53,358 bases of DNA, taken from Nitrospira sp. CG24C. GTDB taxonomy: Bacteria; Nitrospirota; Nitrospiria; Nitrospirales; Nitrospiraceae. The stretch lies in assembly GCA_002869885.2 (NCBI GenBank), contig NEWR02000003.1, positions 1 to 53,358 of the forward strand, given 5' to 3'. Positions 1 through 53,358 of the stretch are shown piece after piece (position 1 is the first letter of the stretch; the number at the start of each line of letters is the position of its first letter). The notes under the pieces were generated by a model, which saw only the letters and a program-made list of their open reading frames with translations, did no database searches and was not told the DNA's origin. Position numbers and translations under genes: made by a program.

Positions 1-873
1 CCGTCCTATCGTAAGGCGCTTGAAGTTATCGTCGGAGATATTCGTGATCCACAATGCACGAAGCAAGCCTCTGCCGGATGCGACACGATTGTGCATCTTG
101 CAGGACAAGCGCATGCGCTGGATGACGATCATGTCAGTGACCAGGATTATCAGTCCATCAATGTCGATGGGACGAAACATCTCTTGGACGGCGCGGTGGC
201 AGGCGGCGTTCGAACATTCATCTTTGCGAGCTCGGTGAAGGTGTTCGGTGAAACAACCATAGGCGCAGTCGATGAGTCAGAACCACCCGCCCCCCAATCT
301 CCTTATGCGCAATCAAAATGGATGGCGGAGCAGCTCGTCGCGTCCTATGGGAAGGGGAGCCTTTCCACTCTCTCGCTTCGCCTTCCCCTTGTCTATGGTC
401 CGACTGAGAAGGGCAATCTTTATCGCATGATCGCGGCGATCGATCGGGGGAAATTTCCCCCGCTTCCTCATGTCCAAGCTGTTCGGAGCATGTTGCACGT
501 AAAGAACTTTGTGCTCGCGGTTCGTGCAGTCTTGCAGTCGGCCAGGTTTCTCAAGCCCATGTATGTGGTCACGGACGCCAAGCCCTATTCCATTACAGAG
601 GTGTACGATCTCCTGCGAAAGGGGTTGGGCCTGCCACCGCCCTTTTCGCGAGTGCCTTTATGGGCACTCACAGCAGGAGGACAATGTGGAGATATTGTGC
701 AGGCTCTCTTCGGAACAACAGCGCCTCTTTCTTCCGCCACATTGGAAAAGCTGATCGGACAGGCCTGGTATAGTCCAGAATCGTTGATCCGTGACATGGG
801 CTATCAGCCTCGCTATACGTTCGAAGATGCTGTCCCGGAACTCATCCGGCATTATCGGAGCTCACAATCGTGA
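1..873 (+). CDS. NAD-dependent sugar epimerase/reductase (WbpV-like), 5' end outside the window
   Basis: The reading frame is open from the first base, so the gene starts upstream; 290 codons are visible. It is an extended short-chain dehydrogenase of the UDP-glucose 4-epimerase superfamily: a VHLAGQAHA stretch ends the Rossmann half, the catalytic Ser lies in FASSVKVFGE (codons 77-78) and the YxxxK pair in PYAQSKW (codons 102 and 106). The NAD-binding GxxGxxG must lie before the window. The stop overlaps the start of the next gene, a WbpL-like glycosyl-phosphate transferase, and a WbpM-like dehydratase follows. In Pseudomonas this trio makes UDP-QuiNAc or UDP-FucNAc and loads it on undecaprenyl phosphate, so a 4-keto reductase is more likely than a 4-epimerase. 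Substrate is inferred from context only. Confidence 0.85.
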   Translation, partial: PSYRKALEVIVGDIRDPQCTKQASAGCDTIVHLAGQAHALDDDHVSDQDYQSINVDGTKHLLDGAVAGGVRTFIFASSVKVFGETTIGAVDESEPPAPQSPYAQSKWMAEQLVASYGKGSLSTLSLRLPLVYGPTEKGNLYRMIAAIDRGKFPPLPHVQAVRSMLHVKNFVLAVRAVLQSARFLKPMYVVTDAKPYSITEVYDLLRKGLGLPPPFSRVPLWALTAGGQCGDIVQALFGTTAPLSSATLEKLIGQAWYSPESLIRDMGYQPRYTFEDAVPELIRHYRSSQS

Positions 874-1943
874 TGTGGCTCCTGCTCGCCGGCGGGGTTG
901 CGGCGCTTTCCTGGTGGATCACTGGTCTGTTAGTAAGCAAGGCGTCGTTGCTTCGTTCGATCGATCACCCGAATGAACGATCTCTGCACAGCAAGCCGAC
1001 GCCACGGTCAGGAGGAGTGGCAATTCTTGCCGGCATTCTGGTTGGATTGGGGGTTGCGGCACTTGGTCTTGCGGTCGCGCCACCCTCGACGAGGTTTTTG
1101 CCGAACGGTTTCGCGTCAGCCAGTGTTTGGATCGTCGGCTCAATTGCCCTGGTCGCTACCGTCTCTTTTCTTGATGACAGAAGAGGGCTTCCCGTCGGTC
1201 TTCGCTTTGCGGTGCAGGCGATCGCTGCCGGTATTGTGGTGTGGGGGGCCGGATTGACTCTTCCATCCATCCCAATCCCTGGCATCACGACCATCGAGCT
1301 TGGTTGGTTTGCCGCGCCGCTGTCGCTGTTGTTCTTGCTGTGGATGACCAATCTGTACAACTTCATGGACGGCATGGATGGTTTTGCCGGCGGAATGACC
1401 GTTCTGGGATTTGGATTTCTCGCGTATTTTGGTTGGAGAGCGGAACATCCTTTCATGCTCTTGGCGGCCACTCTCGTATCCATGAGCGCGCTCGGGTTCC
1501 TGGTTCACAATTTTCCTCCTGCCCGCATCTTCATGGGCGATGTCGGCAGCATCCCGTTGGGTTTCACAAGCGGCGCGCTCATGCTTGTCGGTCTGCGAGA
1601 TGGACTGTTTGACCTCTGGGTTCCGATGATGATTTTCTCGCCATTTATCCTGGACGCAACTGTCACCGTACTTCGTCGCGCATGGCAACGACAGAAGATA
1701 TGGCAAGCCCACCGTGACCATTATTATCAGCGGTTGGTGTTGCTCGGATGGGGCCATCGGAAGACCGTGCTTGTCGAGTATGGCCTGATGGCGCTTTGTG
1801 GTCTGTTGGCCTGGGGATATCAGATGGGCGATGACCATGCCCGGCTGGCAATCCTCGGTTTCTGGGGGTTCGTAATGGCATCGTCGATGTTGGCGGTCCA
1901 TCTGGCAGAGCGTATGGCGGCTCGGCTCGAATCACATGGTTGA
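870..1943 (+). CDS. undecaprenyl-phosphate glycosyl-1-phosphate transferase, MraY/WecA family (WbpL-like)
   Basis: Polytopic inner-membrane enzyme of 357 residues that transfers a sugar-1-phosphate from a UDP-sugar to undecaprenyl phosphate, starting an O-antigen or exopolysaccharide unit. Family motifs are in order: DDRRG near residue 102, NLYNFMDGMDG from 161, MGDVGS from 222 and HRDHYYQR from 281. The N-terminus carries SLHSKPTPRSGG, typical of the family. The start is GTG at 870 or ATG at 873; both overlap the previous stop and a GGAG lies about 9 bases upstream. The length fits the WbpL/WecA branch. It could also be a WecA-type GlcNAc-1-P transferase; the neighbours favour a deoxy-aminosugar substrate. 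Confidence 0.9.
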   Translation: MMWLLLAGGVAALSWWITGLLVSKASLLRSIDHPNERSLHSKPTPRSGGVAILAGILVGLGVAALGLAVAPPSTRFLPNGFASASVWIVGSIALVATVSFLDDRRGLPVGLRFAVQAIAAGIVVWGAGLTLPSIPIPGITTIELGWFAAPLSLLFLLWMTNLYNFMDGMDGFAGGMTVLGFGFLAYFGWRAEHPFMLLAATLVSMSALGFLVHNFPPARIFMGDVGSIPLGFTSGALMLVGLRDGLFDLWVPMMIFSPFILDATVTVLRRAWQRQKIWQAHRDHYYQRLVLLGWGHRKTVLVEYGLMALCGLLAWGYQMGDDHARLAILGFWGFVMASSMLAVHLAERMAARLESHG

Positions 1944-1956
1944 GTCCTGACTAACT

Positions 1957-2049
1957 GGTTGATCTGGTTTGTTTTGTTTATTTGGTTCATCTGGTTAGTT
2001 TCGTTGAACCAAACAAACGAGACAAACCAAACAAACCAAATGAACAGAT
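1957..2049. repeat. self-complementary 9-bp-period array (theme A, copy 1)
   Basis: The left arm iterates a nonamer of the form GGTTnrTyT (GGTTGATCT, GGTTTGTTT, GGTTCATCT, GGTTAGTTT); the right arm iterates the complement (AAACAAACC). It fills the gap between the transferase and the GT25 gene and could fold into one long hairpin. Confidence 0.85.
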
Positions 2050-2061
2050 GAGGGATCTCCT

Positions 2062-2805
2062 ATGACTTTGCATGCCTCTGCTGACGATAGGGTATTGCCC
2101 GTTGACGGTATTCTTATCATCAACCCGCGAGACTTCATTGAGCGTCGAGAGAATATTGAGCGGCAGCTTCGGTCGCTGGGGTTGGCGTATGAATTCATTC
2201 ATACCTACGACGCGTGCGATCTCGATCCTACGACGGTTCATCGGCACTTCACGGTTCCGTACCCCAATCTTGGCAACCAATCCTGCGCGATGAAACACCT
2301 TGCAGCCCTGCGGCTTGTGGTGGAACGGCAGTGGCCACGGGCTTTGATCCTGGAAGATGATGTCATTCTGGCTCCGGACTTCGTTCAAGGGGTCCGCGAT
2401 GCGATCACCGAATCATCGGCCATCAGGCATCCTCATGTGCTGTACATCGGGAGCGGTGGAAACTTTTACACGCCCCAAAGTATGCGGGTACCAGGACAAC
2501 GGCTGTACAGAGCTCCCAAGGGGCGATTTACGGATTCCTATATTCTGGGGGCAGATACCGCAAAGCTTCGGGTGGAATGGATGGAGCAGCATGGGATAGC
2601 AGGGGCGATCGACTGTCATTTCGATGCCAGTGATCCCAAGTTGGGCATCGAGTGGTATTGGCTTGAAGATCCGGTGGTCGAACAGGGCAGCAAGAACGGG
2701 ACATTTCAGTCGGCGATTCAATCTGCGCCGCCAAATGGTATCCAACGCGTCAAATTTTGGTGGGAAAAGATTCGCCGCAAGTATATTTATCAGCTGTGGC
2801 GTTAG
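2062..2805 (+). CDS. glycosyltransferase family 25 (LPS-type)
   Basis: A 247-residue cytoplasmic glycosyltransferase. It shows the GT25 plan: an N-terminal PVDGILIINPRD strand, a CAMKHLAALRLVVE helix, and the acidic LILEDDV motif (about residues 94-100) that binds the sugar-nucleotide metal. There is no membrane segment. GAGG about ten bases upstream supports the ATG. Family members add galactose or related sugars to LPS or glycoproteins; the acceptor cannot be told here. It lies between the lipid-carrier transferase and the O-antigen ligase, so a role in extending the surface glycan is likely. Confidence 0.8.
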   Translation: MTLHASADDRVLPVDGILIINPRDFIERRENIERQLRSLGLAYEFIHTYDACDLDPTTVHRHFTVPYPNLGNQSCAMKHLAALRLVVERQWPRALILEDDVILAPDFVQGVRDAITESSAIRHPHVLYIGSGGNFYTPQSMRVPGQRLYRAPKGRFTDSYILGADTAKLRVEWMEQHGIAGAIDCHFDASDPKLGIEWYWLEDPVVEQGSKNGTFQSAIQSAPPNGIQRVKFWWEKIRRKYIYQLWR

Positions 2806-2817
2806 AAGGGCGACCGT

Positions 2818-4077
2818 TTGTTTACCGATCATTTCAAGAGTGCCTGGGTTGACAAGTCGGCCATGTGGATTAATGTGGCCCGCGTATCAGCAATTATTGC
2901 CGGCATTGGCATTCTTTACTCACCGACCGTAGCGAGTGTGGCGCTGGTCGCCACCTATGTGGCATTTCTGGCGAGCGGTCAAGTGGTTGTTCGTTTCAGG
3001 CAGGTGTTCGGGCGTCCCTCAGTCTATTGGGCGGCGATATTTCTCGCGGTTGTGTTGATCGGGATGACCTATGCGTCGGTTCCCTGGTCCGATCGAGGGA
3101 CTGACCTGCTCAAATGGCGAACCATCTTGTGGTTCGTTGTGCTGTTGTCGATTTTCGACGATGAACGGTGGAAAACGCGGTTGCTGGTTATGTTTATCGT
3201 GGGGACAGCTGTGGGCTTGGTGATATCTTTCGTGGCGGCTGCCGGTTGGGTTACTCTATTGCGTGGTCCTGGTGCACTCTTGCGGAATTCTGCGACGCAG
3301 AGTATGGGTTTTGCGGTTGCGGCGTTGCTCTGTTTGTGGATGTTCTTGGAGAAATCGCTTCAGGGACACATGCGTTGGATCGTCCCGGTCCTCGGGCTGC
3401 TCTATGTGGCCAATATCGCCTTTATTACAAGTGGCCGCAGTGGGTACGTCATCTTGGGGATTGGTTGCGCGGTGCTCCTCCTATGGAAAGCCGCACCCTT
3501 GCGGCAACTCGCGGTTGTGTTAGGGCTTTCTATCATGGCGATACTTGCATTCTCCTTGTCCTCACGAATGCAAGACTATATCGCTCTTGGGGTGGACCAA
3601 TGGGTACAGGAACCTGAATCGGCCACTCTCACCAACATGGCCAGTCGACGGGTGTACTATCAGAACACGGTAGAGATTCTTCAAGACCATTGGCTGATTG
3701 GGATTGGCACTGGCGGTTTCAAACAGGCCTATACCGAACAGGTCACCCGCAAGTATGACCCTTCCAATTGGCGAGCTGAGCCAATCGGTGATCCACACAA
3801 TCAGTATTTGGCGGTGCTTACACAGCACGGGATCGGAGGGCTGGCGGTGTTTCTAGTCTGGATCGTTGCCATTGCCAGAGATATGCGCGGGCTGCCGAAG
3901 TATCGTAAGTTGGCGCTGGGACTTCTTTTCGGATGGTGTGTGACGAGTTTGTTCAGCTCTCACTTTAGGACATTTGCAGAGGGGCACCTGCTCACGACAT
4001 TTCTCGGCGTCCTCTTGTCGGCGCCGGGGATGAACGATCACAGCGAGGTTGTTTCCAGTCCGCGGGACGAGGCATGA
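2818..4077 (+). CDS. O-antigen ligase/polymerase (WaaL/Wzy_C family)
   Basis: A polytopic membrane protein of about 419 residues with roughly ten hydrophobic segments. The Wzy_C region has SGRSGYVILGIG, a periplasmic loop with GIGTGGFKQAY, and the DPHNQYLAVLTQHGIGGL motif shared by O-antigen ligases and polymerases. It would either join finished O-antigen to lipid A core or polymerise repeat units; sequence alone does not separate these. TTG at 2818, preceded by AGAAGGG, gives the full hydrophobic N-terminus; ATG at 2863 is the alternative. The last four bases overlap the next gene (ATGA), implying coupled translation. Confidence 0.82.
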   Translation: MFTDHFKSAWVDKSAMWINVARVSAIIAGIGILYSPTVASVALVATYVAFLASGQVVVRFRQVFGRPSVYWAAIFLAVVLIGMTYASVPWSDRGTDLLKWRTILWFVVLLSIFDDERWKTRLLVMFIVGTAVGLVISFVAAAGWVTLLRGPGALLRNSATQSMGFAVAALLCLWMFLEKSLQGHMRWIVPVLGLLYVANIAFITSGRSGYVILGIGCAVLLLWKAAPLRQLAVVLGLSIMAILAFSLSSRMQDYIALGVDQWVQEPESATLTNMASRRVYYQNTVEILQDHWLIGIGTGGFKQAYTEQVTRKYDPSNWRAEPIGDPHNQYLAVLTQHGIGGLAVFLVWIVAIARDMRGLPKYRKLALGLLFGWCVTSLFSSHFRTFAEGHLLTTFLGVLLSAPGMNDHSEVVSSPRDEA

Positions 4078-6002
4078 GACAAATCGTATCCAAGATGTTT
4101 CATTCGTTCGCCGGGCGATACGGGCAATTTTTGCTCGATCATCGGTCCATCCTTGTGGTCTGCACACAGCTTGGGCTGATTGCGGCGGCGAATGTGTCAG
4201 CCTTTGCCCTCCGATTCGAAGGAGACATTCCTTCCGATTATGTACGACTGTTCCTCTGGGGCCTGCCCGTTGTCTTGGCAACCTATGGGATTGGTCTTGT
4301 CGCATTTGGCATTCAGCGCGGGCTCTGGCGCTATGTCGGTCTTCATGATTTAGGCCGTATCCTCTGGGCCTCCGTTGTCAGTTCCTTAGTGTTCTACGGT
4401 GTGCTGCATGGTCTCCTTGGGTGGGTGGCCTATCCCCGTTCGGTGATTATTCTGACTGGCGTGCTCAGTGGACTCTTTCTCGCCGGCATCAGGCTGGTGG
4501 TCCGCTGGTTCCGTGAGTGGCTTCACGTCGTGGACCCTACGGCGCGAAGAGTGTTGGTGGTTGGGGCAGGCAATGCCGGTGAGTTGTTGGTCAGGGATAT
4601 GCTGAGCGATACGAGCGCTCGCTACCGGCCGGTCGGGCTGGTGGACGATGACCCGATCAAGCGGAAGATGAAGATCCACGGAGTTCCCGTCGTGGGGGCT
4701 ATCGCAGATATCACGAGTCTGGCGCGAAGCCTCGTTGCACATGAAATTATTGTGGCGATTCCTTCTGCGTCAACGTCGTTGAAGCAGCGAATTCTTGCTG
4801 CCTCTGAAGGGTGCAAGGTTCCCATCAAGACCCTGCCGAGCGTGAAACAGCTGCTGGCGAATCCGGCGGCGCTGAGACAGGTCAGGCCGATGAGCCTGGA
4901 GGATCTTCTGCAACGTGAACCGATCCAGATGGATCGGCAGGAGTTGTATCCGTTGCTTGAAGGGAAGCGGGTGCTTGTGACCGGCGCCGGGGGATCGATC
5001 GGGTCTGAGCTCTGTCGGCAGATCGCCCGATACCACCCGGCCACGTTGATCCTCTTTGAGCGGTATGAGAATGGGCTGTTTGCCTTAGACCTTGAACTAC
5101 GGGCGCTGTATCCAAAGCTCACGATCATCCCGGCCATTGGAGATGTGACGGTTCATGAGCGAGTGACAGAGGTGTTACAGCAGACGGACCCGGACCTTGT
5201 CTTTCATGCTGCCGCGCACAAACATGTGCCGCTCATGGAATTGAATCCGAAAGAGGCCGTTCGCAATAACGTGCTGGGAACGAAGACTGTGGCGGAGGCG
5301 TCGTTGGCGAGGGGGGTCGATCGCTTTGTGCTGATTTCCACCGACAAGGCCGTGAATCCCACCAGTGTCATGGGCGCTACGAAACGGGTGGCCGAAGACC
5401 TGATGCAGAGCCTGAATTGTAGAGGACGGACGAAATTTACAGTGGTCAGATTCGGGAACGTGTTGGGCAGCAACGGCAGCGTCGTTCCGTTTTTCGCCGA
5501 CCAGATTCGAAGGGGAGGGCCGGTGACGGTGACCCATCCGGAAATCAAACGGTTTTTCATGACGATTCCGGAGGCGGTGCAATTGGTGTTGCAGGCTAGC
5601 CTCTTGGGGCAGGGCGGCGAAGTGTTCGTGCTGGATATGGGAGAGCAGGTCAAAGTGGTCGACCTGGCCAGGAATATGATCGTCCTATCCGGTCTTGTGC
5701 CGGACCAGGATATTCAGATCCAGTACTGCGGCTTGCGCCCGGGAGAAAAACTTTTCGAAGAACTCTTTGAAGAGGCGGAACAAGTCGAACCGACGCCGCA
5801 TGCAAAGATCCGGCGTGCCATCAGCGCGTCAGCGATTCAATCGGATCGCCTCGAACGAGCGATCGCGCATCTTGAGGCTGCGGTGAGTCATGGCGATGAC
5901 GATGAACTGATTCGCCGGCTCAACGAGGCTGTCCCAAGCTATACGCCGATGTCGCCCCGCAATATTGAGCATATTCATTCTCCTTCGCCGAATACCCTGT
6001 AG
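4074..6002 (+). CDS. membrane-bound nucleotide-sugar 4,6-dehydratase (WbpM/CapD/FlaA1 family)
   Basis: 642 residues: about four N-terminal membrane helices, a first Rossmann fold (VVGAGNAGE, near 164) and a second, catalytic one (TGAGGSIGSE, near 304). The usual Tyr-xxx-Lys is replaced by MGATK near 433, with STDK just before, matching the altered Ser/Thr-Met-Lys triad known in WbpM. Family members dehydrate UDP-GlcNAc to the 4-keto-6-deoxy sugar at the inner membrane. Full length for the large form. Together with the first two genes this forms a wbpV-wbpL-wbpM-like set. Downstream is a long repeat region, probably the transcript end. Confidence 0.92.
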   Translation: MRQIVSKMFHSFAGRYGQFLLDHRSILVVCTQLGLIAAANVSAFALRFEGDIPSDYVRLFLWGLPVVLATYGIGLVAFGIQRGLWRYVGLHDLGRILWASVVSSLVFYGVLHGLLGWVAYPRSVIILTGVLSGLFLAGIRLVVRWFREWLHVVDPTARRVLVVGAGNAGELLVRDMLSDTSARYRPVGLVDDDPIKRKMKIHGVPVVGAIADITSLARSLVAHEIIVAIPSASTSLKQRILAASEGCKVPIKTLPSVKQLLANPAALRQVRPMSLEDLLQREPIQMDRQELYPLLEGKRVLVTGAGGSIGSELCRQIARYHPATLILFERYENGLFALDLELRALYPKLTIIPAIGDVTVHERVTEVLQQTDPDLVFHAAAHKHVPLMELNPKEAVRNNVLGTKTVAEASLARGVDRFVLISTDKAVNPTSVMGATKRVAEDLMQSLNCRGRTKFTVVRFGNVLGSNGSVVPFFADQIRRGGPVTVTHPEIKRFFMTIPEAVQLVLQASLLGQGGEVFVLDMGEQVKVVDLARNMIVLSGLVPDQDIQIQYCGLRPGEKLFEELFEEAEQVEPTPHAKIRRAISASAIQSDRLERAIAHLEAAVSHGDDDELIRRLNEAVPSYTPMSPRNIEHIHSPSPNTL

Positions 6003-6196
6003 CTTCCGGCCTTCGCAGCCGAAGCGACTGCTTCGGCGGAGTAGGCCGCTATGGGGATGAAGGCGGGGAGAGCCCTCTGTAGCCTTGGCGAAGGAGGGTA
6101 GTGGCTTCGGAGAATTCCGCAAGATACCCCGCAGCTTCCGGCCTTCGTAGCCGAAGTGGCTACTTCGGCGGAGTAGGCTGCTGCGGGGAGCTTCAT
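6003..6196. repeat. two copies of a ~50-bp hairpin element
   Basis: Two related units (about 6003-6054 and 6127-6188) share CTTCCGGCCTTCG and CTTCGGCGGAGTAGGC. Each holds a perfect 8-bp stem with a 4-base loop: 6018-6025/6030-6037 (GCCGAAGC) and 6150-6157/6162-6169 (GCCGAAGT). The last stem pair changes together from C-G to T-A. The second copy also has outer arms CCCCGCAGC/GCTGCGGGG (6127-6135 and 6180-6188). Possible transcript end for the upstream operon; no U-tract follows. Confidence 0.75.
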
Positions 6197-6215
6197 TGAG
6201 TGATTGCCACAAGCT

Positions 6216-6305
6216 GGTTTTTCTTGTTTATTTGGTTTGTTTAGTTTATTTGGTTGAAGGAAACTAACCAAAGAAACCAAATCAACCAGATGAACCAAAC
6301 AAACA
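6216..6305. repeat. self-complementary 9-bp-period array (theme A, copy 2)
   Basis: Left arm of GGTTTGTTT-like nonamers, centre GGTTGAAGGAAACTAACC, right arm of AAATCAACC/AGATGAACC nonamers. It ends about 30 bases before rfbA. Confidence 0.85.
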
Positions 6306-6336
6306 TGTTTCGTCGGATAAGAGGAGTGTCTAGAAG

Positions 6337-7071
6337 ATGAGAGGCGTCGTTCTGGCCGGCGGACTCGGTAGCAGGTTGCTCCCGCTCACCAAAGTTACCA
6401 ATAAACATTTGCTGCCGATCTACGATCGGCCCATGATTTATTATCCCATTCAGGCTTTGGCCAATGCCGGGGTTGACGAGATTATGCTGGTTACGGGAGG
6501 CAACAGCGCGGGAGATTTTCTGAGATTGCTGGGCAATGGGAAAGACTTCGGCCTGAAGCGGCTCAATTATTCCTACCAAGAAGGGGAGGGCGGCATTGCC
6601 GACGCCCTGCGATTGGCCGAGCATTTTGTCGACGGTGAGTCTGTCTGTGTGATCTTGGGCGACAACATTATCGAGGGCAACATCGCTCCCGCTGCCGATG
6701 CTTTTCGGAAACAGCAGCAAGGGGCGAAGATCCTCTTGAAGGAGGTCAAGAACCCGCAACGGTTCGGGGTGCCTATCCTTGAGGGGAATCGCGTCGTAAA
6801 GATTGAAGAGAAGCCGGCGAATCCCCGATCGTCCTATGCGGTCACAGGCATGTATTTTTATGATGCGAACGTATTCGACATCATCAAGACCCTTAAGCCA
6901 TCAGGCCGTGGCGAACTTGAAATTACCGACGTGAACAACGCGTATATCGCAGATGGAACACTGACCTGGGATATTTTAGAGGGGTGGTGGACCGACGCAG
7001 GGACGATTGAATCCCTCCACCTGGCCAGTCAGCTAGTGGCGAAAACCGGCGCGAATAAGATGGGGGTATAG
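6337..7071 (+). CDS. rfbA: glucose-1-phosphate thymidylyltransferase, short form
   Basis: Makes dTDP-glucose from dTTP and glucose-1-phosphate, first step of dTDP-rhamnose synthesis. N-terminal MRGVVLAGGLGSRLLPLT is the nucleotide-binding loop, followed by NKHLLPIYDRPMIYYPI, ILGDNI and EEKP, all typical of RmlA. At 244 residues it lacks the C-terminal helices of the ~290-residue enzymes and matches the short form of the family. AGGAG upstream supports the ATG. The stop codon TAG (7069-7071) lies at the edge of a G-rich array. A related nucleotidyltransferase with another sugar is possible, but rfbB and rfbD follow. Confidence 0.85.
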   Translation: MRGVVLAGGLGSRLLPLTKVTNKHLLPIYDRPMIYYPIQALANAGVDEIMLVTGGNSAGDFLRLLGNGKDFGLKRLNYSYQEGEGGIADALRLAEHFVDGESVCVILGDNIIEGNIAPAADAFRKQQQGAKILLKEVKNPQRFGVPILEGNRVVKIEEKPANPRSSYAVTGMYFYDANVFDIIKTLKPSGRGELEITDVNNAYIADGTLTWDILEGWWTDAGTIESLHLASQLVAKTGANKMGV

Positions 7072-7190
7072 AGGGGTAGCGGGGTAAAGGGGTAGAGGAG
7101 GGGGTAAAGGGATACGGGGGTAAACGGGGTAGAGGGGGGTAGAAGAGGGGTAAGGGGATAGGGATAGCGGGGTAAAGGGGTAGGGATAGG
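7066..7190 (+). repeat. G-rich ~8-bp-period array (theme D, first G-arm)
   Basis: Imperfect iterations of GGGGTAAA/GGGGTAGA between rfbA and the four-helix-bundle gene. It has several runs of four G-tracts with short loops, so the sense strand and transcript could form G-quadruplexes. It supplies the rfbA stop codon. Confidence 0.85.
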
Positions 7191-7565
7191 ATGCATTGGA
7201 AGGAGCTTGAAGTCTGGAAGAAAGCACATGCGTTGGTGCTCGCGACATACAGGATTACCAGGTCATTCCCAGAAGAAGAGAAGTTCCGATTAACGAATCA
7301 GTTCTGCCGGGCGTCGGCTTCAGTCCCTGCGAACATTGTGGAAGGGAACGCGCGGCAGTCAACGAAGGAATACATTCAGTTTCTATGTATAGCAAGAGGC
7401 TCATTGGAGGAAGCGCGTTATTATGCCATCCTCGCCAAGGATTTGGAGTATCTGACCCAAACGGACTTTGACAAATTTGAATCTGAGAGTGAATCCGTCA
7501 GCCGTATGCTGAACGCACTCGTGAACGTATTAAGGAAGCGGGGGAAGGCCAGAAGAGAGGGGTAA
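7191..7565 (+). CDS. four-helix-bundle protein of the S23/TIGR02436 family
   Basis: 124 residues. It begins HWKELEVWKKAHALVLATY, then SFPEEEKFRLTNQFCRASASVPANIVEG, the signature of the family first seen as an ORF in 23S rRNA intervening sequences and related in fold to the Avd protein of diversity-generating retroelements. Its molecular role is unknown in most genomes. The gene has G-rich array on both sides, and its stop TAA (7563-7565) is within the downstream array, so it looks like a passenger embedded in the repeat. No 23S rRNA or reverse transcriptase gene is nearby. No clear ribosome-binding site apart from the G-rich leader (AGGGATAGG). Confidence 0.85.
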   Translation: MHWKELEVWKKAHALVLATYRITRSFPEEEKFRLTNQFCRASASVPANIVEGNARQSTKEYIQFLCIARGSLEEARYYAILAKDLEYLTQTDFDKFESESESVSRMLNALVNVLRKRGKARREG

Positions 7566-7890
7566 AGGGATACGGGGGGCAGGGGGGTATTGGGAAGGGG
7601 ATACTGGGGCAACGGGGTAAAGGGGTAGGTCCGGGGAAACAGTGATAGAAAAAGGTAATCCGAACATGGACGTATTACAACGCGACAGCTATCTCATTAT
7701 CCCATTATCCCCATATCCCATTTCATGCCCTGTTTTCATTGTCCGATTACCCCTCTACCCCGTTTATCCCGCTACCCCTCAACTTCCGTTACCCCCCTAT
7801 CCCATGTCTTACTCTACCCCTATTATCCCGTTATCCCTCTACCCCAGGCCGTACCCTACCCCCCTGCCCCCCTGCCCCTTTATCCCCGAG
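7560..7890. repeat. G-arm / 66-bp core / C-arm composite element, copy 1
   Basis: A 333-base gap with no convincing gene. G-rich arm (7560-7627), a 66-bp core (7628-7693) and a long C-rich arm (7694-7890) that is the reverse-complement theme (TACCCC, TATCCC). The core recurs at 9067-9132 with one mismatch. A second shared block lies inside the C-arm (7711-7753). Confidence 0.85.
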
Positions 7891-7898
7891 GATTCGCG

Positions 7899-8933
7899 AT
7901 GCGAATCCTTGTAACCGGAGGGGCCGGGTTCATCGGGTCGCATCTCGTACGTCGCCTGGTTGTTGAAAGCGGCCATGAGGTGGTGAATCTTGATGCGCTG
8001 AAATATTCCGGTAATCGCGCAAATCTCAAGGCGATCGAGACGCATGCCCGGCATACATTCGTTCATGGCGACATCAGTGATCAGCCCTTGGTTGAACGTC
8101 TCATTCGTGAGCATCGGATTGAGGGAATAATCAATGCTGCGGCGGAGACTCACGTGGATCGATCTATTCTCGATCCGGGAGCCTTTGCGCGGACTGATGT
8201 GGTGGGGACCGGAGTGCTGCTTGAAGAAGCTCGTCGTGCAGGTCTGCAGCGATTTCTCCAAGTCAGCACAGACGAAGTTTACGGCAGCGTCGAGACCGGG
8301 ATGTCGATTGAGAGCGATTGCCTGGCCCCGCGGAGTCCCTATTCTGCCAGCAAGGCCGGTGGAGATCTCTTGGCGCTCAGCTACTGGACGACCTATCGGT
8401 TTCCCGTGTTGGTGACTCGTGGCAGCAATACCTATGGGCCGAATCAGTATCCGGAGAAATTCGTCCCGCTGTTCGTCACCAATGCGATCGACAACCAGCC
8501 CCTTCCGCTCTATGGGGATGGACGTCAGTGCCGCGATTGGCTGGCTGTGCAAGACCATTGCGCGGCGATCGAGCATGTATTCCTTCGAGGTGAGCCGGGA
8601 CAGATTTACAACGTCGGTGGAGGCAATGAACGGGAGAATATCACTGTAGCCGAACAGATTGTCGGCCAGCTGGGCAAATCCCGCGATCTCATTCGTTTGG
8701 TGCAGGATCGTCCGGGCCATGATCGCCGCTACGCGGTGGATTGCAGCAAGTTGCGTCGATTAGGCTGGAGCCCTGCCGTCCCGTTTGAAGAGGGACTGCG
8801 CGCAACCATCCAATGGTATCAGGAGCATGAAGACTGGTGGCGGACGATCAAGTCCGGCGAATTTCGCCAATACTATGAACAGCAGTATGGGAAGCGGCTG
8901 GAAGAAGGGGCAAGGATAGGGGTAAAGGGATAA
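7899..8933 (+). CDS. rfbB: dTDP-glucose 4,6-dehydratase
   Basis: Second enzyme of dTDP-rhamnose synthesis, forming dTDP-4-keto-6-deoxyglucose with bound NAD. Rossmann motif TGGAGFIGSH at the N-terminus, STDEVYGS in mid-protein, catalytic YSASK, then RGSNTYGPNQYPEK and the C-terminal RPGHDRRYAVD, all RmlB hallmarks. The frame is open further upstream through C-rich repeat, but ATG at 7899 is chosen because it begins the Rossmann strand and has GAGGA six bases before it. This gives 344 residues, normal for the family. The last residues (about GARIGVKG) and the TAA stop are encoded by a G-rich array. Confidence 0.95.
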   Translation: MRILVTGGAGFIGSHLVRRLVVESGHEVVNLDALKYSGNRANLKAIETHARHTFVHGDISDQPLVERLIREHRIEGIINAAAETHVDRSILDPGAFARTDVVGTGVLLEEARRAGLQRFLQVSTDEVYGSVETGMSIESDCLAPRSPYSASKAGGDLLALSYWTTYRFPVLVTRGSNTYGPNQYPEKFVPLFVTNAIDNQPLPLYGDGRQCRDWLAVQDHCAAIEHVFLRGEPGQIYNVGGGNERENITVAEQIVGQLGKSRDLIRLVQDRPGHDRRYAVDCSKLRRLGWSPAVPFEEGLRATIQWYQEHEDWWRTIKSGEFRQYYEQQYGKRLEEGARIGVKG

Positions 8934-9262
8934 GGGGGTACGGGGATAGAGGGGGTAGGGTAAGGGACGGGGTAGCGGGATAACGGGGTAATAGGGGTAA
9001 GGGGATGGGGAGTACGGGGAAAGCAGAGGGGTAGCGGGATAGGTGGGATAAAGGGGCAACGGGGTAGGTCCAGGGAAACAGTGATAGAAAAAGGTAATCC
9101 GAACATGGACGTATTACAACGCGACAGCTATCCCGTTATCCCCATATCCCGTTTCATGCCCTGTTCTCATTGTCCGATTACCCCGCTACCCCCGGTATCC
9201 CCTTACCCCTCTACCCCGTTTATCCCGCTACCCCATGCGGTGCCCCCCTACCCCGTTACCCC
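8907..9262. repeat. G-arm / 66-bp core / C-arm composite element, copy 2
   Basis: Same architecture as the copy before rfbB: G-rich arm (8907-9066), core (9067-9132; 65 of 66 bases identical to 7628-7693) and C-rich arm (9133-9262). It fills the rfbB-rfbD gap; no gene was found there. Confidence 0.85.
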
Positions 9263-9274
9263 TATTAATATGCC

Positions 9275-10120
9275 ATGCGTATACTCATAACGGGTGCACA
9301 GGGGCAATTGGGTCATGCGCTTCAGCAGGCTCTCTCGGGAGAAGATCTGGTCCTGAAGGATCTGCCGGCGTTCGACCTTACGCGACCCGACAGCGAAGCC
9401 CAGATCGTGGCTGCGCGTCCCTCCGCCATCCTGCATGTCGGCGCCTATACGAATGTCGATGGGGCTGAGCGGGAGCCTGATCGCGCGATGCTGGTGAACG
9501 CTCAAGGTACCACCATGGTGGCTCGCGCTGCCGCAACGGTCAATGCAAGGCTGATCTATCTGTCGACGGATTATGTGTTCGATGGAACAAAATCGACTCC
9601 CTATCGTGAAGAAGATATGCCCCATCCCATCAATGTGTATGGTCAGTCCAAGCGTGAGGGGGAAATTGCCGCATTAGCTGGCTGTCCCAACACGCTGGTG
9701 GTTCGAACGGCTTGGCTCTATGGATATGCAGGAAATAATTTCGTGAAGACGATTATGCGGTTGGCTACTGAGAAGCCGTTTCTGGATGTGGTGGGAGATC
9801 AGCGAGGCTGTCCGACCAATGCGGATGATCTGGCTCTGGTCTTGAAAGATCTAGTTAAGACTGATCTGCGAGGAATCTGTCATGTAACGAATACCGGCGA
9901 TTGCACGTGGCATGAATTCGCAGAGGCCATTGTCAATCGTATGGATCTTTCTATCCCGGTTCGGCCCATTACGACTGCTCAAGCGGGGCGTCTCGCGCGG
10001 CGTCCGGCCTATTCAGTCCTTGCACCAGGCCGGTTGGCTGCGGTGCGAGCACTGTTGCCACATTGGCAGGATGCCCTCGCCAGATTTATGAAAGAGGCTC
10101 CTCATCCCGCCTCCTGCTAG
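9275..10120 (+). CDS. rfbD: dTDP-4-dehydrorhamnose reductase
   Basis: Last step of dTDP-L-rhamnose synthesis, an NAD(P)H-dependent reductase of the RmlD branch. GAQGQLG is the nucleotide-binding loop, STDYVFDG the central motif, YGQSK the catalytic YxxxK, and VVRTAWLYG the following strand. 281 residues is normal. The ATG lies about a dozen bases after the C-rich array and has no evident Shine-Dalgarno sequence, so initiation may depend on the upstream structure. The 3,5-epimerase gene (rfbC) expected between dehydratase and reductase is not in this window. Confidence 0.93.
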   Translation: MRILITGAQGQLGHALQQALSGEDLVLKDLPAFDLTRPDSEAQIVAARPSAILHVGAYTNVDGAEREPDRAMLVNAQGTTMVARAAATVNARLIYLSTDYVFDGTKSTPYREEDMPHPINVYGQSKREGEIAALAGCPNTLVVRTAWLYGYAGNNFVKTIMRLATEKPFLDVVGDQRGCPTNADDLALVLKDLVKTDLRGICHVTNTGDCTWHEFAEAIVNRMDLSIPVRPITTAQAGRLARRPAYSVLAPGRLAAVRALLPHWQDALARFMKEAPHPASC

Positions 10121-10148
10121 TAAACACAGAAGGGTTCAACGATTATCC

Positions 10149-10730
10149 ATGAAAACCTCAACGAAAAAACCAACTCGATCCAGGAAAATTTCGAAGAATG
10201 TACTTCGACGGATCCGGCTGTTTGCCACCGATGTGGACGGCGTCTTGACGGACGCAGGTATGTACTATGCCGAGTCCGGCGATGAGTGGAAAAAGTTCAA
10301 CACGCGCGATGGTATGGGGATCAAGCTGTTACAGCGTGCGGGAATTATCACCGCCATTGTGACGCAGGAACGCACCAAACTGGTGGCACGGCGCGCCGAG
10401 AAGCTTGCGATTCCAGAATTGCACCAAGGGGTGATGGACAAGTTGCTGCTCGTCAGTGAAATGGCCGTACGCCATGGGCTTACCCTCAGCCAGGTCGCCT
10501 ATATCGGTGACGATATCAACGATCTTGAGACGCTCAAAGCGGTGGGATTTTCCGCCACGCCGGCCGATGGGATGCCACAGGTTGCCGCGGCGGTCGATTA
10601 TATCTGTCAGAAGAAGGGCGGAGAGGGGGCGGTTCGGGAAATCATTGAGATGATCCTAGAATCTCAAAGGTCGAACGTCGAAGGTCGAAAGTCAAAAGTC
10701 GCTGTTCCAGGATCAGGAAAACGCTCATAG
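10149..10730 (+). CDS. kdsC: Kdo-8-phosphate phosphatase (KdsC-type HAD hydrolase)
   Basis: Removes phosphate from Kdo-8-phosphate to free Kdo for the LPS core. The HAD motif I LFATDVDGVLTDAG near residue 30 and motif IV YIGDDINDLE near 120 are those of the cap-less KdsC tetramers; the core length fits. A basic N-terminal tail (KTSTKKPTRSRKISK) precedes the domain. The final about 20 residues (from roughly residue 172) are encoded by a 7-bp-period array (GGTCGAA words) and are probably an unstructured addition. A related acylneuraminate-9-phosphate phosphatase cannot be fully excluded. Confidence 0.88.
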   Translation: MKTSTKKPTRSRKISKNVLRRIRLFATDVDGVLTDAGMYYAESGDEWKKFNTRDGMGIKLLQRAGIITAIVTQERTKLVARRAEKLAIPELHQGVMDKLLLVSEMAVRHGLTLSQVAYIGDDINDLETLKAVGFSATPADGMPQVAAAVDYICQKKGGEGAVREIIEMILESQRSNVEGRKSKVAVPGSGKRS

Positions 10731-10784
10731 GACAGGAGATCAGTGTATGGCTGCTCGTAAACCTCGAACTTCGAACCTCGAACT
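10669..10784. repeat. 7-bp-period array split across kdsC end and manC start (theme B, copy 1)
   Basis: Left arm GGTCGAA/CGTCGAA words (10669-10700) codes for the kdsC tail. The right, complementary arm of ACCTCGA/ACTTCGA words (10761-10784) codes for early manC residues. The spacer holds the manC ribosome-binding site AGGAG (10734-10738). Confidence 0.75.
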
Positions 10785-12225
10785 GAAAAACCATCTCTAT
10801 CCCGTGATCATGGCGGGCGGCAGCGGCACCAGATTTTGGCCGCTCAGTCGGCAGTTATTTCCCAAACAGCTGCTGCGTATTATGGGGGATGAAACGTTGA
10901 TTCAGCAGACCATGCGTCGCGTCGTCTGTGCATCGTCTCCGAACCGGGTGATGATTTCCACGAATCCCGCCCAAGCCGAGTCCATTCGCGTCCAGCTGAG
11001 CGAGTGGAAAGATGCGCTCACAGACAATTTCGTATTGGAACCGGAAGGGCGCAATACCGCCCCGGCCATTGCCTTGGTGGCCTTAGCACTCGTCCGTCGG
11101 GATCCTGACGCGATCATGCTTATCGTGCCTGCCGATCATATCGTCAAGGGCCAGCGCGCGTTCGATGCGGCGGTCTCGTTGGCGGCGACGCTGGCCCAGC
11201 AGGACTATCTGGTCACGTTCGGCATCACGCCGATCCGTCCGGAAACCGGCTATGGCTACATTCGGCCCAACCGGAAGGTGACGTTGGAGAAACAGGGAAC
11301 GCTCAAGGGCCATCCGGTCAGCCGATTTGTGGAGAAACCCAATGCCGCCAAGGCAACGCAGTATCTCAAGGCCGGGGACTACTACTGGAACAGCGGCATG
11401 TTTGTGTGGCGCGCCGCGGCGATTCTCGATGAAATCAGCCGCCATCAACCGGCCCTCTTCCGTGGGATCGAGCAGATCGGCCAGTTGATACAGGCCGGAG
11501 CCACCAGGCAGGCCATCGACGATGCCTACCGGACACTCACGCCGGTCTCGATCGATACGGGAGTCATGGAGCGATCGAAGAAAGCCGCAATCGTGCCCGT
11601 GTCCTTTCAGTGGTCTGACGTCGGAAGTTGGGGGAGTTTGGATGAAGTGGCGCCGAAGGATAAGGCCGGCAACGTCGTCGTTGGCCGTGTGGTCGATATC
11701 GATAGCCGCCGGTCGATTGTCTATGGAGATCGCCGGCTGGTGGCCACGATCGGGCTCACTGACATGGTCGTGGTCGATACGCCGGACGCCACACTCGTCT
11801 GTCCGAAGTCCCGCGCGCAAGAGGTGAAGCAGTTGGTCGACATTCTCAAGAAGCAGAAAGCGCCGGAACATCTGGAGCACCTGACTGTGCAGCGGCCCTG
11901 GGGATCCTATACGATCTTGGAAGAAGGACCGGGGTATAAAGTGAAGCGCGTGACGGTGAAGCCGGGAGGACGGCTCTCGTTACAGCTGCATCACCGACGG
12001 AGCGAACATTGGGTGGTGATCACCGGGACGGCGCGAGTGACGAGGGGCGAGGAGGTGTTTGACCTCAAGGTGGGACATAGTACGGAAATTCCTGTCGAAA
12101 CCAGGCATCGGTTGGAAAACCCCGGCCACGAGACGGTGCATATTATTGAAGTGCAAAACGGACCCTATCTGGGGGAAGACGATATCGTCCGGTTTCAGGA
12201 TGATTATGGGCGAGGCGTGAAATAG
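10747..12225 (+). CDS. manC: mannose-1-phosphate guanylyltransferase / mannose-6-phosphate isomerase
   Basis: Bifunctional type II enzyme giving GDP-mannose. N-terminal nucleotidyltransferase: VIMAGGSGTRFWPLSRQLFPKQL from about residue 19, FVEKPN in the middle, YYWNSGMF for sugar binding. C-terminal cupin isomerase: RPWGSY, then LQLHHRRSEHWVVITG with metal-binding His/Glu, and ETRHRLENPG. 492 residues is slightly long because roughly residues 4-16 come from the right arm of the flanking array. Start ATG has AGGAG eight bases before it. The next gene, manB, supplies mannose-1-phosphate. Confidence 0.94.
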   Translation: MAARKPRTSNLELKNHLYPVIMAGGSGTRFWPLSRQLFPKQLLRIMGDETLIQQTMRRVVCASSPNRVMISTNPAQAESIRVQLSEWKDALTDNFVLEPEGRNTAPAIALVALALVRRDPDAIMLIVPADHIVKGQRAFDAAVSLAATLAQQDYLVTFGITPIRPETGYGYIRPNRKVTLEKQGTLKGHPVSRFVEKPNAAKATQYLKAGDYYWNSGMFVWRAAAILDEISRHQPALFRGIEQIGQLIQAGATRQAIDDAYRTLTPVSIDTGVMERSKKAAIVPVSFQWSDVGSWGSLDEVAPKDKAGNVVVGRVVDIDSRRSIVYGDRRLVATIGLTDMVVVDTPDATLVCPKSRAQEVKQLVDILKKQKAPEHLEHLTVQRPWGSYTILEEGPGYKVKRVTVKPGGRLSLQLHHRRSEHWVVITGTARVTRGEEVFDLKVGHSTEIPVETRHRLENPGHETVHIIEVQNGPYLGEDDIVRFQDDYGRGVK

Positions 12226-12249
12226 TGAAGTGTTAACCATTCAGGTAGA

Positions 12250-12325
12250 TAGGCTGAAGGGGTTCAGGCTGAAGTGTTCGGATCTCTGGCCTTCAGCCTA
12301 AAAGCCTTCAGCCTGAACCCCTGAG
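12250..12325. repeat. self-complementary 15-bp-period array (theme C, copy 1)
   Basis: Left arm AGGCTGAAGGGGTTC twice, a GGATCTCTGG-like spacer, right arm CCTTCAGCCT... repeated in complement. It fills the manC-manB gap. Confidence 0.85.
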
Positions 12326-12357
12326 TAGCTACTAACGAATAACAAGTAACGAGGACC

Positions 12358-13758
12358 ATGGGACTATTTCGCGAATATGATCTGCGCGGTATCGTGGGGC
12401 AGGAACTCACCGAGTCGATCACGGAGCAGGTGGCCCGCGCCTACTGCACCTATGTGAAAGACCGTGGGGTGAAGACGATCTCCGTCGGGCGCGATGGCCG
12501 TCTGAGTTCGCCTGGACTCCACCAGGCCTTGGTGCGGGGGCTCCTGGCCGGCGGATTGAACGTGGTGGATATCGGGATCTGCCCCTCGCCGCTGGTGTAT
12601 TTCTCGCTGTTTCAGCTGCCGATTGACGGCGGCATCATGATCACCGGGAGCCACAATGCAGCCGAATACAACGGATTGAAGATCTGTATCGGGAAAGAGG
12701 CGATTCATGGCGAGGAGATCCAGGCGCTTCGCGTGGTGATGGAGGCGGGCTCGTTTGTGTCCGGGGCAGGGCAACTCTCGGAGCATCCCATCATTCCCGA
12801 CTATCTGGCCTATCTCAAAAAGAGCTTTGCCCACGTCAATGCGAAGCGTCTTCATGTGGTGATCGATTGCGGGAACGGGGTGGCAGCCTTGGTGGCCCAA
12901 CAGGCCTTGGAACTTCTGGGCTGTCGCGTCACCGGGCTCTATTGCGAGCTCGACGGAAGATTTCCGAACCATCATCCGGACCCCACGGTCCTCGAGAATC
13001 TCGACGATTTGATTCAAGCGGTCAAGGAGCACAAGGCGGATGCCGGGATCGGCTACGATGGCGATGCCGATCGCATTGGGACGATCGACGAACAGGGCCA
13101 GGTGTTGTGGGGCGATCGCCTCATGGTGGTCTACGCCCGCGATATTCTGGCGGCCAAGCCGGGGAGCACCATCATCTCCGAGGTCAAATCGTCGCAGAGT
13201 CTCTATGACGATATTGCGAAACATGGGGGCCGGCCGATTATGTGGAAAACCGGTCATTCTCTGATCAAGGCCAAGATGAAGAGTGAACAGGCCGTGTTAG
13301 CCGGTGAAATGTCCGGACACATGTTCTTTGCCGATCGGTACTTCGGGTATGACGACGCGATTTATGCGTCGTGCCGGCTGGTGGAGATTCTGGCCAAGAC
13401 CACACAGCCCCTCTCCGCGTTGGTGGCGGATCTGCCGAAGACGTCCGTCACGCCGGAGATTCGGGTTGACGTGTCGGATGCCATCAAGTTCACGTTAGTC
13501 AGACAGGTCCAGGATCGGCTGGCCTTGTGCCTGAAGAGCCGCGAGGCGCTTGGTCCTTCGAAGTCGGTGTTGCGTGATGTTATTACGATTGACGGGGTCC
13601 GTGCCATCTTCGACGATGGATGGGGTCTGATTCGTGCCTCGAACACTCAGCCTGCCCTCGTGTTACGGTTTGAAGCCACCTCACCGGAGCGACTCGCGGC
13701 TATCCGCGCCGTCATCGAAGGCGAGCTCCGAGCCGCCCAACAAACCCTTGGCTGCTAG
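12358..13758 (+). CDS. manB: phosphomannomutase/phosphoglucomutase
   Basis: Interconverts hexose-6- and hexose-1-phosphates, feeding manC and rfbA. All four alpha-D-phosphohexomutase sites are visible: phosphoserine loop ITGSHN (Ser98), Mg site DGDADR from about 234, sugar-recognition GEMSGH near 319, and the phosphate-binding RASNTQP near the C-terminus. 466 residues matches AlgC-type enzymes. Start ATG follows AGGACC with modest ribosome-binding match. Both mannose and glucose activity are likely by family precedent. Confidence 0.93.
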   Translation: MGLFREYDLRGIVGQELTESITEQVARAYCTYVKDRGVKTISVGRDGRLSSPGLHQALVRGLLAGGLNVVDIGICPSPLVYFSLFQLPIDGGIMITGSHNAAEYNGLKICIGKEAIHGEEIQALRVVMEAGSFVSGAGQLSEHPIIPDYLAYLKKSFAHVNAKRLHVVIDCGNGVAALVAQQALELLGCRVTGLYCELDGRFPNHHPDPTVLENLDDLIQAVKEHKADAGIGYDGDADRIGTIDEQGQVLWGDRLMVVYARDILAAKPGSTIISEVKSSQSLYDDIAKHGGRPIMWKTGHSLIKAKMKSEQAVLAGEMSGHMFFADRYFGYDDAIYASCRLVEILAKTTQPLSALVADLPKTSVTPEIRVDVSDAIKFTLVRQVQDRLALCLKSREALGPSKSVLRDVITIDGVRAIFDDGWGLIRASNTQPALVLRFEATSPERLAAIRAVIEGELRAAQQTLGC

Positions 13759-13777
13759 CCCGCGCGACGTGCGAGAC

Positions 13778-14860
13778 ATGCAGAAAAGCGCGACTGGTGA
13801 GACGGTTCGAGGTCCGAAGTTCGAGGTTTCCGGAACTTCGAACCCAGAACTTCGAACTTCGAATCACGCGTCCCGCTTGTCCCGCCCGCCTCGCGTGTCT
13901 CGCGCATGCTTCGTGCTGGCTTGCATGGTCCTGGGCGCCATGAGCGGGATGGTTCCGTGGGCTGAGGCTGGGAGCTTGTCCGACAGTGACCTTTCTACTG
14001 CGGCGAACGATCCACGACCATCTGCGTCGTTCTCGGCCAGAAATAATCCTCAACGTATTCCAGCGAATACGCCTCCGGTTTTTCCGGGCCTGCGGCCTAG
14101 CAGCTGGCCGCACCTCCTTCGCCTCGTCACGAACGGCATTGTCGGACAGGCTCCTAGCAACCTTTCTTCAGTGCGATATTTCCAAGTCGGGGAACAGCTC
14201 ACCTACGAAATTTCTTGGCTGTATATTACAGCCGGCACAGCGGTGATGGCTGTCAGTGATGCCGGTAAGGACGGAGACCGGCCGCTGGCGAAATTGATCA
14301 CCACGGCACAGTCCAGGCCCGCCATCACCAAATTCTTTCCCGTGGATAACCGGGTCGAGTCGATCGTGGATCCTGCCACGCTGCTCCCGGAGCGCTTGAT
14401 CTTCAAGCGGCGAGAGGGGAAGAAGAAAGAAGACTTCGAGTACACATTTAATCAGAAAGAGGGGAAGGTCATAGTTGTCAAAGGCGGGACGACTGAGACA
14501 TTGGAAATCCCGCCTGGCACCCAAGATGTCATCTCCTGTCTCTATTATGCGCGCAGTATGTTGTCATTTCAGCCCGGCTCATCTCTGACGATGAATGTGC
14601 ACCATGACAAAAAGAACCGCGCTATAGAGGCGCGCGTCGAGGAGATCGAGACGGTCAGCGGCCCGTGGGGGGAGGTTGAAACGGCTCGCGTGCTGGTTGT
14701 CATGCCGTTCCAAGGTCTCTTTCTGAACCAGGGCAACATCCGGGTATGGTTTACCAACGATGACCGTCGTATTCCGGTTCGCATGAAGGCCAAGGTCATC
14801 ATTGGGTCGATTGTGGCCGATCTCGTCAGCGGATTGCCGGCTTCTCTACCAACTCAGTGA
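13778..14860 (+). CDS. DUF3108 periplasmic protein with an in-frame mobile-element insertion
   Basis: Reading from ATG 13778 gives 360 residues in a mosaic order: a repeat-encoded leader (themes B and H, to about 13894); a signal-peptide-like stretch ACFVLACMVLGAMSG ending PWAEAG; 62 residues encoded by the 186-bp element at 13970-14155; then the DUF3108 domain from VRYFQVGEQLTYEISW. DUF3108 proteins are exported beta-rich proteins of unknown function. GTG at 13895 would start directly at the signal peptide (MSRACFVLAC...) and may be the true start; neither start has a good Shine-Dalgarno. The frame is open even further upstream, inside manB, but that part is not credible. It lies between manB and fbp. 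Confidence 0.75.
   Translation: MQKSATGETVRGPKFEVSGTSNPELRTSNHASRLSRPPRVSRACFVLACMVLGAMSGMVPWAEAGSLSDSDLSTAANDPRPSASFSARNNPQRIPANTPPVFPGLRPSSWPHLLRLVTNGIVGQAPSNLSSVRYFQVGEQLTYEISWLYITAGTAVMAVSDAGKDGDRPLAKLITTAQSRPAITKFFPVDNRVESIVDPATLLPERLIFKRREGKKKEDFEYTFNQKEGKVIVVKGGTTETLEIPPGTQDVISCLYYARSMLSFQPGSSLTMNVHHDKKNRAIEARVEEIETVSGPWGEVETARVLVVMPFQGLFLNQGNIRVWFTNDDRRIPVRMKAKVIIGSIVADLVSGLPASLPTQ
13804..13905. repeat. theme B array followed by theme H array, inside the DUF3108 leader
   Basis: 7-bp words GGTTCGA/GGTCCGA/AGTTCGA, then complementary GAACTTC/GAACCCA words to 13864, then 9-bp GTCCCGCTT/GTCCCGCCC/GCCTCGCGT words. A matching left H arm (CGCGCGACGTGCGAGAC) lies at about 13761. Confidence 0.75.
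13970..14155 (+). mobile_element. 186-bp MITE-like palindromic element, copy 1 (in frame in DUF3108 gene)
   Basis: Ends are inverted repeats (GGAGCTTGTCCGACAGTG against the complement of CATTGTCGGACAGGCTCC). The centre has an inner palindrome CGTATTC-CAGC-GAATACG flanked by longer complementary arms. It is exactly 62 codons and open in the DUF3108 frame. A copy of the same length lies at 34142-34327. No transposase is encoded. Confidence 0.85.
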
Positions 14861-14876
14861 TGTCGTCAGCCATTCA

Positions 14877-14905
14877 TTGCCCGCCTCGTTCAAAACGGTT
14901 ATACT
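14877..14905 (+). promoter_or_regulatory. candidate sigma-70 promoter of fbp
   Basis: TTGCCC at 14877-14882, 17-base spacer, TATACT at 14900-14905. The predicted transcription start is only about seven bases before the fbp ATG, so the leader would be very short. Confidence 0.4.
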
Positions 14906-14918
14906 CATTCCTATCATT

Positions 14919-15926
14919 ATGGGACAGTTTCCTCTTACTTTAAGCAGCTTTATCATGCAGAAGCCGGCGGCTCACCAGGGAGTCACCGGGGAACTTGCCG
15001 CTCTTCTGTCCCAGATCGCTCTAGTCGGGAAACTCATTGCGCAGGATCTCAGACGTGCAGGGCTGATCGATATTCTGGGAACGACCGGCGAGATCAATGT
15101 ACAGGGGGAGACAGTCAAGAAGCTGGATGAGATTGCGAACGAAACCTTTCTCAAGGTATTCCACCAGAACGGACTTGCGTGCGCACTGGCATCGGAAGAG
15201 ATGGAAAAACCGGTCTTGCTTCCGGAGAATTGGCCGCGGGCCAAATACATGCTGTTGTTCGATCCCCTCGATGGTTCATCGAACACGGACTGCAACATGC
15301 CGCTTGGCGCGATTTTTTCTGTCGTGACGTCCGGGCACAGCGACCGGATGCCGACCAAGGATGACCTTGTCCGCAAGGGAACAGAGCAGGTGGCCGCAGG
15401 CTATCTCCTCTACGGGTCGAGCACGATGTTGATCTATACGACTGGCCAAGGAGTCCATGGGTTTACATTGGATCCTGGCATCGGCGAGTATGTTCTATCG
15501 CACGAACAGATCCGAGTTCCTACTCGCGGGAAGGTCTATGGTGTGAACGAAGGCAACTACCATAAGTGGTCTGGGGGAACGAGGAAATATGTCGACTATC
15601 TGAAAGTCAACGATACAGCCACTGGGCGGCCCTATAGTAGCCGCTATTCCGGTTGTCTGGCGGCCGACGTGCATCGGATTCTTCTCGGAGGAGGCATCTA
15701 TCTTTATCCCGGCGAGATAGAGAAGCCGGAGGGCAAGCTTCGGTTATTGTACGAAGCGAATCCCTTGGCGATGGTGGTCGAGCAAGCGGGCGGCAGAGCC
15801 AGCACCGGCGCCATGCGCATCCTGGACGTGGAGGCGAAGCAACTGCATCAACGGGTGCCGTTGATCATTGGCAGCGCGGAAGATGTGCGTGACGCAGAGG
15901 AATTCATGCAAGGAAGACGAATGTAA
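14919..15926 (+). CDS. fbp: fructose-1,6-bisphosphatase class I
   Basis: Gluconeogenic phosphatase giving fructose-6-phosphate. The metal/catalytic motif FDPLDGSSNTD begins near residue 114, with ASEEMEK before it and KLRLLYEANPLAMVVEQAGG near the C-terminus, all class I hallmarks. ATG 14919 gives 335 residues, the usual length; the frame is open to 14802 but that part overlaps the DUF3108 gene and is not conserved in type. No Shine-Dalgarno precedes 14919 although a promoter-like sequence does. The aldolase that makes its substrate is the next gene, so this is a gluconeogenesis pair suited to an autotroph. Confidence 0.95.
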   Translation: MGQFPLTLSSFIMQKPAAHQGVTGELAALLSQIALVGKLIAQDLRRAGLIDILGTTGEINVQGETVKKLDEIANETFLKVFHQNGLACALASEEMEKPVLLPENWPRAKYMLLFDPLDGSSNTDCNMPLGAIFSVVTSGHSDRMPTKDDLVRKGTEQVAAGYLLYGSSTMLIYTTGQGVHGFTLDPGIGEYVLSHEQIRVPTRGKVYGVNEGNYHKWSGGTRKYVDYLKVNDTATGRPYSSRYSGCLAADVHRILLGGGIYLYPGEIEKPEGKLRLLYEANPLAMVVEQAGGRASTGAMRILDVEAKQLHQRVPLIIGSAEDVRDAEEFMQGRRM

Positions 15927-15940
15927 ATACTCAGGTCGAT

Positions 15941-16014
15941 AGGCTGAAGGGGTTCAGGCTGAAGTGTTCGGAGTTCCGGCCTTCAGCCTAAAAGCCTTCA
16001 GCCTGAATCCCTGA
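15941..16014. repeat. self-complementary 15-bp-period array (theme C, copy 2)
   Basis: AGGCTGAAGGGGTTC, AGGCTGAAGTGTTCG, a short spacer, then CCTTCAGCCT words. Nearly identical in layout to the copy at 12250-12325. Confidence 0.85.
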
Positions 16015-16053
16015 GTAGGCACTAACGATTCACGAATCTACGGGAGGAGAGAC

Positions 16054-16977
16054 ATGGCTGATCGGGTACAGGAGATTCTCAGCTGGTACAGCAGCGACAA
16101 TGTGGGAACAAGAACGAATATCGCCCGTCTGTTGCTCCATGGACAATTGGCAGGGACTGGTAAGTTGGTCATCCTTCCGGTGGACCAAGGATTCGAGCAT
16201 GGTCCGGCCCGGAGTTTTGCCGCCAATCCAGGAGGGTACAGTCCCCTTTATCATTTTCAGTTGGCGGTCGATGCCGGCTGCAATGCCTACGCGGCTCCGC
16301 TGGGATTTCTCGAAGCCGGCGCCGCTGAATTCGCCGGCCGGATTCCGCTGATTCTGAAGTTGAACAATCACGATGTCTTGCATGATGAGAAAGACCCCTT
16401 GCCCTCGGTCACCGGCAGCGTGAAGGATGCGCTCCGGCTCGGGTGCTCGGCGGTCGGATTTACGATCTATCCTGGGTCATCGCACTGCAACACCATGTAT
16501 CAACAATTGCGCGCGATTGCAGAAGAGGCGAAGGACTGTGGGTTGGCGGTCGTCGTATGGTCGTACCCGCGCGGGTCGATACTCAGTAAGGAAGGGGAGA
16601 CGGCGATCGATGTGGTGGCCTATGGGGCGCAGATTGCAGCCCAGCTCGGCGCCCACTTCATAAAGGTCAAGCTTCCTACGGCGCATCTTGAGCAGGCTGC
16701 GGCGAAGAAGGTATACGAATCGGCCAAGATTCCGATCTCGACCTTGGCAGAACGGGTCAAGCATGTGGTGCAGAGCTCGTTCGATGGGCGCCGGATCGTC
16801 ATTTTCTCCGGAGGAGCTAAGAGCGAGGACCAGCATGTGTTCGAGGAGGCGCGTGCCATTCGTGACGGAGGCGGGTTTGGCTCCATCATAGGGCGAAACT
16901 CTTTCCAGCGGCCTAAGGCGGAGGCAATAAAGTTCCTCAATACCATTATGGGAATCTATTCCGGCAAAATACAATGA
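16054..16977 (+). CDS. class I fructose-bisphosphate aldolase (DhnA/FbaB type)
   Basis: Reversible aldol joining of dihydroxyacetone phosphate and glyceraldehyde-3-phosphate through a lysine Schiff base. It has PVDQGFEHGP near residue 50, LKLNNHD in mid-protein, and the Schiff-base region HFIKVKLPT (Lys204 or Lys206), as in the archaeal-type FbaB/DhnA family. 307 residues fits. A strong GGGAGGAG sits just before the ATG. It follows fbp with a theme C array between, and the two probably form one transcription unit. Confidence 0.93.
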   Translation: MADRVQEILSWYSSDNVGTRTNIARLLLHGQLAGTGKLVILPVDQGFEHGPARSFAANPGGYSPLYHFQLAVDAGCNAYAAPLGFLEAGAAEFAGRIPLILKLNNHDVLHDEKDPLPSVTGSVKDALRLGCSAVGFTIYPGSSHCNTMYQQLRAIAEEAKDCGLAVVVWSYPRGSILSKEGETAIDVVAYGAQIAAQLGAHFIKVKLPTAHLEQAAAKKVYESAKIPISTLAERVKHVVQSSFDGRRIVIFSGGAKSEDQHVFEEARAIRDGGGFGSIIGRNSFQRPKAEAIKFLNTIMGIYSGKIQ

Positions 16978-17042
16978 GCCGTGGATGTGGCGATTGTGTG
17001 TGAATCGTTCGGTCCACGAGGGATGAAGAGCAAGGATCACCT

Positions 17043-18560
17043 ATGAAACTCGTTCGCGCATGGCTGGTTCCAGTTACCTTGGTCACTGGAGGGATCATCA
17101 TCGGGATCGTGGTGGCTTCCAACATGGGTTGGCTGCAGACCGGCACGGCCGGGCCTGAGCCGATTCTTAGCCCCATTGCTCTTCCTGTGGCGACCGCGCC
17201 ACAGTTGCCGATGGGAGGGGGGAGTGGGAAAAACTTCGTTGAGATTGCCAAATTGGTAAAGCCGGCGGTCGTCAATATTTCGGCGACGCGAAGCGGAAAA
17301 TCAGGAGAAAATCCTCACGGCTCGCCGCTCGACGATCCGTTTTTTCGAAAGTTCTTCGGCGATGAATTTTTCAAGCGGGATGCCCCCCAGCGAGAGCCAA
17401 AAGAGCGCGGCCAGGGGTCCGGGGTCATTGTGGAATCCAATGGTTTGATCGTCACCAATAATCATGTGGTGAACAAGGCAGACGACATTCGGGTCTTTCT
17501 GTCGGACAAGCGGGAGTTCAAGGGCAAGCTGATTGGCACCGATGCGAAGACGGATATCGCGATCGTGAAAATCGAAGCGACGGGGCTCTCAACCATTCCC
17601 TGGGCCGACTCCGATCAACTCGAAGTCGGGGAGTACGTGTTGGCCGTGGGGAGTCCGTTCGGGCTTACCCAGACTGTGACGATGGGAATCGTGAGCGCAG
17701 TCGGACGGGCCAGTATGGGTATTGCCGAGTACGAAGACTTCATTCAAACCGATGCGGCGATCAACCCGGGCAATTCCGGAGGCGCGTTGGTCAACGTCCG
17801 TGGCGAGTTGGTCGGGATCAATACGGCGATTTTCAGCCAGAGCGGCGGTAGCATGGGGATCGGATTTGCGGTGCCGAGCAATCTGTCACGCGCCATCATG
17901 GATCAATTGGTGCGAACAGGGAAGGTCGTCCGTGGCTGGCTCGGTGTCGCGATTCAAGATTTGACTCCTGAGCTGGCCACACAGTTTGGGATCACCGAGA
18001 CGAAGGGAGTGCTCGTCAGCGATGTCATGGACGATAGCCCCGCGAAGAAAGCAGGATTTGAACGCGCAGATGTCATTATTGACTATGACGGCAAGTCGAT
18101 GGATTCACCGACGCATTTGCGGAATGCCGTTGCGCAGACTCCGATCGGGAAGAAGGTTTCTGTCAAGTTGATCCGGGACAAGAAACCGAAGACGATCGAG
18201 GTTGCAATCGTCGAACAGCCCAAATCGTTAGGACAGCCTGGCGCAGAGGAGAGCAGAGAGTCATCGGTGCCGACGGGGCTCCTATCGGATCTTGAGGTCC
18301 GTGAGGTGAACGAGGAACTGGCGACTCGGTATGGATTGAAGGGCGTCGAGCGCGGTGTGGTGGTGGTCAGGGTCAAGTCTGGAAGCACGGCGGAAGAAAT
18401 GGGTGTGCGCGAAGGCGATATTATTCTCGAAGTCAATCGCAAGGCGGTGAGCTCGCTCAAGTCCTATGAACAAGCCGCTTCCAGCCTTGCCAAAGATCAA
18501 GCGGTCCTCTTGCTGCTCAAACGGAAGGGCCAAGCGATTTATCTCACGCTGCGGCCCTAG
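17043..18560 (+). CDS. degP: periplasmic serine protease/chaperone of the DegP/HtrA (Do) family
   Basis: 505 residues. An N-terminal hydrophobic segment (about residues 7-27) is a signal anchor or signal peptide. The trypsin-like domain has the triad His141 (TNNHVV), Asp171 (KTDIAIV) and Ser245 (NPGNSGGAL). Two PDZ domains follow: one starting RGWLGVAIQDL, the second ending in RKGQAIYLTLRP. This is the full protease-PDZ-PDZ layout of quality-control proteases that degrade misfolded envelope proteins. AAGGA lies about seven bases before the ATG. It is 65 bases after the aldolase, in the same direction. Confidence 0.95.
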   Translation: MKLVRAWLVPVTLVTGGIIIGIVVASNMGWLQTGTAGPEPILSPIALPVATAPQLPMGGGSGKNFVEIAKLVKPAVVNISATRSGKSGENPHGSPLDDPFFRKFFGDEFFKRDAPQREPKERGQGSGVIVESNGLIVTNNHVVNKADDIRVFLSDKREFKGKLIGTDAKTDIAIVKIEATGLSTIPWADSDQLEVGEYVLAVGSPFGLTQTVTMGIVSAVGRASMGIAEYEDFIQTDAAINPGNSGGALVNVRGELVGINTAIFSQSGGSMGIGFAVPSNLSRAIMDQLVRTGKVVRGWLGVAIQDLTPELATQFGITETKGVLVSDVMDDSPAKKAGFERADVIIDYDGKSMDSPTHLRNAVAQTPIGKKVSVKLIRDKKPKTIEVAIVEQPKSLGQPGAEESRESSVPTGLLSDLEVREVNEELATRYGLKGVERGVVVVRVKSGSTAEEMGVREGDIILEVNRKAVSSLKSYEQAASSLAKDQAVLLLLKRKGQAIYLTLRP

Positions 18561-18581
18561 CTGGTTGCGGAAGAATAAGCT

Positions 18582-18640
18582 GGTTTGTTTGGTTGATTTG
18601 GTTCATCTGGTTAGTTTCGTTCAACCAAATAAACAAGACA
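18582..18640. repeat. self-complementary 9-bp-period array (theme A, copy 3)
   Basis: GGTTTGTTT, GGTTGATTT, GGTTCATCT, GGTTAGTTT, then complementary AAATAAACA words. It ends just before the ispD ribosome-binding site GGAGG (18641-18645). Confidence 0.85.
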
Positions 18641-18650
18641 GGAGGCTCCT

Positions 18651-19409
18651 TTGGTGGTGGCGCTCGTGCCGGCTGCAGGCCGCGGGCTTCGGATGGGCGG
18701 CTCCGTCCCCAAGCAATTTCTGGCGTTGGGTGGTGAGCCGCTCATCGTTCAGTCGCTGCGAACGTTGCAAGCTGCTTCCGTGATCGACCGGATCATTCTT
18801 GCCGTTCCATCTACAGACATCGAATATTGCGAGAAGGAAATCGTCTCGCCATATCGCTTCACTAAAGTGATGAAGGTGGTGGCGGGTGGCGCCGAGCGCC
18901 AGGATTCGGTACGGCATGCGCTTGCGCAGGTCCCATCAGACACGGAAATCGTGCTCATCCACGATGCTGTGCGACCTTTTCTGACGATCCGGATGATCGC
19001 GGAGGTTGTGGCTGCGGCAAAGAAAGAGGGTGCGGCAATTATCGCGCTTCCAATGCGGGATACTGTGAAGCAGGTACGGGCGGATGGGATGATTGAGCGA
19101 ACGGTCGATCGCGCTCCCCTGTGGCTCGCCCAAACGCCGCAGGCCTTTCGACGGGACTGGATCGAGACCGCCCATGGGAAAGCGCATGCAGAAGGGATTC
19201 GGGCTACCGACGATGCCTTCCTAGTGGAGAGGCTGGGGCACTCAGTGGCGGTGGTGGAAGGAAGCGGAGAGAATATCAAAGTGACGAGGCCTGAAGACCT
19301 GGTGATCGGCGAGGCGATCTTGGCTTCCCGAATCACAGGGAGCGGGACGCACAAGACGGACGACGGTTCGAGGTTCGAAGTTCGAGGTTTTCAGAACTTC
19401 GAACCCTGA
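18651..19409 (+). CDS. ispD: 2-C-methyl-D-erythritol 4-phosphate cytidylyltransferase
   Basis: MEP isoprenoid pathway enzyme. The CTP-binding loop VPAAGRGLRMGGSVPKQF opens the protein; IHDAVRPF and QTPQAFR follow, all characteristic. GGAGG at 18641-18645 fits TTG 18651 or, with better spacing, GTG 18654 or 18657. 252 residues is some 20 longer than usual: residues from about 242 (GSRFEVRGFQNFEP) and the TGA stop come from a 7-bp-period array. ispF follows after 74 bases, the common ispDF pairing. Confidence 0.94.
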   Translation: MVVALVPAAGRGLRMGGSVPKQFLALGGEPLIVQSLRTLQAASVIDRIILAVPSTDIEYCEKEIVSPYRFTKVMKVVAGGAERQDSVRHALAQVPSDTEIVLIHDAVRPFLTIRMIAEVVAAAKKEGAAIIALPMRDTVKQVRADGMIERTVDRAPLWLAQTPQAFRRDWIETAHGKAHAEGIRATDDAFLVERLGHSVAVVEGSGENIKVTRPEDLVIGEAILASRITGSGTHKTDDGSRFEVRGFQNFEP

Positions 19410-19422
19410 ACCTCGAACTTCG
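19375..19422. repeat. 7-bp-period array overlapping the ispD 3' end (theme B, copy 3)
   Basis: GGTTCGA, GGTTCGA, AGTTCGA, then GAACTTC, GAACCCT, GAACCTC words. It encodes the last ispD residues and the stop codon. Confidence 0.85.
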
Positions 19423-19483
19423 CAGCGCGCCAGTCCCGACTGTCTTGCGGCAAAGATTGCGTGGCGAATCATGAGGAGAGCCT

Positions 19484-19966
19484 ATGACGATGCGAGTGGG
19501 CTGCGGCTACGACGTTCATCCGTTGGGACCAGGACGAAAGCTGATTCTCGGCGGGGTCGAAGTGCCTCACAACAAGGGTTTGTTGGGACATTCCGATTCA
19601 GATGCCTTGGTCCATGCCCTCTGCGACGCACTGCTCGGAGCGATGGGTGAAGGAGATCTGGGCCGGCACTACCCCAGCTCCGACCAGCGGTTTAAGGACA
19701 TCTCGAGTCTGAAGCTATTGGAAGATGTCGTCGGGAAAATGCGGGGGAAGGGATATCGCATCGTGAACGTCGACACAGTCATTATCGCGCAGGCCCCCCG
19801 GCTCAGTTCGCACTTAGCAGCCATGCAAAAGCAGATGGCTCACGTGCTCGGGGTCGATCCTGATCTTGTCAACGTGAAGGTAAAGAGCGGAGAAGGAATC
19901 GGCATGATCGGCAGAGAGGAAGGAATCGCCGCGCAAGCGGTATGTTTGATTGAAAAAGGTAACTGA
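19484..19966 (+). CDS. ispF: 2-C-methyl-D-erythritol 2,4-cyclodiphosphate synthase
   Basis: Fifth step of the MEP pathway; trimeric zinc enzyme. Zinc ligands Asp10 and His12 lie in GYDVHPLG and His44 in ALVHALCDAL. GDLGRHYPSSD and the C-terminal GREEGIAAQAVCLIEK are typical. The usual TT(S/T)E loop reads KSGEGIG here, a variant of the TGEG type. GAGGAG precedes the ATG by about seven bases; MTM offers a second ATG at 19490. 160 residues is normal. Confidence 0.95.
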   Translation: MTMRVGCGYDVHPLGPGRKLILGGVEVPHNKGLLGHSDSDALVHALCDALLGAMGEGDLGRHYPSSDQRFKDISSLKLLEDVVGKMRGKGYRIVNVDTVIIAQAPRLSSHLAAMQKQMAHVLGVDPDLVNVKVKSGEGIGMIGREEGIAAQAVCLIEKGN

Positions 19967-19976
19967 AAAGGTAGAT

Positions 19977-20048
19977 AGGCTGAAGGGGTTCAGGCTGAAG
20001 GGTTCGGCCTTCCTACCTTCAGCCTAAAAGCCTTCAGCCTGTACCCCT
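19977..20048. repeat. self-complementary 15-bp-period array (theme C, copy 3)
   Basis: Same left AGGCTGAAGGGGTTC and right CCTTCAGCCT arms as the other copies, between ispF and cysE. Confidence 0.82.
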
Positions 20049-20080
20049 AACAACTTATGGCATGACGACATTCTGACCCC

Positions 20081-20731
20081 ATGCTCAAGGCTATTAAATC
20101 AGACTTACGTGCGGTTTTCGACCGAGACCCAGCTGCGACCAGCTGGCTGGAAGTTGTACTGACCTATGCCGGTTTTCATGCGCTGCTGGCCTACAGAATT
20201 TCCCACTGGTTGAAGTCTTACAACGTGCCGTTCGCTCCTCGGGCTATTTCTCAGATTGCTCGCTGGTTCACGGGGATCGAAATCCATCCCTCGGCGAAGA
20301 TCGGCACCGGGTTCTTTATTGATCATGGCATGGGTGTGGTCATTGGCGAGACGGCAGAAATTGGAGATTACGTAACTCTTTTTCAGGGAGTGACGCTTGG
20401 AGGGACAGGGAAGGAGCGGGGTAAGCGCCACCCCACGCTCGGCAGTCACGTGGTCGTTGGGGCTGGTGCCAAGATTCTCGGCGGGATTACGATCGGCGAC
20501 AATGTGAAGATCGGCGCCAATTCGGTTGTGCTCAAGAATGTCGCCGCCAATTCCACCGTCATTGGCGTGCCGGCCCGCGTGATAAAAACTCAAGGCGAGC
20601 GGCTACCTGATGCCACCATGGATCACAGCAACCTGCCGGACCCCGTCAGTGACCGGCTCATGGCACTCGAGCAGGAGCTGATCGAACTGCGCAAGAAGCT
20701 CGAAAATCAAGACCCTCCCCGCCTGTTCTAG
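20081..20731 (+). CDS. cysE: serine O-acetyltransferase
   Basis: Makes O-acetylserine for cysteine synthesis. An N-terminal helical part ([19 protein letters not shown]) leads to the left-handed beta-helix with hexapeptide repeats: [45 protein letters not shown]. The catalytic His is in DHGMG. 216 residues fits the short EpsC/CysE form. A C-terminal helix ([16 protein letters not shown]) may be a coiled coil. No clear ribosome-binding site. It lies alone between two repeat arrays. Confidence 0.95.
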
Positions 20732-20738
20732 CAGGGCT

Positions 20739-20838
20739 GGTTTATCTGGTTTGTTTGGTTTCTTTTGTTTATTTGGTTTTCGGATTAGTTTTGTTCAACC
20801 AAACAAACCAAATAGACTAAATAAACAAAATGAACCAG
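20739..20838. repeat. self-complementary 9-bp-period array (theme A, copy 4)
   Basis: Longest theme A copy: GGTTTATCT, GGTTTGTTT, GGTTTCTTT on the left and AACAAACCA, AATAAACAA words on the right. It lies between convergent cysE and the psiF-like gene. Confidence 0.85.
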
Positions 20839-20877
20839 TACTCGGCCCGTTTGTTGTGAGTAAGGGATATGAGAATG

Positions 20878-20907
20878 CGCCCTGCGGCCAGAACGGGCCG
20901 CAGGGCG
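20878..20907 (-). terminator. terminator-like hairpin after the psiF-like gene
   Basis: Perfect 12-bp GC-rich stem (20878-20889 with 20896-20907) and a 6-base loop, a few bases past the stop codon of the minus-strand gene. No T-tract follows, so intrinsic termination is not certain. Confidence 0.5.
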
Positions 20908-20913
20908 AGAGTG

Positions 20914-21240
20914 CTAGCTGGAGAGGCAGGTGCTCATAAATGTCTTACGTTCGTCGCCTGTGAAATTTTTCGCGCCTGCTTCTTTATTGCACGACTTCAT
21001 TTTGTTCTGCTGAGTGCTCTGCTGAGTTCCACCCGCCGCTTTCATCGGTTTTGCGGAGAGGCATTCCTTCATAAACGCCCTCCGCTCATCACCTTTCCCT
21101 TCACCCAACCCTTTGGCATTGGCTTCTGCGTTGCACGTCTTCATCTTGTTTTGCTGTGCCGGCGCCGCCATGGCAAACGGCGCGATGCACAGCCCTGACA
21201 CAAAGAGGGATACCGCCACGATGCCGGCTGTCTTCGTCAT
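20914..21240 (-). CDS. small exported protein with two PsiF repeats
   Basis: 108 residues. It has a signal peptide (KTAGIVAVSLFVSGLCIAPFAMA) and then two PsiF-family repeats, each with an NKMKTCN or NKMKSCN opening and a closing FMKECL or FMSTCL Cys motif. PsiF was named in E. coli as phosphate-starvation induced; its role is unknown. The start is set at 21240 (MTKTAG) because AAGGAG lies six bases before it; the ATG two codons earlier directly abuts the Shine-Dalgarno. A promoter-like extended -10 lies upstream. Two conserved Cys per repeat may form disulfides. Confidence 0.85.
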   Translation of the reverse strand: MTKTAGIVAVSLFVSGLCIAPFAMAAPAQQNKMKTCNAEANAKGLGEGKGDERRAFMKECLSAKPMKAAGGTQQSTQQNKMKSCNKEAGAKNFTGDERKTFMSTCLSS

Positions 21241-21282
21241 ATGCATCTCCTTTGGTGAGAGTGTGGGGTTGAAAATGTGCAG

Positions 21283-21290
21283 AGTATACC
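21283..21290 (-). promoter_or_regulatory. extended -10 promoter element of the psiF-like gene
   Basis: On the minus strand the sequence reads TGGTATACT, a TGn extended -10. The predicted start is about 36 bases before the ATG, leaving room for the AAGGAG. No good -35 was seen. Confidence 0.4.
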
Positions 21291-21349
21291 AAATATTATC
21301 CGTCATGTCTCTATTAATTTAGGCATCCTCTCTAGCATGTTTTGTCGAC

Positions 21350-21460
21350 GGTTCGAGGTCCGAAGTTCGAGGTTTTTGAAACTTCGAACCCGGAACTTCG
21401 AACTCGAATCACCCGTTTCGCGAGTCTCGCCCGTCCCGCCTTTCCCGCTCGTCGCGCGTT
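21350..21460. repeat. theme B array plus theme H array (copy 4)
   Basis: GGTTCGA/GGTCCGA/AGTTCGA, then complementary GAACCCG/GAACTTC words to 21409, followed by 9-bp GCGAGTCTC/GCCCGTCCC/GCCTTTCCC words up to the truA stop codon. Confidence 0.8.
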
Positions 21461-21461
21461 G

Positions 21462-22199
21462 TTACTCATAGTCTACGCGCATGAGACAGAGTCCATGAGG
21501 GGGAGCGGTCTGTCCTGCTGCAGCCCGATCATGCGCCCGCAGAACCTTTGTGAGACTGTCGGGAGTCCGTTTGCCCAGCCCCACTTCGATCAGCGTTCCG
21601 ACCATGGCGCGCACCATGTGTTTCAGAAATCGGTCGGCGTAGGCCTCGATGAAGATCTGGTCGCCGTGGCGGATGACCGCGAGTCGTTGCAGATGGCAGA
21701 TGGGATTCTTGTTGTCTGTGAGACTTCCTTCGAAGGAGGAAAAGTCTTGTGTTCCGATCAACGTCGCCGCTGCCTGTTGCATGGCAGCCTCATTCAGCGG
21801 TTTGTAGATGTGCCAGACGAATGAACGATCGATGGTGGGGCGGGCTGGGCGATGCAGGATTCGATAGGTGTAGAGTTTGCCTCGTGCATCGTGTTGGGCA
21901 TGAAAGCGGTCGTCCATGATGGCAGAGGAATGAACGGCAATGTCTTTCGGCAGTACGGCATTGAGCGCCCGCATCCAGTTGTATGCGGGCCAATCTAGGT
22001 CCGTGCGAAAACTTGCCACTTGCCCACGAGCATGTACGCCGGAGTCTGTGCGGCCTGCGCCGATGACGGACATCGTGGCTTGGCTCACTTGCCGGATGGC
22101 CTGTTCGACTGCTTCTTGGATCGTGGGTTGATCGGGTTGGCGCTGCCAACCGGCGTAGCAGGTTCCGTCGTATTCCAGGACTAACTTGACTGTAGGCAT
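21462..22199 (-). CDS. truA: tRNA pseudouridine(38-40) synthase
   Basis: Modifies U38-U40 of tRNA anticodon arms. LEYDGTCYAGWQRQ opens the protein, catalytic Asp52 is in GAGRTDSGVHARGQV, and MVRAMVGTLIEVGLGK lies near the C-terminus. ATG 22199 gives 245 residues, the usual length; the open frame upstream runs through the amiC 3' end and lacks family similarity. It lies 28 bases after amiC on the same strand, so the two are probably co-transcribed. Confidence 0.95.
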   Translation of the reverse strand: MPTVKLVLEYDGTCYAGWQRQPDQPTIQEAVEQAIRQVSQATMSVIGAGRTDSGVHARGQVASFRTDLDWPAYNWMRALNAVLPKDIAVHSSAIMDDRFHAQHDARGKLYTYRILHRPARPTIDRSFVWHIYKPLNEAAMQQAAATLIGTQDFSSFEGSLTDNKNPICHLQRLAVIRHGDQIFIEAYADRFLKHMVRAMVGTLIEVGLGKRTPDSLTKVLRAHDRAAAGQTAPPHGLCLMRVDYE

Positions 22200-22227
22200 C
22201 GGCGTGGGGAATAGAGCAGTGCGGGGG

Positions 22228-23508
22228 TCATCGCGTGGTGAGTTTCGCGGAGGCAAGGAAGGACTTGATGCCTTCCATGAGTGCTTCTGCCACGCGCGTG
22301 GTGAAGCGGGTGGTTCGGAGCAGGTCTTCTTCATCAGTGTTCGAGATAAAAGCGATTTCAGCCAGGATGCTGGGCATGCTGGTGAAACGGAGAACGTAGA
22401 AGGGCGCAGTCTTCACCCCATGATCCAGCAAATCATAGTGGCCGTTCAGGTTGGTCACCATGGCTTCCTTGGCGGTCCAGGCGAGTTCGAGGGATGATTC
22501 GATCTTCTTCGCCGTCAGGAGGTCGGCGACGAGATATTCCCATCCCACACCGGTGTTGTTGAGCGGGGTTCCATTTTCACGGGCCGCCACTTCGAGCGCT
22601 CGTTGATCCTTGGCTTCTCCGAAGTGGTAGATTTCAATCCCCTTCACGGAGCGTTGGGGATGCGAATTCACGTGGATCGACACAAAGAGATCCGCTTCCA
22701 CCGCATTGGCAAACTTTGCCCGGTCTTCCAACTCAACGAACTGGTCTCGTTCACGGGTCATGAGAACACGGACTCCCCGTTGCCTGCTCAAGAGATCGCG
22801 CAGTTTCAACGCGACTTTCAGTGTAATGTCTTTTTCTTCCGTCCCACGCTGGCCCCGTGCGCCAGAGTCTCTCCCGCCGTGCCCTGGATCGATCACGATG
22901 GTCGTAAATGACTTGGTCCGCGGCTGAGCAGGCTGGGGAGGAGTGGGGTATGGAAGTTCTAGGCCTGGTGTTGATTCAACAGACGGAGCTGTCGGTTGGT
23001 TTGAAGGCACCACATCGATGACAAGCCGGTGAGGATTCGTCAATGTGAGCAACTGATAGCGTTGAAATGAACCGGCCGGGAGAGAGACTTCAACAGATTG
23101 TTCAGATGATTGGCTGATGATAAACGGCTTGGCAACACGGCCGGCTGTCAGTGCCGATTTGGCGGAATGGCTCAAGGTGGTGTTGGGAATTTCGATGGTG
23201 ATTCCCTCGGCCTGGAGTTGAGGATGTTTGTTGGGGCGGGCCTTCGCGTCGAGATCGAGCACGAGCCTCGTCAACCCCGGCGAGCTGGCTGTCCGGAGGT
23301 TCCGAATCGTCGTCAGGCCTCGCGCAGAAGGAGCCATGTGTACGGGTGAAGTGCGGAATCGGTTGGGCTTGGCAGGAGATTCCTGACGAACAGCGCTCGT
23401 CGCAGCTGATGCATGGCCGGTGTGAAACAGATTGAGGGCATGCCCAGGAAGATCGAAGAGTCCGACCAGGAAGGCGAGGGTGAGGATGCGCCACAGGGCT
23501 GATCGCAT
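22228..23508 (-). CDS. amiC: N-acetylmuramoyl-L-alanine amidase with AMIN domain
   Basis: Periplasmic cell-wall amidase. It has a signal peptide (WRILTLAFLVGLFDLPGHA), an AMIN domain (about residues 65-165; LTRLVLDLDAKA to LVIDVVPSN), a Pro-rich linker, and an Amidase_3 domain with zinc ligands in DPGHGGRDSGARG, the following GTEEKDI, SIHVNSH and the catalytic Glu in AEIAFISN. ATG 23508 gives 426 residues and places the signal peptide at the start; the frame is open to 24321 through a theme B array, which is rejected as coding. AmiC enzymes split septal peptidoglycan during division. Confidence 0.93.
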   Translation of the reverse strand: MRSALWRILTLAFLVGLFDLPGHALNLFHTGHASAATSAVRQESPAKPNRFRTSPVHMAPSARGLTTIRNLRTASSPGLTRLVLDLDAKARPNKHPQLQAEGITIEIPNTTLSHSAKSALTAGRVAKPFIISQSSEQSVEVSLPAGSFQRYQLLTLTNPHRLVIDVVPSNQPTAPSVESTPGLELPYPTPPQPAQPRTKSFTTIVIDPGHGGRDSGARGQRGTEEKDITLKVALKLRDLLSRQRGVRVLMTRERDQFVELEDRAKFANAVEADLFVSIHVNSHPQRSVKGIEIYHFGEAKDQRALEVAARENGTPLNNTGVGWEYLVADLLTAKKIESSLELAWTAKEAMVTNLNGHYDLLDHGVKTAPFYVLRFTSMPSILAEIAFISNTDEEDLLRTTRFTTRVAEALMEGIKSFLASAKLTTR

Positions 23509-23591
23509 GGGTGTTGACTGCGTGTGATGGGATATAGAGTTTTTCTCAGATGTGTGTGCCGTTGTCAAGGGGAATGGCGCGACGGGCGCGA

Positions 23592-23688
23592 TCCGAAGTT
23601 CTAAGTTCGAGGTTCGAAGTTCCAAAAACCTCGAACCTCGAACTTCGAACCCTCGCCCGTCGAGCCCCGCTCGTTTGTCGCGCGCCAA
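23592..23688. repeat. theme B array within theme H arms (copy 5)
   Basis: AGTTCTA/AGTTCGA/GGTTCGA words and their complement (23592-23651), followed by GCCCGTCGA/GCCCCGCTC words. A partial complementary H arm (GGCGCGACGGGCGCG) precedes at 23576-23590. It separates divergent amiC and the NYN gene. Confidence 0.8.
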
Positions 23689-23724
23689 TTGACAGTGAGC
23701 CCTGTGCGCGGTAGTTTCTCGATC

Positions 23725-24258
23725 ATGGCACTTCATCTCATCGTCGATGGCTACAATCTCTTGGCTCAGACAGGCCGGATCGGTACAGGGACGAGTCTGC
23801 ATTCCGAGATGGCGCGTGAGTCGTTCTTGCGCGATCTGGCGGCCTATCGTCAACGCAAATCCCATGCAATCACGGTGGTCTTTGACGGATGGCAACAGGG
23901 GTGGGGCACGGAACAACGGGAGCATCGGCTTGGTCTGGAGATTATTTTCTCCCGGCGTGGAGAAAAAGCCGACCAGGTGATTCAACGTCTGGCTGCCGAA
24001 TTTGGATCTGCCTGCGCGGTGGTGAGTTCCGATCGTGAGATTATCGACGCCGCGAATGCGCAAGGAGCCTTTGTGATGAAGGCCCAGGAGTTTATCGGGA
24101 AACTGCAGGGGCCGTCGAGCTTGACCCCTGTTACTCCCCACAAAGAGCTGGATACAGGGGAAGATCTTCGACCTCAGCGTGGGCCGGGCAAGAAGGGAAA
24201 CCCGCGCAAGTTGCCGAAGTCCCAACGGCAGCGCAGCCGGCAGCTCAAGCGATTTTGA
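23725..24258 (+). CDS. NYN-domain RNase-like protein (YacP/Rae1 family)
   Basis: 177 residues from ATG 23725. The PIN-like fold shows LIVDGYNLL at the start, VVFDGWQ in the middle, KADQVIQRLAAE and VVSSDREI with conserved acidic residues, as in YacP/Rae1, a ribosome-associated endoribonuclease in Bacillus. The C-terminal tail (GPGKKGNPRKLPKSQRQRSRQLKR) is strongly basic and may bind RNA or ribosomes. TTG 23689 is an alternative start, but the domain begins at MALHLIVDG. Its 3' end overlaps the convergent tatD by 14 bases. Confidence 0.85.
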   Translation: MALHLIVDGYNLLAQTGRIGTGTSLHSEMARESFLRDLAAYRQRKSHAITVVFDGWQQGWGTEQREHRLGLEIIFSRRGEKADQVIQRLAAEFGSACAVVSSDREIIDAANAQGAFVMKAQEFIGKLQGPSSLTPVTPHKELDTGEDLRPQRGPGKKGNPRKLPKSQRQRSRQLKRF

Positions 24259-25024
24259 ACAGGCGCTTCGCGTTCTCGGTGGTGATGCGCCCGATTCGCT
24301 CGACCGACAGATCCGACGCATCGGCGTGAAGCTCCGCCAGTTTTTGCGCGACGAATGACACGTAGGCCGGTTCGTTCCGTTTGCCTCGATGGGGGATGGG
24401 CGTCAAGTACGGGCAGTCGGTTTCGATTAGGAGACGGTCCAGCGGAGCGGTTTTTGCGATGTCTCGAAGCATGGTTGCATTTTGAAACGTGAGAATTCCT
24501 GAGAACGACAGATAAAACCCTAAATCCAGCGCATCTTTCGCCAGCCACGCATCCCCGGAAAAGCAGTGAAAAACCCCGCCCACCTCTGACGCTTTTTCTT
24601 CTTTTAAAATCGAAATCGTGTCTTCTTGGGCCTCCCGCGTGTGGATGATCACGGGAAGATTCAACTCGCGTGCGAGCTGAATCTGTTCGCGGAATCGTTC
24701 GCGCTGTTCCTTCGGCGACGAATGATTGTAGTGGTAGTCGAGGCCGATTTCGCCGTAGGCGACCACCTTCTTATTCTGCGCAAGCTGGCGGAAATCGTCG
24801 TACCAGCTATCGAGGATATGCTTCACTTCATGTGGATGGACGCCGATGGAGGCATAGATGAACGGGTGTTGTTCCGCCAGTGCGACCGCCGCCCGGCTGG
24901 TCGCCAGATCGCAGCCGATGGTGATGAAGGCTTCGACACCGGCTTCCCTGGCGCGGGCAATCATCGCCTCGCGATCGTCATTGTAGCGGGCATCGTCCAG
25001 ATGGGTATGGGTGTCGATGAGCAT
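24245..25024 (-). CDS. tatD: TatD family metal-dependent deoxyribonuclease
   Basis: TIM-barrel hydrolase of 259 residues. Metal ligands: His6 and His8 (DTHTHLD), Glu in GEIGLDYH, His in VIIHTRE, His in GVFHCFSG and Asp in IETDCPYLTP. These match TatD/YcfH enzymes, 3'-5' DNases used in repair or DNA turnover. The gene overlaps the NYN gene tail to tail. Its upstream gap is a theme A array, which carries no visible Shine-Dalgarno. In many genomes tatD sits beside metG, but metG is elsewhere in this window. Confidence 0.94.
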   Translation of the reverse strand: MLIDTHTHLDDARYNDDREAMIARAREAGVEAFITIGCDLATSRAAVALAEQHPFIYASIGVHPHEVKHILDSWYDDFRQLAQNKKVVAYGEIGLDYHYNHSSPKEQRERFREQIQLARELNLPVIIHTREAQEDTISILKEEKASEVGGVFHCFSGDAWLAKDALDLGFYLSFSGILTFQNATMLRDIAKTAPLDRLLIETDCPYLTPIPHRGKRNEPAYVSFVAQKLAELHADASDLSVERIGRITTENAKRLFKIA

Positions 25025-25027
25025 ACT

Positions 25028-25115
25028 GGTCTATTTGGTTTGTTTGGTCTGTTTGGTTTTTTTGGTTGAACGAAACTAACCAAATACACAAAACAAACCA
25101 AATGAACCAAACAAC
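25028..25115. repeat. self-complementary 9-bp-period array (theme A, copy 5)
   Basis: GGTCTATTT, GGTTTGTTT, GGTCTGTTT, GGTTTTTTT left; AAACTAACC, AAACAAACC, AAATGAACC right. It fills the aroG-tatD gap. Confidence 0.85.
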
Positions 25116-25119
25116 CGTT

Positions 25120-26178
25120 TTAGGCGGGTTTGGCCACGATCATATCGGCCAGTTCTGTGAGTAAGGCTTCTGTCTCATTCCAGCCGAGACAGGCATCGGT
25201 GATGGAGACGCCGTGGGCCAGGGAGATGCCTTGTTTCCAGGTCTGTTTGCCGGGGTTGAGATTACTTTCGAGCATGAGGCCCATGATGGATTGGCGGCTG
25301 TCGCGGAATTGGCGGAGAACATCGCGCGCGACCACACTTTGGCGCCGATGATCTTTGCTGGAGTTGTCATGCGAACAGTCGATCATGATGGGGCGAGCAA
25401 TCCCCTCGCTTGCGACAATGGCTTCCGCGCGAGTCACGTGTTCGGCTTCATAGTTGGTTTTTCCTCCCCCGCCCCGCAGCACGATATGACGATCTGGGTT
25501 GCCCATGGTCTTGATGATGGAGGTGAGCCCATCGGCGTTGATGCCCAGAAAGTGATGAGACTGTTTCGCGGCGACCATGGCATTCCAGGCCACCTGAAGA
25601 TTGCCTTCGGTACCGTTTTTGAAGCCGACCGGCATAGACAGCCCGCTGGCCATTTCCCGATGCGGCTGGCTTTCGGTGGTGCGGGCGCCGATGGCCACCC
25701 AACTCCAGAGATCGGCAATGTATTGGGGGGACACAGGGTCTAAGGCTTCAGCCGCGCAGGGAACCCCGCGTTTGTTGATGTTGAGGAGAATCGTTCTCGC
25801 GAGTTCCATTCCGGTGGCGATATCGCAGGTGCCGTCCAGATGTGGATCGTTGATCAGGCCTTTCCATCCGACTGTGGTACGGGGCTTTTCAAAGTAGGTA
25901 CGCATGACGATGAGCAACCGGTCGCGCAACGCATCCGCTACTGGTTTCAATCGGTCGGCATACTCGTAGGCGGCCTCAGGGTCATGGATCGAGCAGGGTC
26001 CGACGATTACCAGTAGTCGCTCACGGTCTTGGCCATGCAGAATATGGCGAATGGCATCCCTGGTTTCAACGACTAGTGCAGCGGCTTGATCGGTGATCGG
26101 TAGCTTTGACTTGATCGTTCGCGGCGAGGGCAGCGGCTTGATATCGATGATGTGCTGGTTATCAAGGGGTCTCTGCAT
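25120..26178 (-). CDS. aroG: 3-deoxy-7-phosphoheptulonate synthase (AroG type)
   Basis: First step of the shikimate pathway, joining PEP and erythrose-4-phosphate. 352 residues of the class I (AroFGH) type: VIVGPCSIHD near residue 60, RTYFEKPRTTVGWKG, GARTTESQPHREMASGLSMP, GFKNGTEG, LRGGGGKTNY and the metal-binding DCSHDNSSKD. The end TDACLGWNET is typical of this branch. The N-terminal helix region (about 1-40) normally carries feedback control. It is probably transcribed alone; the stop lies next to a theme A array. Confidence 0.95.
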   Translation of the reverse strand: MQRPLDNQHIIDIKPLPSPRTIKSKLPITDQAAALVVETRDAIRHILHGQDRERLLVIVGPCSIHDPEAAYEYADRLKPVADALRDRLLIVMRTYFEKPRTTVGWKGLINDPHLDGTCDIATGMELARTILLNINKRGVPCAAEALDPVSPQYIADLWSWVAIGARTTESQPHREMASGLSMPVGFKNGTEGNLQVAWNAMVAAKQSHHFLGINADGLTSIIKTMGNPDRHIVLRGGGGKTNYEAEHVTRAEAIVASEGIARPIMIDCSHDNSSKDHRRQSVVARDVLRQFRDSRQSIMGLMLESNLNPGKQTWKQGISLAHGVSITDACLGWNETEALLTELADMIVAKPA

Positions 26179-26359
26179 GGTTTTGCCTGCTTACGATGGA
26201 CAGCGCCCTTAAGGTAAGAGAGCTTGACGGGGCGATGTGTGCTTGGACGCGTAAAATATAGCGTATACTCAGAAGAATATCCACTGGAGTAGGCGCCTGA
26301 CGGCTGGAGATGTTCGGTATGGCGCCCTTATCCCGTTGTTTGACAAGCCGTGAAAGCCT

Positions 26360-26713
26360 ATGGTACGTAGCTCGCCTTCAATGATTCTGCACAGTTCCAT
26401 ACGACGTTCGGCCTGTTTTCTTCGGGGCGCTGTGGCGATCGGCCTCGTCCTGCTCTTACTCGCCATTGCGCCGTTTGCGGTGGCGCAGGATGTTCATCAC
26501 GAGTTGGCGGCGGCTGACCACGATGGCCATGAGCACTCCGACACCGATCTCTGTCAATGGGTCAAGCATCATACGGCTGGATTCCTCGATATCGGCACTC
26601 CTCTCTTTACGGCACAGGAACTCGTCGAGCGGCTGGCACTTCCAGCGGACTCCGTTCTGCTTTCCTTCGACCTATCCACGCCTGGTCTTTCTCGCGCTCC
26701 TCCCCGCAGCTAG
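26360..26713 (+). CDS. small exported His-rich protein upstream of a TonB receptor
   Basis: 117 residues, not assigned to a known family with certainty. It has an N-terminal signal sequence (GAVAIGLVLLLLAIAPFAVA) followed by a His/Asp-rich stretch HHELAAADHDGHEHSDTDLC with a Cys and more His after it. Such stretches suggest binding of zinc, copper or nickel in the periplasm. It resembles in style small DUF2946/CopL-like metal proteins, but motif support is weak. It is 96 bases before the receptor gene, and another His-rich exported protein follows the receptor, so the three may form a metal- or chelate-uptake set. Confidence 0.6.
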   Translation: MVRSSPSMILHSSIRRSACFLRGAVAIGLVLLLLAIAPFAVAQDVHHELAAADHDGHEHSDTDLCQWVKHHTAGFLDIGTPLFTAQELVERLALPADSVLLSFDLSTPGLSRAPPRS

Positions 26714-26809
26714 TCACGTCATTTCGGCTCACGCCATTCTGCATGGTTGTCGTCGGACTCTTGCTAGAGAGGCGCAGCGCTTTTTCATCACGTGATGGCA
26801 GGGAGTTTC

Positions 26810-29215
26810 ATGCGTCCTATTATGTGGCGTCATTTCATTGTTTTTTTGCTGTATCTTTGTCTCTGCCTGACGGTTCTTCATCAGAATCGTGCTCTGGCAG
26901 GCGAGCTCAACTTTATTGAGGGATTGGTCCAGAATCAGGATCTCCGTCGAGTGGGGCAGGTGATTGTGGAGGTGAAGAATCAAGAAGGAATGTTGGTAGC
27001 GACCGGCGTCTCGAACGATGCCGGCGAGTTTAGAATCCCTCTCCCTTCCGATGGAACCTATTCTGTTAGCGCCCTGCAAGATACCTATCGAAGCGAATAT
27101 ATCGTGCTGAAGATTGGGACAGAGGCGCCCGACCCCATCACCTTGACCCTGTCCAAGACCAAAGAGATCGCGCTTGAAGTGCGGTCGCCTTTGGCGCCGA
27201 TTCAATACAAGGCGTCGAGCGAGACCTACTCGGTAAGTCGAAAAGATATCGAAGAATTGCCGCGTGGCAACAATGTCGAGTTACAGGATGTGCTCATCAC
27301 GATTCCGGGCGCCGTCTATGGATCGCTCAAGCAAGTGCATATTCGGCAGGATCATGCGAACATCCAGCTCCGAATCGACGGTGTGCCGATTCCGGATACC
27401 GTGTCGTCCACCTTCTCCGATGTGATCTCGCCGCGGGCGTGGGAGCGGGCGGATATCATCCTTGGCGGCATGGAAGCACAGTATGGAAACAAGACAGCTG
27501 CGGTGTTGGATATCACGACCAAGAGCGGGACCAAACCAGGGTTCGGATCCGCCCAAATGTTCGGCGGATCGAACAATACGATCAATCCGTCGCTCGAATA
27601 TGGAGGCACGATCGGCCAGAAGTTCCGGTTCTACGTGCTGAACAGCCATACGGCAACGAATCGCGGCATCGAGCCGCCGACGCTGGGCCATTCGATTTTT
27701 CATGGGCAAAGCGAGAGGAATCAGACGTTCATTCGCGGCGACTATCAACTCGACAATTCGAATAACTTCTCGTTTGTATTCTTGAACTCCGTGGCGAAGT
27801 ATCAGATTCCGACGTTGCCCGGCCAGACCCCGAATGCCATCGTCACGGGGTTATTGCCTGGATTTTCCCCGGTACCGTCCGCGATGGTCGACGAAAATCA
27901 AAAGGAGAATAACCAATATGGGCATATGGTCTGGCGGCACGATGTGAACAGTAGTAACTTTTTCAACCTGTCAGGATATGTTCGCCAAACGCGGGCCACG
28001 TTTCGGACGGACCCATTCAACGTTCTCGCCTACACCCCTGACGAGGCTGAGCCGTTCTCGGCTGCCAACCAGGATCGGAATGCCTATTCGGGCGGAATCC
28101 GATTCGATCACACCTATATTCCCAACAAAGAACATGTGATCAAAACAGGATTCCAGGTCGATCGGACACAGACGTGGAACAAGACGAGGCTGTTCACGTT
28201 CGCGGATGACGGAGCGGGCAATCCGACGGGGCCTGTACTGGGTCTGGATGCGGACAATCGGCTGATCGGCTATCGGCAGGAATTCTGGATTCAGGATCAG
28301 TGGAGCCCGAACGACCGGTGGACATTCAACCTCGGTGTGCGGGCCGATATGGTGCAGTATCAGCGTGATGAGGCGCAGATTAGCCCGCGGGTCGGGGTCA
28401 CCTACAAGTCCGATCCTTCCAATGTCTTCCATGTCTATTACGGGAGGCAGTTTACACCGCCGAATCTCGAAGCGATTTCCTTTGCGAAGCTCAATACCGC
28501 CGGTACTAAGGTGGCGCCGGAAGATAGCACGAACAATACGGTCCGCGCTGAGCGCGCTCATTACTTCGAGGTGGGAAGCTACCATGCGTTGAGCAGATGG
28601 GCGACGTTACAGCTGACTGGATACTACAAGCTCGCCAATTATCTGTCGGATGCGGGCCAGTTCGGGACGACGCCCTTGTTGAATTACTTTGCCTTTGAGC
28701 GAGGGTGGACGAGAGGCATCGATGGAGCTCTGAAACTTCAGATCACGGATAACGTAACGGCGCGCGGCAACGTGGCCTGGGGGCAGTGTAAAGGTTATGG
28801 GCTCCAATCAGGCCACATCCTGCTCGAAGCGGCAGAAATTGCCGACATCAACTCGAAAGGCGGGGTGCATTGCGATCACCAGCAGACGCTGACGAGTTCC
28901 GCGGTGGTCGCCTATCGCTTTTTGGAGCGGACGACAATCACGGGCCAGACGTTGTTTGCTTCTGGGCTGCGTACGGCGGAAGAGGGAGGGAAGACAAACT
29001 CCACCCACAGTCCGTCATACACGATCTATAATATGTCCCTGACGCATGTCATCCCGTTGCCGTGGGACAACCAGAAGCTTCTGTTGGGCTTTGACGTGGT
29101 GAACTTACTGGACCAACAGTACCTCATCAATCGAGGCGAGGGGAGTATCGGCCTGGGTGTGTCGCATGCGGGGATGCCGCGGTCGTTCTTCTTCCGTGCC
29201 CAATGGTTCTTCTAG
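26810..29215 (+). CDS. TonB-dependent outer-membrane receptor with carboxypeptidase-like N-domain
   Basis: About 801 residues. The start is set at ATG 26810 because AGGGAG precedes it and a signal peptide follows directly (WRHFIVFLLYLCLCLTV ... ALAG); the frame begins at 26792. After it: a carboxypeptidase-regulatory-like beta domain (ELNFIEGLV to about residue 95), a plug domain (SRKDIEELPRGN to VLDITTKSG), then a 22-strand-type barrel ending in aromatic residues FFFRAQWFF, as outer-membrane proteins do. No TonB box was identified with certainty. Substrate unknown; the His-rich neighbours point to a metal or metal complex. Confidence 0.92.
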   Translation: MRPIMWRHFIVFLLYLCLCLTVLHQNRALAGELNFIEGLVQNQDLRRVGQVIVEVKNQEGMLVATGVSNDAGEFRIPLPSDGTYSVSALQDTYRSEYIVLKIGTEAPDPITLTLSKTKEIALEVRSPLAPIQYKASSETYSVSRKDIEELPRGNNVELQDVLITIPGAVYGSLKQVHIRQDHANIQLRIDGVPIPDTVSSTFSDVISPRAWERADIILGGMEAQYGNKTAAVLDITTKSGTKPGFGSAQMFGGSNNTINPSLEYGGTIGQKFRFYVLNSHTATNRGIEPPTLGHSIFHGQSERNQTFIRGDYQLDNSNNFSFVFLNSVAKYQIPTLPGQTPNAIVTGLLPGFSPVPSAMVDENQKENNQYGHMVWRHDVNSSNFFNLSGYVRQTRATFRTDPFNVLAYTPDEAEPFSAANQDRNAYSGGIRFDHTYIPNKEHVIKTGFQVDRTQTWNKTRLFTFADDGAGNPTGPVLGLDADNRLIGYRQEFWIQDQWSPNDRWTFNLGVRADMVQYQRDEAQISPRVGVTYKSDPSNVFHVYYGRQFTPPNLEAISFAKLNTAGTKVAPEDSTNNTVRAERAHYFEVGSYHALSRWATLQLTGYYKLANYLSDAGQFGTTPLLNYFAFERGWTRGIDGALKLQITDNVTARGNVAWGQCKGYGLQSGHILLEAAEIADINSKGGVHCDHQQTLTSSAVVAYRFLERTTITGQTLFASGLRTAEEGGKTNSTHSPSYTIYNMSLTHVIPLPWDNQKLLLGFDVVNLLDQQYLINRGEGSIGLGVSHAGMPRSFFFRAQWFF

Positions 29216-29236
29216 CCGGATGCTGAAATAGGGGGC

Positions 29237-29328
29237 GGGGTGGCTGGGACGATCCCCGTGCTCGCGCAACGCGCGGTCGCGGACTCCCCTCGTTGGACGC
29301 GCGCAGTCGGGATCATCCCAGCTACCCC
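29237..29328. repeat. hairpin element with conserved GC core (theme K, copy 1)
   Basis: Outer arms GGGGTGGCTGGGACGATCCC and GGGATCATCCCAGCTACCCC are near-perfect complements. The core (TGCTCGCGCAACGCGCGG ... CCTCGTTGGACGCGCGCAGT) recurs at 45099-45148. It lies 22 bases after the receptor stop codon and probably ends that transcript. Confidence 0.75.
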
Positions 29329-29451
29329 TTATTCAGTGATCGTTTGCTGCGGCCTTACCTGGGACAAGGCGCGTCTTGGCGCGCCAGGGTTGGAGGGTGA
29401 GAAGGCGGCCCGTTTGAGCATCCGGCAGTGATAGAGTAGGATGCACACGCT

Positions 29452-29880
29452 ATGAGACAACTTCTCGCGATGTTATTTGCAATGGTTTTGGCTTGGCCGG
29501 CGCTCGCGCATGCGGTGGCCGGTGATGAGGCCACGCATGAGGACGACCACATGGAAGATGTGCTGGAGTTGCCAGAGGTCCATGTCCATGGTCTGCCGCT
29601 CAATAAGGACCAACAGCTTGGGCCGGTTCCCAAAGCCACACCCTGGCCTTCTATTCCGCCTGCCTTGGACGGCAAAGAACTCGACGATTGGATGAAAGCG
29701 CGCATGTTGGTTTCCAAGAATGCGGCGGTGACGGTAGTGGTCTTGGAGCCGGCCAAGCATCGGGAACTCACCATCGCCGGCATGGCTGCATTGAATAAAT
29801 GGACCTTCGAGCCCCAGTTGAAAGGCGACGAACCCATCGATGGGGAACTGACCGTGCGCATTCACTTTCGCACGAGGTGA
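29452..29880 (+). CDS. exported His-rich protein with a TonB-C-terminal-like domain
   Basis: 142 residues. A cleavable-looking signal peptide (LLAMLFAMVLAWPALAHA) is followed by an acidic/His-rich segment (EDDHMEDVLELPEVHVHG). The C-terminal half (VVVLEPAKHRELTIAG, AALNKWTFEPQLKGDEPIDG, LTVRIHFR) resembles the TonB C-terminal domain that contacts receptors, where ALRKWRFKPA... is usual. There is no long Pro-rich linker and no clear anchor, so it is not a full energy transducer. It may be a periplasmic receptor partner. Placed 236 bases after the receptor, with a hairpin element between. Confidence 0.6.
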   Translation: MRQLLAMLFAMVLAWPALAHAVAGDEATHEDDHMEDVLELPEVHVHGLPLNKDQQLGPVPKATPWPSIPPALDGKELDDWMKARMLVSKNAAVTVVVLEPAKHRELTIAGMAALNKWTFEPQLKGDEPIDGELTVRIHFRTR

Positions 29881-29894
29881 GGGATGAAGGTGGG

Positions 29895-29990
29895 TCAATG
29901 GTCATTGGTCAATAGGCATTCGAGATGGGAACAGTGCATATGAGATTCTATCTCTCCCCATTGACCATTGACCATCGACCATGAACCGAT
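29895..29990. repeat. self-complementary 7-bp-period array (theme E)
   Basis: Left GGTCAAT/GGTCATT words at 29894-29915 and right CCATTGA/CCATCGA words at 29957-29985. The spacer contains nothing recognisable. Confidence 0.8.
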
Positions 29991-29991
29991 C

Positions 29992-30552
29992 ATGAACTGG
30001 GACGAATCTCTCTTTCGCGCTATCAACGGGTTCGCTGGCCAGTTGGCCTGGTTAGACGAGCTGGCGCTCGGTCTCTCCAATTCAGGCCTGCTGTGGGCGC
30101 CAGGGATTCTGCTGACCAGCTATTGGCTATGGGTGTCATGGCGGGAGGCGTTGTTGGCAGCCCCGGTATTGGCTGCTTCCATCGGCCTATTGGATTTCGT
30201 CGGAGCGCGGGTCAAAGACCTTGCGGCCCGGCCACGACCCTGCATGGCGCTTCCGGATATCCACCAGATCGAAGCCTGCGGCAAGACCTTTGGATTTCCG
30301 TCGAATCACGCCATTAACACCGCAACGGCGGCAGCCTTTCTCCACGTGCTCTATCCACGGTCAGGCTGGGTGAGTTGGCCATTGGTCGGACTGATCGGTC
30401 TGTCGCGTGTGTATATCGGGGCTCACTACGTTACGGACGTGCTGGGAGGTTGGGTGATCGGCGGCTTGTTCGGAGCCGTCGCCGCGTGGCTGCTTTTGCG
30501 CTACTCTCGAATTCGCACTTCGCTCCCCAAAGCCGTGAAACGTGAGGCGTGA
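29992..30552 (+). CDS. PAP2-family membrane phosphatase
   Basis: 186 residues with about five hydrophobic segments. The three phosphatase motifs are present: KDLAARPRP, GFPSNHAINT and SRVYIGAHYVTDVLGG. Family members remove phosphate from lipid carriers such as undecaprenyl pyrophosphate or from phosphatidate. ATG 29992 is preferred over 29968 because the latter lies in a repeat array. The C-terminal KAVKREA and TGA stop are encoded by a 7-bp GTGAAAC-type array. A role recycling undecaprenyl pyrophosphate would suit the polysaccharide genes, but this is inference. Confidence 0.88.
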   Translation: MNWDESLFRAINGFAGQLAWLDELALGLSNSGLLWAPGILLTSYWLWVSWREALLAAPVLAASIGLLDFVGARVKDLAARPRPCMALPDIHQIEACGKTFGFPSNHAINTATAAAFLHVLYPRSGWVSWPLVGLIGLSRVYIGAHYVTDVLGGWVIGGLFGAVAAWLLLRYSRIRTSLPKAVKREA

Positions 30553-30665
30553 AACGTGAAACGAGGATCAGCCTCTAAGTTCCGAAAACCTCGAACCGTC
30601 GCCCGGCTCACACGTCACGCGAGTCTCGCTCCTCGCGCTTGCCTCGCGCCACCCCGCCATTTCGT
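30535..30665. repeat. adjacent theme J, B and H arrays
   Basis: GTGAAAC/GTGAGGC heptamers (30535-30563) overlapping the PAP2 3' end, a short theme B piece (about 30572-30590) and 9-bp GCGAGTCTC/GCTCCTCGC words to 30663. Confidence 0.7.
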
Positions 30666-30674
30666 CACGAACCG

Positions 30675-31649
30675 TCATGAATAATGCGGGCTAGTGATCT
30701 CAAGACAGCCTAATAGCTCTGCCTGACAGCGCTCCTGGTCGTAGCCACGCCCAATTAACACGATCGCGTGGCTCGGTTCGTCGAGCAATGTGATCGGCGT
30801 AATGGTCGCGTTGCCTGGAGGGGCATATTGAAACTCTTGGAGCTCCGGTCCCTTAGCGAAGCGGAAGAAGCCTTTCGCCCGCTCTAGTTCAGGGGGCAGG
30901 GTCTTCATCCAGCTCAGGAATCGTACAAGGTTTAACGGGCCAGGCAGCCGAACCGTTGTGGCGATGGGATGATACGAGGCCCGCTTGTTCGTTGTGGACG
31001 AGCGAGGCACTCCGAATTCCACATTCACCGCCTGCGCCGACGACCTGCGGGTGATTGGTTCGAGCAGCGATGAGGGATCGATCCTGGCATGACTGGCTTC
31101 CCAGACCCGCGCGTAGGGATTCTGCTCGATGATCGAGGTCTTGAACGCTTCCCAATGTCCGGGAACATAGAGGTCTCGTTTATTGAGAATGAGTTCGTCG
31201 GCGCAGCGAATTGCCTGTTTGGTGACGAATCCCCCCATGCTTTCCCTGTCTGTCGGGATTGGGTGCAGTAAGGCGATGACTTTTTCTAAGTGCGTGAGGC
31301 GCGCGGTGTAAAGATCCGTGACGCCATCGATCACTTCAGCCGGATCGGCCATGCCTGAGCATTCCAGAATAATCACATCCGACTCGTAATCTCGTACCAG
31401 TTGTGCGATCCCCCAGGATAAATCCTCCTTCGTGTCGCAACAGACGCAGCCTCCGGCGAGGTTCATCACTTGTTCAGCGATGGTGCCCGCGCGGGGGCCG
31501 TCGATGCTGACTTCTCCGGCTTCGTTCATCAAGACGCCGGCCCGCTTGCCCTGGCTCTTCCAATGTTCCAGCAGTCGCATCAAAAGCGTGGTTTTACCCG
31601 CGCCGAGGGAACCGCAGAGGACATAAAAGGGAATCGGGGTCTCGGTCAT
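30675..31649 (-). CDS. CobW/COG0523-type G3E GTPase, metal chaperone
   Basis: 324 residues. Walker A GSLGAGKT (13-20), the GGCVCC metal motif (CxCC) near residue 66, ILECSGMADP (switch II) and NKRD for guanine recognition. The C-terminal CobW_C domain includes RAKGFFRF. These GTPases deliver zinc, cobalt or nickel to client enzymes or work in metal shortage. The neighbour on the same strand is a remnant of a CDF metal exporter, so both belong to metal handling. Start ATG at 31649; a theme B/H array lies just upstream. Confidence 0.9.
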   Translation of the reverse strand: MTETPIPFYVLCGSLGAGKTTLLMRLLEHWKSQGKRAGVLMNEAGEVSIDGPRAGTIAEQVMNLAGGCVCCDTKEDLSWGIAQLVRDYESDVIILECSGMADPAEVIDGVTDLYTARLTHLEKVIALLHPIPTDRESMGGFVTKQAIRCADELILNKRDLYVPGHWEAFKTSIIEQNPYARVWEASHARIDPSSLLEPITRRSSAQAVNVEFGVPRSSTTNKRASYHPIATTVRLPGPLNLVRFLSWMKTLPPELERAKGFFRFAKGPELQEFQYAPPGNATITPITLLDEPSHAIVLIGRGYDQERCQAELLGCLEITSPHYS

Positions 31650-31687
31650 TGTTTTAACCTGAATTATTCATGAGCGAGACGGAAGAC

Positions 31688-31790
31688 GGTTCGAGGTTCG
31701 ATGTTCGAGGTTTTCGGAACTTCGAACCCAGAACTTCGAACTTCGAATCACCCCTCTCGCGAGTCCCGCCTTTCCCGCTCGTCCCGCGCG
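31688..31790. repeat. theme B array plus theme H array (copy 7)
   Basis: GGTTCGA/GGTTCGA, TGTTCGA, then GAACCCA/GAACTTC words (31688-31748) and 9-bp GCGAGTCCC/GCCTTTCCC/GCTCGTCCC words up to the CDF stop codon. Confidence 0.82.
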
Positions 31791-31791
31791 C

Positions 31792-32544
31792 TTAATGGTG
31801 CACATGTACAAGTCCCTCGTCCTGGTGCTGCTGTGCCAAGGTGGTGAGATCGCAGTGGATCTCGTCATGGTGGCAACAGTCGGTTCCCATTTGAATCGTC
31901 ATGTGCTTGATGCCGAAATCTGTGCTGACCCGTGTGCGGATGGTCTGCAGAAGGTCATTGGTCATTGCCGAATCATCTCCGTCGACCAGGATATGACAGG
32001 TCATCATTATTAGCCGAGGTTCGACCGCCCAGATATGGAGGTCGTGGACATTTTTTACGCCGGGGATCGCCTCGATGGTTGCAGCTACGTGTGAGGCGCT
32101 GATCTTCGGTGGGGTCGATTCCAACAAGACGTCCAGCGATTCCTTAAACAGCGGCCAGGCTCCTTTGGCAATGGCAGCGACAACCAGCAAGCTGATCAAT
32201 GGGTCGAAAATGGTCCATCCGGTCAGTAAGATGGCTCCACCGCTGATGACGACGCCCAAGGACACCCAGGCATCACCCAGCATGTGCCAAAAGGCGCTGC
32301 GGATATTGAGATCATCCTTGGCTCCGCGCTGCAACAGGAGCGCGATGCTCAGATTGGCTGCGAAACTCAGAGCGGCAATCGCCATGACCCAGCCGCCGTC
32401 CACCGGGACGGGCTGTAGTAGTCGCTTGAACCCCACGAGAGCAATGCCGAGGGCCGTGAGCAACAGGATGAACGAATTCAAGAACGCCGCAATGATGCCG
32501 GCTCGGTGATACCCAAATGTTTTGGCTTCTGTGGCAGGCCTGGC
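31792..32544 (-). pseudogene. 5'-truncated CDF (cation diffusion facilitator) transporter
   Basis: The similarity begins abruptly at ARPATEAKTFGYHRAGII (near 32544), the conserved loop before TM3 in CzcD-type zinc exporters. TM1 and TM2, and with them the first zinc-binding Asp pair, are missing. What remains has TM3-TM6 with the TM5 site FWHMLGDAWVS and the cytoplasmic domain with HIWAVEPRL. The only start in this part is TTG 32481, giving 229 residues. Upstream sequence is metG 3' end in another frame, so a deletion has probably joined the two genes. Non-functional as a transporter unless the lost helices are supplied elsewhere. Confidence 0.8.
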
Positions 32545-34139
32545 CGTAAGGAGATGGGCGTAGTCACGGTTTTGGCTCCTTGTGGTTTTGATTCGATACG
32601 GGGGAAGAGACTTGGGCCCTTGCAGATCTTTGTCTCAGCAAGCGGCGTTTCCCAGCTGTAGGCTGCTTGCGGCACCGGCTTTGAAAAGTCGAACGATAGG
32701 CCGAGTTGCCGGGTGAGTTGCGCCGCTGTCTGGGGCATGTAGGGATACATGAGGGCCGAGAGCAATCGCAGCGCCCTCGAAGCTGTATTCAGAACAGTGT
32801 TGAGGCGCGGGTGATTCTCAGGATTCTTGGCGAGTTGCCAGGGCGCAGCCTTGTCGATGTATTCGTCGCACAGACCGATGAGTTCCCATATGGCTTGGAG
32901 ATTTTCCCGAAAGGCGAGTGCGCGATAGCCCTGATCGATTCGTTCAGGGAGGCCTGTCGCTGTTGCGGCGATCAGGGCTTCAAGCTCGGGAAGAGCCGGT
33001 GTGCCAACCGCGGGAATCGTGCTGTCGGCGAACCGCTCGATCATGGTGAGGGTACGACTGAGGAGATTCCCGATTCCATTGGCCAAGTCGCTGTTGATGT
33101 TGGTGACCATCGAAGATTGCGAAAAGTCTCCATCCTGTCCGAACGGCACTTCACGTAAGAGAAAGTAACGAAACGCGTCGGCGCCGAATTCGTCAACCAT
33201 CTTGTTGGGATCGACGACGTTGCCGCGGCTCTTTGACATCTTCTCTCCATCCACGGTCCACCAACCATGCGCGAAGATCGTTTCCGGTAGAGGCAGGTTG
33301 AGGGCCATCAGCATCGTGGACCAGTAGACGGCGTGAGTCGTGAGGATGTCTTTCCCTATTAGATGGACTGAGGCGGGCCAATACTGATCTCTGGATGGTG
33401 TCGGGCTAAGGTACTCCAATGCGGAGACATAATTCACCAGCGCGTCGAACCAGACGTACGTGACGTAGTCTGTGTCGAACGGTAACTCGATGCCCCAGGA
33501 GAGCCTTGATTTGGGTCGGGAGATCGAGAGGTCGCCGAGCTTCTGCGTAGTCAAGAATCCCAAGACTTCATTGCGGCGAGACTCAGGGCGGATGAAGTTC
33601 GGATGCTGCTGGATGTGATCGATCAGGCGATCCTGATGTTGGCCCATCTTGAAAAAATAGTTGTGCTCGCTGATACGTTCGACGGGTCGTTTGCAGTCAG
33701 GGCAGAGGCCATTTTCGACGTCTTTCTCTGTCCAGAATCGCTCATCAAACGTGCAGTACCAACCAGTGTAATCATCCTTGTAAATCAGTTGCTTACGGTA
33801 AAGTTCCTCAAGGTATCGTTGAACGATAAGTTTGTGCGGCGCATCCGTCGTTCTGATGAACGCATCGTTGGAAATGTGCAGCCGTTTCCATAGGGTCTGG
33901 AACTGAGGCGCCAGCTTGTCGCAATGGGCTTGCGGGACGATGCCGGCTTTGGCCGCAGCCTGCTGAACCTTTTGCCCATGTTCATCGAGCCCGGTGAGAA
34001 AGAAGACGTCGCGTCCACGCAGGCGCCAGTAACGAGCAAGGACATCGGCAGCCACGGTCGTATAGGCATGTCCGATGTGGGGTACGTCGTTGACGTAGTA
34101 GATTGGCGTTGTGATGTAGAAGCTGTCGGGGGTACTCAT
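32478..34139 (-). CDS. metG: methionyl-tRNA synthetase with an aberrant C-terminal tail
   Basis: Charges tRNA-Met. HIGH motif at residues 21-24 (NDVPHIGHAYT), zinc/knuckle Cys pair in CPDCKRPVE, KMSKSRGN for ATP, and the anticodon-binding helical domain through PYMPQTAAQLTRQLG. A normal protein would end soon after SLFPRIE (about residue 516); here 37 more residues follow, the last part being an out-of-frame reading of the CDF remnant. The ATG is two bases from the end of a 186-bp palindromic element, which leaves no recognisable Shine-Dalgarno. The order tmk-holB-metG on this strand is common. Confidence 0.94.
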   Translation of the reverse strand: MSTPDSFYITTPIYYVNDVPHIGHAYTTVAADVLARYWRLRGRDVFFLTGLDEHGQKVQQAAAKAGIVPQAHCDKLAPQFQTLWKRLHISNDAFIRTTDAPHKLIVQRYLEELYRKQLIYKDDYTGWYCTFDERFWTEKDVENGLCPDCKRPVERISEHNYFFKMGQHQDRLIDHIQQHPNFIRPESRRNEVLGFLTTQKLGDLSISRPKSRLSWGIELPFDTDYVTYVWFDALVNYVSALEYLSPTPSRDQYWPASVHLIGKDILTTHAVYWSTMLMALNLPLPETIFAHGWWTVDGEKMSKSRGNVVDPNKMVDEFGADAFRYFLLREVPFGQDGDFSQSSMVTNINSDLANGIGNLLSRTLTMIERFADSTIPAVGTPALPELEALIAATATGLPERIDQGYRALAFRENLQAIWELIGLCDEYIDKAAPWQLAKNPENHPRLNTVLNTASRALRLLSALMYPYMPQTAAQLTRQLGLSFDFSKPVPQAAYSWETPLAETKICKGPSLFPRIESKPQGAKTVTTPISLRPGLPQKPKHLGITEPASLRRS

Positions 34140-34141
34140 CT

Positions 34142-34327
34142 AGGAGCCTGTCCGGCATTGACCTTTCTACTGCGGCGAACGATGTCCAGGCATATGCTTT
34201 GTTCTCGGCCCCAAAAAATCCTCAACGTATTCCAGCGAATACGCCTCCGGTTTTTCGGGGCCTGCGGTCGCGCATCTGTCTGCCCTTCTTTCGCCTCGTG
34301 ACGAACGGCAATGTCGGACAGGCTCCT
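34142..34327. mobile_element. 186-bp MITE-like palindromic element, copy 2
   Basis: Same length as the copy in the DUF3108 gene, with terminal inverted repeats AGGAGCCTGTCCGGCATTG and CAATGTCGGACAGGCTCCT. Inner arms GGCCCCAAAAAA and GGTTTTTCGGGGCC pair around CGTATTC-CAGC-GAATACG. It lies in the 369-base holB-metG gap, which otherwise holds a theme A array and about 35 bases at 34478-34508 resembling one arm of the hairpin at 40462. Confidence 0.85.
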
Positions 34328-34393
34328 GGCGTGACAAAAGATACCAGGTAATAAACGGCGAAAGCTAGGAGCCTGCATGTCTAGGACAAGCCC

Positions 34394-34470
34394 GGTCTTT
34401 CTGGTCTCTCTGGTCTGTCTCGTCTATTTGGTTTAACCAAACAAACAAGACAAACCAAATAAACCAAATA
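34394..34470. repeat. self-complementary 9-bp-period array (theme A, copy 6)
   Basis: GGTCTTTCT, GGTCTCTCT, GGTCTGTCT left and AAACAAACA, AGACAAACC, AAATAAACC right. Confidence 0.85.
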
Positions 34471-34508
34471 ACGATCTTCTTCTGTTGGCGGACTTTTTCA
34501 GGATCCTG

Positions 34509-35537
34509 TTAGACAGGGGTGCCGGCTGGGGCAAGTGCGAGCGCGTCGCGCAGACGGAGCAAAATCATTTCCAGCGCCATGTGGAGATTGAGGTGCCGCG
34601 TGGCGCGTTGCTCGGTCATTTCAATCTCACGGAGCAGGTTCAACAGCGCATCGGTGTTGGCCTGTCGCGCATAAGTTTCGAGCGTCGCGAGGTCATCAAG
34701 GTTGAGTATCTGGTCGCGGTCTCCTTCGACTTGAATCAAGACGAGGTCGCGAATCCAACGAGCCAGCCAGGCGAGCATGTCTTGTGCGCGATCGGCCTTC
34801 GCGATCGTTTCCGCCGAAGACAGGATGGACCCGATCGATTGCAAGGATTGGGGGCGGACTAAGTCCACGAGTTCCTGTTGGCGCGCACGAGTGTCTTTCA
34901 CATCGGCAGTGAGAGCTTCTCCGAGGCGGCCTTCGCTGATGATGGCGAGGAACCGCGCATCTGAGGGCGGGATTTCACGTTTCAGGATGAGTGCCGCTTC
35001 TACCTGTGTGCGAGCCGGCGTCGTAAAGCGCAGGGCCTGACAGCGTGACCGGATGGTCGCCGGGAGGGCTGCGGGACGACTTGAGATGACGAGGAAGAGG
35101 CTATGCGCTGGTGGCTCCTCCAGCGTTTTCAACAGCGCGTTGGCCGCGCCGATCGTCATGCGGTCGGCGTTGTCGATCAGACAGATTTTTCGCTCGCCGA
35201 TGAGCGGACGATACATGATCTGGTGTTCGATCTCGCGGACTTGCTCAATTTTTATTTGCTGAGTGGCCTGTTCCTGGTCCGGCTCGATAACGAAAAAGTC
35301 CGGGTGTGTGCGGGCCTCGATCTGTTGGCAGGACCGGCAAGCGCCGCAACTGTCGAGGCCGTTCGTTTCCGGGGGCCGTTCGCAGTTGAGAGCTTGGGCA
35401 AGGCGAATGGCCGTCAATCGTTTCCCGATTGCCTCCTCGCCGTGAAACAGATAGGCGTGAGCCAATCGCTCATGGGTGACGGCGGATTGTAAGAAAGCGA
35501 TGGATTGTTGATGGCCGATACAGTCGTGAAAGGGCAT
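34509..35537 (-). CDS. holB: DNA polymerase III delta' subunit
   Basis: Clamp-loader subunit of 342 residues. AYLFHGEEAIGKR is the degenerate Walker A loop of delta', CGACRSCQQ the zinc-binding Cys cluster, NALLKTLEEPP the helix after Walker B, and IRSRCQALRF the SRC motif. The C-terminal collar region is helical. It starts one base after the tmk stop codon, so translation of the two is probably coupled. Confidence 0.92.
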   Translation of the reverse strand: MPFHDCIGHQQSIAFLQSAVTHERLAHAYLFHGEEAIGKRLTAIRLAQALNCERPPETNGLDSCGACRSCQQIEARTHPDFFVIEPDQEQATQQIKIEQVREIEHQIMYRPLIGERKICLIDNADRMTIGAANALLKTLEEPPAHSLFLVISSRPAALPATIRSRCQALRFTTPARTQVEAALILKREIPPSDARFLAIISEGRLGEALTADVKDTRARQQELVDLVRPQSLQSIGSILSSAETIAKADRAQDMLAWLARWIRDLVLIQVEGDRDQILNLDDLATLETYARQANTDALLNLLREIEMTEQRATRHLNLHMALEMILLRLRDALALAPAGTPV

Positions 35538-35538
35538 G

Positions 35539-36204
35539 CTAACTCCGGCGACGCGGTCGAGCCACCCAGCCTACCACGATCTTACTGAGCTCGTCCTGCA
35601 CTTCTTGCGCAGGCCGATTCGCATTCACGATAGTCATACGTCCAGGCTCTTCCGCTGCGAGCGTCAGAAATCCCCTGCGTACCTTTCGATGAAAACGTTC
35701 TGTCTCACGGTCCAGCCGATTCTGTTCCCCGCGATCGGCTCGCCGTCTGGCTAGGCCCACTGATACCGGGAGGTCGAGTACGAGGGTGAGATCCGGCGTG
35801 AGTCCGCCGGTTGCAACCTCATTGGCCGCTCGCAGCCATTCCAGATCGAGGCCGCGCGCGAATCCTTGATAGGCAAAGGTAGAGTCGGAAAACCGATCGC
35901 AGAGCACCAGGGTACCGCGCCGCAATGCCGGTCTGATGAGATGTGTGACGTGCTGACATCTGGCAGCGAGGATCAGCAGGGCTTCGGTCTGAGGGGTGAC
36001 TGGTTCGTGGGGCGATGCCGCGAGAAGGATATTGCGGATCGTTTCAGCAGTAGCCGTACCGCCTGGCTCTCTGGTTTGGAGCACACGGTATCCTGCCTGA
36101 GTCAGTATCTCTGCGAGATGGCGAATCTGGGTGCTTTTCCCACTGCCTTCGATCCCTTCGAGGGTAATAAGCAGGCCGTGGGTCTGCTGCTTCTTTGTCC
36201 CCAT
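35539..36204 (-). CDS. tmk: thymidylate kinase
   Basis: Phosphorylates dTMP to dTDP. P-loop EGIEGSGKST (about residues 16-25), TREPGGT with the catalytic Arg of the DR(E/Y)-type loop, DRFSDSTFAYQG, and the LID region RRADRGEQNRLDRE. ATG 36204 gives 221 residues, slightly longer than usual because of a C-terminal basic tail (VARPRRRS); the frame is open to 36252 but lacks family sequence there. First gene of the tmk-holB(-metG) set, divergent from DUF502. Confidence 0.93.
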   Translation of the reverse strand: MGTKKQQTHGLLITLEGIEGSGKSTQIRHLAEILTQAGYRVLQTREPGGTATAETIRNILLAASPHEPVTPQTEALLILAARCQHVTHLIRPALRRGTLVLCDRFSDSTFAYQGFARGLDLEWLRAANEVATGGLTPDLTLVLDLPVSVGLARRRADRGEQNRLDRETERFHRKVRRGFLTLAAEEPGRMTIVNANRPAQEVQDELSKIVVGWVARPRRRS

Positions 36205-36277
36205 TGCTTGGCACTCTCGTCGGTAAAGAAAACGGGTGGGATGGTATTCCAAGTTGTTGAAAATAGCAAGAAAAGGC

Positions 36278-36307
36278 TTGCGAGGCCCTCGTCACTCTCT
36301 GTATGAT
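36278..36307 (+). promoter_or_regulatory. candidate sigma-70 promoter of the DUF502-glmU unit
   Basis: TTGCGA (36278-36283), 18-base spacer, TATGAT (36302-36307). The ATG at 36303 lies inside the -10, which supports the downstream start at 36336. Confidence 0.45.
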
Positions 36308-36335
36308 GACCGTCTACCTTTGTCGGCTCATAGTT

Positions 36336-37004
36336 ATGCTGAAAACCTTGCTAAAACGCTACTTTCTGACGGGCTTGCTCGTGATTATCCCCATCTGGGG
36401 AACCATCCTCATTTTGAAGGCCCTTTTCGTGGCTGTCGATGGGATTCTCGGTGATCTTTTGATCCGGTTAGTGCCGAGTCATTATGTGCCGGGCCTGGGA
36501 ATTCTGGCGTTGATCATCTTGGTTTTTACAGTCGGGCTGCTTGCCACCAATTTCATAGGCCGGCAAATCGTAAAGTGGTGGGAAGAATTATTGAATCGTG
36601 TGCCACTCGTCCGGGGGATCTACTCGACGTTGAAGTCCATGATGGATATTTTGTCGCTCTCCGAGCACGCGTCATACAGCCGCGTCGTGATGATTCAATT
36701 TCCCAAGAATGGCCACTATTGTATCGCGTTTGTGACGGGGGTGACCAAAGGAGAGATGCAAGATCTCGCGCAGGAGCCACTGATTCATGTGTATGTGCCG
36801 ACGTCGCCGAATCCCACGTCCGGCTATTTTCTGTTGGTGCCGGAACATGAAGTCACGTCCGTCGACATGAGCGTAGAAGAGGCAATGAAGCTCATTGTCT
36901 CAGGGGGGCTCTGTTCGCCGTCCACATCGCTGGCATCGGCTGTAACTACTGCAACAAAATGGGATTCGGTCAAACAGCCTGAAACGGGGGTGCCGATCGG
37001 ATGA
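36336..37004 (+). CDS. DUF502 membrane protein
   Basis: 222 residues from ATG 36336. Two membrane segments (LLVIIPIWGTILILKALFVAVDG and ILALIILVFTVGLLATNFIG) precede the conserved cytosolic part: NRVPLVRGIYSTLKSM, VVMIQFP, IAFVTG, HVYVPTSPNPTSGYFLLVP and VEEAMKLIVSGG. These are the DUF502 signatures; the family is widespread and its function is not established. The 3' end overlaps glmU by four bases (ATGA). Confidence 0.88.
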   Translation: MLKTLLKRYFLTGLLVIIPIWGTILILKALFVAVDGILGDLLIRLVPSHYVPGLGILALIILVFTVGLLATNFIGRQIVKWWEELLNRVPLVRGIYSTLKSMMDILSLSEHASYSRVVMIQFPKNGHYCIAFVTGVTKGEMQDLAQEPLIHVYVPTSPNPTSGYFLLVPEHEVTSVDMSVEEAMKLIVSGGLCSPSTSLASAVTTATKWDSVKQPETGVPIG

Positions 37005-38626
37005 AGCATCCACGATCCATTGCAGTTTCAACGGTGAAGAAGCCGGTCAGCTCCGATCAGCAGGGGAAAATGGCCGGTCTTGCGGTGGTCGTGATGGCTG
37101 CCGGGCTTGGAAAGCGTATGCGCTCAAAGCAGGCGAAGGTGCTGCATCCAGTGGCCGGCCAGGCGATGGTGCTCTATTCGGTCGGACTTGGGTTACGCGT
37201 CGCAGGGGAGCGCGTGGCTGTCGTGGTGGGACATCAGGCCGATCTGGTTCGCCAGGTGATCGACCGCGCGACGGCGGGGAAGAGCGGCAGCGCTCCCGTT
37301 GCCATTGTTGAACAGCGGGAACAATTGGGCACAGGCCATGCGGTCTTGCAGAGCCGCCCGGTGTTTGCGGTGGGCAAGCGGGGTGCCCCGTCTAATTATC
37401 TGATTCTGAACGGCGATACGCCGCTGCTTCAGGAAACAACCGTGCGCGAACTCCTTCGTGTCCACGAGGCAGAACGTGCAACCGTGACCGTTCTGACCGC
37501 GGTGCTCGCAGACGCAAGCGGATACGGACGGGTCGTGCGAACGAATTCAGCCGAGGGGGGGGTCTCCCGCATCGTCGAAGATCGTGACGCTAATGCAGAG
37601 GAGCGAGCGATCCGTGAAATCAACGTGGGCACCTATGTGGTCGACGGAGAGTTTCTCTTCAGCGCCTTGGAAAAGCTCGATCCCAGCAACGCTCAAGGGG
37701 AATATTACTTGACGGATATCATCCGTCTCGCGGAACGTGCCGGGCATCGTGTGGCTGCAGTGGTGCTCGATAATCCCGACGAAGGACTTGGCGTGAATAC
37801 GCGCCGACAGCTTGCTGAAGCCGAGCAGGTCGTGCGGCAACAGATTCGCGATCGCTGGCTGGATGCCGGGGTGACGATGATCGATCCGGCCTCAACCTGG
37901 ATTGATGCGGCAGTCACGATCGGGAAAGACACGATCCTGCATCCGAACGTCATGCTCGAAGGGACCACGGCCATTGGGGAAGATTGTGTGCTGCGTGCTT
38001 TTACACGGCTGACGAATTGCGTGGTCGGCAACGGCGTTGAGATTCTTGATCACTGTGTTTTTACCGATTCTCACATTGAGGACGATGCGCACCTGGGTCC
38101 GTTCGTCCATCTGCGCCCCGGTGTAGTGGTGCGGAGGAAGGCCAAGGTCGGGAACTTTGTCGAGATGAAAAAAACCGATCTGGGCGAAGGGTCGAAGGCG
38201 AACCATCTGAGCTACCTGGGAGACGCAAAGATCGGAAAGGGAGTCAACATCGGCGCCGGTACCATCACATGTAACTACGATGGTCTGCATAAGTTTCAGA
38301 CGGTGATCGGGGATGGAGTGTTTCTCGGCAGCGATACGCAGTTGATCGCGCCGGTGACAGTGGGGGCGGGAGCCATCATCGCAGCCGGCACTACGGTCAC
38401 GGAGGATGTGCCGGCGGATGCCTTGGTGATTGGGCGGGTGCCTCAAGTGAATCGTGCAGGATGGGCGGCGCGGCGGCGGGCGCTGCAAACCGGCGTGAAT
38501 CGTGAAACGTTAAACGTGAAACGTGCAACGACATCCACTCGCCTGACGCCTGACGCCGCACGTCTTACGACGAAGCGACCGTTGGCTTCAAAGGGCAGGC
38601 AAGTGAAGAAACGCAGCAGGGGGTAA
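37001..38626 (+). CDS. glmU: bifunctional GlcNAc-1-P uridylyltransferase / GlcN-1-P acetyltransferase
   Basis: Last two steps to UDP-GlcNAc. N-terminal uridylyltransferase: VVMAAGLGKRMRSKQAKVLHP from about residue 31, EQREQLGTGHAV, and LNGDTPLL. C-terminal left-handed beta-helix acetyltransferase: HLGPFVHLRPG, KVGNFVEMKK, NHLSYLGDAKIG, GAGTITCNYDG. At 541 residues it is some 80 longer than usual, from a 23-residue N-terminal extension and a basic C-terminal tail; residues about 499-526 are encoded by a 7-bp-period array (GTGAAAC and GCCTGAC words). glmS follows three bases later. Confidence 0.94.
   Translation: MKHPRSIAVSTVKKPVSSDQQGKMAGLAVVVMAAGLGKRMRSKQAKVLHPVAGQAMVLYSVGLGLRVAGERVAVVVGHQADLVRQVIDRATAGKSGSAPVAIVEQREQLGTGHAVLQSRPVFAVGKRGAPSNYLILNGDTPLLQETTVRELLRVHEAERATVTVLTAVLADASGYGRVVRTNSAEGGVSRIVEDRDANAEERAIREINVGTYVVDGEFLFSALEKLDPSNAQGEYYLTDIIRLAERAGHRVAAVVLDNPDEGLGVNTRRQLAEAEQVVRQQIRDRWLDAGVTMIDPASTWIDAAVTIGKDTILHPNVMLEGTTAIGEDCVLRAFTRLTNCVVGNGVEILDHCVFTDSHIEDDAHLGPFVHLRPGVVVRRKAKVGNFVEMKKTDLGEGSKANHLSYLGDAKIGKGVNIGAGTITCNYDGLHKFQTVIGDGVFLGSDTQLIAPVTVGAGAIIAAGTTVTEDVPADALVIGRVPQVNRAGWAARRRALQTGVNRETLNVKRATTSTRLTPDAARLTTKRPLASKGRQVKKRSRG
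38495..38576. repeat. 7-bp-period array inside the glmU 3' end (theme J)
   Basis: GTGAATC, GTGAAAC, GTTAAAC, GTGAAAC, GTGCAAC, then GCCTGAC, GCCTGAC, GCCGCAC, GTCTTAC words, all read as glmU codons. Confidence 0.75.
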
Positions 38627-38629
38627 GTT

Positions 38630-40459
38630 ATGTGTGGAATCGTCGGATACGTGGGCGATCAGGAGACGGTGCCGATTCTGATCGGCGGTCTTGCCAAGCT
38701 CGAGTATCGAGGCTACGACTCGGCAGGCGTCGCGGTGTTGCAAGGAGAAAAAATCGAAATTCGGCGGACGGTCGGCAAACTAGCCAATCTTCAGAAATCG
38801 CTCAAGGAGAAAGAACTCAAGGGTACCGTGGGGATCGGCCACACGCGATGGGCGACGCACGGGAAGCCTTCGGAGCAAAACGCCCACCCGCACCGCTCGA
38901 AAGGCTGTGTGCTGGTGCACAACGGCATCATTGAAAACTATCAGCCGCTGAAACAGCAATTGGAGGCAGAGGGGTACAAGTTTCATTCGGAAACGGATAC
39001 GGAAGTCGTGGCGCATCTGATCGATAAATATCTTCAGCAAGGCATGAAGTTGGCCGAAGCGGTACGAGCCGCCACGAAGGACGTTCGAGGGAGTTATGCG
39101 CTTGCCGTCATTTCGGAGCAGGAGCCGGGGACGATGGTCGCGGCGCGCTCCGGGTGTCCGTTGGTCGTGGGCAAAACCGCCAAGGCGTCTTTCGTCGCAT
39201 CCGACGTCATGGCCATGCTCGCCCATACCCGCGACGTGACCTACCTCGAAGAGGGCGACGTGGCGGTGGTGACCGCAACGGATATTCATTTCACCGACGT
39301 CGATGGCCATCCGGCTAAACGGAAACTCACGAAGATTACATGGGATACCGCTGCGGCAGAAAAGGGCGGATTCCCGCACTTCATGTTGAAGGAGATTCAC
39401 GAACAGCCGCAAACGATTCTCGACACAATGCGCGGGCGCTATTCTTACGATACCGGCGAGGCGGATCTGCCGGACATCGGATTGACGCCGAAAGAGTTTG
39501 CCGAAGCTGGACGAACCTGGATCGTGGCCTGCGGTACCTCGTGGCACGCGGGGCTGGTGGGGAAGTATCTGTTGGAGGAGATGGTCCGCAGGCCGGTGCA
39601 GGTCGATATCGGGAGCGAATTCCGCTACCGCGATCCACTGGTCGGTAAGAACGATCTCTTTATCACCATCTCGCAGTCCGGCGAGACGGCGGACACGTTG
39701 GCCGCCGCGCGTGAAGCGAAGGAAAAGGGGGCGCGTGTCGTGTCGATCGTGAACGTGGTAGGCAGTACGCTGGCCCGTGAATCGGACGGCGTGCTCTATA
39801 CGCATTGCGGGCCTGAGATCGGCGTCGCGTCGACCAAAGCGTTCACCGCCCAGCTTACGGCGCTCTACATGCTGGCGTTACATATGGGCCGCGTGCGCGG
39901 AACCCTGTCTGTCGCCGACGGCAAGGCCTGGCTCGATCGCCTTGTCCGGCTTCCGGTATTGGTCGAGCGGGTGCTCAGCCGTGAGGCGGAGATTGTCGCG
40001 ATTGCCAAGCGGTATTACAAGAAGCGGAACTTCTTGTTCCTTGGCCGCGGGATCAACTATCCGATCGCGCTTGAAGGAGCATTGAAGCTGAAGGAAGTGT
40101 CTTACATTCATGCGGAGGGCTACGCTGCTGGAGAGATGAAGCATGGCCCCATTGCGCTCATCGATAAGGACATGCCGGTGGTCGTATTGGCGCCGAAGGA
40201 TCGGTTGTACGAAAAGACTGTCAGTAACCTGATGGAAGTGAAAGCCAGGCACGCGCCGGTCATCGCGTTCGTGGCAGAAGGCGAGCGGGAGTTGGGGAAG
40301 ATTGCCGATGCGGTGTTCACGGTTCCCGACACCCATCCGTTGCTCTCGCCGATTTTGTTTACGATCCCACTCCAGCTTTTGGCGTATCATATCGCAGTGC
40401 TGCGGGGCGCGGATGTGGATCAGCCACGGAACTTGGCCAAAAGCGTCACGGTAGAATGA
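38630..40459 (+). CDS. glmS: glutamine:fructose-6-phosphate aminotransferase (isomerizing)
   Basis: Makes glucosamine-6-phosphate for peptidoglycan, LPS and exopolysaccharide. The N-terminal Ntn glutaminase starts with Cys2 (MCGIVGYVG) and has GIGHTRWATHG; two SIS domains follow (ACGTSWHA, ITISQSGETADTLAA, FLGRGINYPIALEGALKLKE), ending in PRNLAKSVTVE. 609 residues is normal. An AGGGGG-rich leader precedes the ATG. No glmS ribozyme fits in the three-base gap to glmU. Confidence 0.96.
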   Translation: MCGIVGYVGDQETVPILIGGLAKLEYRGYDSAGVAVLQGEKIEIRRTVGKLANLQKSLKEKELKGTVGIGHTRWATHGKPSEQNAHPHRSKGCVLVHNGIIENYQPLKQQLEAEGYKFHSETDTEVVAHLIDKYLQQGMKLAEAVRAATKDVRGSYALAVISEQEPGTMVAARSGCPLVVGKTAKASFVASDVMAMLAHTRDVTYLEEGDVAVVTATDIHFTDVDGHPAKRKLTKITWDTAAAEKGGFPHFMLKEIHEQPQTILDTMRGRYSYDTGEADLPDIGLTPKEFAEAGRTWIVACGTSWHAGLVGKYLLEEMVRRPVQVDIGSEFRYRDPLVGKNDLFITISQSGETADTLAAAREAKEKGARVVSIVNVVGSTLARESDGVLYTHCGPEIGVASTKAFTAQLTALYMLALHMGRVRGTLSVADGKAWLDRLVRLPVLVERVLSREAEIVAIAKRYYKKRNFLFLGRGINYPIALEGALKLKEVSYIHAEGYAAGEMKHGPIALIDKDMPVVVLAPKDRLYEKTVSNLMEVKARHAPVIAFVAEGERELGKIADAVFTVPDTHPLLSPILFTIPLQLLAYHIAVLRGADVDQPRNLAKSVTVE

Positions 40460-40461
40460 TC

Positions 40462-40583
40462 GGATGTTGAAAATGGCTTCCAGCATCGTTCTCAGTCGTC
40501 CGTCTCCCTGCGACGTACCCCTGAGGGTACGCCTCAGTCGCCGGACTCCCTGCGGCCTTGCTGGAAGACCATTTTGAACATCC
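40462..40583. repeat. 122-bp hairpin element between glmS and gatC
   Basis: Arms GGATGTTGAAAATGG... (40462-40485) and their complement (40559-40583) pair over about 24 bases with one mismatch and one bulge. The centre has GTACCC-CTGA-GGGTAC (40515-40530). Probably a palindromic repeat or the glmS transcript end. Confidence 0.75.
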
Positions 40584-40609
40584 TCGAAGAGAGGGGAGGA
40601 AAGAGAAGA

Positions 40610-40909
40610 GTGGAAATTACGAAACACGAAGTTGAAAAAGTCGCGAAGCTGGCGCGGCTGGAGTTGACGGAGAGTGAGAAGGCGGCGTTCGCGAAACAAT
40701 TGGGCCAGATTCTCACGCACGTAGAGACATTGAAGCAGTATGACACTACAGGCGTCGAACCGACGGCGACGGTGCTTGGACAAGTCAATGTGTTTCGTCC
40801 CGACATTGCGCGGACGTCCCTGTCCGTCGAGCGCGCGGTGGCGAATGCGCCGGAGTCGGCCGACGGGTTTTTTGTCGTGCCAAAAATTATCGAAGATCGT
40901 GAACGGTGA
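40610..40909 (+). CDS. gatC: aspartyl/glutamyl-tRNA amidotransferase subunit C
   Basis: Small subunit that holds GatA to GatB. 99 residues from GTG 40610: VEITKHEVEKVAKLARLELTE, QILTHVETLKQYDT, GVEPTATVL, then LRP-like FRPDIA and FFVVPKIIE at the end, all GatC features. The GTG start follows GAGGAAAGAGAAG; an in-frame TTG at 40574 lies inside the hairpin element and is rejected. Start of a cluster gatC-panD-gatA-DUF948-ytxH-gatB. Confidence 0.92.
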   Translation: MEITKHEVEKVAKLARLELTESEKAAFAKQLGQILTHVETLKQYDTTGVEPTATVLGQVNVFRPDIARTSLSVERAVANAPESADGFFVVPKIIEDRER

Positions 40910-40912
40910 TGA

Positions 40913-40985
40913 GTAGGAATACCTGAGGGCTGTCTCAACCTGAACACCCATCACTGATCACCCATTACCCATACCCATCACGAGG
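40913..40985. repeat. short CCCATCAC-type array between gatC and panD (theme F)
   Basis: CCCATCAC, CCCATTA, CCCATA, CCCATCAC words preceded by a partial complement (GGTGATGAGTAGG at 40901). Same design as the larger arrays, but smaller. Confidence 0.6.
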
Positions 40986-40992
40986 ATAAAAC

Positions 40993-41358
40993 ATGTTCAG
41001 GCAAATGTTGCGGTCGAAAATCCATCGAGCCACGGTGACGGAGTCCTGCCTCGATTACGAAGGCAGTCTGACGATCGACGAGGATCTGATGGATGCAGCG
41101 GGAATTTTGCCCTATGAGGCGATCGTCTGCTCCAATCTGAATAATGGCGAACGGTTTATGACCTATGCCATGGCGGGCAAACGCGGTGCTGGTGAGATCA
41201 TCCTCAATGGGCCGACGGCAAGGAAAGGCGCGGTCCGCGATCAGATTATCATCTTTTGTTATGAGTATTATTCAGACGAGGAAATCAAGCGGCATGTCCC
41301 CAAGATCGTTCAAGTTAACGAGAAGAACCGGATTGTTGCCGGAAAGCCAAAGCGCTGA
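40993..41358 (+). CDS. panD: aspartate 1-decarboxylase
   Basis: Pyruvoyl enzyme giving beta-alanine for pantothenate and CoA. The self-cleavage site Gly24-Ser25 is in [34 protein letters not shown] and [12 protein letters not shown] are family motifs. 121 residues is normal for the proenzyme. ACGAGG precedes the ATG. Its TGA overlaps the gatA ATG by one base. No other pantothenate gene is nearby. Confidence 0.95.
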
Positions 41359-42824
41359 TGTCGATTCACAAGCTTTCACTCTACGAGCTCCATGAGAAAT
41401 TCACTGCCGGCGAAGTCACGGCAGTGGAGATCGTGCGTGCCTATGGCTTGCGGATCGGCCAGGTGGAGCCCAAAGTAAAGGCCTACGTTACGCAAGTCAA
41501 AGATGCGGCGGTTGCGCAAGCAACCGCGCTCGACAATGCCTTGAAAGGGTGGCGGAAGACTTTGCCGATGATGGGTATGCCGTTGGCGATCAAAGACAAT
41601 ATTTGTACCGAGGGGGTGCCCACCACCTGCGCGTCCCGTATGCTTGGGAACTTCGTTCCGCCATACGATGCGACCGTGATAGCCAAACTGCGCGCGCAGG
41701 GGTATCTGCTGCTCGGGAAAACAAACCTCGATGAATTTGCCATGGGCTCATCGACCGAGAATTCCGCCATTGGCCCCAGCCGTAATCCCTGGAATTTGCA
41801 GTGTGTGCCTGGTGGATCCAGCGGAGGATCCGCAGCGGCTGTCGCCGCCGACGAATGTGCTGCGGCCTTGGGGTCGGATACAGGCGGGTCGATCCGCCAG
41901 CCTGCGGCGTTCTGTGGGGTGGTGGGTCTCAAGCCGACCTATGGGCGGGTCTCACGGTATGGGTTGATCGCCTTTGCCTCTTCGCTCGATCAAATCGGGC
42001 CGATTACAAAAGATGTGAGGGATGCCGCCTTTCTTCTCGGAGCCATTGCCGGTCACGATCCGTTGGATTCGACCTCGACCGATGTCCCGGTGCCGGACTA
42101 TATGAAGGCGCTCAAGAGAAAAGATCTCAAGAAACTGAAGGTCGGCGTGCCGGTCGAGTTTTTTGCGGAGGGGCTGGACCCTGAAGTGGAGCAGGCCGTG
42201 CGGGCTGCGATTCAGGAACTGAAAGCCCTCGGTGGGGAGATCAAAGAAATTCAGTTGCCGCGGACAGATGCGGCGGTAGCCGTCTACTATGTGATTGCCA
42301 CGGCCGAAGCCAGCTCGAATCTGGCGCGATATGACGGGGTAAAGTTCGGGCTTCGCGCCAAAGAGACCAAAGACCTGCTCGAGTTGTATATGAAGACGCG
42401 GCAGGAAGGCTTTGGGCCGGAAGTGAAACGGCGAATCATGCTGGGAACCTATGTCCTCAGCGCCGGGTATTATGACGCTTATTATGGCAAGGCCCAGGCA
42501 GTACGGACGTTGATTCGCCAAGATTTCGAGGCGGCGTTTCAGGACGTCGATCTCATCGTGACGCCCGTGACACCCACGCCCGCATTCAAGTTTGGAGCGA
42601 AGAGCGACGACCCGCTCCAGATGTATTTATCGGACATTTTCACCATTTCGGCGAACCTCGCCGGTGTGCCGGCGATTTCGTTACCCTGCGGATTCAGTCA
42701 GGCGGGGCTTCCCATCGGGTTGCAGTTGATCGGCCGCCCTTTCGAAGAAGAGACGCTCTTGCGAGCGGCTTATGCTTACGAACAGAATACGCAATGGCGA
42801 ACGAAAAAGCCGGCGGTACGGTGA
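41358..42824 (+). CDS. gatA: aspartyl/glutamyl-tRNA amidotransferase subunit A
   Basis: Amidase-signature subunit that frees ammonia from glutamine to amidate misacylated Glu-tRNA(Gln) or Asp-tRNA(Asn). The Ser-cisSer-Lys triad residues lie in [10 protein letters not shown] (Lys), [13 protein letters not shown] (cis-Ser) and [14 protein letters not shown] (nucleophile Ser). 488 residues is normal. It overlaps panD by one base, implying coupled translation. GatB is two genes downstream. Confidence 0.96.
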
Positions 42825-42827
42825 GGG

Positions 42828-42888
42828 GTAGGGGAAGGGGTAATGGGGGTAGAGGGATAGAGGGGTAAGGGGATAGCGGGAGGAAGAA
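42828..42888 (+). repeat. G-rich ~8-bp-period array (theme D, G-arm only)
   Basis: GGGGTAGG, GGGGTAAT, GGGGGTAGAGGG words directly after gatA. No C-rich arm or core follows. A G-quadruplex is possible. Confidence 0.8.
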
Positions 42889-42890
42889 AT

Positions 42891-43298
42891 ATGACATTCG
42901 TTGAAATCGCAGCCATCCTTGTGGCTGTCGCGTTTGCAGTGCTGGTGGGTTTTCTCGTGCCCATGTTGGTTCAAATTCGCAAAACCGTGGCGGAGTCCGA
43001 ACAGCTTCTCGCCAAAATGAACCACGACTTGCCACCGCTGATTGACGAACTCCGGACGATGAGTCACAAGGTGAACGATCTGGCCGAACAGGCCCGCGGA
43101 GGAGTTGAGCATGCAACCGTGCTCTTGCACGCGGTCGGAGAAGTGGGGGAGTCGGTGCAACAGGTTCACAATGTCGTTCGAGGCTCAAGCGGATCGATGT
43201 TAACCAATGTGGCGAGTGTGGTCGCAGGGTTTAAAGCTGCAACCCAGGTCATGAAGGAACGGTTTCGAGAAGAAGGAGGGCATCACAATGGCGGATGA
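42891..43298 (+). CDS. DUF948 membrane-anchored coiled-coil protein
   Basis: 135 residues: an N-terminal membrane segment (VEIAAILVAVAFAVLVGFLVPML), then a long helical region (RKTVAESEQLLAKMNHDLPPLIDEL ... VNDLAEQARGGVEH), typical of DUF948. Function is not established; members often pair with YtxH proteins in stress operons. The ribosome-binding site GGGAGGAAG lies at the end of the G-rich array. The 3' end overlaps the next gene by 11 bases. Confidence 0.85.
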   Translation: MTFVEIAAILVAVAFAVLVGFLVPMLVQIRKTVAESEQLLAKMNHDLPPLIDELRTMSHKVNDLAEQARGGVEHATVLLHAVGEVGESVQQVHNVVRGSSGSMLTNVASVVAGFKAATQVMKERFREEGGHHNGG

Positions 43299-43608
43299 TC
43301 GAGGTTCTTCATCAGCGGGGATCTTGCTCGCATTCTTGAGCGGTGCGGCGTTAGGCACGGTGGCGGCGTTATTGCTGACTCCACAGACCGGGCGTGAGTC
43401 ACGCGAGCAGTTGCGTGGCTATGCCCGTCGCGCAGAAGGCAATCTGCGGGATCTGGCAGGCAGCGCAGGCGAAACGTTTGAGGAGGTCGTGGGGGAAGGG
43501 AAGGAATTCGTGGACTCGAAGAAGGCGATCCTGCGCGAAGCGTTCGACGCCGGCCGCGAGGCGATGCGACGTGAGCGCGACCGGTTGCATGAGGAAGGCC
43601 GCGGCTGA
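43288..43608 (+). CDS. YtxH-family general-stress-like protein
   Basis: 106 residues with one glycine-rich hydrophobic segment (AGILLAFLSGAALGTVAALLLTP) and the YtxH-type continuation PQTGRESREQLRGYARR, followed by a charged amphipathic helical tail rich in Glu/Arg. Role unknown; B. subtilis YtxH is a general-stress protein. It overlaps DUF948 and ends three bases before gatB, so the pair is embedded in the gat operon. Confidence 0.85.
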   Translation: MADDRGSSSAGILLAFLSGAALGTVAALLLTPQTGRESREQLRGYARRAEGNLRDLAGSAGETFEEVVGEGKEFVDSKKAILREAFDAGREAMRRERDRLHEEGRG

Positions 43609-43611
43609 ACG

Positions 43612-45042
43612 ATGATCTACGAAGTCGTCATCGGAGTGGAGGTGCATGCGCAGCTGCGGACGAAGTCCAAGCTGTTTTGTGGCTGCGGGACGGTGTTCGG
43701 GCTCACGGCCAATAGCCAGACCTGTCCCTTGTGTTTGGGGCTCCCCGGCACGTTGCCGGTGATCAACCAGGCGGCGGTGGAGATGGCGGTGCGTGCGGGG
43801 CTGGCGCTGAATTGCACGATTGCGGAGAATAATCTCTTTGCGCGCAAGAACTATTTCTATCCGGATCTGCCCAAGGGCTATCAGATTTCGCAATACGAAG
43901 CGCCGATCTGCGAGCATGGCTGGATCGAGATTGCGGCGAGCGAAGGCAAGAGGCGCGTCCGTATCCGTCGCGCCCATCTGGAAGAAGATGCGGGGAAGAG
44001 TGTCCACGTCGCCGGCGCCAACGGGAGCCGCGTCGATTTGAATCGGGCGGGAACTCCGTTGCTGGAAATCGTGACGGAGCCGGACTTGCGGTCGGCCGAT
44101 GAAGTCGTCGCCTATTTGAAGGGCCTCCGCGATGTGCTCATGTATCTCGAAGTCTGCGACGGCAACATGGATGAGGGGAGCTTCCGCTGCGAGCCGAATC
44201 TCTCGCTCCGGCCGTTGGGGCAGAAGGAGTTTGGCACAAAGGTCGAGCTCAAGAACATCAATTCGTTCAAGTTCGTCAAGGATGCCATCGAATACGAAAT
44301 CAAGCGCCAGACGAAGGTGTTGAGCGAGGGCGGCAAGATCAATCAGGAGACCCGTCTCTGGAATCTCGACCGCGGCGAGACGGCGGTGATGCGCTCCAAA
44401 GAGGAGGCGCACGACTATCGCTACTTTCCCGATCCCGATCTGGTGCCGCTCAAGCTTGAAAAAGAGTGGATCGAGGGCTGTCGTAAACAGGCAATCGAAT
44501 TGCCGGCTGCCCGGCTGAAGCGATTTGTCAGCGAGTTTGGGCTGTCCGAGTACGATGCCGGGGTGTTGACGGCGTCGAAGGCGGTGGCCGATTACTTCGA
44601 ATCCTGTGTGAAGCTGTTCAATCAGCCTAAGACGGTGAGCAACTGGGTGATGGGTGAGCTGACCAGAGAACTGAATAATTCCGGAACCGACGCGAGCGCC
44701 TCCCCGGTTTCACCAGAACGGCTTGTGAGTCTTCTTCAATTGGTTGAACAAGGGACGATCAGTTTGAAAGCCGCGCGCGAGATATTCCCAGAGGTCTACA
44801 GCAGCGGGAAGACACCGGAACAGATCGTTAGAGAGAAGGGGCTCATTCAAGTATCCGACGAAGGGGCGCTCGACAAGATCATTGACGAAGTCCTCGCAAA
44901 GAATCCGACGCAGGTGGCGCAGTTCAAAGAGGGTAAGCAGCAAGTGCTCGGATTCCTGGTTGGCCAGGTGATGAAGGCGAGTGGCGGCAAGGCGAATCCG
45001 GGGAAGGTGAATGAGCTGCTAAAAAAGCGGTTGGCGGGGTGA
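43612..45042 (+). CDS. gatB: aspartyl/glutamyl-tRNA amidotransferase subunit B
   Basis: Kinase/amidotransferase subunit that binds misacylated t[23 protein letters not shown] opens it, with zinc-type Cys pairs (CGC and CPLC), then [31 protein letters not shown] and the SLRP-type region. The YqeY-like tail domain is at the C-terminus ([28 protein letters not shown]). 476 residues is normal. A complete GatCAB suggests indirect Gln-tRNA and/or Asn-tRNA synthesis. Confidence 0.96.
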
Positions 45043-45086
45043 GGCTGGGGGCCTTCTTTGCTCGCGGAACAGAGAGGGATGGAGCC

Positions 45087-45161
45087 TGATGATCTTCTGT
45101 GCTCGCGCAACGCGCGGCCTGAGAAGGCCCTCGTTGGACGCGCGCAGTGGAAGATCAATCA
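45087..45161. repeat. hairpin element with conserved GC core (theme K, copy 2)
   Basis: Core nearly identical to 29258-29307. Outer arms differ (TGATGATCTTCT and GGAAGATCAATCA) yet still pair. Apex GGCCT-GAGA-AGGCC. It lies 45 bases after gatB and probably ends the gat transcript. Confidence 0.75.
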
Positions 45162-45180
45162 GAAATAGAACTCATTGATA

Positions 45181-45199
45181 ATGCTCTGCAACAGAGCAT
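45181..45199. promoter_or_regulatory. palindrome upstream of the sigma-54-like promoter
   Basis: ATGCTCTG-CAA-CAGAGCAT, a perfect 8-bp inverted repeat centred about 45 bases before the predicted transcription start. Candidate activator site (a PrsR-type regulator would be expected); this role is inferred. Confidence 0.45.
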
Positions 45200-45208
45200 G
45201 AGCCGAAT

Positions 45209-45225
45209 TTGGCACAGGGCCTGCT
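45209..45225 (+). promoter_or_regulatory. sigma-54 (-24/-12) promoter of the PEP-CTERM gene
   Basis: TTGGCACAGGGCCTGCT: GG at 45211-45212 and GC at 45223-45224 with exactly ten bases between, close to the consensus TGGCAC-N5-TTGC. PEP-CTERM genes are known from other bacteria to use RpoN with PrsK-PrsR. Confidence 0.65.
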
Positions 45226-45237
45226 TAAGGATACGTG

Positions 45238-45280
45238 ACGAAACCGTCTGTCCCGCTACGGGTGTGTAGACCGGTTTCGT
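45238..45280 (+). other. leader hairpin of the PEP-CTERM transcript
   Basis: ACGAAACCG (45238-45246) pairs with CGGTTTCGT (45272-45280). Inside, GTCT/AGAC and CCCG-CTA-CGGG also pair. It begins at the predicted transcription start, 70 bases before the start codon. Confidence 0.55.
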
Positions 45281-45309
45281 GGTGTGACTGTTCTTGGAGG
45301 AGCGCAAGC

Positions 45310-46041
45310 ATGAAAAAGTACGCGATACTCATGGCTCTGGCGGTGATGCTCTGCGGCACGGAGGTATGGGCCTTGCCGTCCGTTTCTTATATTACGTACC
45401 TTGATGGAGAATTGCCTGACGATCACGGTAACCTGTACGGAAACGTCACCAATGTTTTTCAGACCTTCCCGTCACCTGCGGGTTTTCCATCTCCGGGTGT
45501 TCTGACAGACAAAGTCGTAATCTATATAAATGATTTAAGCGGCAACAGTATCTATATCGACAACATAAAAGTCACGGCGGACCTATCAGGGGCCAATGGG
45601 CAGACTATCGGATTTGATGGTAGCGTATTCTTACCGAATTCACAGGTGCTGGAAGTACCGGTACCTGGGGCTAGTTTTGATACGTTCAATATCCAGGGGC
45701 TGGGTTTCACCTGGACCCTTGGGAACAATATTTCTGTAACACCCAACAGTAATGACCCTGCACAGCTCGTGATCACGCTACCGGAACGATATACGGTAAA
45801 GGATTTTGAGGATGGCAAGATACCGGCCGATAAACAAATCGGTGACAAGATACTCGGTCTTGACTCAGGTGCTTCGTTCCGCTTCTATAGCGCGGACCTT
45901 AAGATCATCAACGGGGCCTGTGATATCAATATCAATGGTTGCGGCGGTGGCAACGGCAGTGTCCCCGAGCCAGCGTCCTTGTTGCTGCTCGGTGCCGGTT
46001 TAGCCGGGATCGGGATCTGGAGAAGGAAGGCGGGGAGATAG
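45310..46041 (+). CDS. PEP-CTERM sorting-domain protein
   Basis: 243 residues from ATG 45310, which has GGAGGAG before it; the frame is open to 45235 but that part lies in the leader. Signal peptide (KKYAILMALAVMLCGTEVWA), a beta-rich body with no recognised enzyme motif, an Asn/Gly stretch (DININGCGGGNG) and the sorting tag: VPEPAS, a hydrophobic helix LLLLGAGLAGIGIW and RRK. Exosortase would cleave the tag and the protein would reach the surface matrix; no exosortase gene is in the window. The codon mix is more AT-rich than in its neighbours. Confidence 0.9.
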   Translation: MKKYAILMALAVMLCGTEVWALPSVSYITYLDGELPDDHGNLYGNVTNVFQTFPSPAGFPSPGVLTDKVVIYINDLSGNSIYIDNIKVTADLSGANGQTIGFDGSVFLPNSQVLEVPVPGASFDTFNIQGLGFTWTLGNNISVTPNSNDPAQLVITLPERYTVKDFEDGKIPADKQIGDKILGLDSGASFRFYSADLKIINGACDININGCGGGNGSVPEPASLLLLGAGLAGIGIWRRKAGR

Positions 46042-46055
46042 AAGAATAGGGGTTT

Positions 46056-46170
46056 AGGCTGAAGGGGTTCAGTCCGAAGGTCGGATATCAAATTTCCGAA
46101 ACCTTTAGCCTGAATCCCTTCAGTCTGAACCTCTTCCTCCTTCAGCCTGAACCCCTTCAGCCTGAATCCC
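46056..46170. repeat. self-complementary 15-bp-period array (theme C, copy 4)
   Basis: AGGCTGAAGGGGTTC and a GTCCGAA variant on the left; five or more TTCAGCCTGAACCCC-like units on the right, the longest arm of this theme in the window. Confidence 0.8.
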
Positions 46171-46194
46171 TTTTTCCAACTGCTGAGCCGAGGC

Positions 46195-46223
46195 TTGCGG
46201 ATCGACCGAGTTTAGTATATACA
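46195..46223 (+). promoter_or_regulatory. candidate brnTA promoter with palindromic operator
   Basis: TTGCGG (46195-46200), 17-base spacer, TATACA (46218-46223). The palindrome GTATATAC (46215-46222) overlaps the -10. The predicted start coincides with the brnT ATG, and no Shine-Dalgarno is present. Confidence 0.45.
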
Positions 46224-46230
46224 GAATGCG

Positions 46231-46518
46231 ATGTTCGAGTGGGATTCCAAGAAGGCAGACAGTAATGAGGCCAAACACGGAGTCTCTTTTGAGGAAGCAA
46301 GCAGGGCATTCTTTGACCCAGGAGGATTAGACGGCGAGGATCTTGCGCATTCGTTGAAGGAAGAACGCCGATACAGATTAGCGCAGTCAGTTGCCGGAAA
46401 TCTGCTCGTCATTGTCTATACGATAAGGAGCCGCGGCCATGAAAAAACGATTAGACTCATCAGTGCAAGGCCGGCGAATCACAAAGAAAAGACGCGCTAC
46501 CAAGACGCGGAAGATTGA
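46231..46518 (+). CDS. brnT: BrnT-family toxin (RelE-fold ribonuclease)
   Basis: 95 residues with the family opening FEWDSKKADSNEAKHGVSFEEASRAFFDP, then EERRYRLAQS, LLVIVYTIR and the C-terminal RLISARPANHKEKTRY. BrnT is a type II toxin that cleaves RNA and is neutralised by BrnA. The antitoxin gene overlaps its 3' end by 80 bases in another frame. Possibly leaderless, because the promoter-like sequence places transcription start at the ATG. Confidence 0.9.
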   Translation: MFEWDSKKADSNEAKHGVSFEEASRAFFDPGGLDGEDLAHSLKEERRYRLAQSVAGNLLVIVYTIRSRGHEKTIRLISARPANHKEKTRYQDAED

Positions 46519-46732
46519 TTACTCAGACATTCCCCCGCTGACGGACGAGCAATTGGCTTCAATGCGTCGGGTAGGGCGCCCCCCGTTGGGAGACGAGCCA
46601 AGGCAATTGATCGCCATCCGTCTCGATCCCAAGGTGCTTCGCTGGCTCAGGGCCGTTGCGGTGAAGAGGCAGGTACCGTATCAATCGTTGATTAACGACC
46701 TGTTGGCGAGCGAAATGAAGAAGGCGGGCTAA
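46439..46732 (+). CDS. brnA: BrnA-family antitoxin
   Basis: 97 residues. A basic N-terminus, then DYSDIPPLTDEQLASM and a ribbon-helix-helix-type end (RQLIAIRLDPKVLRWLRAVA, PYQSLINDLLASEM). BrnA binds DNA and represses the operon. ATG 46439 is well supported by AAGGAG at 46425-46430, inside brnT, so the 80-base overlap is real. Partner of brnT. Confidence 0.9.
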   Translation: MKKRLDSSVQGRRITKKRRATKTRKIDYSDIPPLTDEQLASMRRVGRPPLGDEPRQLIAIRLDPKVLRWLRAVAVKRQVPYQSLINDLLASEMKKAG

Positions 46733-46756
46733 ATGATTAAACGAAAGAATAGAGAA

Positions 46757-46791
46757 AGGGGTTCAGCCTGAATCCCTTCGGCCTAAATCCC
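46757..46791. repeat. short theme C array between the two toxin-antitoxin modules
   Basis: GGGGTTCAGCCTGAATCCC-like sequence. It overlaps the higA stop codon region and may serve as a bidirectional end for the convergent modules. Confidence 0.6.
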
Positions 46792-47259
46792 TCGATCCTG
46801 CGCCTTCCGAGTTTTGGCCGGGAAGGGTTTGGATCTTCTGGTAGAGGTTGGTATGAACAGCGTGGGCGAAACGCCAAATCGTGCGGCGAGTTGAGCGATT
46901 TGGCGCACGTTCAGATCGCGTTTGCCCGACAGGATCTCCGACAGCACACCCTGGCTACCGATCTCCGGCATGTCGGATTGTGCGAGTTCATGGTCCTCCA
47001 TGAGACTGCGCAGAATCTCAGACCCGGAGGCGGCTGGCATGGAGACATGGGTGTCCTCATAGGCCTCAATAGAGAGAGCCAAGGTCTCAGCCAAGTCGGC
47101 AAGGGGATGGGTTTCCTGTTGACCGATTTCATCCAGAATGTCATCGAGGACGGCAACGGCCCGGTCGTATTCCGCCTTGGTGTGCAACGGGCCCAAGGGA
47201 AAGCGTTGACGAATGCGGTGGTAGTCGGCATTCACGTCATGGATGTATTTAGCAAGCAT
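46783..47259 (-). CDS. higA: HigA-family antitoxin with XRE-type helix-turn-helix
   Basis: 158 residues. The N-terminal part (LAKYIHDVNADYHRI ... HPLADLAETLALSIEAYEDTH) is typical of the COG5499 antitoxins that pair with HigB. The helix-turn-helix follows: ILRSLMEDHELAQSDMPEI, GSQGVLSEILSGKRDLNVRQIAQLAARFGVSPTLFI. It would bind the toxin and repress the operon at the palindrome upstream of higB. GGAGGAG before its ATG lies in the end of higB, three bases from the higB stop. The basic C-terminus (RRSKPFPAKTRK) runs into repeat sequence. Confidence 0.88.
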   Translation of the reverse strand: MLAKYIHDVNADYHRIRQRFPLGPLHTKAEYDRAVAVLDDILDEIGQQETHPLADLAETLALSIEAYEDTHVSMPAASGSEILRSLMEDHELAQSDMPEIGSQGVLSEILSGKRDLNVRQIAQLAARFGVSPTLFIPTSTRRSKPFPAKTRKAQDRGI

Positions 47260-47262
47260 GAA

Positions 47263-47550
47263 TCAGCTCCTCCAGGCGCCTCGGTCATATTCGGCATGCG
47301 TGAGCACGTACCGGATGTACACTTTCTGCCGGTTATAGTGGATGGCTACTATCAGCCGGAACTTGTTGCCCCCGACGTTAAAGACCGTGAACCGGCCCAC
47401 CTGATCGGCAGAGGGAAACGTGATTCGCAGGCCGGCGAAGGAGGCATAGTCGGTCTTCCGAACGATGGCGAACCAGTAGTTCAGCGGAGCCCGTGCATTC
47501 GGATGTGTCCGCGCGAACTCCATCAACCGCTTTCGCGTGATGATGTGCAC
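47263..47550 (-). CDS. higB: HigB-family mRNA interferase toxin
   Basis: 95 residues with the family pattern MHIITRKRLMEFARTHPNA, APLNYWFAIVRKTDYASF, FNVGGNKFRLIVAIHYNRQKVYIR and VLTHAEYDRGAW. It cleaves mRNA on ribosomes and is silenced by HigA, encoded just downstream. The start is GTG at 47550, which matches the family N-terminus; there is no Shine-Dalgarno and the promoter predicts transcription starting at about the same base, so the message may be leaderless. Confidence 0.9.
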   Translation of the reverse strand: MHIITRKRLMEFARTHPNARAPLNYWFAIVRKTDYASFAGLRITFPSADQVGRFTVFNVGGNKFRLIVAIHYNRQKVYIRYVLTHAEYDRGAWRS

Positions 47551-47556
47551 CTGGCG

Positions 47557-47585
47557 ATGCTATCTCAATATGAGATACTTGTCAA
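47557..47585 (-). promoter_or_regulatory. higBA promoter with overlapping operator
   Basis: Minus strand: perfect -35 TTGACA (47580-47585), 17-base spacer, TAGCAT (47557-47562). The spacer contains a perfect inverted repeat TATCTCA-ATA-TGAGATA (47561-47577), the likely HigA operator. Confidence 0.7.
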
Positions 47586-47699
47586 GCGCAAGAGGGCGCG
47601 TTGTCACTATGAGGAGGGGAAGGCTCCGAAGGTCGTGCGTCTCCATCAGGTCCGTGAGGAAGTCATTGCCGTATGAGGCTTCCCCCCAATTTCTCTTCA

Positions 47700-47750
47700 C
47701 ATCTCACCCTTACCCCTGGATCCCTTTTACCCCCTACCCCTTACCCGTCG
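47700..47750 (-). repeat. C-rich array (theme D, C-arm only)
   Basis: TTACCCC, TTTTACCCCCTACCCC words in the 47586-47844 gap, with no core or G-arm. The rest of the gap shows only a repeated GATTTCGCTTGATTTCG near 47770 and the ribosome-binding site of the next gene. Confidence 0.65.
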
Positions 47751-47844
47751 CGCTCGCCTCGCGCCGAATCGCTTGATTTCGCTTGATTTCGTTGACTGAA
47801 ACTCTCGTTTCTGCCATCCTGGCTCAAATCGTTGGGGAGGCATC

Positions 47845-49146
47845 ATGGCACAGAAAAAAGAGCGCGCGCGAAAAATTGCCGTCGTGGGACTTGGCTATGT
47901 GGGTCTGCCGATTGCCGTTGCGTTCGGAAAACAGCAACGGGTGATCGGGTTCGATATCAACAAGGCCAAGATCGCGGAGTTACAGAAGGGTCTTGACCGT
48001 ACAGGTGAAGTGTCGGATGAGGATCTGAAAGCCACGGACGTTCAATACACATCTCAACCCAGCGATCTCAAAGCGGCTGATTTTATCATCGTGGCCGTGC
48101 CCACGCCGATCAATGAGGCCCTCCAGCCGGACTTGACGGCGCTTCGCAAATCATCCGAACTGATCGGCGCCAATCTGTCTCCCGGATCGATCGTGGTCTT
48201 CGAGTCGACGGTCTATCCTGGAGCCACTGAGGAAGTGTGCCAGCCGATTCTCGAAGAGGCCTCCGGGATGAAGTGTGGGGTGGACTTTAAGCTGGGCTAT
48301 TCTCCTGAGCGTATCAATCCCGGCGATAAGGAACATCGGCTGGAAACCATCGTCAAGGTGGTATCCGCCCAGGACAGCGCATCGCTGGAGATTGTCGCCA
48401 AGACCTATGAGCTGGTGGTCAAGGCAGGAATTCATCGGGCATCCAGTATCAAGGTGGCGGAAGCGGCGAAGGTGATTGAGAATACGCAGCGGGATCTAAA
48501 CATCGCGCTGATGAACGAGTTGGCGCTCATCTTTCATCGTCTCGGGATCGATACCAAGTCGGTCCTGGAGGCTGCCGGCACCAAGTGGAACTTTCTCAAG
48601 TTTTCCCCTGGATTGGTCGGCGGGCATTGTATTGGGGTCGACCCCTACTATCTGACGAGTAAAGCTGAATCAGTGGGCTATCACCCCCAAGTCATTCTCG
48701 CGGGCCGGCGTATCAACAATGGCATGGGAAAGTTTGTGGCGGAGCAGACGATGAAGCGGTTGAGCGATCTGGCTCGTCCGGTCAACGATCTCAAGGTGGC
48801 CGTCTTGGGGCTCACCTTCAAGGAAAATGTGCCGGATCTACGCAATAGCAGGGTGCCGGACATTATTCGAGAGTTGCGGGAGTATGGCGTCCAAGTCCTG
48901 GTGCATGATCCGGTCGCGTCGCCAGAAGAGGCAGTCGCCGAATACGGGATACATTTGAGCAAGTGGGACGAGCTGAAAAATATCGACGGGCTTGTCATTG
49001 CGGTCGCTCATCGATCCTATGCAGATATGGGGATTCCATCATTACTCAAGCCTCTCCGCAGTCAGTGGGAGGGGGTGGTGATCGATGTGAAGTGCCTGTT
49101 AGAGCCGGAGGATCTACCCAAGACGCTCAACTACTGGCGGTTGTAG
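47845..49146 (+). CDS. UDP-N-acetyl sugar 6-dehydrogenase (WbpO/TviB-like)
   Basis: Two-step NAD-dependent oxidation of a UDP-HexNAc to the uronic acid. Rossmann loop VVGLGYVGLPIA near residue 12, FESTVYPGATEE, YSPERINPGDKEH, the central KVAEAAKVIENTQRDLNIA helix, and the catalytic Cys in GGHCIGVDPYYL. 433 residues is normal. The GDKEH and VIENTQRD features match the UDP-GalNAc/GlcNAc branch better than UDP-glucose dehydrogenase. GGGGAGG precedes the ATG. It opens the second polysaccharide locus. Confidence 0.9.
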   Translation: MAQKKERARKIAVVGLGYVGLPIAVAFGKQQRVIGFDINKAKIAELQKGLDRTGEVSDEDLKATDVQYTSQPSDLKAADFIIVAVPTPINEALQPDLTALRKSSELIGANLSPGSIVVFESTVYPGATEEVCQPILEEASGMKCGVDFKLGYSPERINPGDKEHRLETIVKVVSAQDSASLEIVAKTYELVVKAGIHRASSIKVAEAAKVIENTQRDLNIALMNELALIFHRLGIDTKSVLEAAGTKWNFLKFSPGLVGGHCIGVDPYYLTSKAESVGYHPQVILAGRRINNGMGKFVAEQTMKRLSDLARPVNDLKVAVLGLTFKENVPDLRNSRVPDIIRELREYGVQVLVHDPVASPEEAVAEYGIHLSKWDELKNIDGLVIAVAHRSYADMGIPSLLKPLRSQWEGVVIDVKCLLEPEDLPKTLNYWRL

Positions 49147-49166
49147 CAGGCCCCGATCAGGTGTTT

Positions 49167-49376
49167 AGGCTGAAAGCACTAGGCTGAAGGGGTTCAGGCT
49201 GCGAATACAGGCTGAAGACCGGGGTTCGAAGTTCCTGGTTCGAAGTTCCTAAAACCTCGAACTTCGGACCTCGAACTGTCGCCCGCCCATCATATCGTGC
49301 CAGTCCCGCTCACGCTTCGCGACCTTCTCGACTTCTACGATCCCTAAAAACCTTCAGCCTGTACCCCTTCAGCCTA
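49167..49376. repeat. nested arrays: theme C arms enclosing theme B and H
   Basis: Left C arm (49167-49200, AGGCTGAAGGGGTTC), a complete B hairpin (49223-49277), 9-bp H words (to about 49325), then the right C arm (49351-49376, CCTTCAGCCTGTACC). Part of a 601-base gap (49147-49747) with no intact gene. Confidence 0.75.
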
Positions 49377-49529
49377 CTTACCTGTTTCGTTCGTCACATC
49401 GCCTCCTCGCAGGTGTCTCCTCCCCCTCTTAAGCGTCATATACAGTTTCCATACAAAACTAATAATGTCTGTCATGCGTGACGGGGTTCAGGTGGATCAG
49501 GTCCCCGCGACCGGAATAGCGATGAAGGC

Positions 49530-49620
49530 CTATGTGCCGGCGTCCATCACCGTTGCATAGACTTCGACACTTTCGGAAGCGCGATGGCCCAGGAAGTTGC
49601 GTGTGGCTGGAACGACGACG
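49530..49620 (-). pseudogene. possible remnant of a tyrosine recombinase C-terminus
   Basis: On the minus strand one frame reads VVVPATRNFLGHRASESV followed by EVYATVMDAGT and a stop. The LGHxS...Y spacing resembles the last catalytic box (His and nucleophile Tyr) of phage-type integrases. Only about 30 codons remain and no R-box is visible. Too short to be sure. Confidence 0.3.
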
Positions 49621-49747
49621 CGGGTTACTACTTAGCCAACCGCAAGTTATGTTCTCAGCCAAAGATTGGAATGTGAGTTATGGGGGAAACAACCGGCGCT
49701 CTGTATGCAGAAGACTATTCTGAGTTGGGTACTACATGAGGTCAGCT

Positions 49748-50404
49748 ATGAGCATGATGACAGGTGTGTGTTCGATCCTCGGCATCGTGTGTTTGACAGC
49801 GACAACGGTGTTGGCAGAACCGATGCCGTCCGTCATGAACCTGTCCCATGAGGCTGCTCAGGAGAAGCCATCGTTGATCGTGACGACGGACTACATCATT
49901 GGACCGGAAGATGTGCTGGATATCACCGTGTGGAAAAGCCCGGATCTGTCCAAGACGGTGCAAGTTCGTCCTGACGGCAGGATTTCTTTGCCGCTGATTG
50001 GAGATGTGGATGCTGTCGGCCAAACTAGCGCGCAGTTGACGGAACGAATTTCTACTCGGTTGAAGTCCTATGTGGAAAGTCCCGCTGTGTCGATTGTGGT
50101 GAAAGAGGTCAATAGCTATGCCATTTTCGTATTGGGCGAAGTCATCAGGCCGGGCCGCTATCCGCTGAAGAGTAAGACGACGTTGCTTCAGGCGGTGACG
50201 CTGGCCGGCGGGTTTACGCCGGTGGCGTCCAGAAATAAGATCGTTATTTTTCGTTTTCCCAAGGAGGGAGACTCCTTGGTGAAGATCAAGGCAAGCTTTG
50301 ACGACATTGTCTTGCGGGATGGGATCAATCAGAACATCGAGCTGAAGCCTGGCGATACCATCGTCGTGCCGTCTGAGTCGATGGTGGTCATGCCAAGCCG
50401 GTAG
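49748..50404 (+). CDS. polysaccharide export protein, Poly_export/SLBB type (1)
   Basis: 218 residues. ATG 49748 has GAGG seven bases upstream, so it is preferred over 49736. A signal peptide ends VLAEP with no lipobox Cys. The Poly_export domain (YIIGPEDVLDITVWKSPDLSKTVQVRPDG to about residue 110) is followed by an SLBB domain (YAIFVLGEVIRPGRYPLKSKTTLLQAVTLAGGF). It is related to Wza, the outer-membrane capsule channel, but is shorter and not lipidated. A second Wza-like gene follows 83 bases later. Confidence 0.9.
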   Translation: MSMMTGVCSILGIVCLTATTVLAEPMPSVMNLSHEAAQEKPSLIVTTDYIIGPEDVLDITVWKSPDLSKTVQVRPDGRISLPLIGDVDAVGQTSAQLTERISTRLKSYVESPAVSIVVKEVNSYAIFVLGEVIRPGRYPLKSKTTLLQAVTLAGGFTPVASRNKIVIFRFPKEGDSLVKIKASFDDIVLRDGINQNIELKPGDTIVVPSESMVVMPSR

Positions 50405-50487
50405 CGTGACGTGGTGCTATGTCAACTCAACCAAGAAAGGCCACGACGGTCGATGTCTCTCAGATCGTTGTGCAAAGGGGGAATGTG

Positions 50488-51087
50488 ATGCGCGTCCTAA
50501 CGAGTTGGTTCCTTATTGCCGTTCTGGCGGCCGGCGCGACCGGCTGTGTCGGAGACCAGGTCAACTACAAGGTCGATATGGTTGCGCCCAGCGAGTTTCT
50601 CTTAGGCCCGGAGGACGTGTTGAATGTGACCATCTGGAAAAATCAGGATCTTTCCCGTGAAGTGGTGGTTCGTCCGGATGGCATGATCTCAATGCCGTTG
50701 GTGGGAGATATTCAGGCTACCGGGCTCACAGCCAATTTGTTGGCAAAGCGTATCGCCGAACGGCTGACTGAATATCTGGCCTCGCCGATCGTGTTCGTTC
50801 AGGTGAAGGACGTCAATAGCTATTTCATCTATGTCATGGGCGAGGTGGCCAAGCCGGGCAAGTATTCACTGAAATCCTACGCCAACGTCATGCAGGGGAT
50901 CTCTCTCGCCGGAGGATTCACACCCTATGCCAAGAAGAACAAGATCAAGGTGCTGCGCGTCATGGCAGACGGTTCGAGCGGCAAACATCAGATGGAAATT
51001 CCTGTGCAGTATGACGAGATTCTCAAGGGGAATGCCGTCCCGGGAAATTTCTTTCTCCGAATCGGCGACGTGATTGTGGTGCCGTAA
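50488..51087 (+). CDS. polysaccharide export lipoprotein, Poly_export/SLBB type (2)
   Basis: 199 residues from ATG 50488, preceded by AAGGGGGA. The lipobox is LAAGATGC with Cys20, so it should be a lipoprotein. The rest parallels the previous gene closely: EFLLGPEDVLNVTIWKNQDL, RPDGMISMPLVGDIQATG and YVMGEVAKPGKYSLKS, pointing to a tandem duplication. In PEP-CTERM/exosortase loci one such lipoprotein is common; two are less so. The next gene follows directly. Confidence 0.9.
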   Translation: MRVLTSWFLIAVLAAGATGCVGDQVNYKVDMVAPSEFLLGPEDVLNVTIWKNQDLSREVVVRPDGMISMPLVGDIQATGLTANLLAKRIAERLTEYLASPIVFVQVKDVNSYFIYVMGEVAKPGKYSLKSYANVMQGISLAGGFTPYAKKNKIKVLRVMADGSSGKHQMEIPVQYDEILKGNAVPGNFFLRIGDVIVVP

Positions 51088-52431
51088 TTGAGTAACGCAT
51101 TGCGGTATGCCTGGGCGCTGGGCGGGTTGGTCGCTCTCATGGTCGGGCTCGGCTCCGGAGCCCAGGCGCAGCAGATGGGGACCGGCGCCTCCGGGATCGG
51201 GGCGGGCACGATTCCGGGCACGCCCTTCGGCGGGGCCATCGATCCGAGCATGGTGCAAGTCCGCGAGGGCTTCCAGGTGATTCCCTCGATCTCCGTCGGA
51301 CAGCGCTACGACAGCAACGTGTTCTTTGTGCCCAAACGCCAGGGGCTCGATCGGGAGGATTTTGTGACCACCGCCGTGCCGCAAGTCCGCGGCTACTATG
51401 TCGGGAATTGGTTCGACGTCAATGCGACGGCGGGCGCGATCGGCGAGTACTACGCCAAGCATCCGACCCTCAATTATGTCGGCGCCAATACCGGCCTCGT
51501 GCTGAATCTGAGCAAACTGCTGGATCGCTGGTGGCAAGGGGCGACGTTGACGGCCTCGGATACGTACGTCTATTCCCCGCAAGCCCCGGCGTTTATCGTG
51601 GGCAATCTGGCCGGGAGTAGTGCGACGCCCTTCGCGACCGGCTTTCAAGTGGGGCGCGCCAACGTGAGCCGGAATATTCTGCGCACCGATCTTGCCGTGC
51701 CGCTCACCCAGACGGTCAGCCTGCTGGGGAGCTATGCGACCGGGTTCATCCGCTATGGGACTTCGGACGTGCAGCAAGCCGGGATCTTGATCAATAGCAC
51801 GTACCAGACCGCTACGGGCGGGCTCTCGCTGAAGGCGTCGCCGCAGGATCTGCTCACGGTGCATGTGGTCAATACGGACTATCATTTTAGCGCGCAAGCG
51901 GCCGGCTCCTTTACCACGCGGGGCGGGACCGTGGGGTGGGACCATACCCTCTCGCCCTTTCTGACCCTGCAAGCCCAGGCCGGGGCGACCGTGCTGCAGC
52001 GGGACTTGGCGGGCACGAGCTCCGCGGCCCTCGTCGCCCCCATTGGGCATCTGGCGCTGCTCTGGAAGGATCGGACGACCGCCCTGACCCTGGCCTACGA
52101 TCTCGGGGTCAGCCCCTCGTTTCAATTTCAGGCGCAAGCGCTCCGGACGCACGTGGTCGGGGTGACGCTGACGCAACAGACGGCCATTCCGGAACTGCTC
52201 GCCGTCGCCAGTGTCAACTATGGCCGCGGGGATCAGTTCGGGTCCTCGTCCGGGACCGGCCTCTCCTATGCGTCGGTCATGGGGACCGGCGGCGTGGTGT
52301 ATAAGTTCTCGCCCGAGACCTTTCTCGGCCTGCACTACAGCTACACGAATGTGGATAACCAGTTCAACGGCAACACGTTTGCCTTCGATCGGCACGTGGC
52401 GCAGCTCAGTCTGACCCAGGCGTTCTACTAA
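51088..52431 (+). CDS. outer-membrane beta-barrel protein of the polysaccharide locus
   Basis: About 447 residues. A signal peptide (WALGGLVALMVGLGSGAQA) is followed by alternating-polarity strands to the end, finishing LSLTQAFY with a terminal aromatic residue as in outer-membrane porins. Start is TTG 51088, or TTG 51100; no Shine-Dalgarno is visible and translation may couple to the upstream gene. It resembles in size and place the PEP-CTERM-associated outer-membrane proteins of exosortase loci. Visibly more GC-rich than the two export genes. No function beyond a barrel is claimed. Confidence 0.75.
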   Translation: MSNALRYAWALGGLVALMVGLGSGAQAQQMGTGASGIGAGTIPGTPFGGAIDPSMVQVREGFQVIPSISVGQRYDSNVFFVPKRQGLDREDFVTTAVPQVRGYYVGNWFDVNATAGAIGEYYAKHPTLNYVGANTGLVLNLSKLLDRWWQGATLTASDTYVYSPQAPAFIVGNLAGSSATPFATGFQVGRANVSRNILRTDLAVPLTQTVSLLGSYATGFIRYGTSDVQQAGILINSTYQTATGGLSLKASPQDLLTVHVVNTDYHFSAQAAGSFTTRGGTVGWDHTLSPFLTLQAQAGATVLQRDLAGTSSAALVAPIGHLALLWKDRTTALTLAYDLGVSPSFQFQAQALRTHVVGVTLTQQTAIPELLAVASVNYGRGDQFGSSSGTGLSYASVMGTGGVVYKFSPETFLGLHYSYTNVDNQFNGNTFAFDRHVAQLSLTQAFY

Positions 52432-52549
52432 TTCGGAGCAGTTCACGGACTATCGACGTGGGCTCCCGTTTTCTTCCACCAATTCGTCGCTCCGTCTCAA
52501 CGCGTCGCCGATCCAGGGGGTCACCGTTCACACCGCCTCCTCTGCCCTG

Positions 52550-52580
52550 AGTGGCAGTCCTTCGCCACTTGTCTCTTCTA
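52550..52580 (+). terminator. weak terminator-like stem
   Basis: AGTGGC (52550-52555) pairs with GCCACT (52564-52569), followed by TGTCTCTTCT. It lies 119 bases after the barrel gene. Weak evidence. Confidence 0.3.
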
Positions 52581-52678
52581 TCCATCCACTGTGCTATCGT
52601 AAGTGAAAAGGGGATCGATCCCACACAGGTGGGTGCCGATGGCCTTGGTCCGGTGCCTCGCCAGACAGGGAGTAGAGA

Positions 52679-53358
52679 GTGCGACTCGTCCTGCTGTTGA
52701 TCATTGTCGGTATCATCGTATTCGGTCCGCAACTATGGACCAGGCGGGTGTTTGCCCAGCATAGTGTGCCCCGTCCTGACTATCCGGGAACTGGAGCGGA
52801 GTTAGCGCGACACCTGCTCGATCAGTTAGACATGCAACACATCAAGGTGGAAGCGACCGAGCTGGGTGATCATTACGACCCTGAGACCAAGGCCGTCCGT
52901 CTCACGCCCGATAAGTTCAATGGGAAATCCCTCACCGCGATCACCGTTGCCGCCCACGAAGTCGGGCATGCCATTCAAGACCGAGCAGGCTATCAGCCGT
53001 TCACGGATCGCACGCGACTGGTGAGGGTCGCGCAGGGGGCGGAAAAGCTCGGAGGGATAGTGATGCTGGGCATTCCCATCGCGGCAACATTAGCTCAGAC
53101 CCCTGTAGCGGGTGTCGTTGTCCTGGTTGCCGGGATGGCCACGATGGGGATCGCCACACTTGTTCACCTTGTCACGCTTCCGGTCGAGTGGGACGCCAGC
53201 TTCAGGCGAGCGCTGCCGATACTCCAGCAAAGAAACTACTTGTCGCCTCAAGACGAGCGGGGAGCCCGCCGTATCCTCACCGCAGCCGCCTTGACCTACG
53301 TGGCCGCCTCCCTCGCGAGTCTGCTGAACCTGTGGCGGTGGATCGCTTTCCTACGGCG
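52679..53358 (+). CDS. membrane zinc metallopeptidase (YugP type), 3' end cut by the window
   Basis: Read directly from GTG 52679, which has AGGGAG about seven bases upstream; 226 codons are open to the last base. An N-terminal membrane segment (LVLLLIIVGIIVFG) is followed by the zinc motif AAHEVGHAIQD (about residues 92-102) and two further hydrophobic segments. LPVEWDASFRRAL supplies the likely third zinc ligand region. This is the pattern of the Zn_peptidase_2/YugP family, normally about 225-230 residues, so only a few codons should be missing. Substrate unknown. Confidence 0.88.
   Translation, partial: MRLVLLLIIVGIIVFGPQLWTRRVFAQHSVPRPDYPGTGAELARHLLDQLDMQHIKVEATELGDHYDPETKAVRLTPDKFNGKSLTAITVAAHEVGHAIQDRAGYQPFTDRTRLVRVAQGAEKLGGIVMLGIPIAATLAQTPVAGVVVLVAGMATMGIATLVHLVTLPVEWDASFRRALPILQQRNYLSPQDERGARRILTAAALTYVAASLASLLNLWRWIAFLR

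Follow-up and report, generated by a model that had tools for sequence, protein, structure and literature searches.

Most descriptions of selfish DNA read in frame within bacterial proteins come from Rickettsia, and enterobacteria add some fusions. In a review (PMC10969869), in-frame MITE fusions are presented as not unusual and the Rickettsia palindromic elements (RPEs), which PMC2229807 also treats, as an extreme case; nearly half of the RPEs are placed within open reading frames (ORFs) in the same review. Enterobacterial RU-1/ERIC and RU-2/YAPL fusions are likewise intragenic MITEs read in frame (Delihas 2007, PMC2759123, PMC2229807); there the element contributes to the signal peptide or sits at C-termini. 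An initial annotation of a stretch of Nitrospira DNA, made from its letters alone, reported a palindromic element inserted in frame in the gene of a secreted DUF3108 protein, cited the RPE as precedent and knew of no counterpart in this lineage. Literature searches agree with the last point: nothing was found on MITE or palindromic elements of Nitrospira, and among the papers listed no precedent is closer than PMC2759123, in-frame MITE fusions being already in print for other bacteria. The kind of event itself is known. What appears to be new, as far as these searches reach, is its occurrence in this lineage, the tracing of a candidate parent, the clustering of insertions at signal peptides and the series of in-frame decay.

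The Nitrospira element resembles the RPE, as these sources characterize it, in being a small, palindromic, mobile element that forms in-frame fusions in unrelated protein genes, where it is apparently tolerated. To this extent the cited precedent stands. It does not extend to the relation with genes, since close to half of the RPEs are found in ORFs whereas the Nitrospira MITE is internal, on homology evidence, in 6/102 copies (part of the flanking ORFs checked), nor to length, which is divisible by three in only 32/102 copies and thus not suited to in-frame insertion. Moreover, the five Nitrospira cases lie at signal peptides, and the ends match those of an IS1182-family insertion sequence (IS). 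The likeness to the RPE, judged by description, is one of effect, and two RPE traits are absent. In contrast to the enterobacterial fusions, the Nitrospira MITE sits in the n-region of an existing signal peptide or behind it, and is accompanied by empty-site orthologues, in-frame remnants and a candidate parent IS.

The window, meaning the whole stretch of 53,358 nucleotides analysed, comes from the draft genome of the nitrite oxidiser Nitrospira sp. CG24C (G000; 22 contigs, 3.0 Mb). The MITE copy proper occupies 13971..14154 on the + strand and measures 184 bp, with 182 bp between GAG and CTC; the initial annotation, which gave 13970-14155, was right to within a base. Its terminal inverted repeats match the 18-mer GGAGCCTGTCCGACATTG at 13971..13988 (+, two mismatches) and at 14137..14154 (-, one mismatch), and a central hairpin, CGTATTC-cagc-GAATACG, lies at 14054..14071 (+), its outer pair covarying between CG (16) and UA (16) in 32 sequences. 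The right copy of the TA target duplication is found at 14155..14156, and the left copy, at 13969..13970, has probably decayed to TG, judging from the flanks of the family. MITE and TA duplication together add 186 bp to the DUF3108 gene, exactly 62 codons, and the frame across them (ORF 13634-14860) contains zero stops, so that both the length and the open frame first reported are borne out. The reported position, between signal peptide and conserved domain, also proved correct: the frame 5' of the insert encodes VSRACFVLACMVLGAMSGMVPWAEA, the peak 11-residue hydropathy is 2.63 before the insert and 0.42 behind it, and the DUF3108 domain (PF11306, E=6.7e-44, residues 190-398 of the ORF) follows at 14201..14827 (+). 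Here and throughout, the term "signal peptide" rests on hydropathy and on comparison with orthologues. An example of an insert-encoded tryptic peptide is IPANTPPVFPGLR.

The start of the gene is uncertain, the frame being open back to 13634. A GTG at 13895 is the candidate giving a short signal peptide (gene 13895..14860, +); no Shine-Dalgarno sequence is evident before it by eye. A TTG at 13976, inside the left end of the MITE, is also in frame and would yield no signal peptide. It had been left open initially whether the true start might lie downstream of 14155. Between element and domain the window offers a sole in-frame start, GTG 14171, which is GCG in the sister genome G013, and translation should therefore cross the element.

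A second copy, 85% identical to the first, is recognized by its terminal repeats at 34143..34326 (+). It is intergenic, in the upstream region of the divergent ORF 32478-34139 and only a few bases from its start; from its sequence we take this ORF to be methionyl-tRNA synthetase. An orthologue of the second copy is present in G013 (L137). The corresponding frame is open here too, as the initial annotation had stated, which is weak evidence considering that 73/102 copies are open.

That the segment is an insertion is apparent from the DUF3108 orthologues. Among 28 orthologue loci, each read together with the frame that precedes the gene, the element is present in the window's genome and in G013 and absent from the 26 others, and the empty junction is continuous at the DNA level in 15 same-genus orthologues, e.g., tgggctgaggtcagcaacc in G023. 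The segment is thus not a conserved part of the protein, the other outcome that had been considered at the outset. The G013 contig begins inside the element and so does not show the left junction. A GTDB scan showed a DUF3108 relative encoded at 55 loci, in records named Nitrospira, Nitrospiraceae, Nitrospirae or Nitrospirota and one labelled Nitrosospira. Element sequence was detected by BLAST at five of them: L383, the G013 contig, has it at the same DUF3108 site, L434 carries it beyond the opposite end of the gene, L391 holds the core only, and in two other Nitrospira records (L404, 2185-2366; L411, 2125-2366) it lies upstream of the gene in a different place, where the open frame upstream of DUF3108 runs for 104 and 69 codons, respectively. 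The DUF3108 N-termini are cut in L385, L434 and L435. In G008 the gene (L039, G008:C129) has an internal TAG and may therefore be lost.

The element belongs to a sizeable repeat family. The genome of the window yields 45 matches, of which eight span 183 or more of the 196 query bases and another two about 157, while most of the remainder cover only the core; the diverged sequence of the window copy is unique in the genome, the next best copies being 90-91% identical. The family was matched in 25/25 same-genus genomes and 2/16 others, some by the core only, among the matches listed. A sample of high-scoring copies, 102 near-full ones in 18 genomes from 140 loci (L001-L030, L061-L170), served to describe it. 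In the consensus the first and last 17 bases are complementary. The length between GAG and CTC is 181 bp in 55/102 copies, the mode, and 182 bp in 28/102. Immediately preceding the left end stands CTAG in 47/102 and TTAG in 25/102, and TA flanks both sides in 48/102. Once the remaining bases of the target duplication are counted, a copy of modal length adds 185 bp net, which would shift a reading frame, and the 32/102 copies whose net length is divisible by three correspond to chance; the in-frame fit is accidental and no property of the element. The DUF3108-type frame is open in as many as 73/102 copies because all derive from one consensus, itself open (three of its six frames are stop-free), and an open frame alone is therefore weak evidence.

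Being short and multicopy, with terminal inverted repeats and no transposase gene, and showing TA duplication together with empty sites for the DUF3108, cupredoxin, S58 and Tll0287-like genes, the element is classified as a MITE. An Rfam search returned no match within it and one sub-threshold match just beside it. When the alignment was folded, covariation contributed only -0.84 kcal/mol, and no structured RNA is therefore claimed. At window 14024-14101 lies the MITE core, which is also present in a palindromic family of shorter elements that end differently (CAGGATGCTCAAAAAG...; L012-L015, L017-L030), so that two element families have one core. In the shorter family the central stem varies with apparent compensation, and this family accounts for most of the weaker matches in the window's genome. 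A 121-bp internally deleted derivative of the MITE was also observed (L439, G014:C168:6219-6339).

A candidate parent was traced by an end search in G014 and G042, which gave one full IS of 1,596 bp (G014:C96:1594-3189). Its inverted ends are perfect over 19 bp, 18 of which are common to the MITE on both sides, and it is flanked by CTA and TAG, the same CTAG target. Its transposase of 455 aa belongs to the IS1182 family (NF033551, 4.1e-111; PF01609, PF13751, PF05598). The MITE thus shares ends, target and TA flanks with this IS but has no transposase, no convincing similarity to it apart from the ends, and a core that recurs in the shorter repeat family. Since only the ends align convincingly, "IS1182-mobilised" is a safer wording than one that derives the interior from IS1182. 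No end pair of the IS type was seen in the window's own genome. Transposases with PF13358 (IS630-type; 30 loci examined, 41 matches listed) and with PF13340 (DUF4096-type; 18 loci) were rejected as parents, being without a matching end pair; the end pairs in the loci examined at that point were neighbouring MITEs or chance matches.

Copies in other genes were sought as ORFs spanning a copy, followed by orthologues found through homology. In-frame copies are present in at least five unrelated genes for exported proteins: those of the DUF3108 protein, a cupredoxin, a HEAT-repeat protein, an S58 peptidase and a Tll0287-like protein. Each has a hydrophobic signal-peptide stretch, and the insert lies in the n-region in two of them and directly behind the stretch in three. 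For the cupredoxin (PF13473), 7/24 loci read carry an insert or remnant and 17 none. In G014, G015 and G008 a full insert immediately follows the signal-peptide stretch, remnants are present in G006, G045 and G004, and G042 has an assembly gap inside the insert; relative to the empty form, the net inserts measure 186, 186, 189, 33, 60 and 60 nt in G014, G015, G008, G006, G045 and G004. The HEAT-repeat gene (PF13646; 28 loci read) has a full insert of 183 nt in G042, a 24-nt scar of both MITE ends in G023 and a more diverged scar of 27 nt in G000 and G013; G043 has 27 extra nt whose left end is unlike the MITE end. The site is empty in G015, G006, G014 and G020 as measured, and looks empty in G005, G008, G019 and G003 on reading of the loci. 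In the S58 peptidase gene (PF03576) the insert occupies the signal-peptide n-region in G041, G044 and G007 (3/25 loci read), with matching empty forms MSVRPLRS/NSTAPLA in G047 and MSVRLLRS/NSTAPLA in G019. In the Tll0287-like gene (PF11845) of the window's genome the insert follows codon 4, where the sister G017 holds an intact CCTAGG. For these two n-region genes a start inside or behind the insert is possible.

The carriers are scattered. A four-gene tree showed them to be non-monophyletic for three genes: G047 stands among the S58 carriers yet is without the S58 insert, the 60-nt cupredoxin remnant is common to G004 and the distant G045, and G015, empty in the HEAT gene, is sister to the scar-bearing G023. 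Loss or recombination must therefore be invoked. At the S58 locus (L245, L246, L247) the identity between G041 and G007 drops from mostly 95-100% to 72-92%, and this sharp change suggests recombination near the insert or a chimeric assembly.

Internal copies backed by homology number 6/102, at four loci (L061; L091, L103, L122; L073; L003). Joining of the flanks at 99 well-flanked copies revealed 22 spanning ORFs at 19 loci. Beyond the known cases, two seemed genuine: a gene with a PIN domain (PF01850) at L142 and, at L139, the 5' region of a TPR lipoprotein. At L142 the 181-bp copy breaks the frame, but the MITE end offers an ATG (MSDRLL) at the new N-terminus. The ATG offered by the MITE end AATGTCGGACAGGCTCCTA seemingly serves as a new start, MSDRLL..., in L118, L230 (a CxxCxxCC gene) and L142 alike. 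MITE ends also form new C-terminal tails in a class-III aminotransferase (L069), a hydrolase (L092) and a response regulator (L147). Because terminal fusions thus also affect cytosolic proteins (PIN, response regulator, class-III aminotransferase), a restriction to export signals applies only to the five internal cases that homology backs. Wherever an internal insertion has empty orthologues, it is a signal-peptide case, with part of the flanking ORFs checked; this is a pattern and not yet a statistic. Spanning ORFs that were antisense, upstream-only or unsupported were set aside (L064, L067, L068, L110, L111, L133, L138, L141, L147 and L167 on the + strand, L226, L227, L229), and L139 (TPR), L150, L167 (HbpS-like), L231 (Slp), L232, L233 (TIG) and L241 (SBP_bac_3) were ambiguous and were not counted.

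Evidence on translation comes from changes that followed insertion. In the cupredoxin genes the later length changes are +3 (G008), -153 (G006) and -126 (G045 and G004, counted once), and in the HEAT gene -159 and 3 (24 versus 27 nt). All five are multiples of three, which at 1/3 each has a probability of about 0.004, assuming independence, and which argues that the cupredoxin and HEAT genes are translated across the insert. The count includes only orthologues found by homology in these two genes; that all five in-gene loci are in frame did not serve as a test, the loci having been found via open frames.

Selection on the inserted residues was assessed from substitutions at codon positions 1, 2 and 3, in pairs that are non-independent. 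In the cupredoxin, insert and mature part show 1, 7, 2 and 9, 5, 16 changes for G014/G015, 4, 6, 4 and 10, 9, 19 for G014/G008, and 3, 7, 4 and 13, 10, 29 for G015/G008. For the S58 peptidase the figures are 4, 6, 3 and 11, 6, 45 (G041/G044), 4, 6, 3 and 31, 13, 104 (G007/G044), and 0, 1, 0 and 25, 9, 88 (G041/G007), and for DUF3108 they are 1, 0, 1 and 4, 12, 24 (G000/G013). A third-position excess is clear in the mature parts and absent from the inserts compared. AlphaFold2, run with 31 of the 36 intended alignment rows (L388, L389, L395, L406 and L393 left out), gave the DUF3108 insert a pLDDT of 22-27 and no secondary structure, and the domain mostly 61-89 with two lower blocks. This is weak support, because only one other row has the insert, and the low values arise partly because the alignment is without homologues of it. 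Single-sequence structure prediction gave a mean pLDDT of 31 and no usable model.

The reading that we favour, and hold to be probable, is that selfish MITE DNA with IS1182-type ends is translated in frame and tolerated as a disordered periplasmic linker. An IS1182-type transposase would move short non-autonomous elements into CTAG or TTAG sites, duplicating TA. At the boundary of signal peptide and mature protein in the DUF3108 gene, a 184-bp copy landed in a common ancestor of G013 and the species of the window. Since 186 bp were added and the local frame has no stop, the protein would be translated across the element. Behind the export signal, presumably cleaved, 62 mostly small, Pro- and Ser-rich residues would form an unstructured, functionless N-terminal linker in the periplasm, and they are probably harmless. 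Parallel events occurred at the signal peptides of the cupredoxin, HEAT-repeat, S58 and Tll0287-like proteins, and in two of these in-frame deletions later shrank the insert. The sequences themselves establish the repeat family, the insertion with its empty sites, the ends common to MITE and IS, the frame and the missing third-position bias; movement by the IS1182-type transposase, translation, signal cleavage and the want of a function are deduced from them. Transposition would be a matter of chance followed by selection, with internal copies surviving where an extra linker does no harm.

The most serious competitor, which we regard as rather unlikely, is that a start behind the element is used or the gene has decayed, the open frame across the MITE being coincidental. 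Frames are open in most copies regardless, the GTG at 13895 has no evident Shine-Dalgarno sequence, and in-frame starts exist behind the element (14171) and at its left end (13976); however, the former is lost in G013, and either would cost the protein the signal peptide that its orthologues have. A decayed gene is at odds with the selection visible in the DUF3108 domain (4, 12, 24), and the multiples of three among later indels of the cupredoxin and HEAT genes need translation across the insert. It has also to be considered that the insert was domesticated as a useful linker or propeptide, for instance by keeping the domain at a distance from the envelope or by delaying cleavage. It has been kept stop-free in two species for DUF3108, three for S58 and several for the cupredoxin, and the DUF3108 inserts of G000 and G013 differ at 2/177 sites, compared with 40/699 in the mature part. 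Such low divergence has neighbours in the same locus, however, where identity windows range from 82 to 100%, and the missing third-position excess, the repeated in-frame shrinkage and the apparent loss in relatives make domestication distinctly improbable.

A protein-coding palindrome of the Rickettsia type, adapted to in-frame insertion, would account for a palindromic, mobile element with TA at its ends that is found in frame in several genes and has three stop-free consensus frames, but the commonest copy (181 bp) nets a frame-shifting 185 bp, lengths fit in only a third or so of copies, and very few are internal to genes on homology evidence; we give this view very little credence. Least credible of all is an assembly artefact that misplaced a repeat into the DUF3108 gene. 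The assemblies are of metagenome type and the G013 contig ends in the element, yet the right-hand junction is the same in two assemblies, the diverged element sequence occurs at no other place in the genome, and the parallel gene cases stem from many assemblies.

Tolerance of translated MITE DNA as a linker, the reading preferred here, can be extended tentatively. In Nitrospira, the signal peptide and the boundary between it and the mature protein may offer MITE DNA a safe harbour, so that it enters exported proteins time and again as new N-terminal linkers, to be trimmed by in-frame deletion to short two-end scars (RSLS..GQAP), and some linkers might come to serve as propeptide or envelope spacer; we consider this generalization doubtful enough to be offered only as a proposal. 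At several genes, one environmental lineage presents the whole series, from candidate parent IS and intact CTAG target through full inserts and partial in-frame deletions to scars, and comparison alone can test where proteins tolerate mobile elements and how inserts decay. As an aid to annotation, stretches such as SLSD...VGQAP or MSDRLL in Nitrospira proteins can be recognized as transposon ends.

Other repeats were observed in the window. An intergenic repeat of the GTTCGAAGTTCGAGG type lies at 13800-13905 and recurs at 19361, 21346, 23593, 31684 and 49219. It overlaps the likely DUF3108 start, and the n-region of the signal peptide is therefore partly made of another repeat; in G020 the start region of the gene consists, by eye, of an AACCAAA-type repeat instead. 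Further intergenic families are of the AACCAAA/TTTGGTT, GGGGTA and CCTTCAGCCTGAA types. A first group of these further repeats is located at 1946-2059, 6214-6309, 18580-18640, 25017-25130 and 34392-34487, a second at 7056-9264, and a third at 12234-12343, 15924-16033 and 19960-20069.
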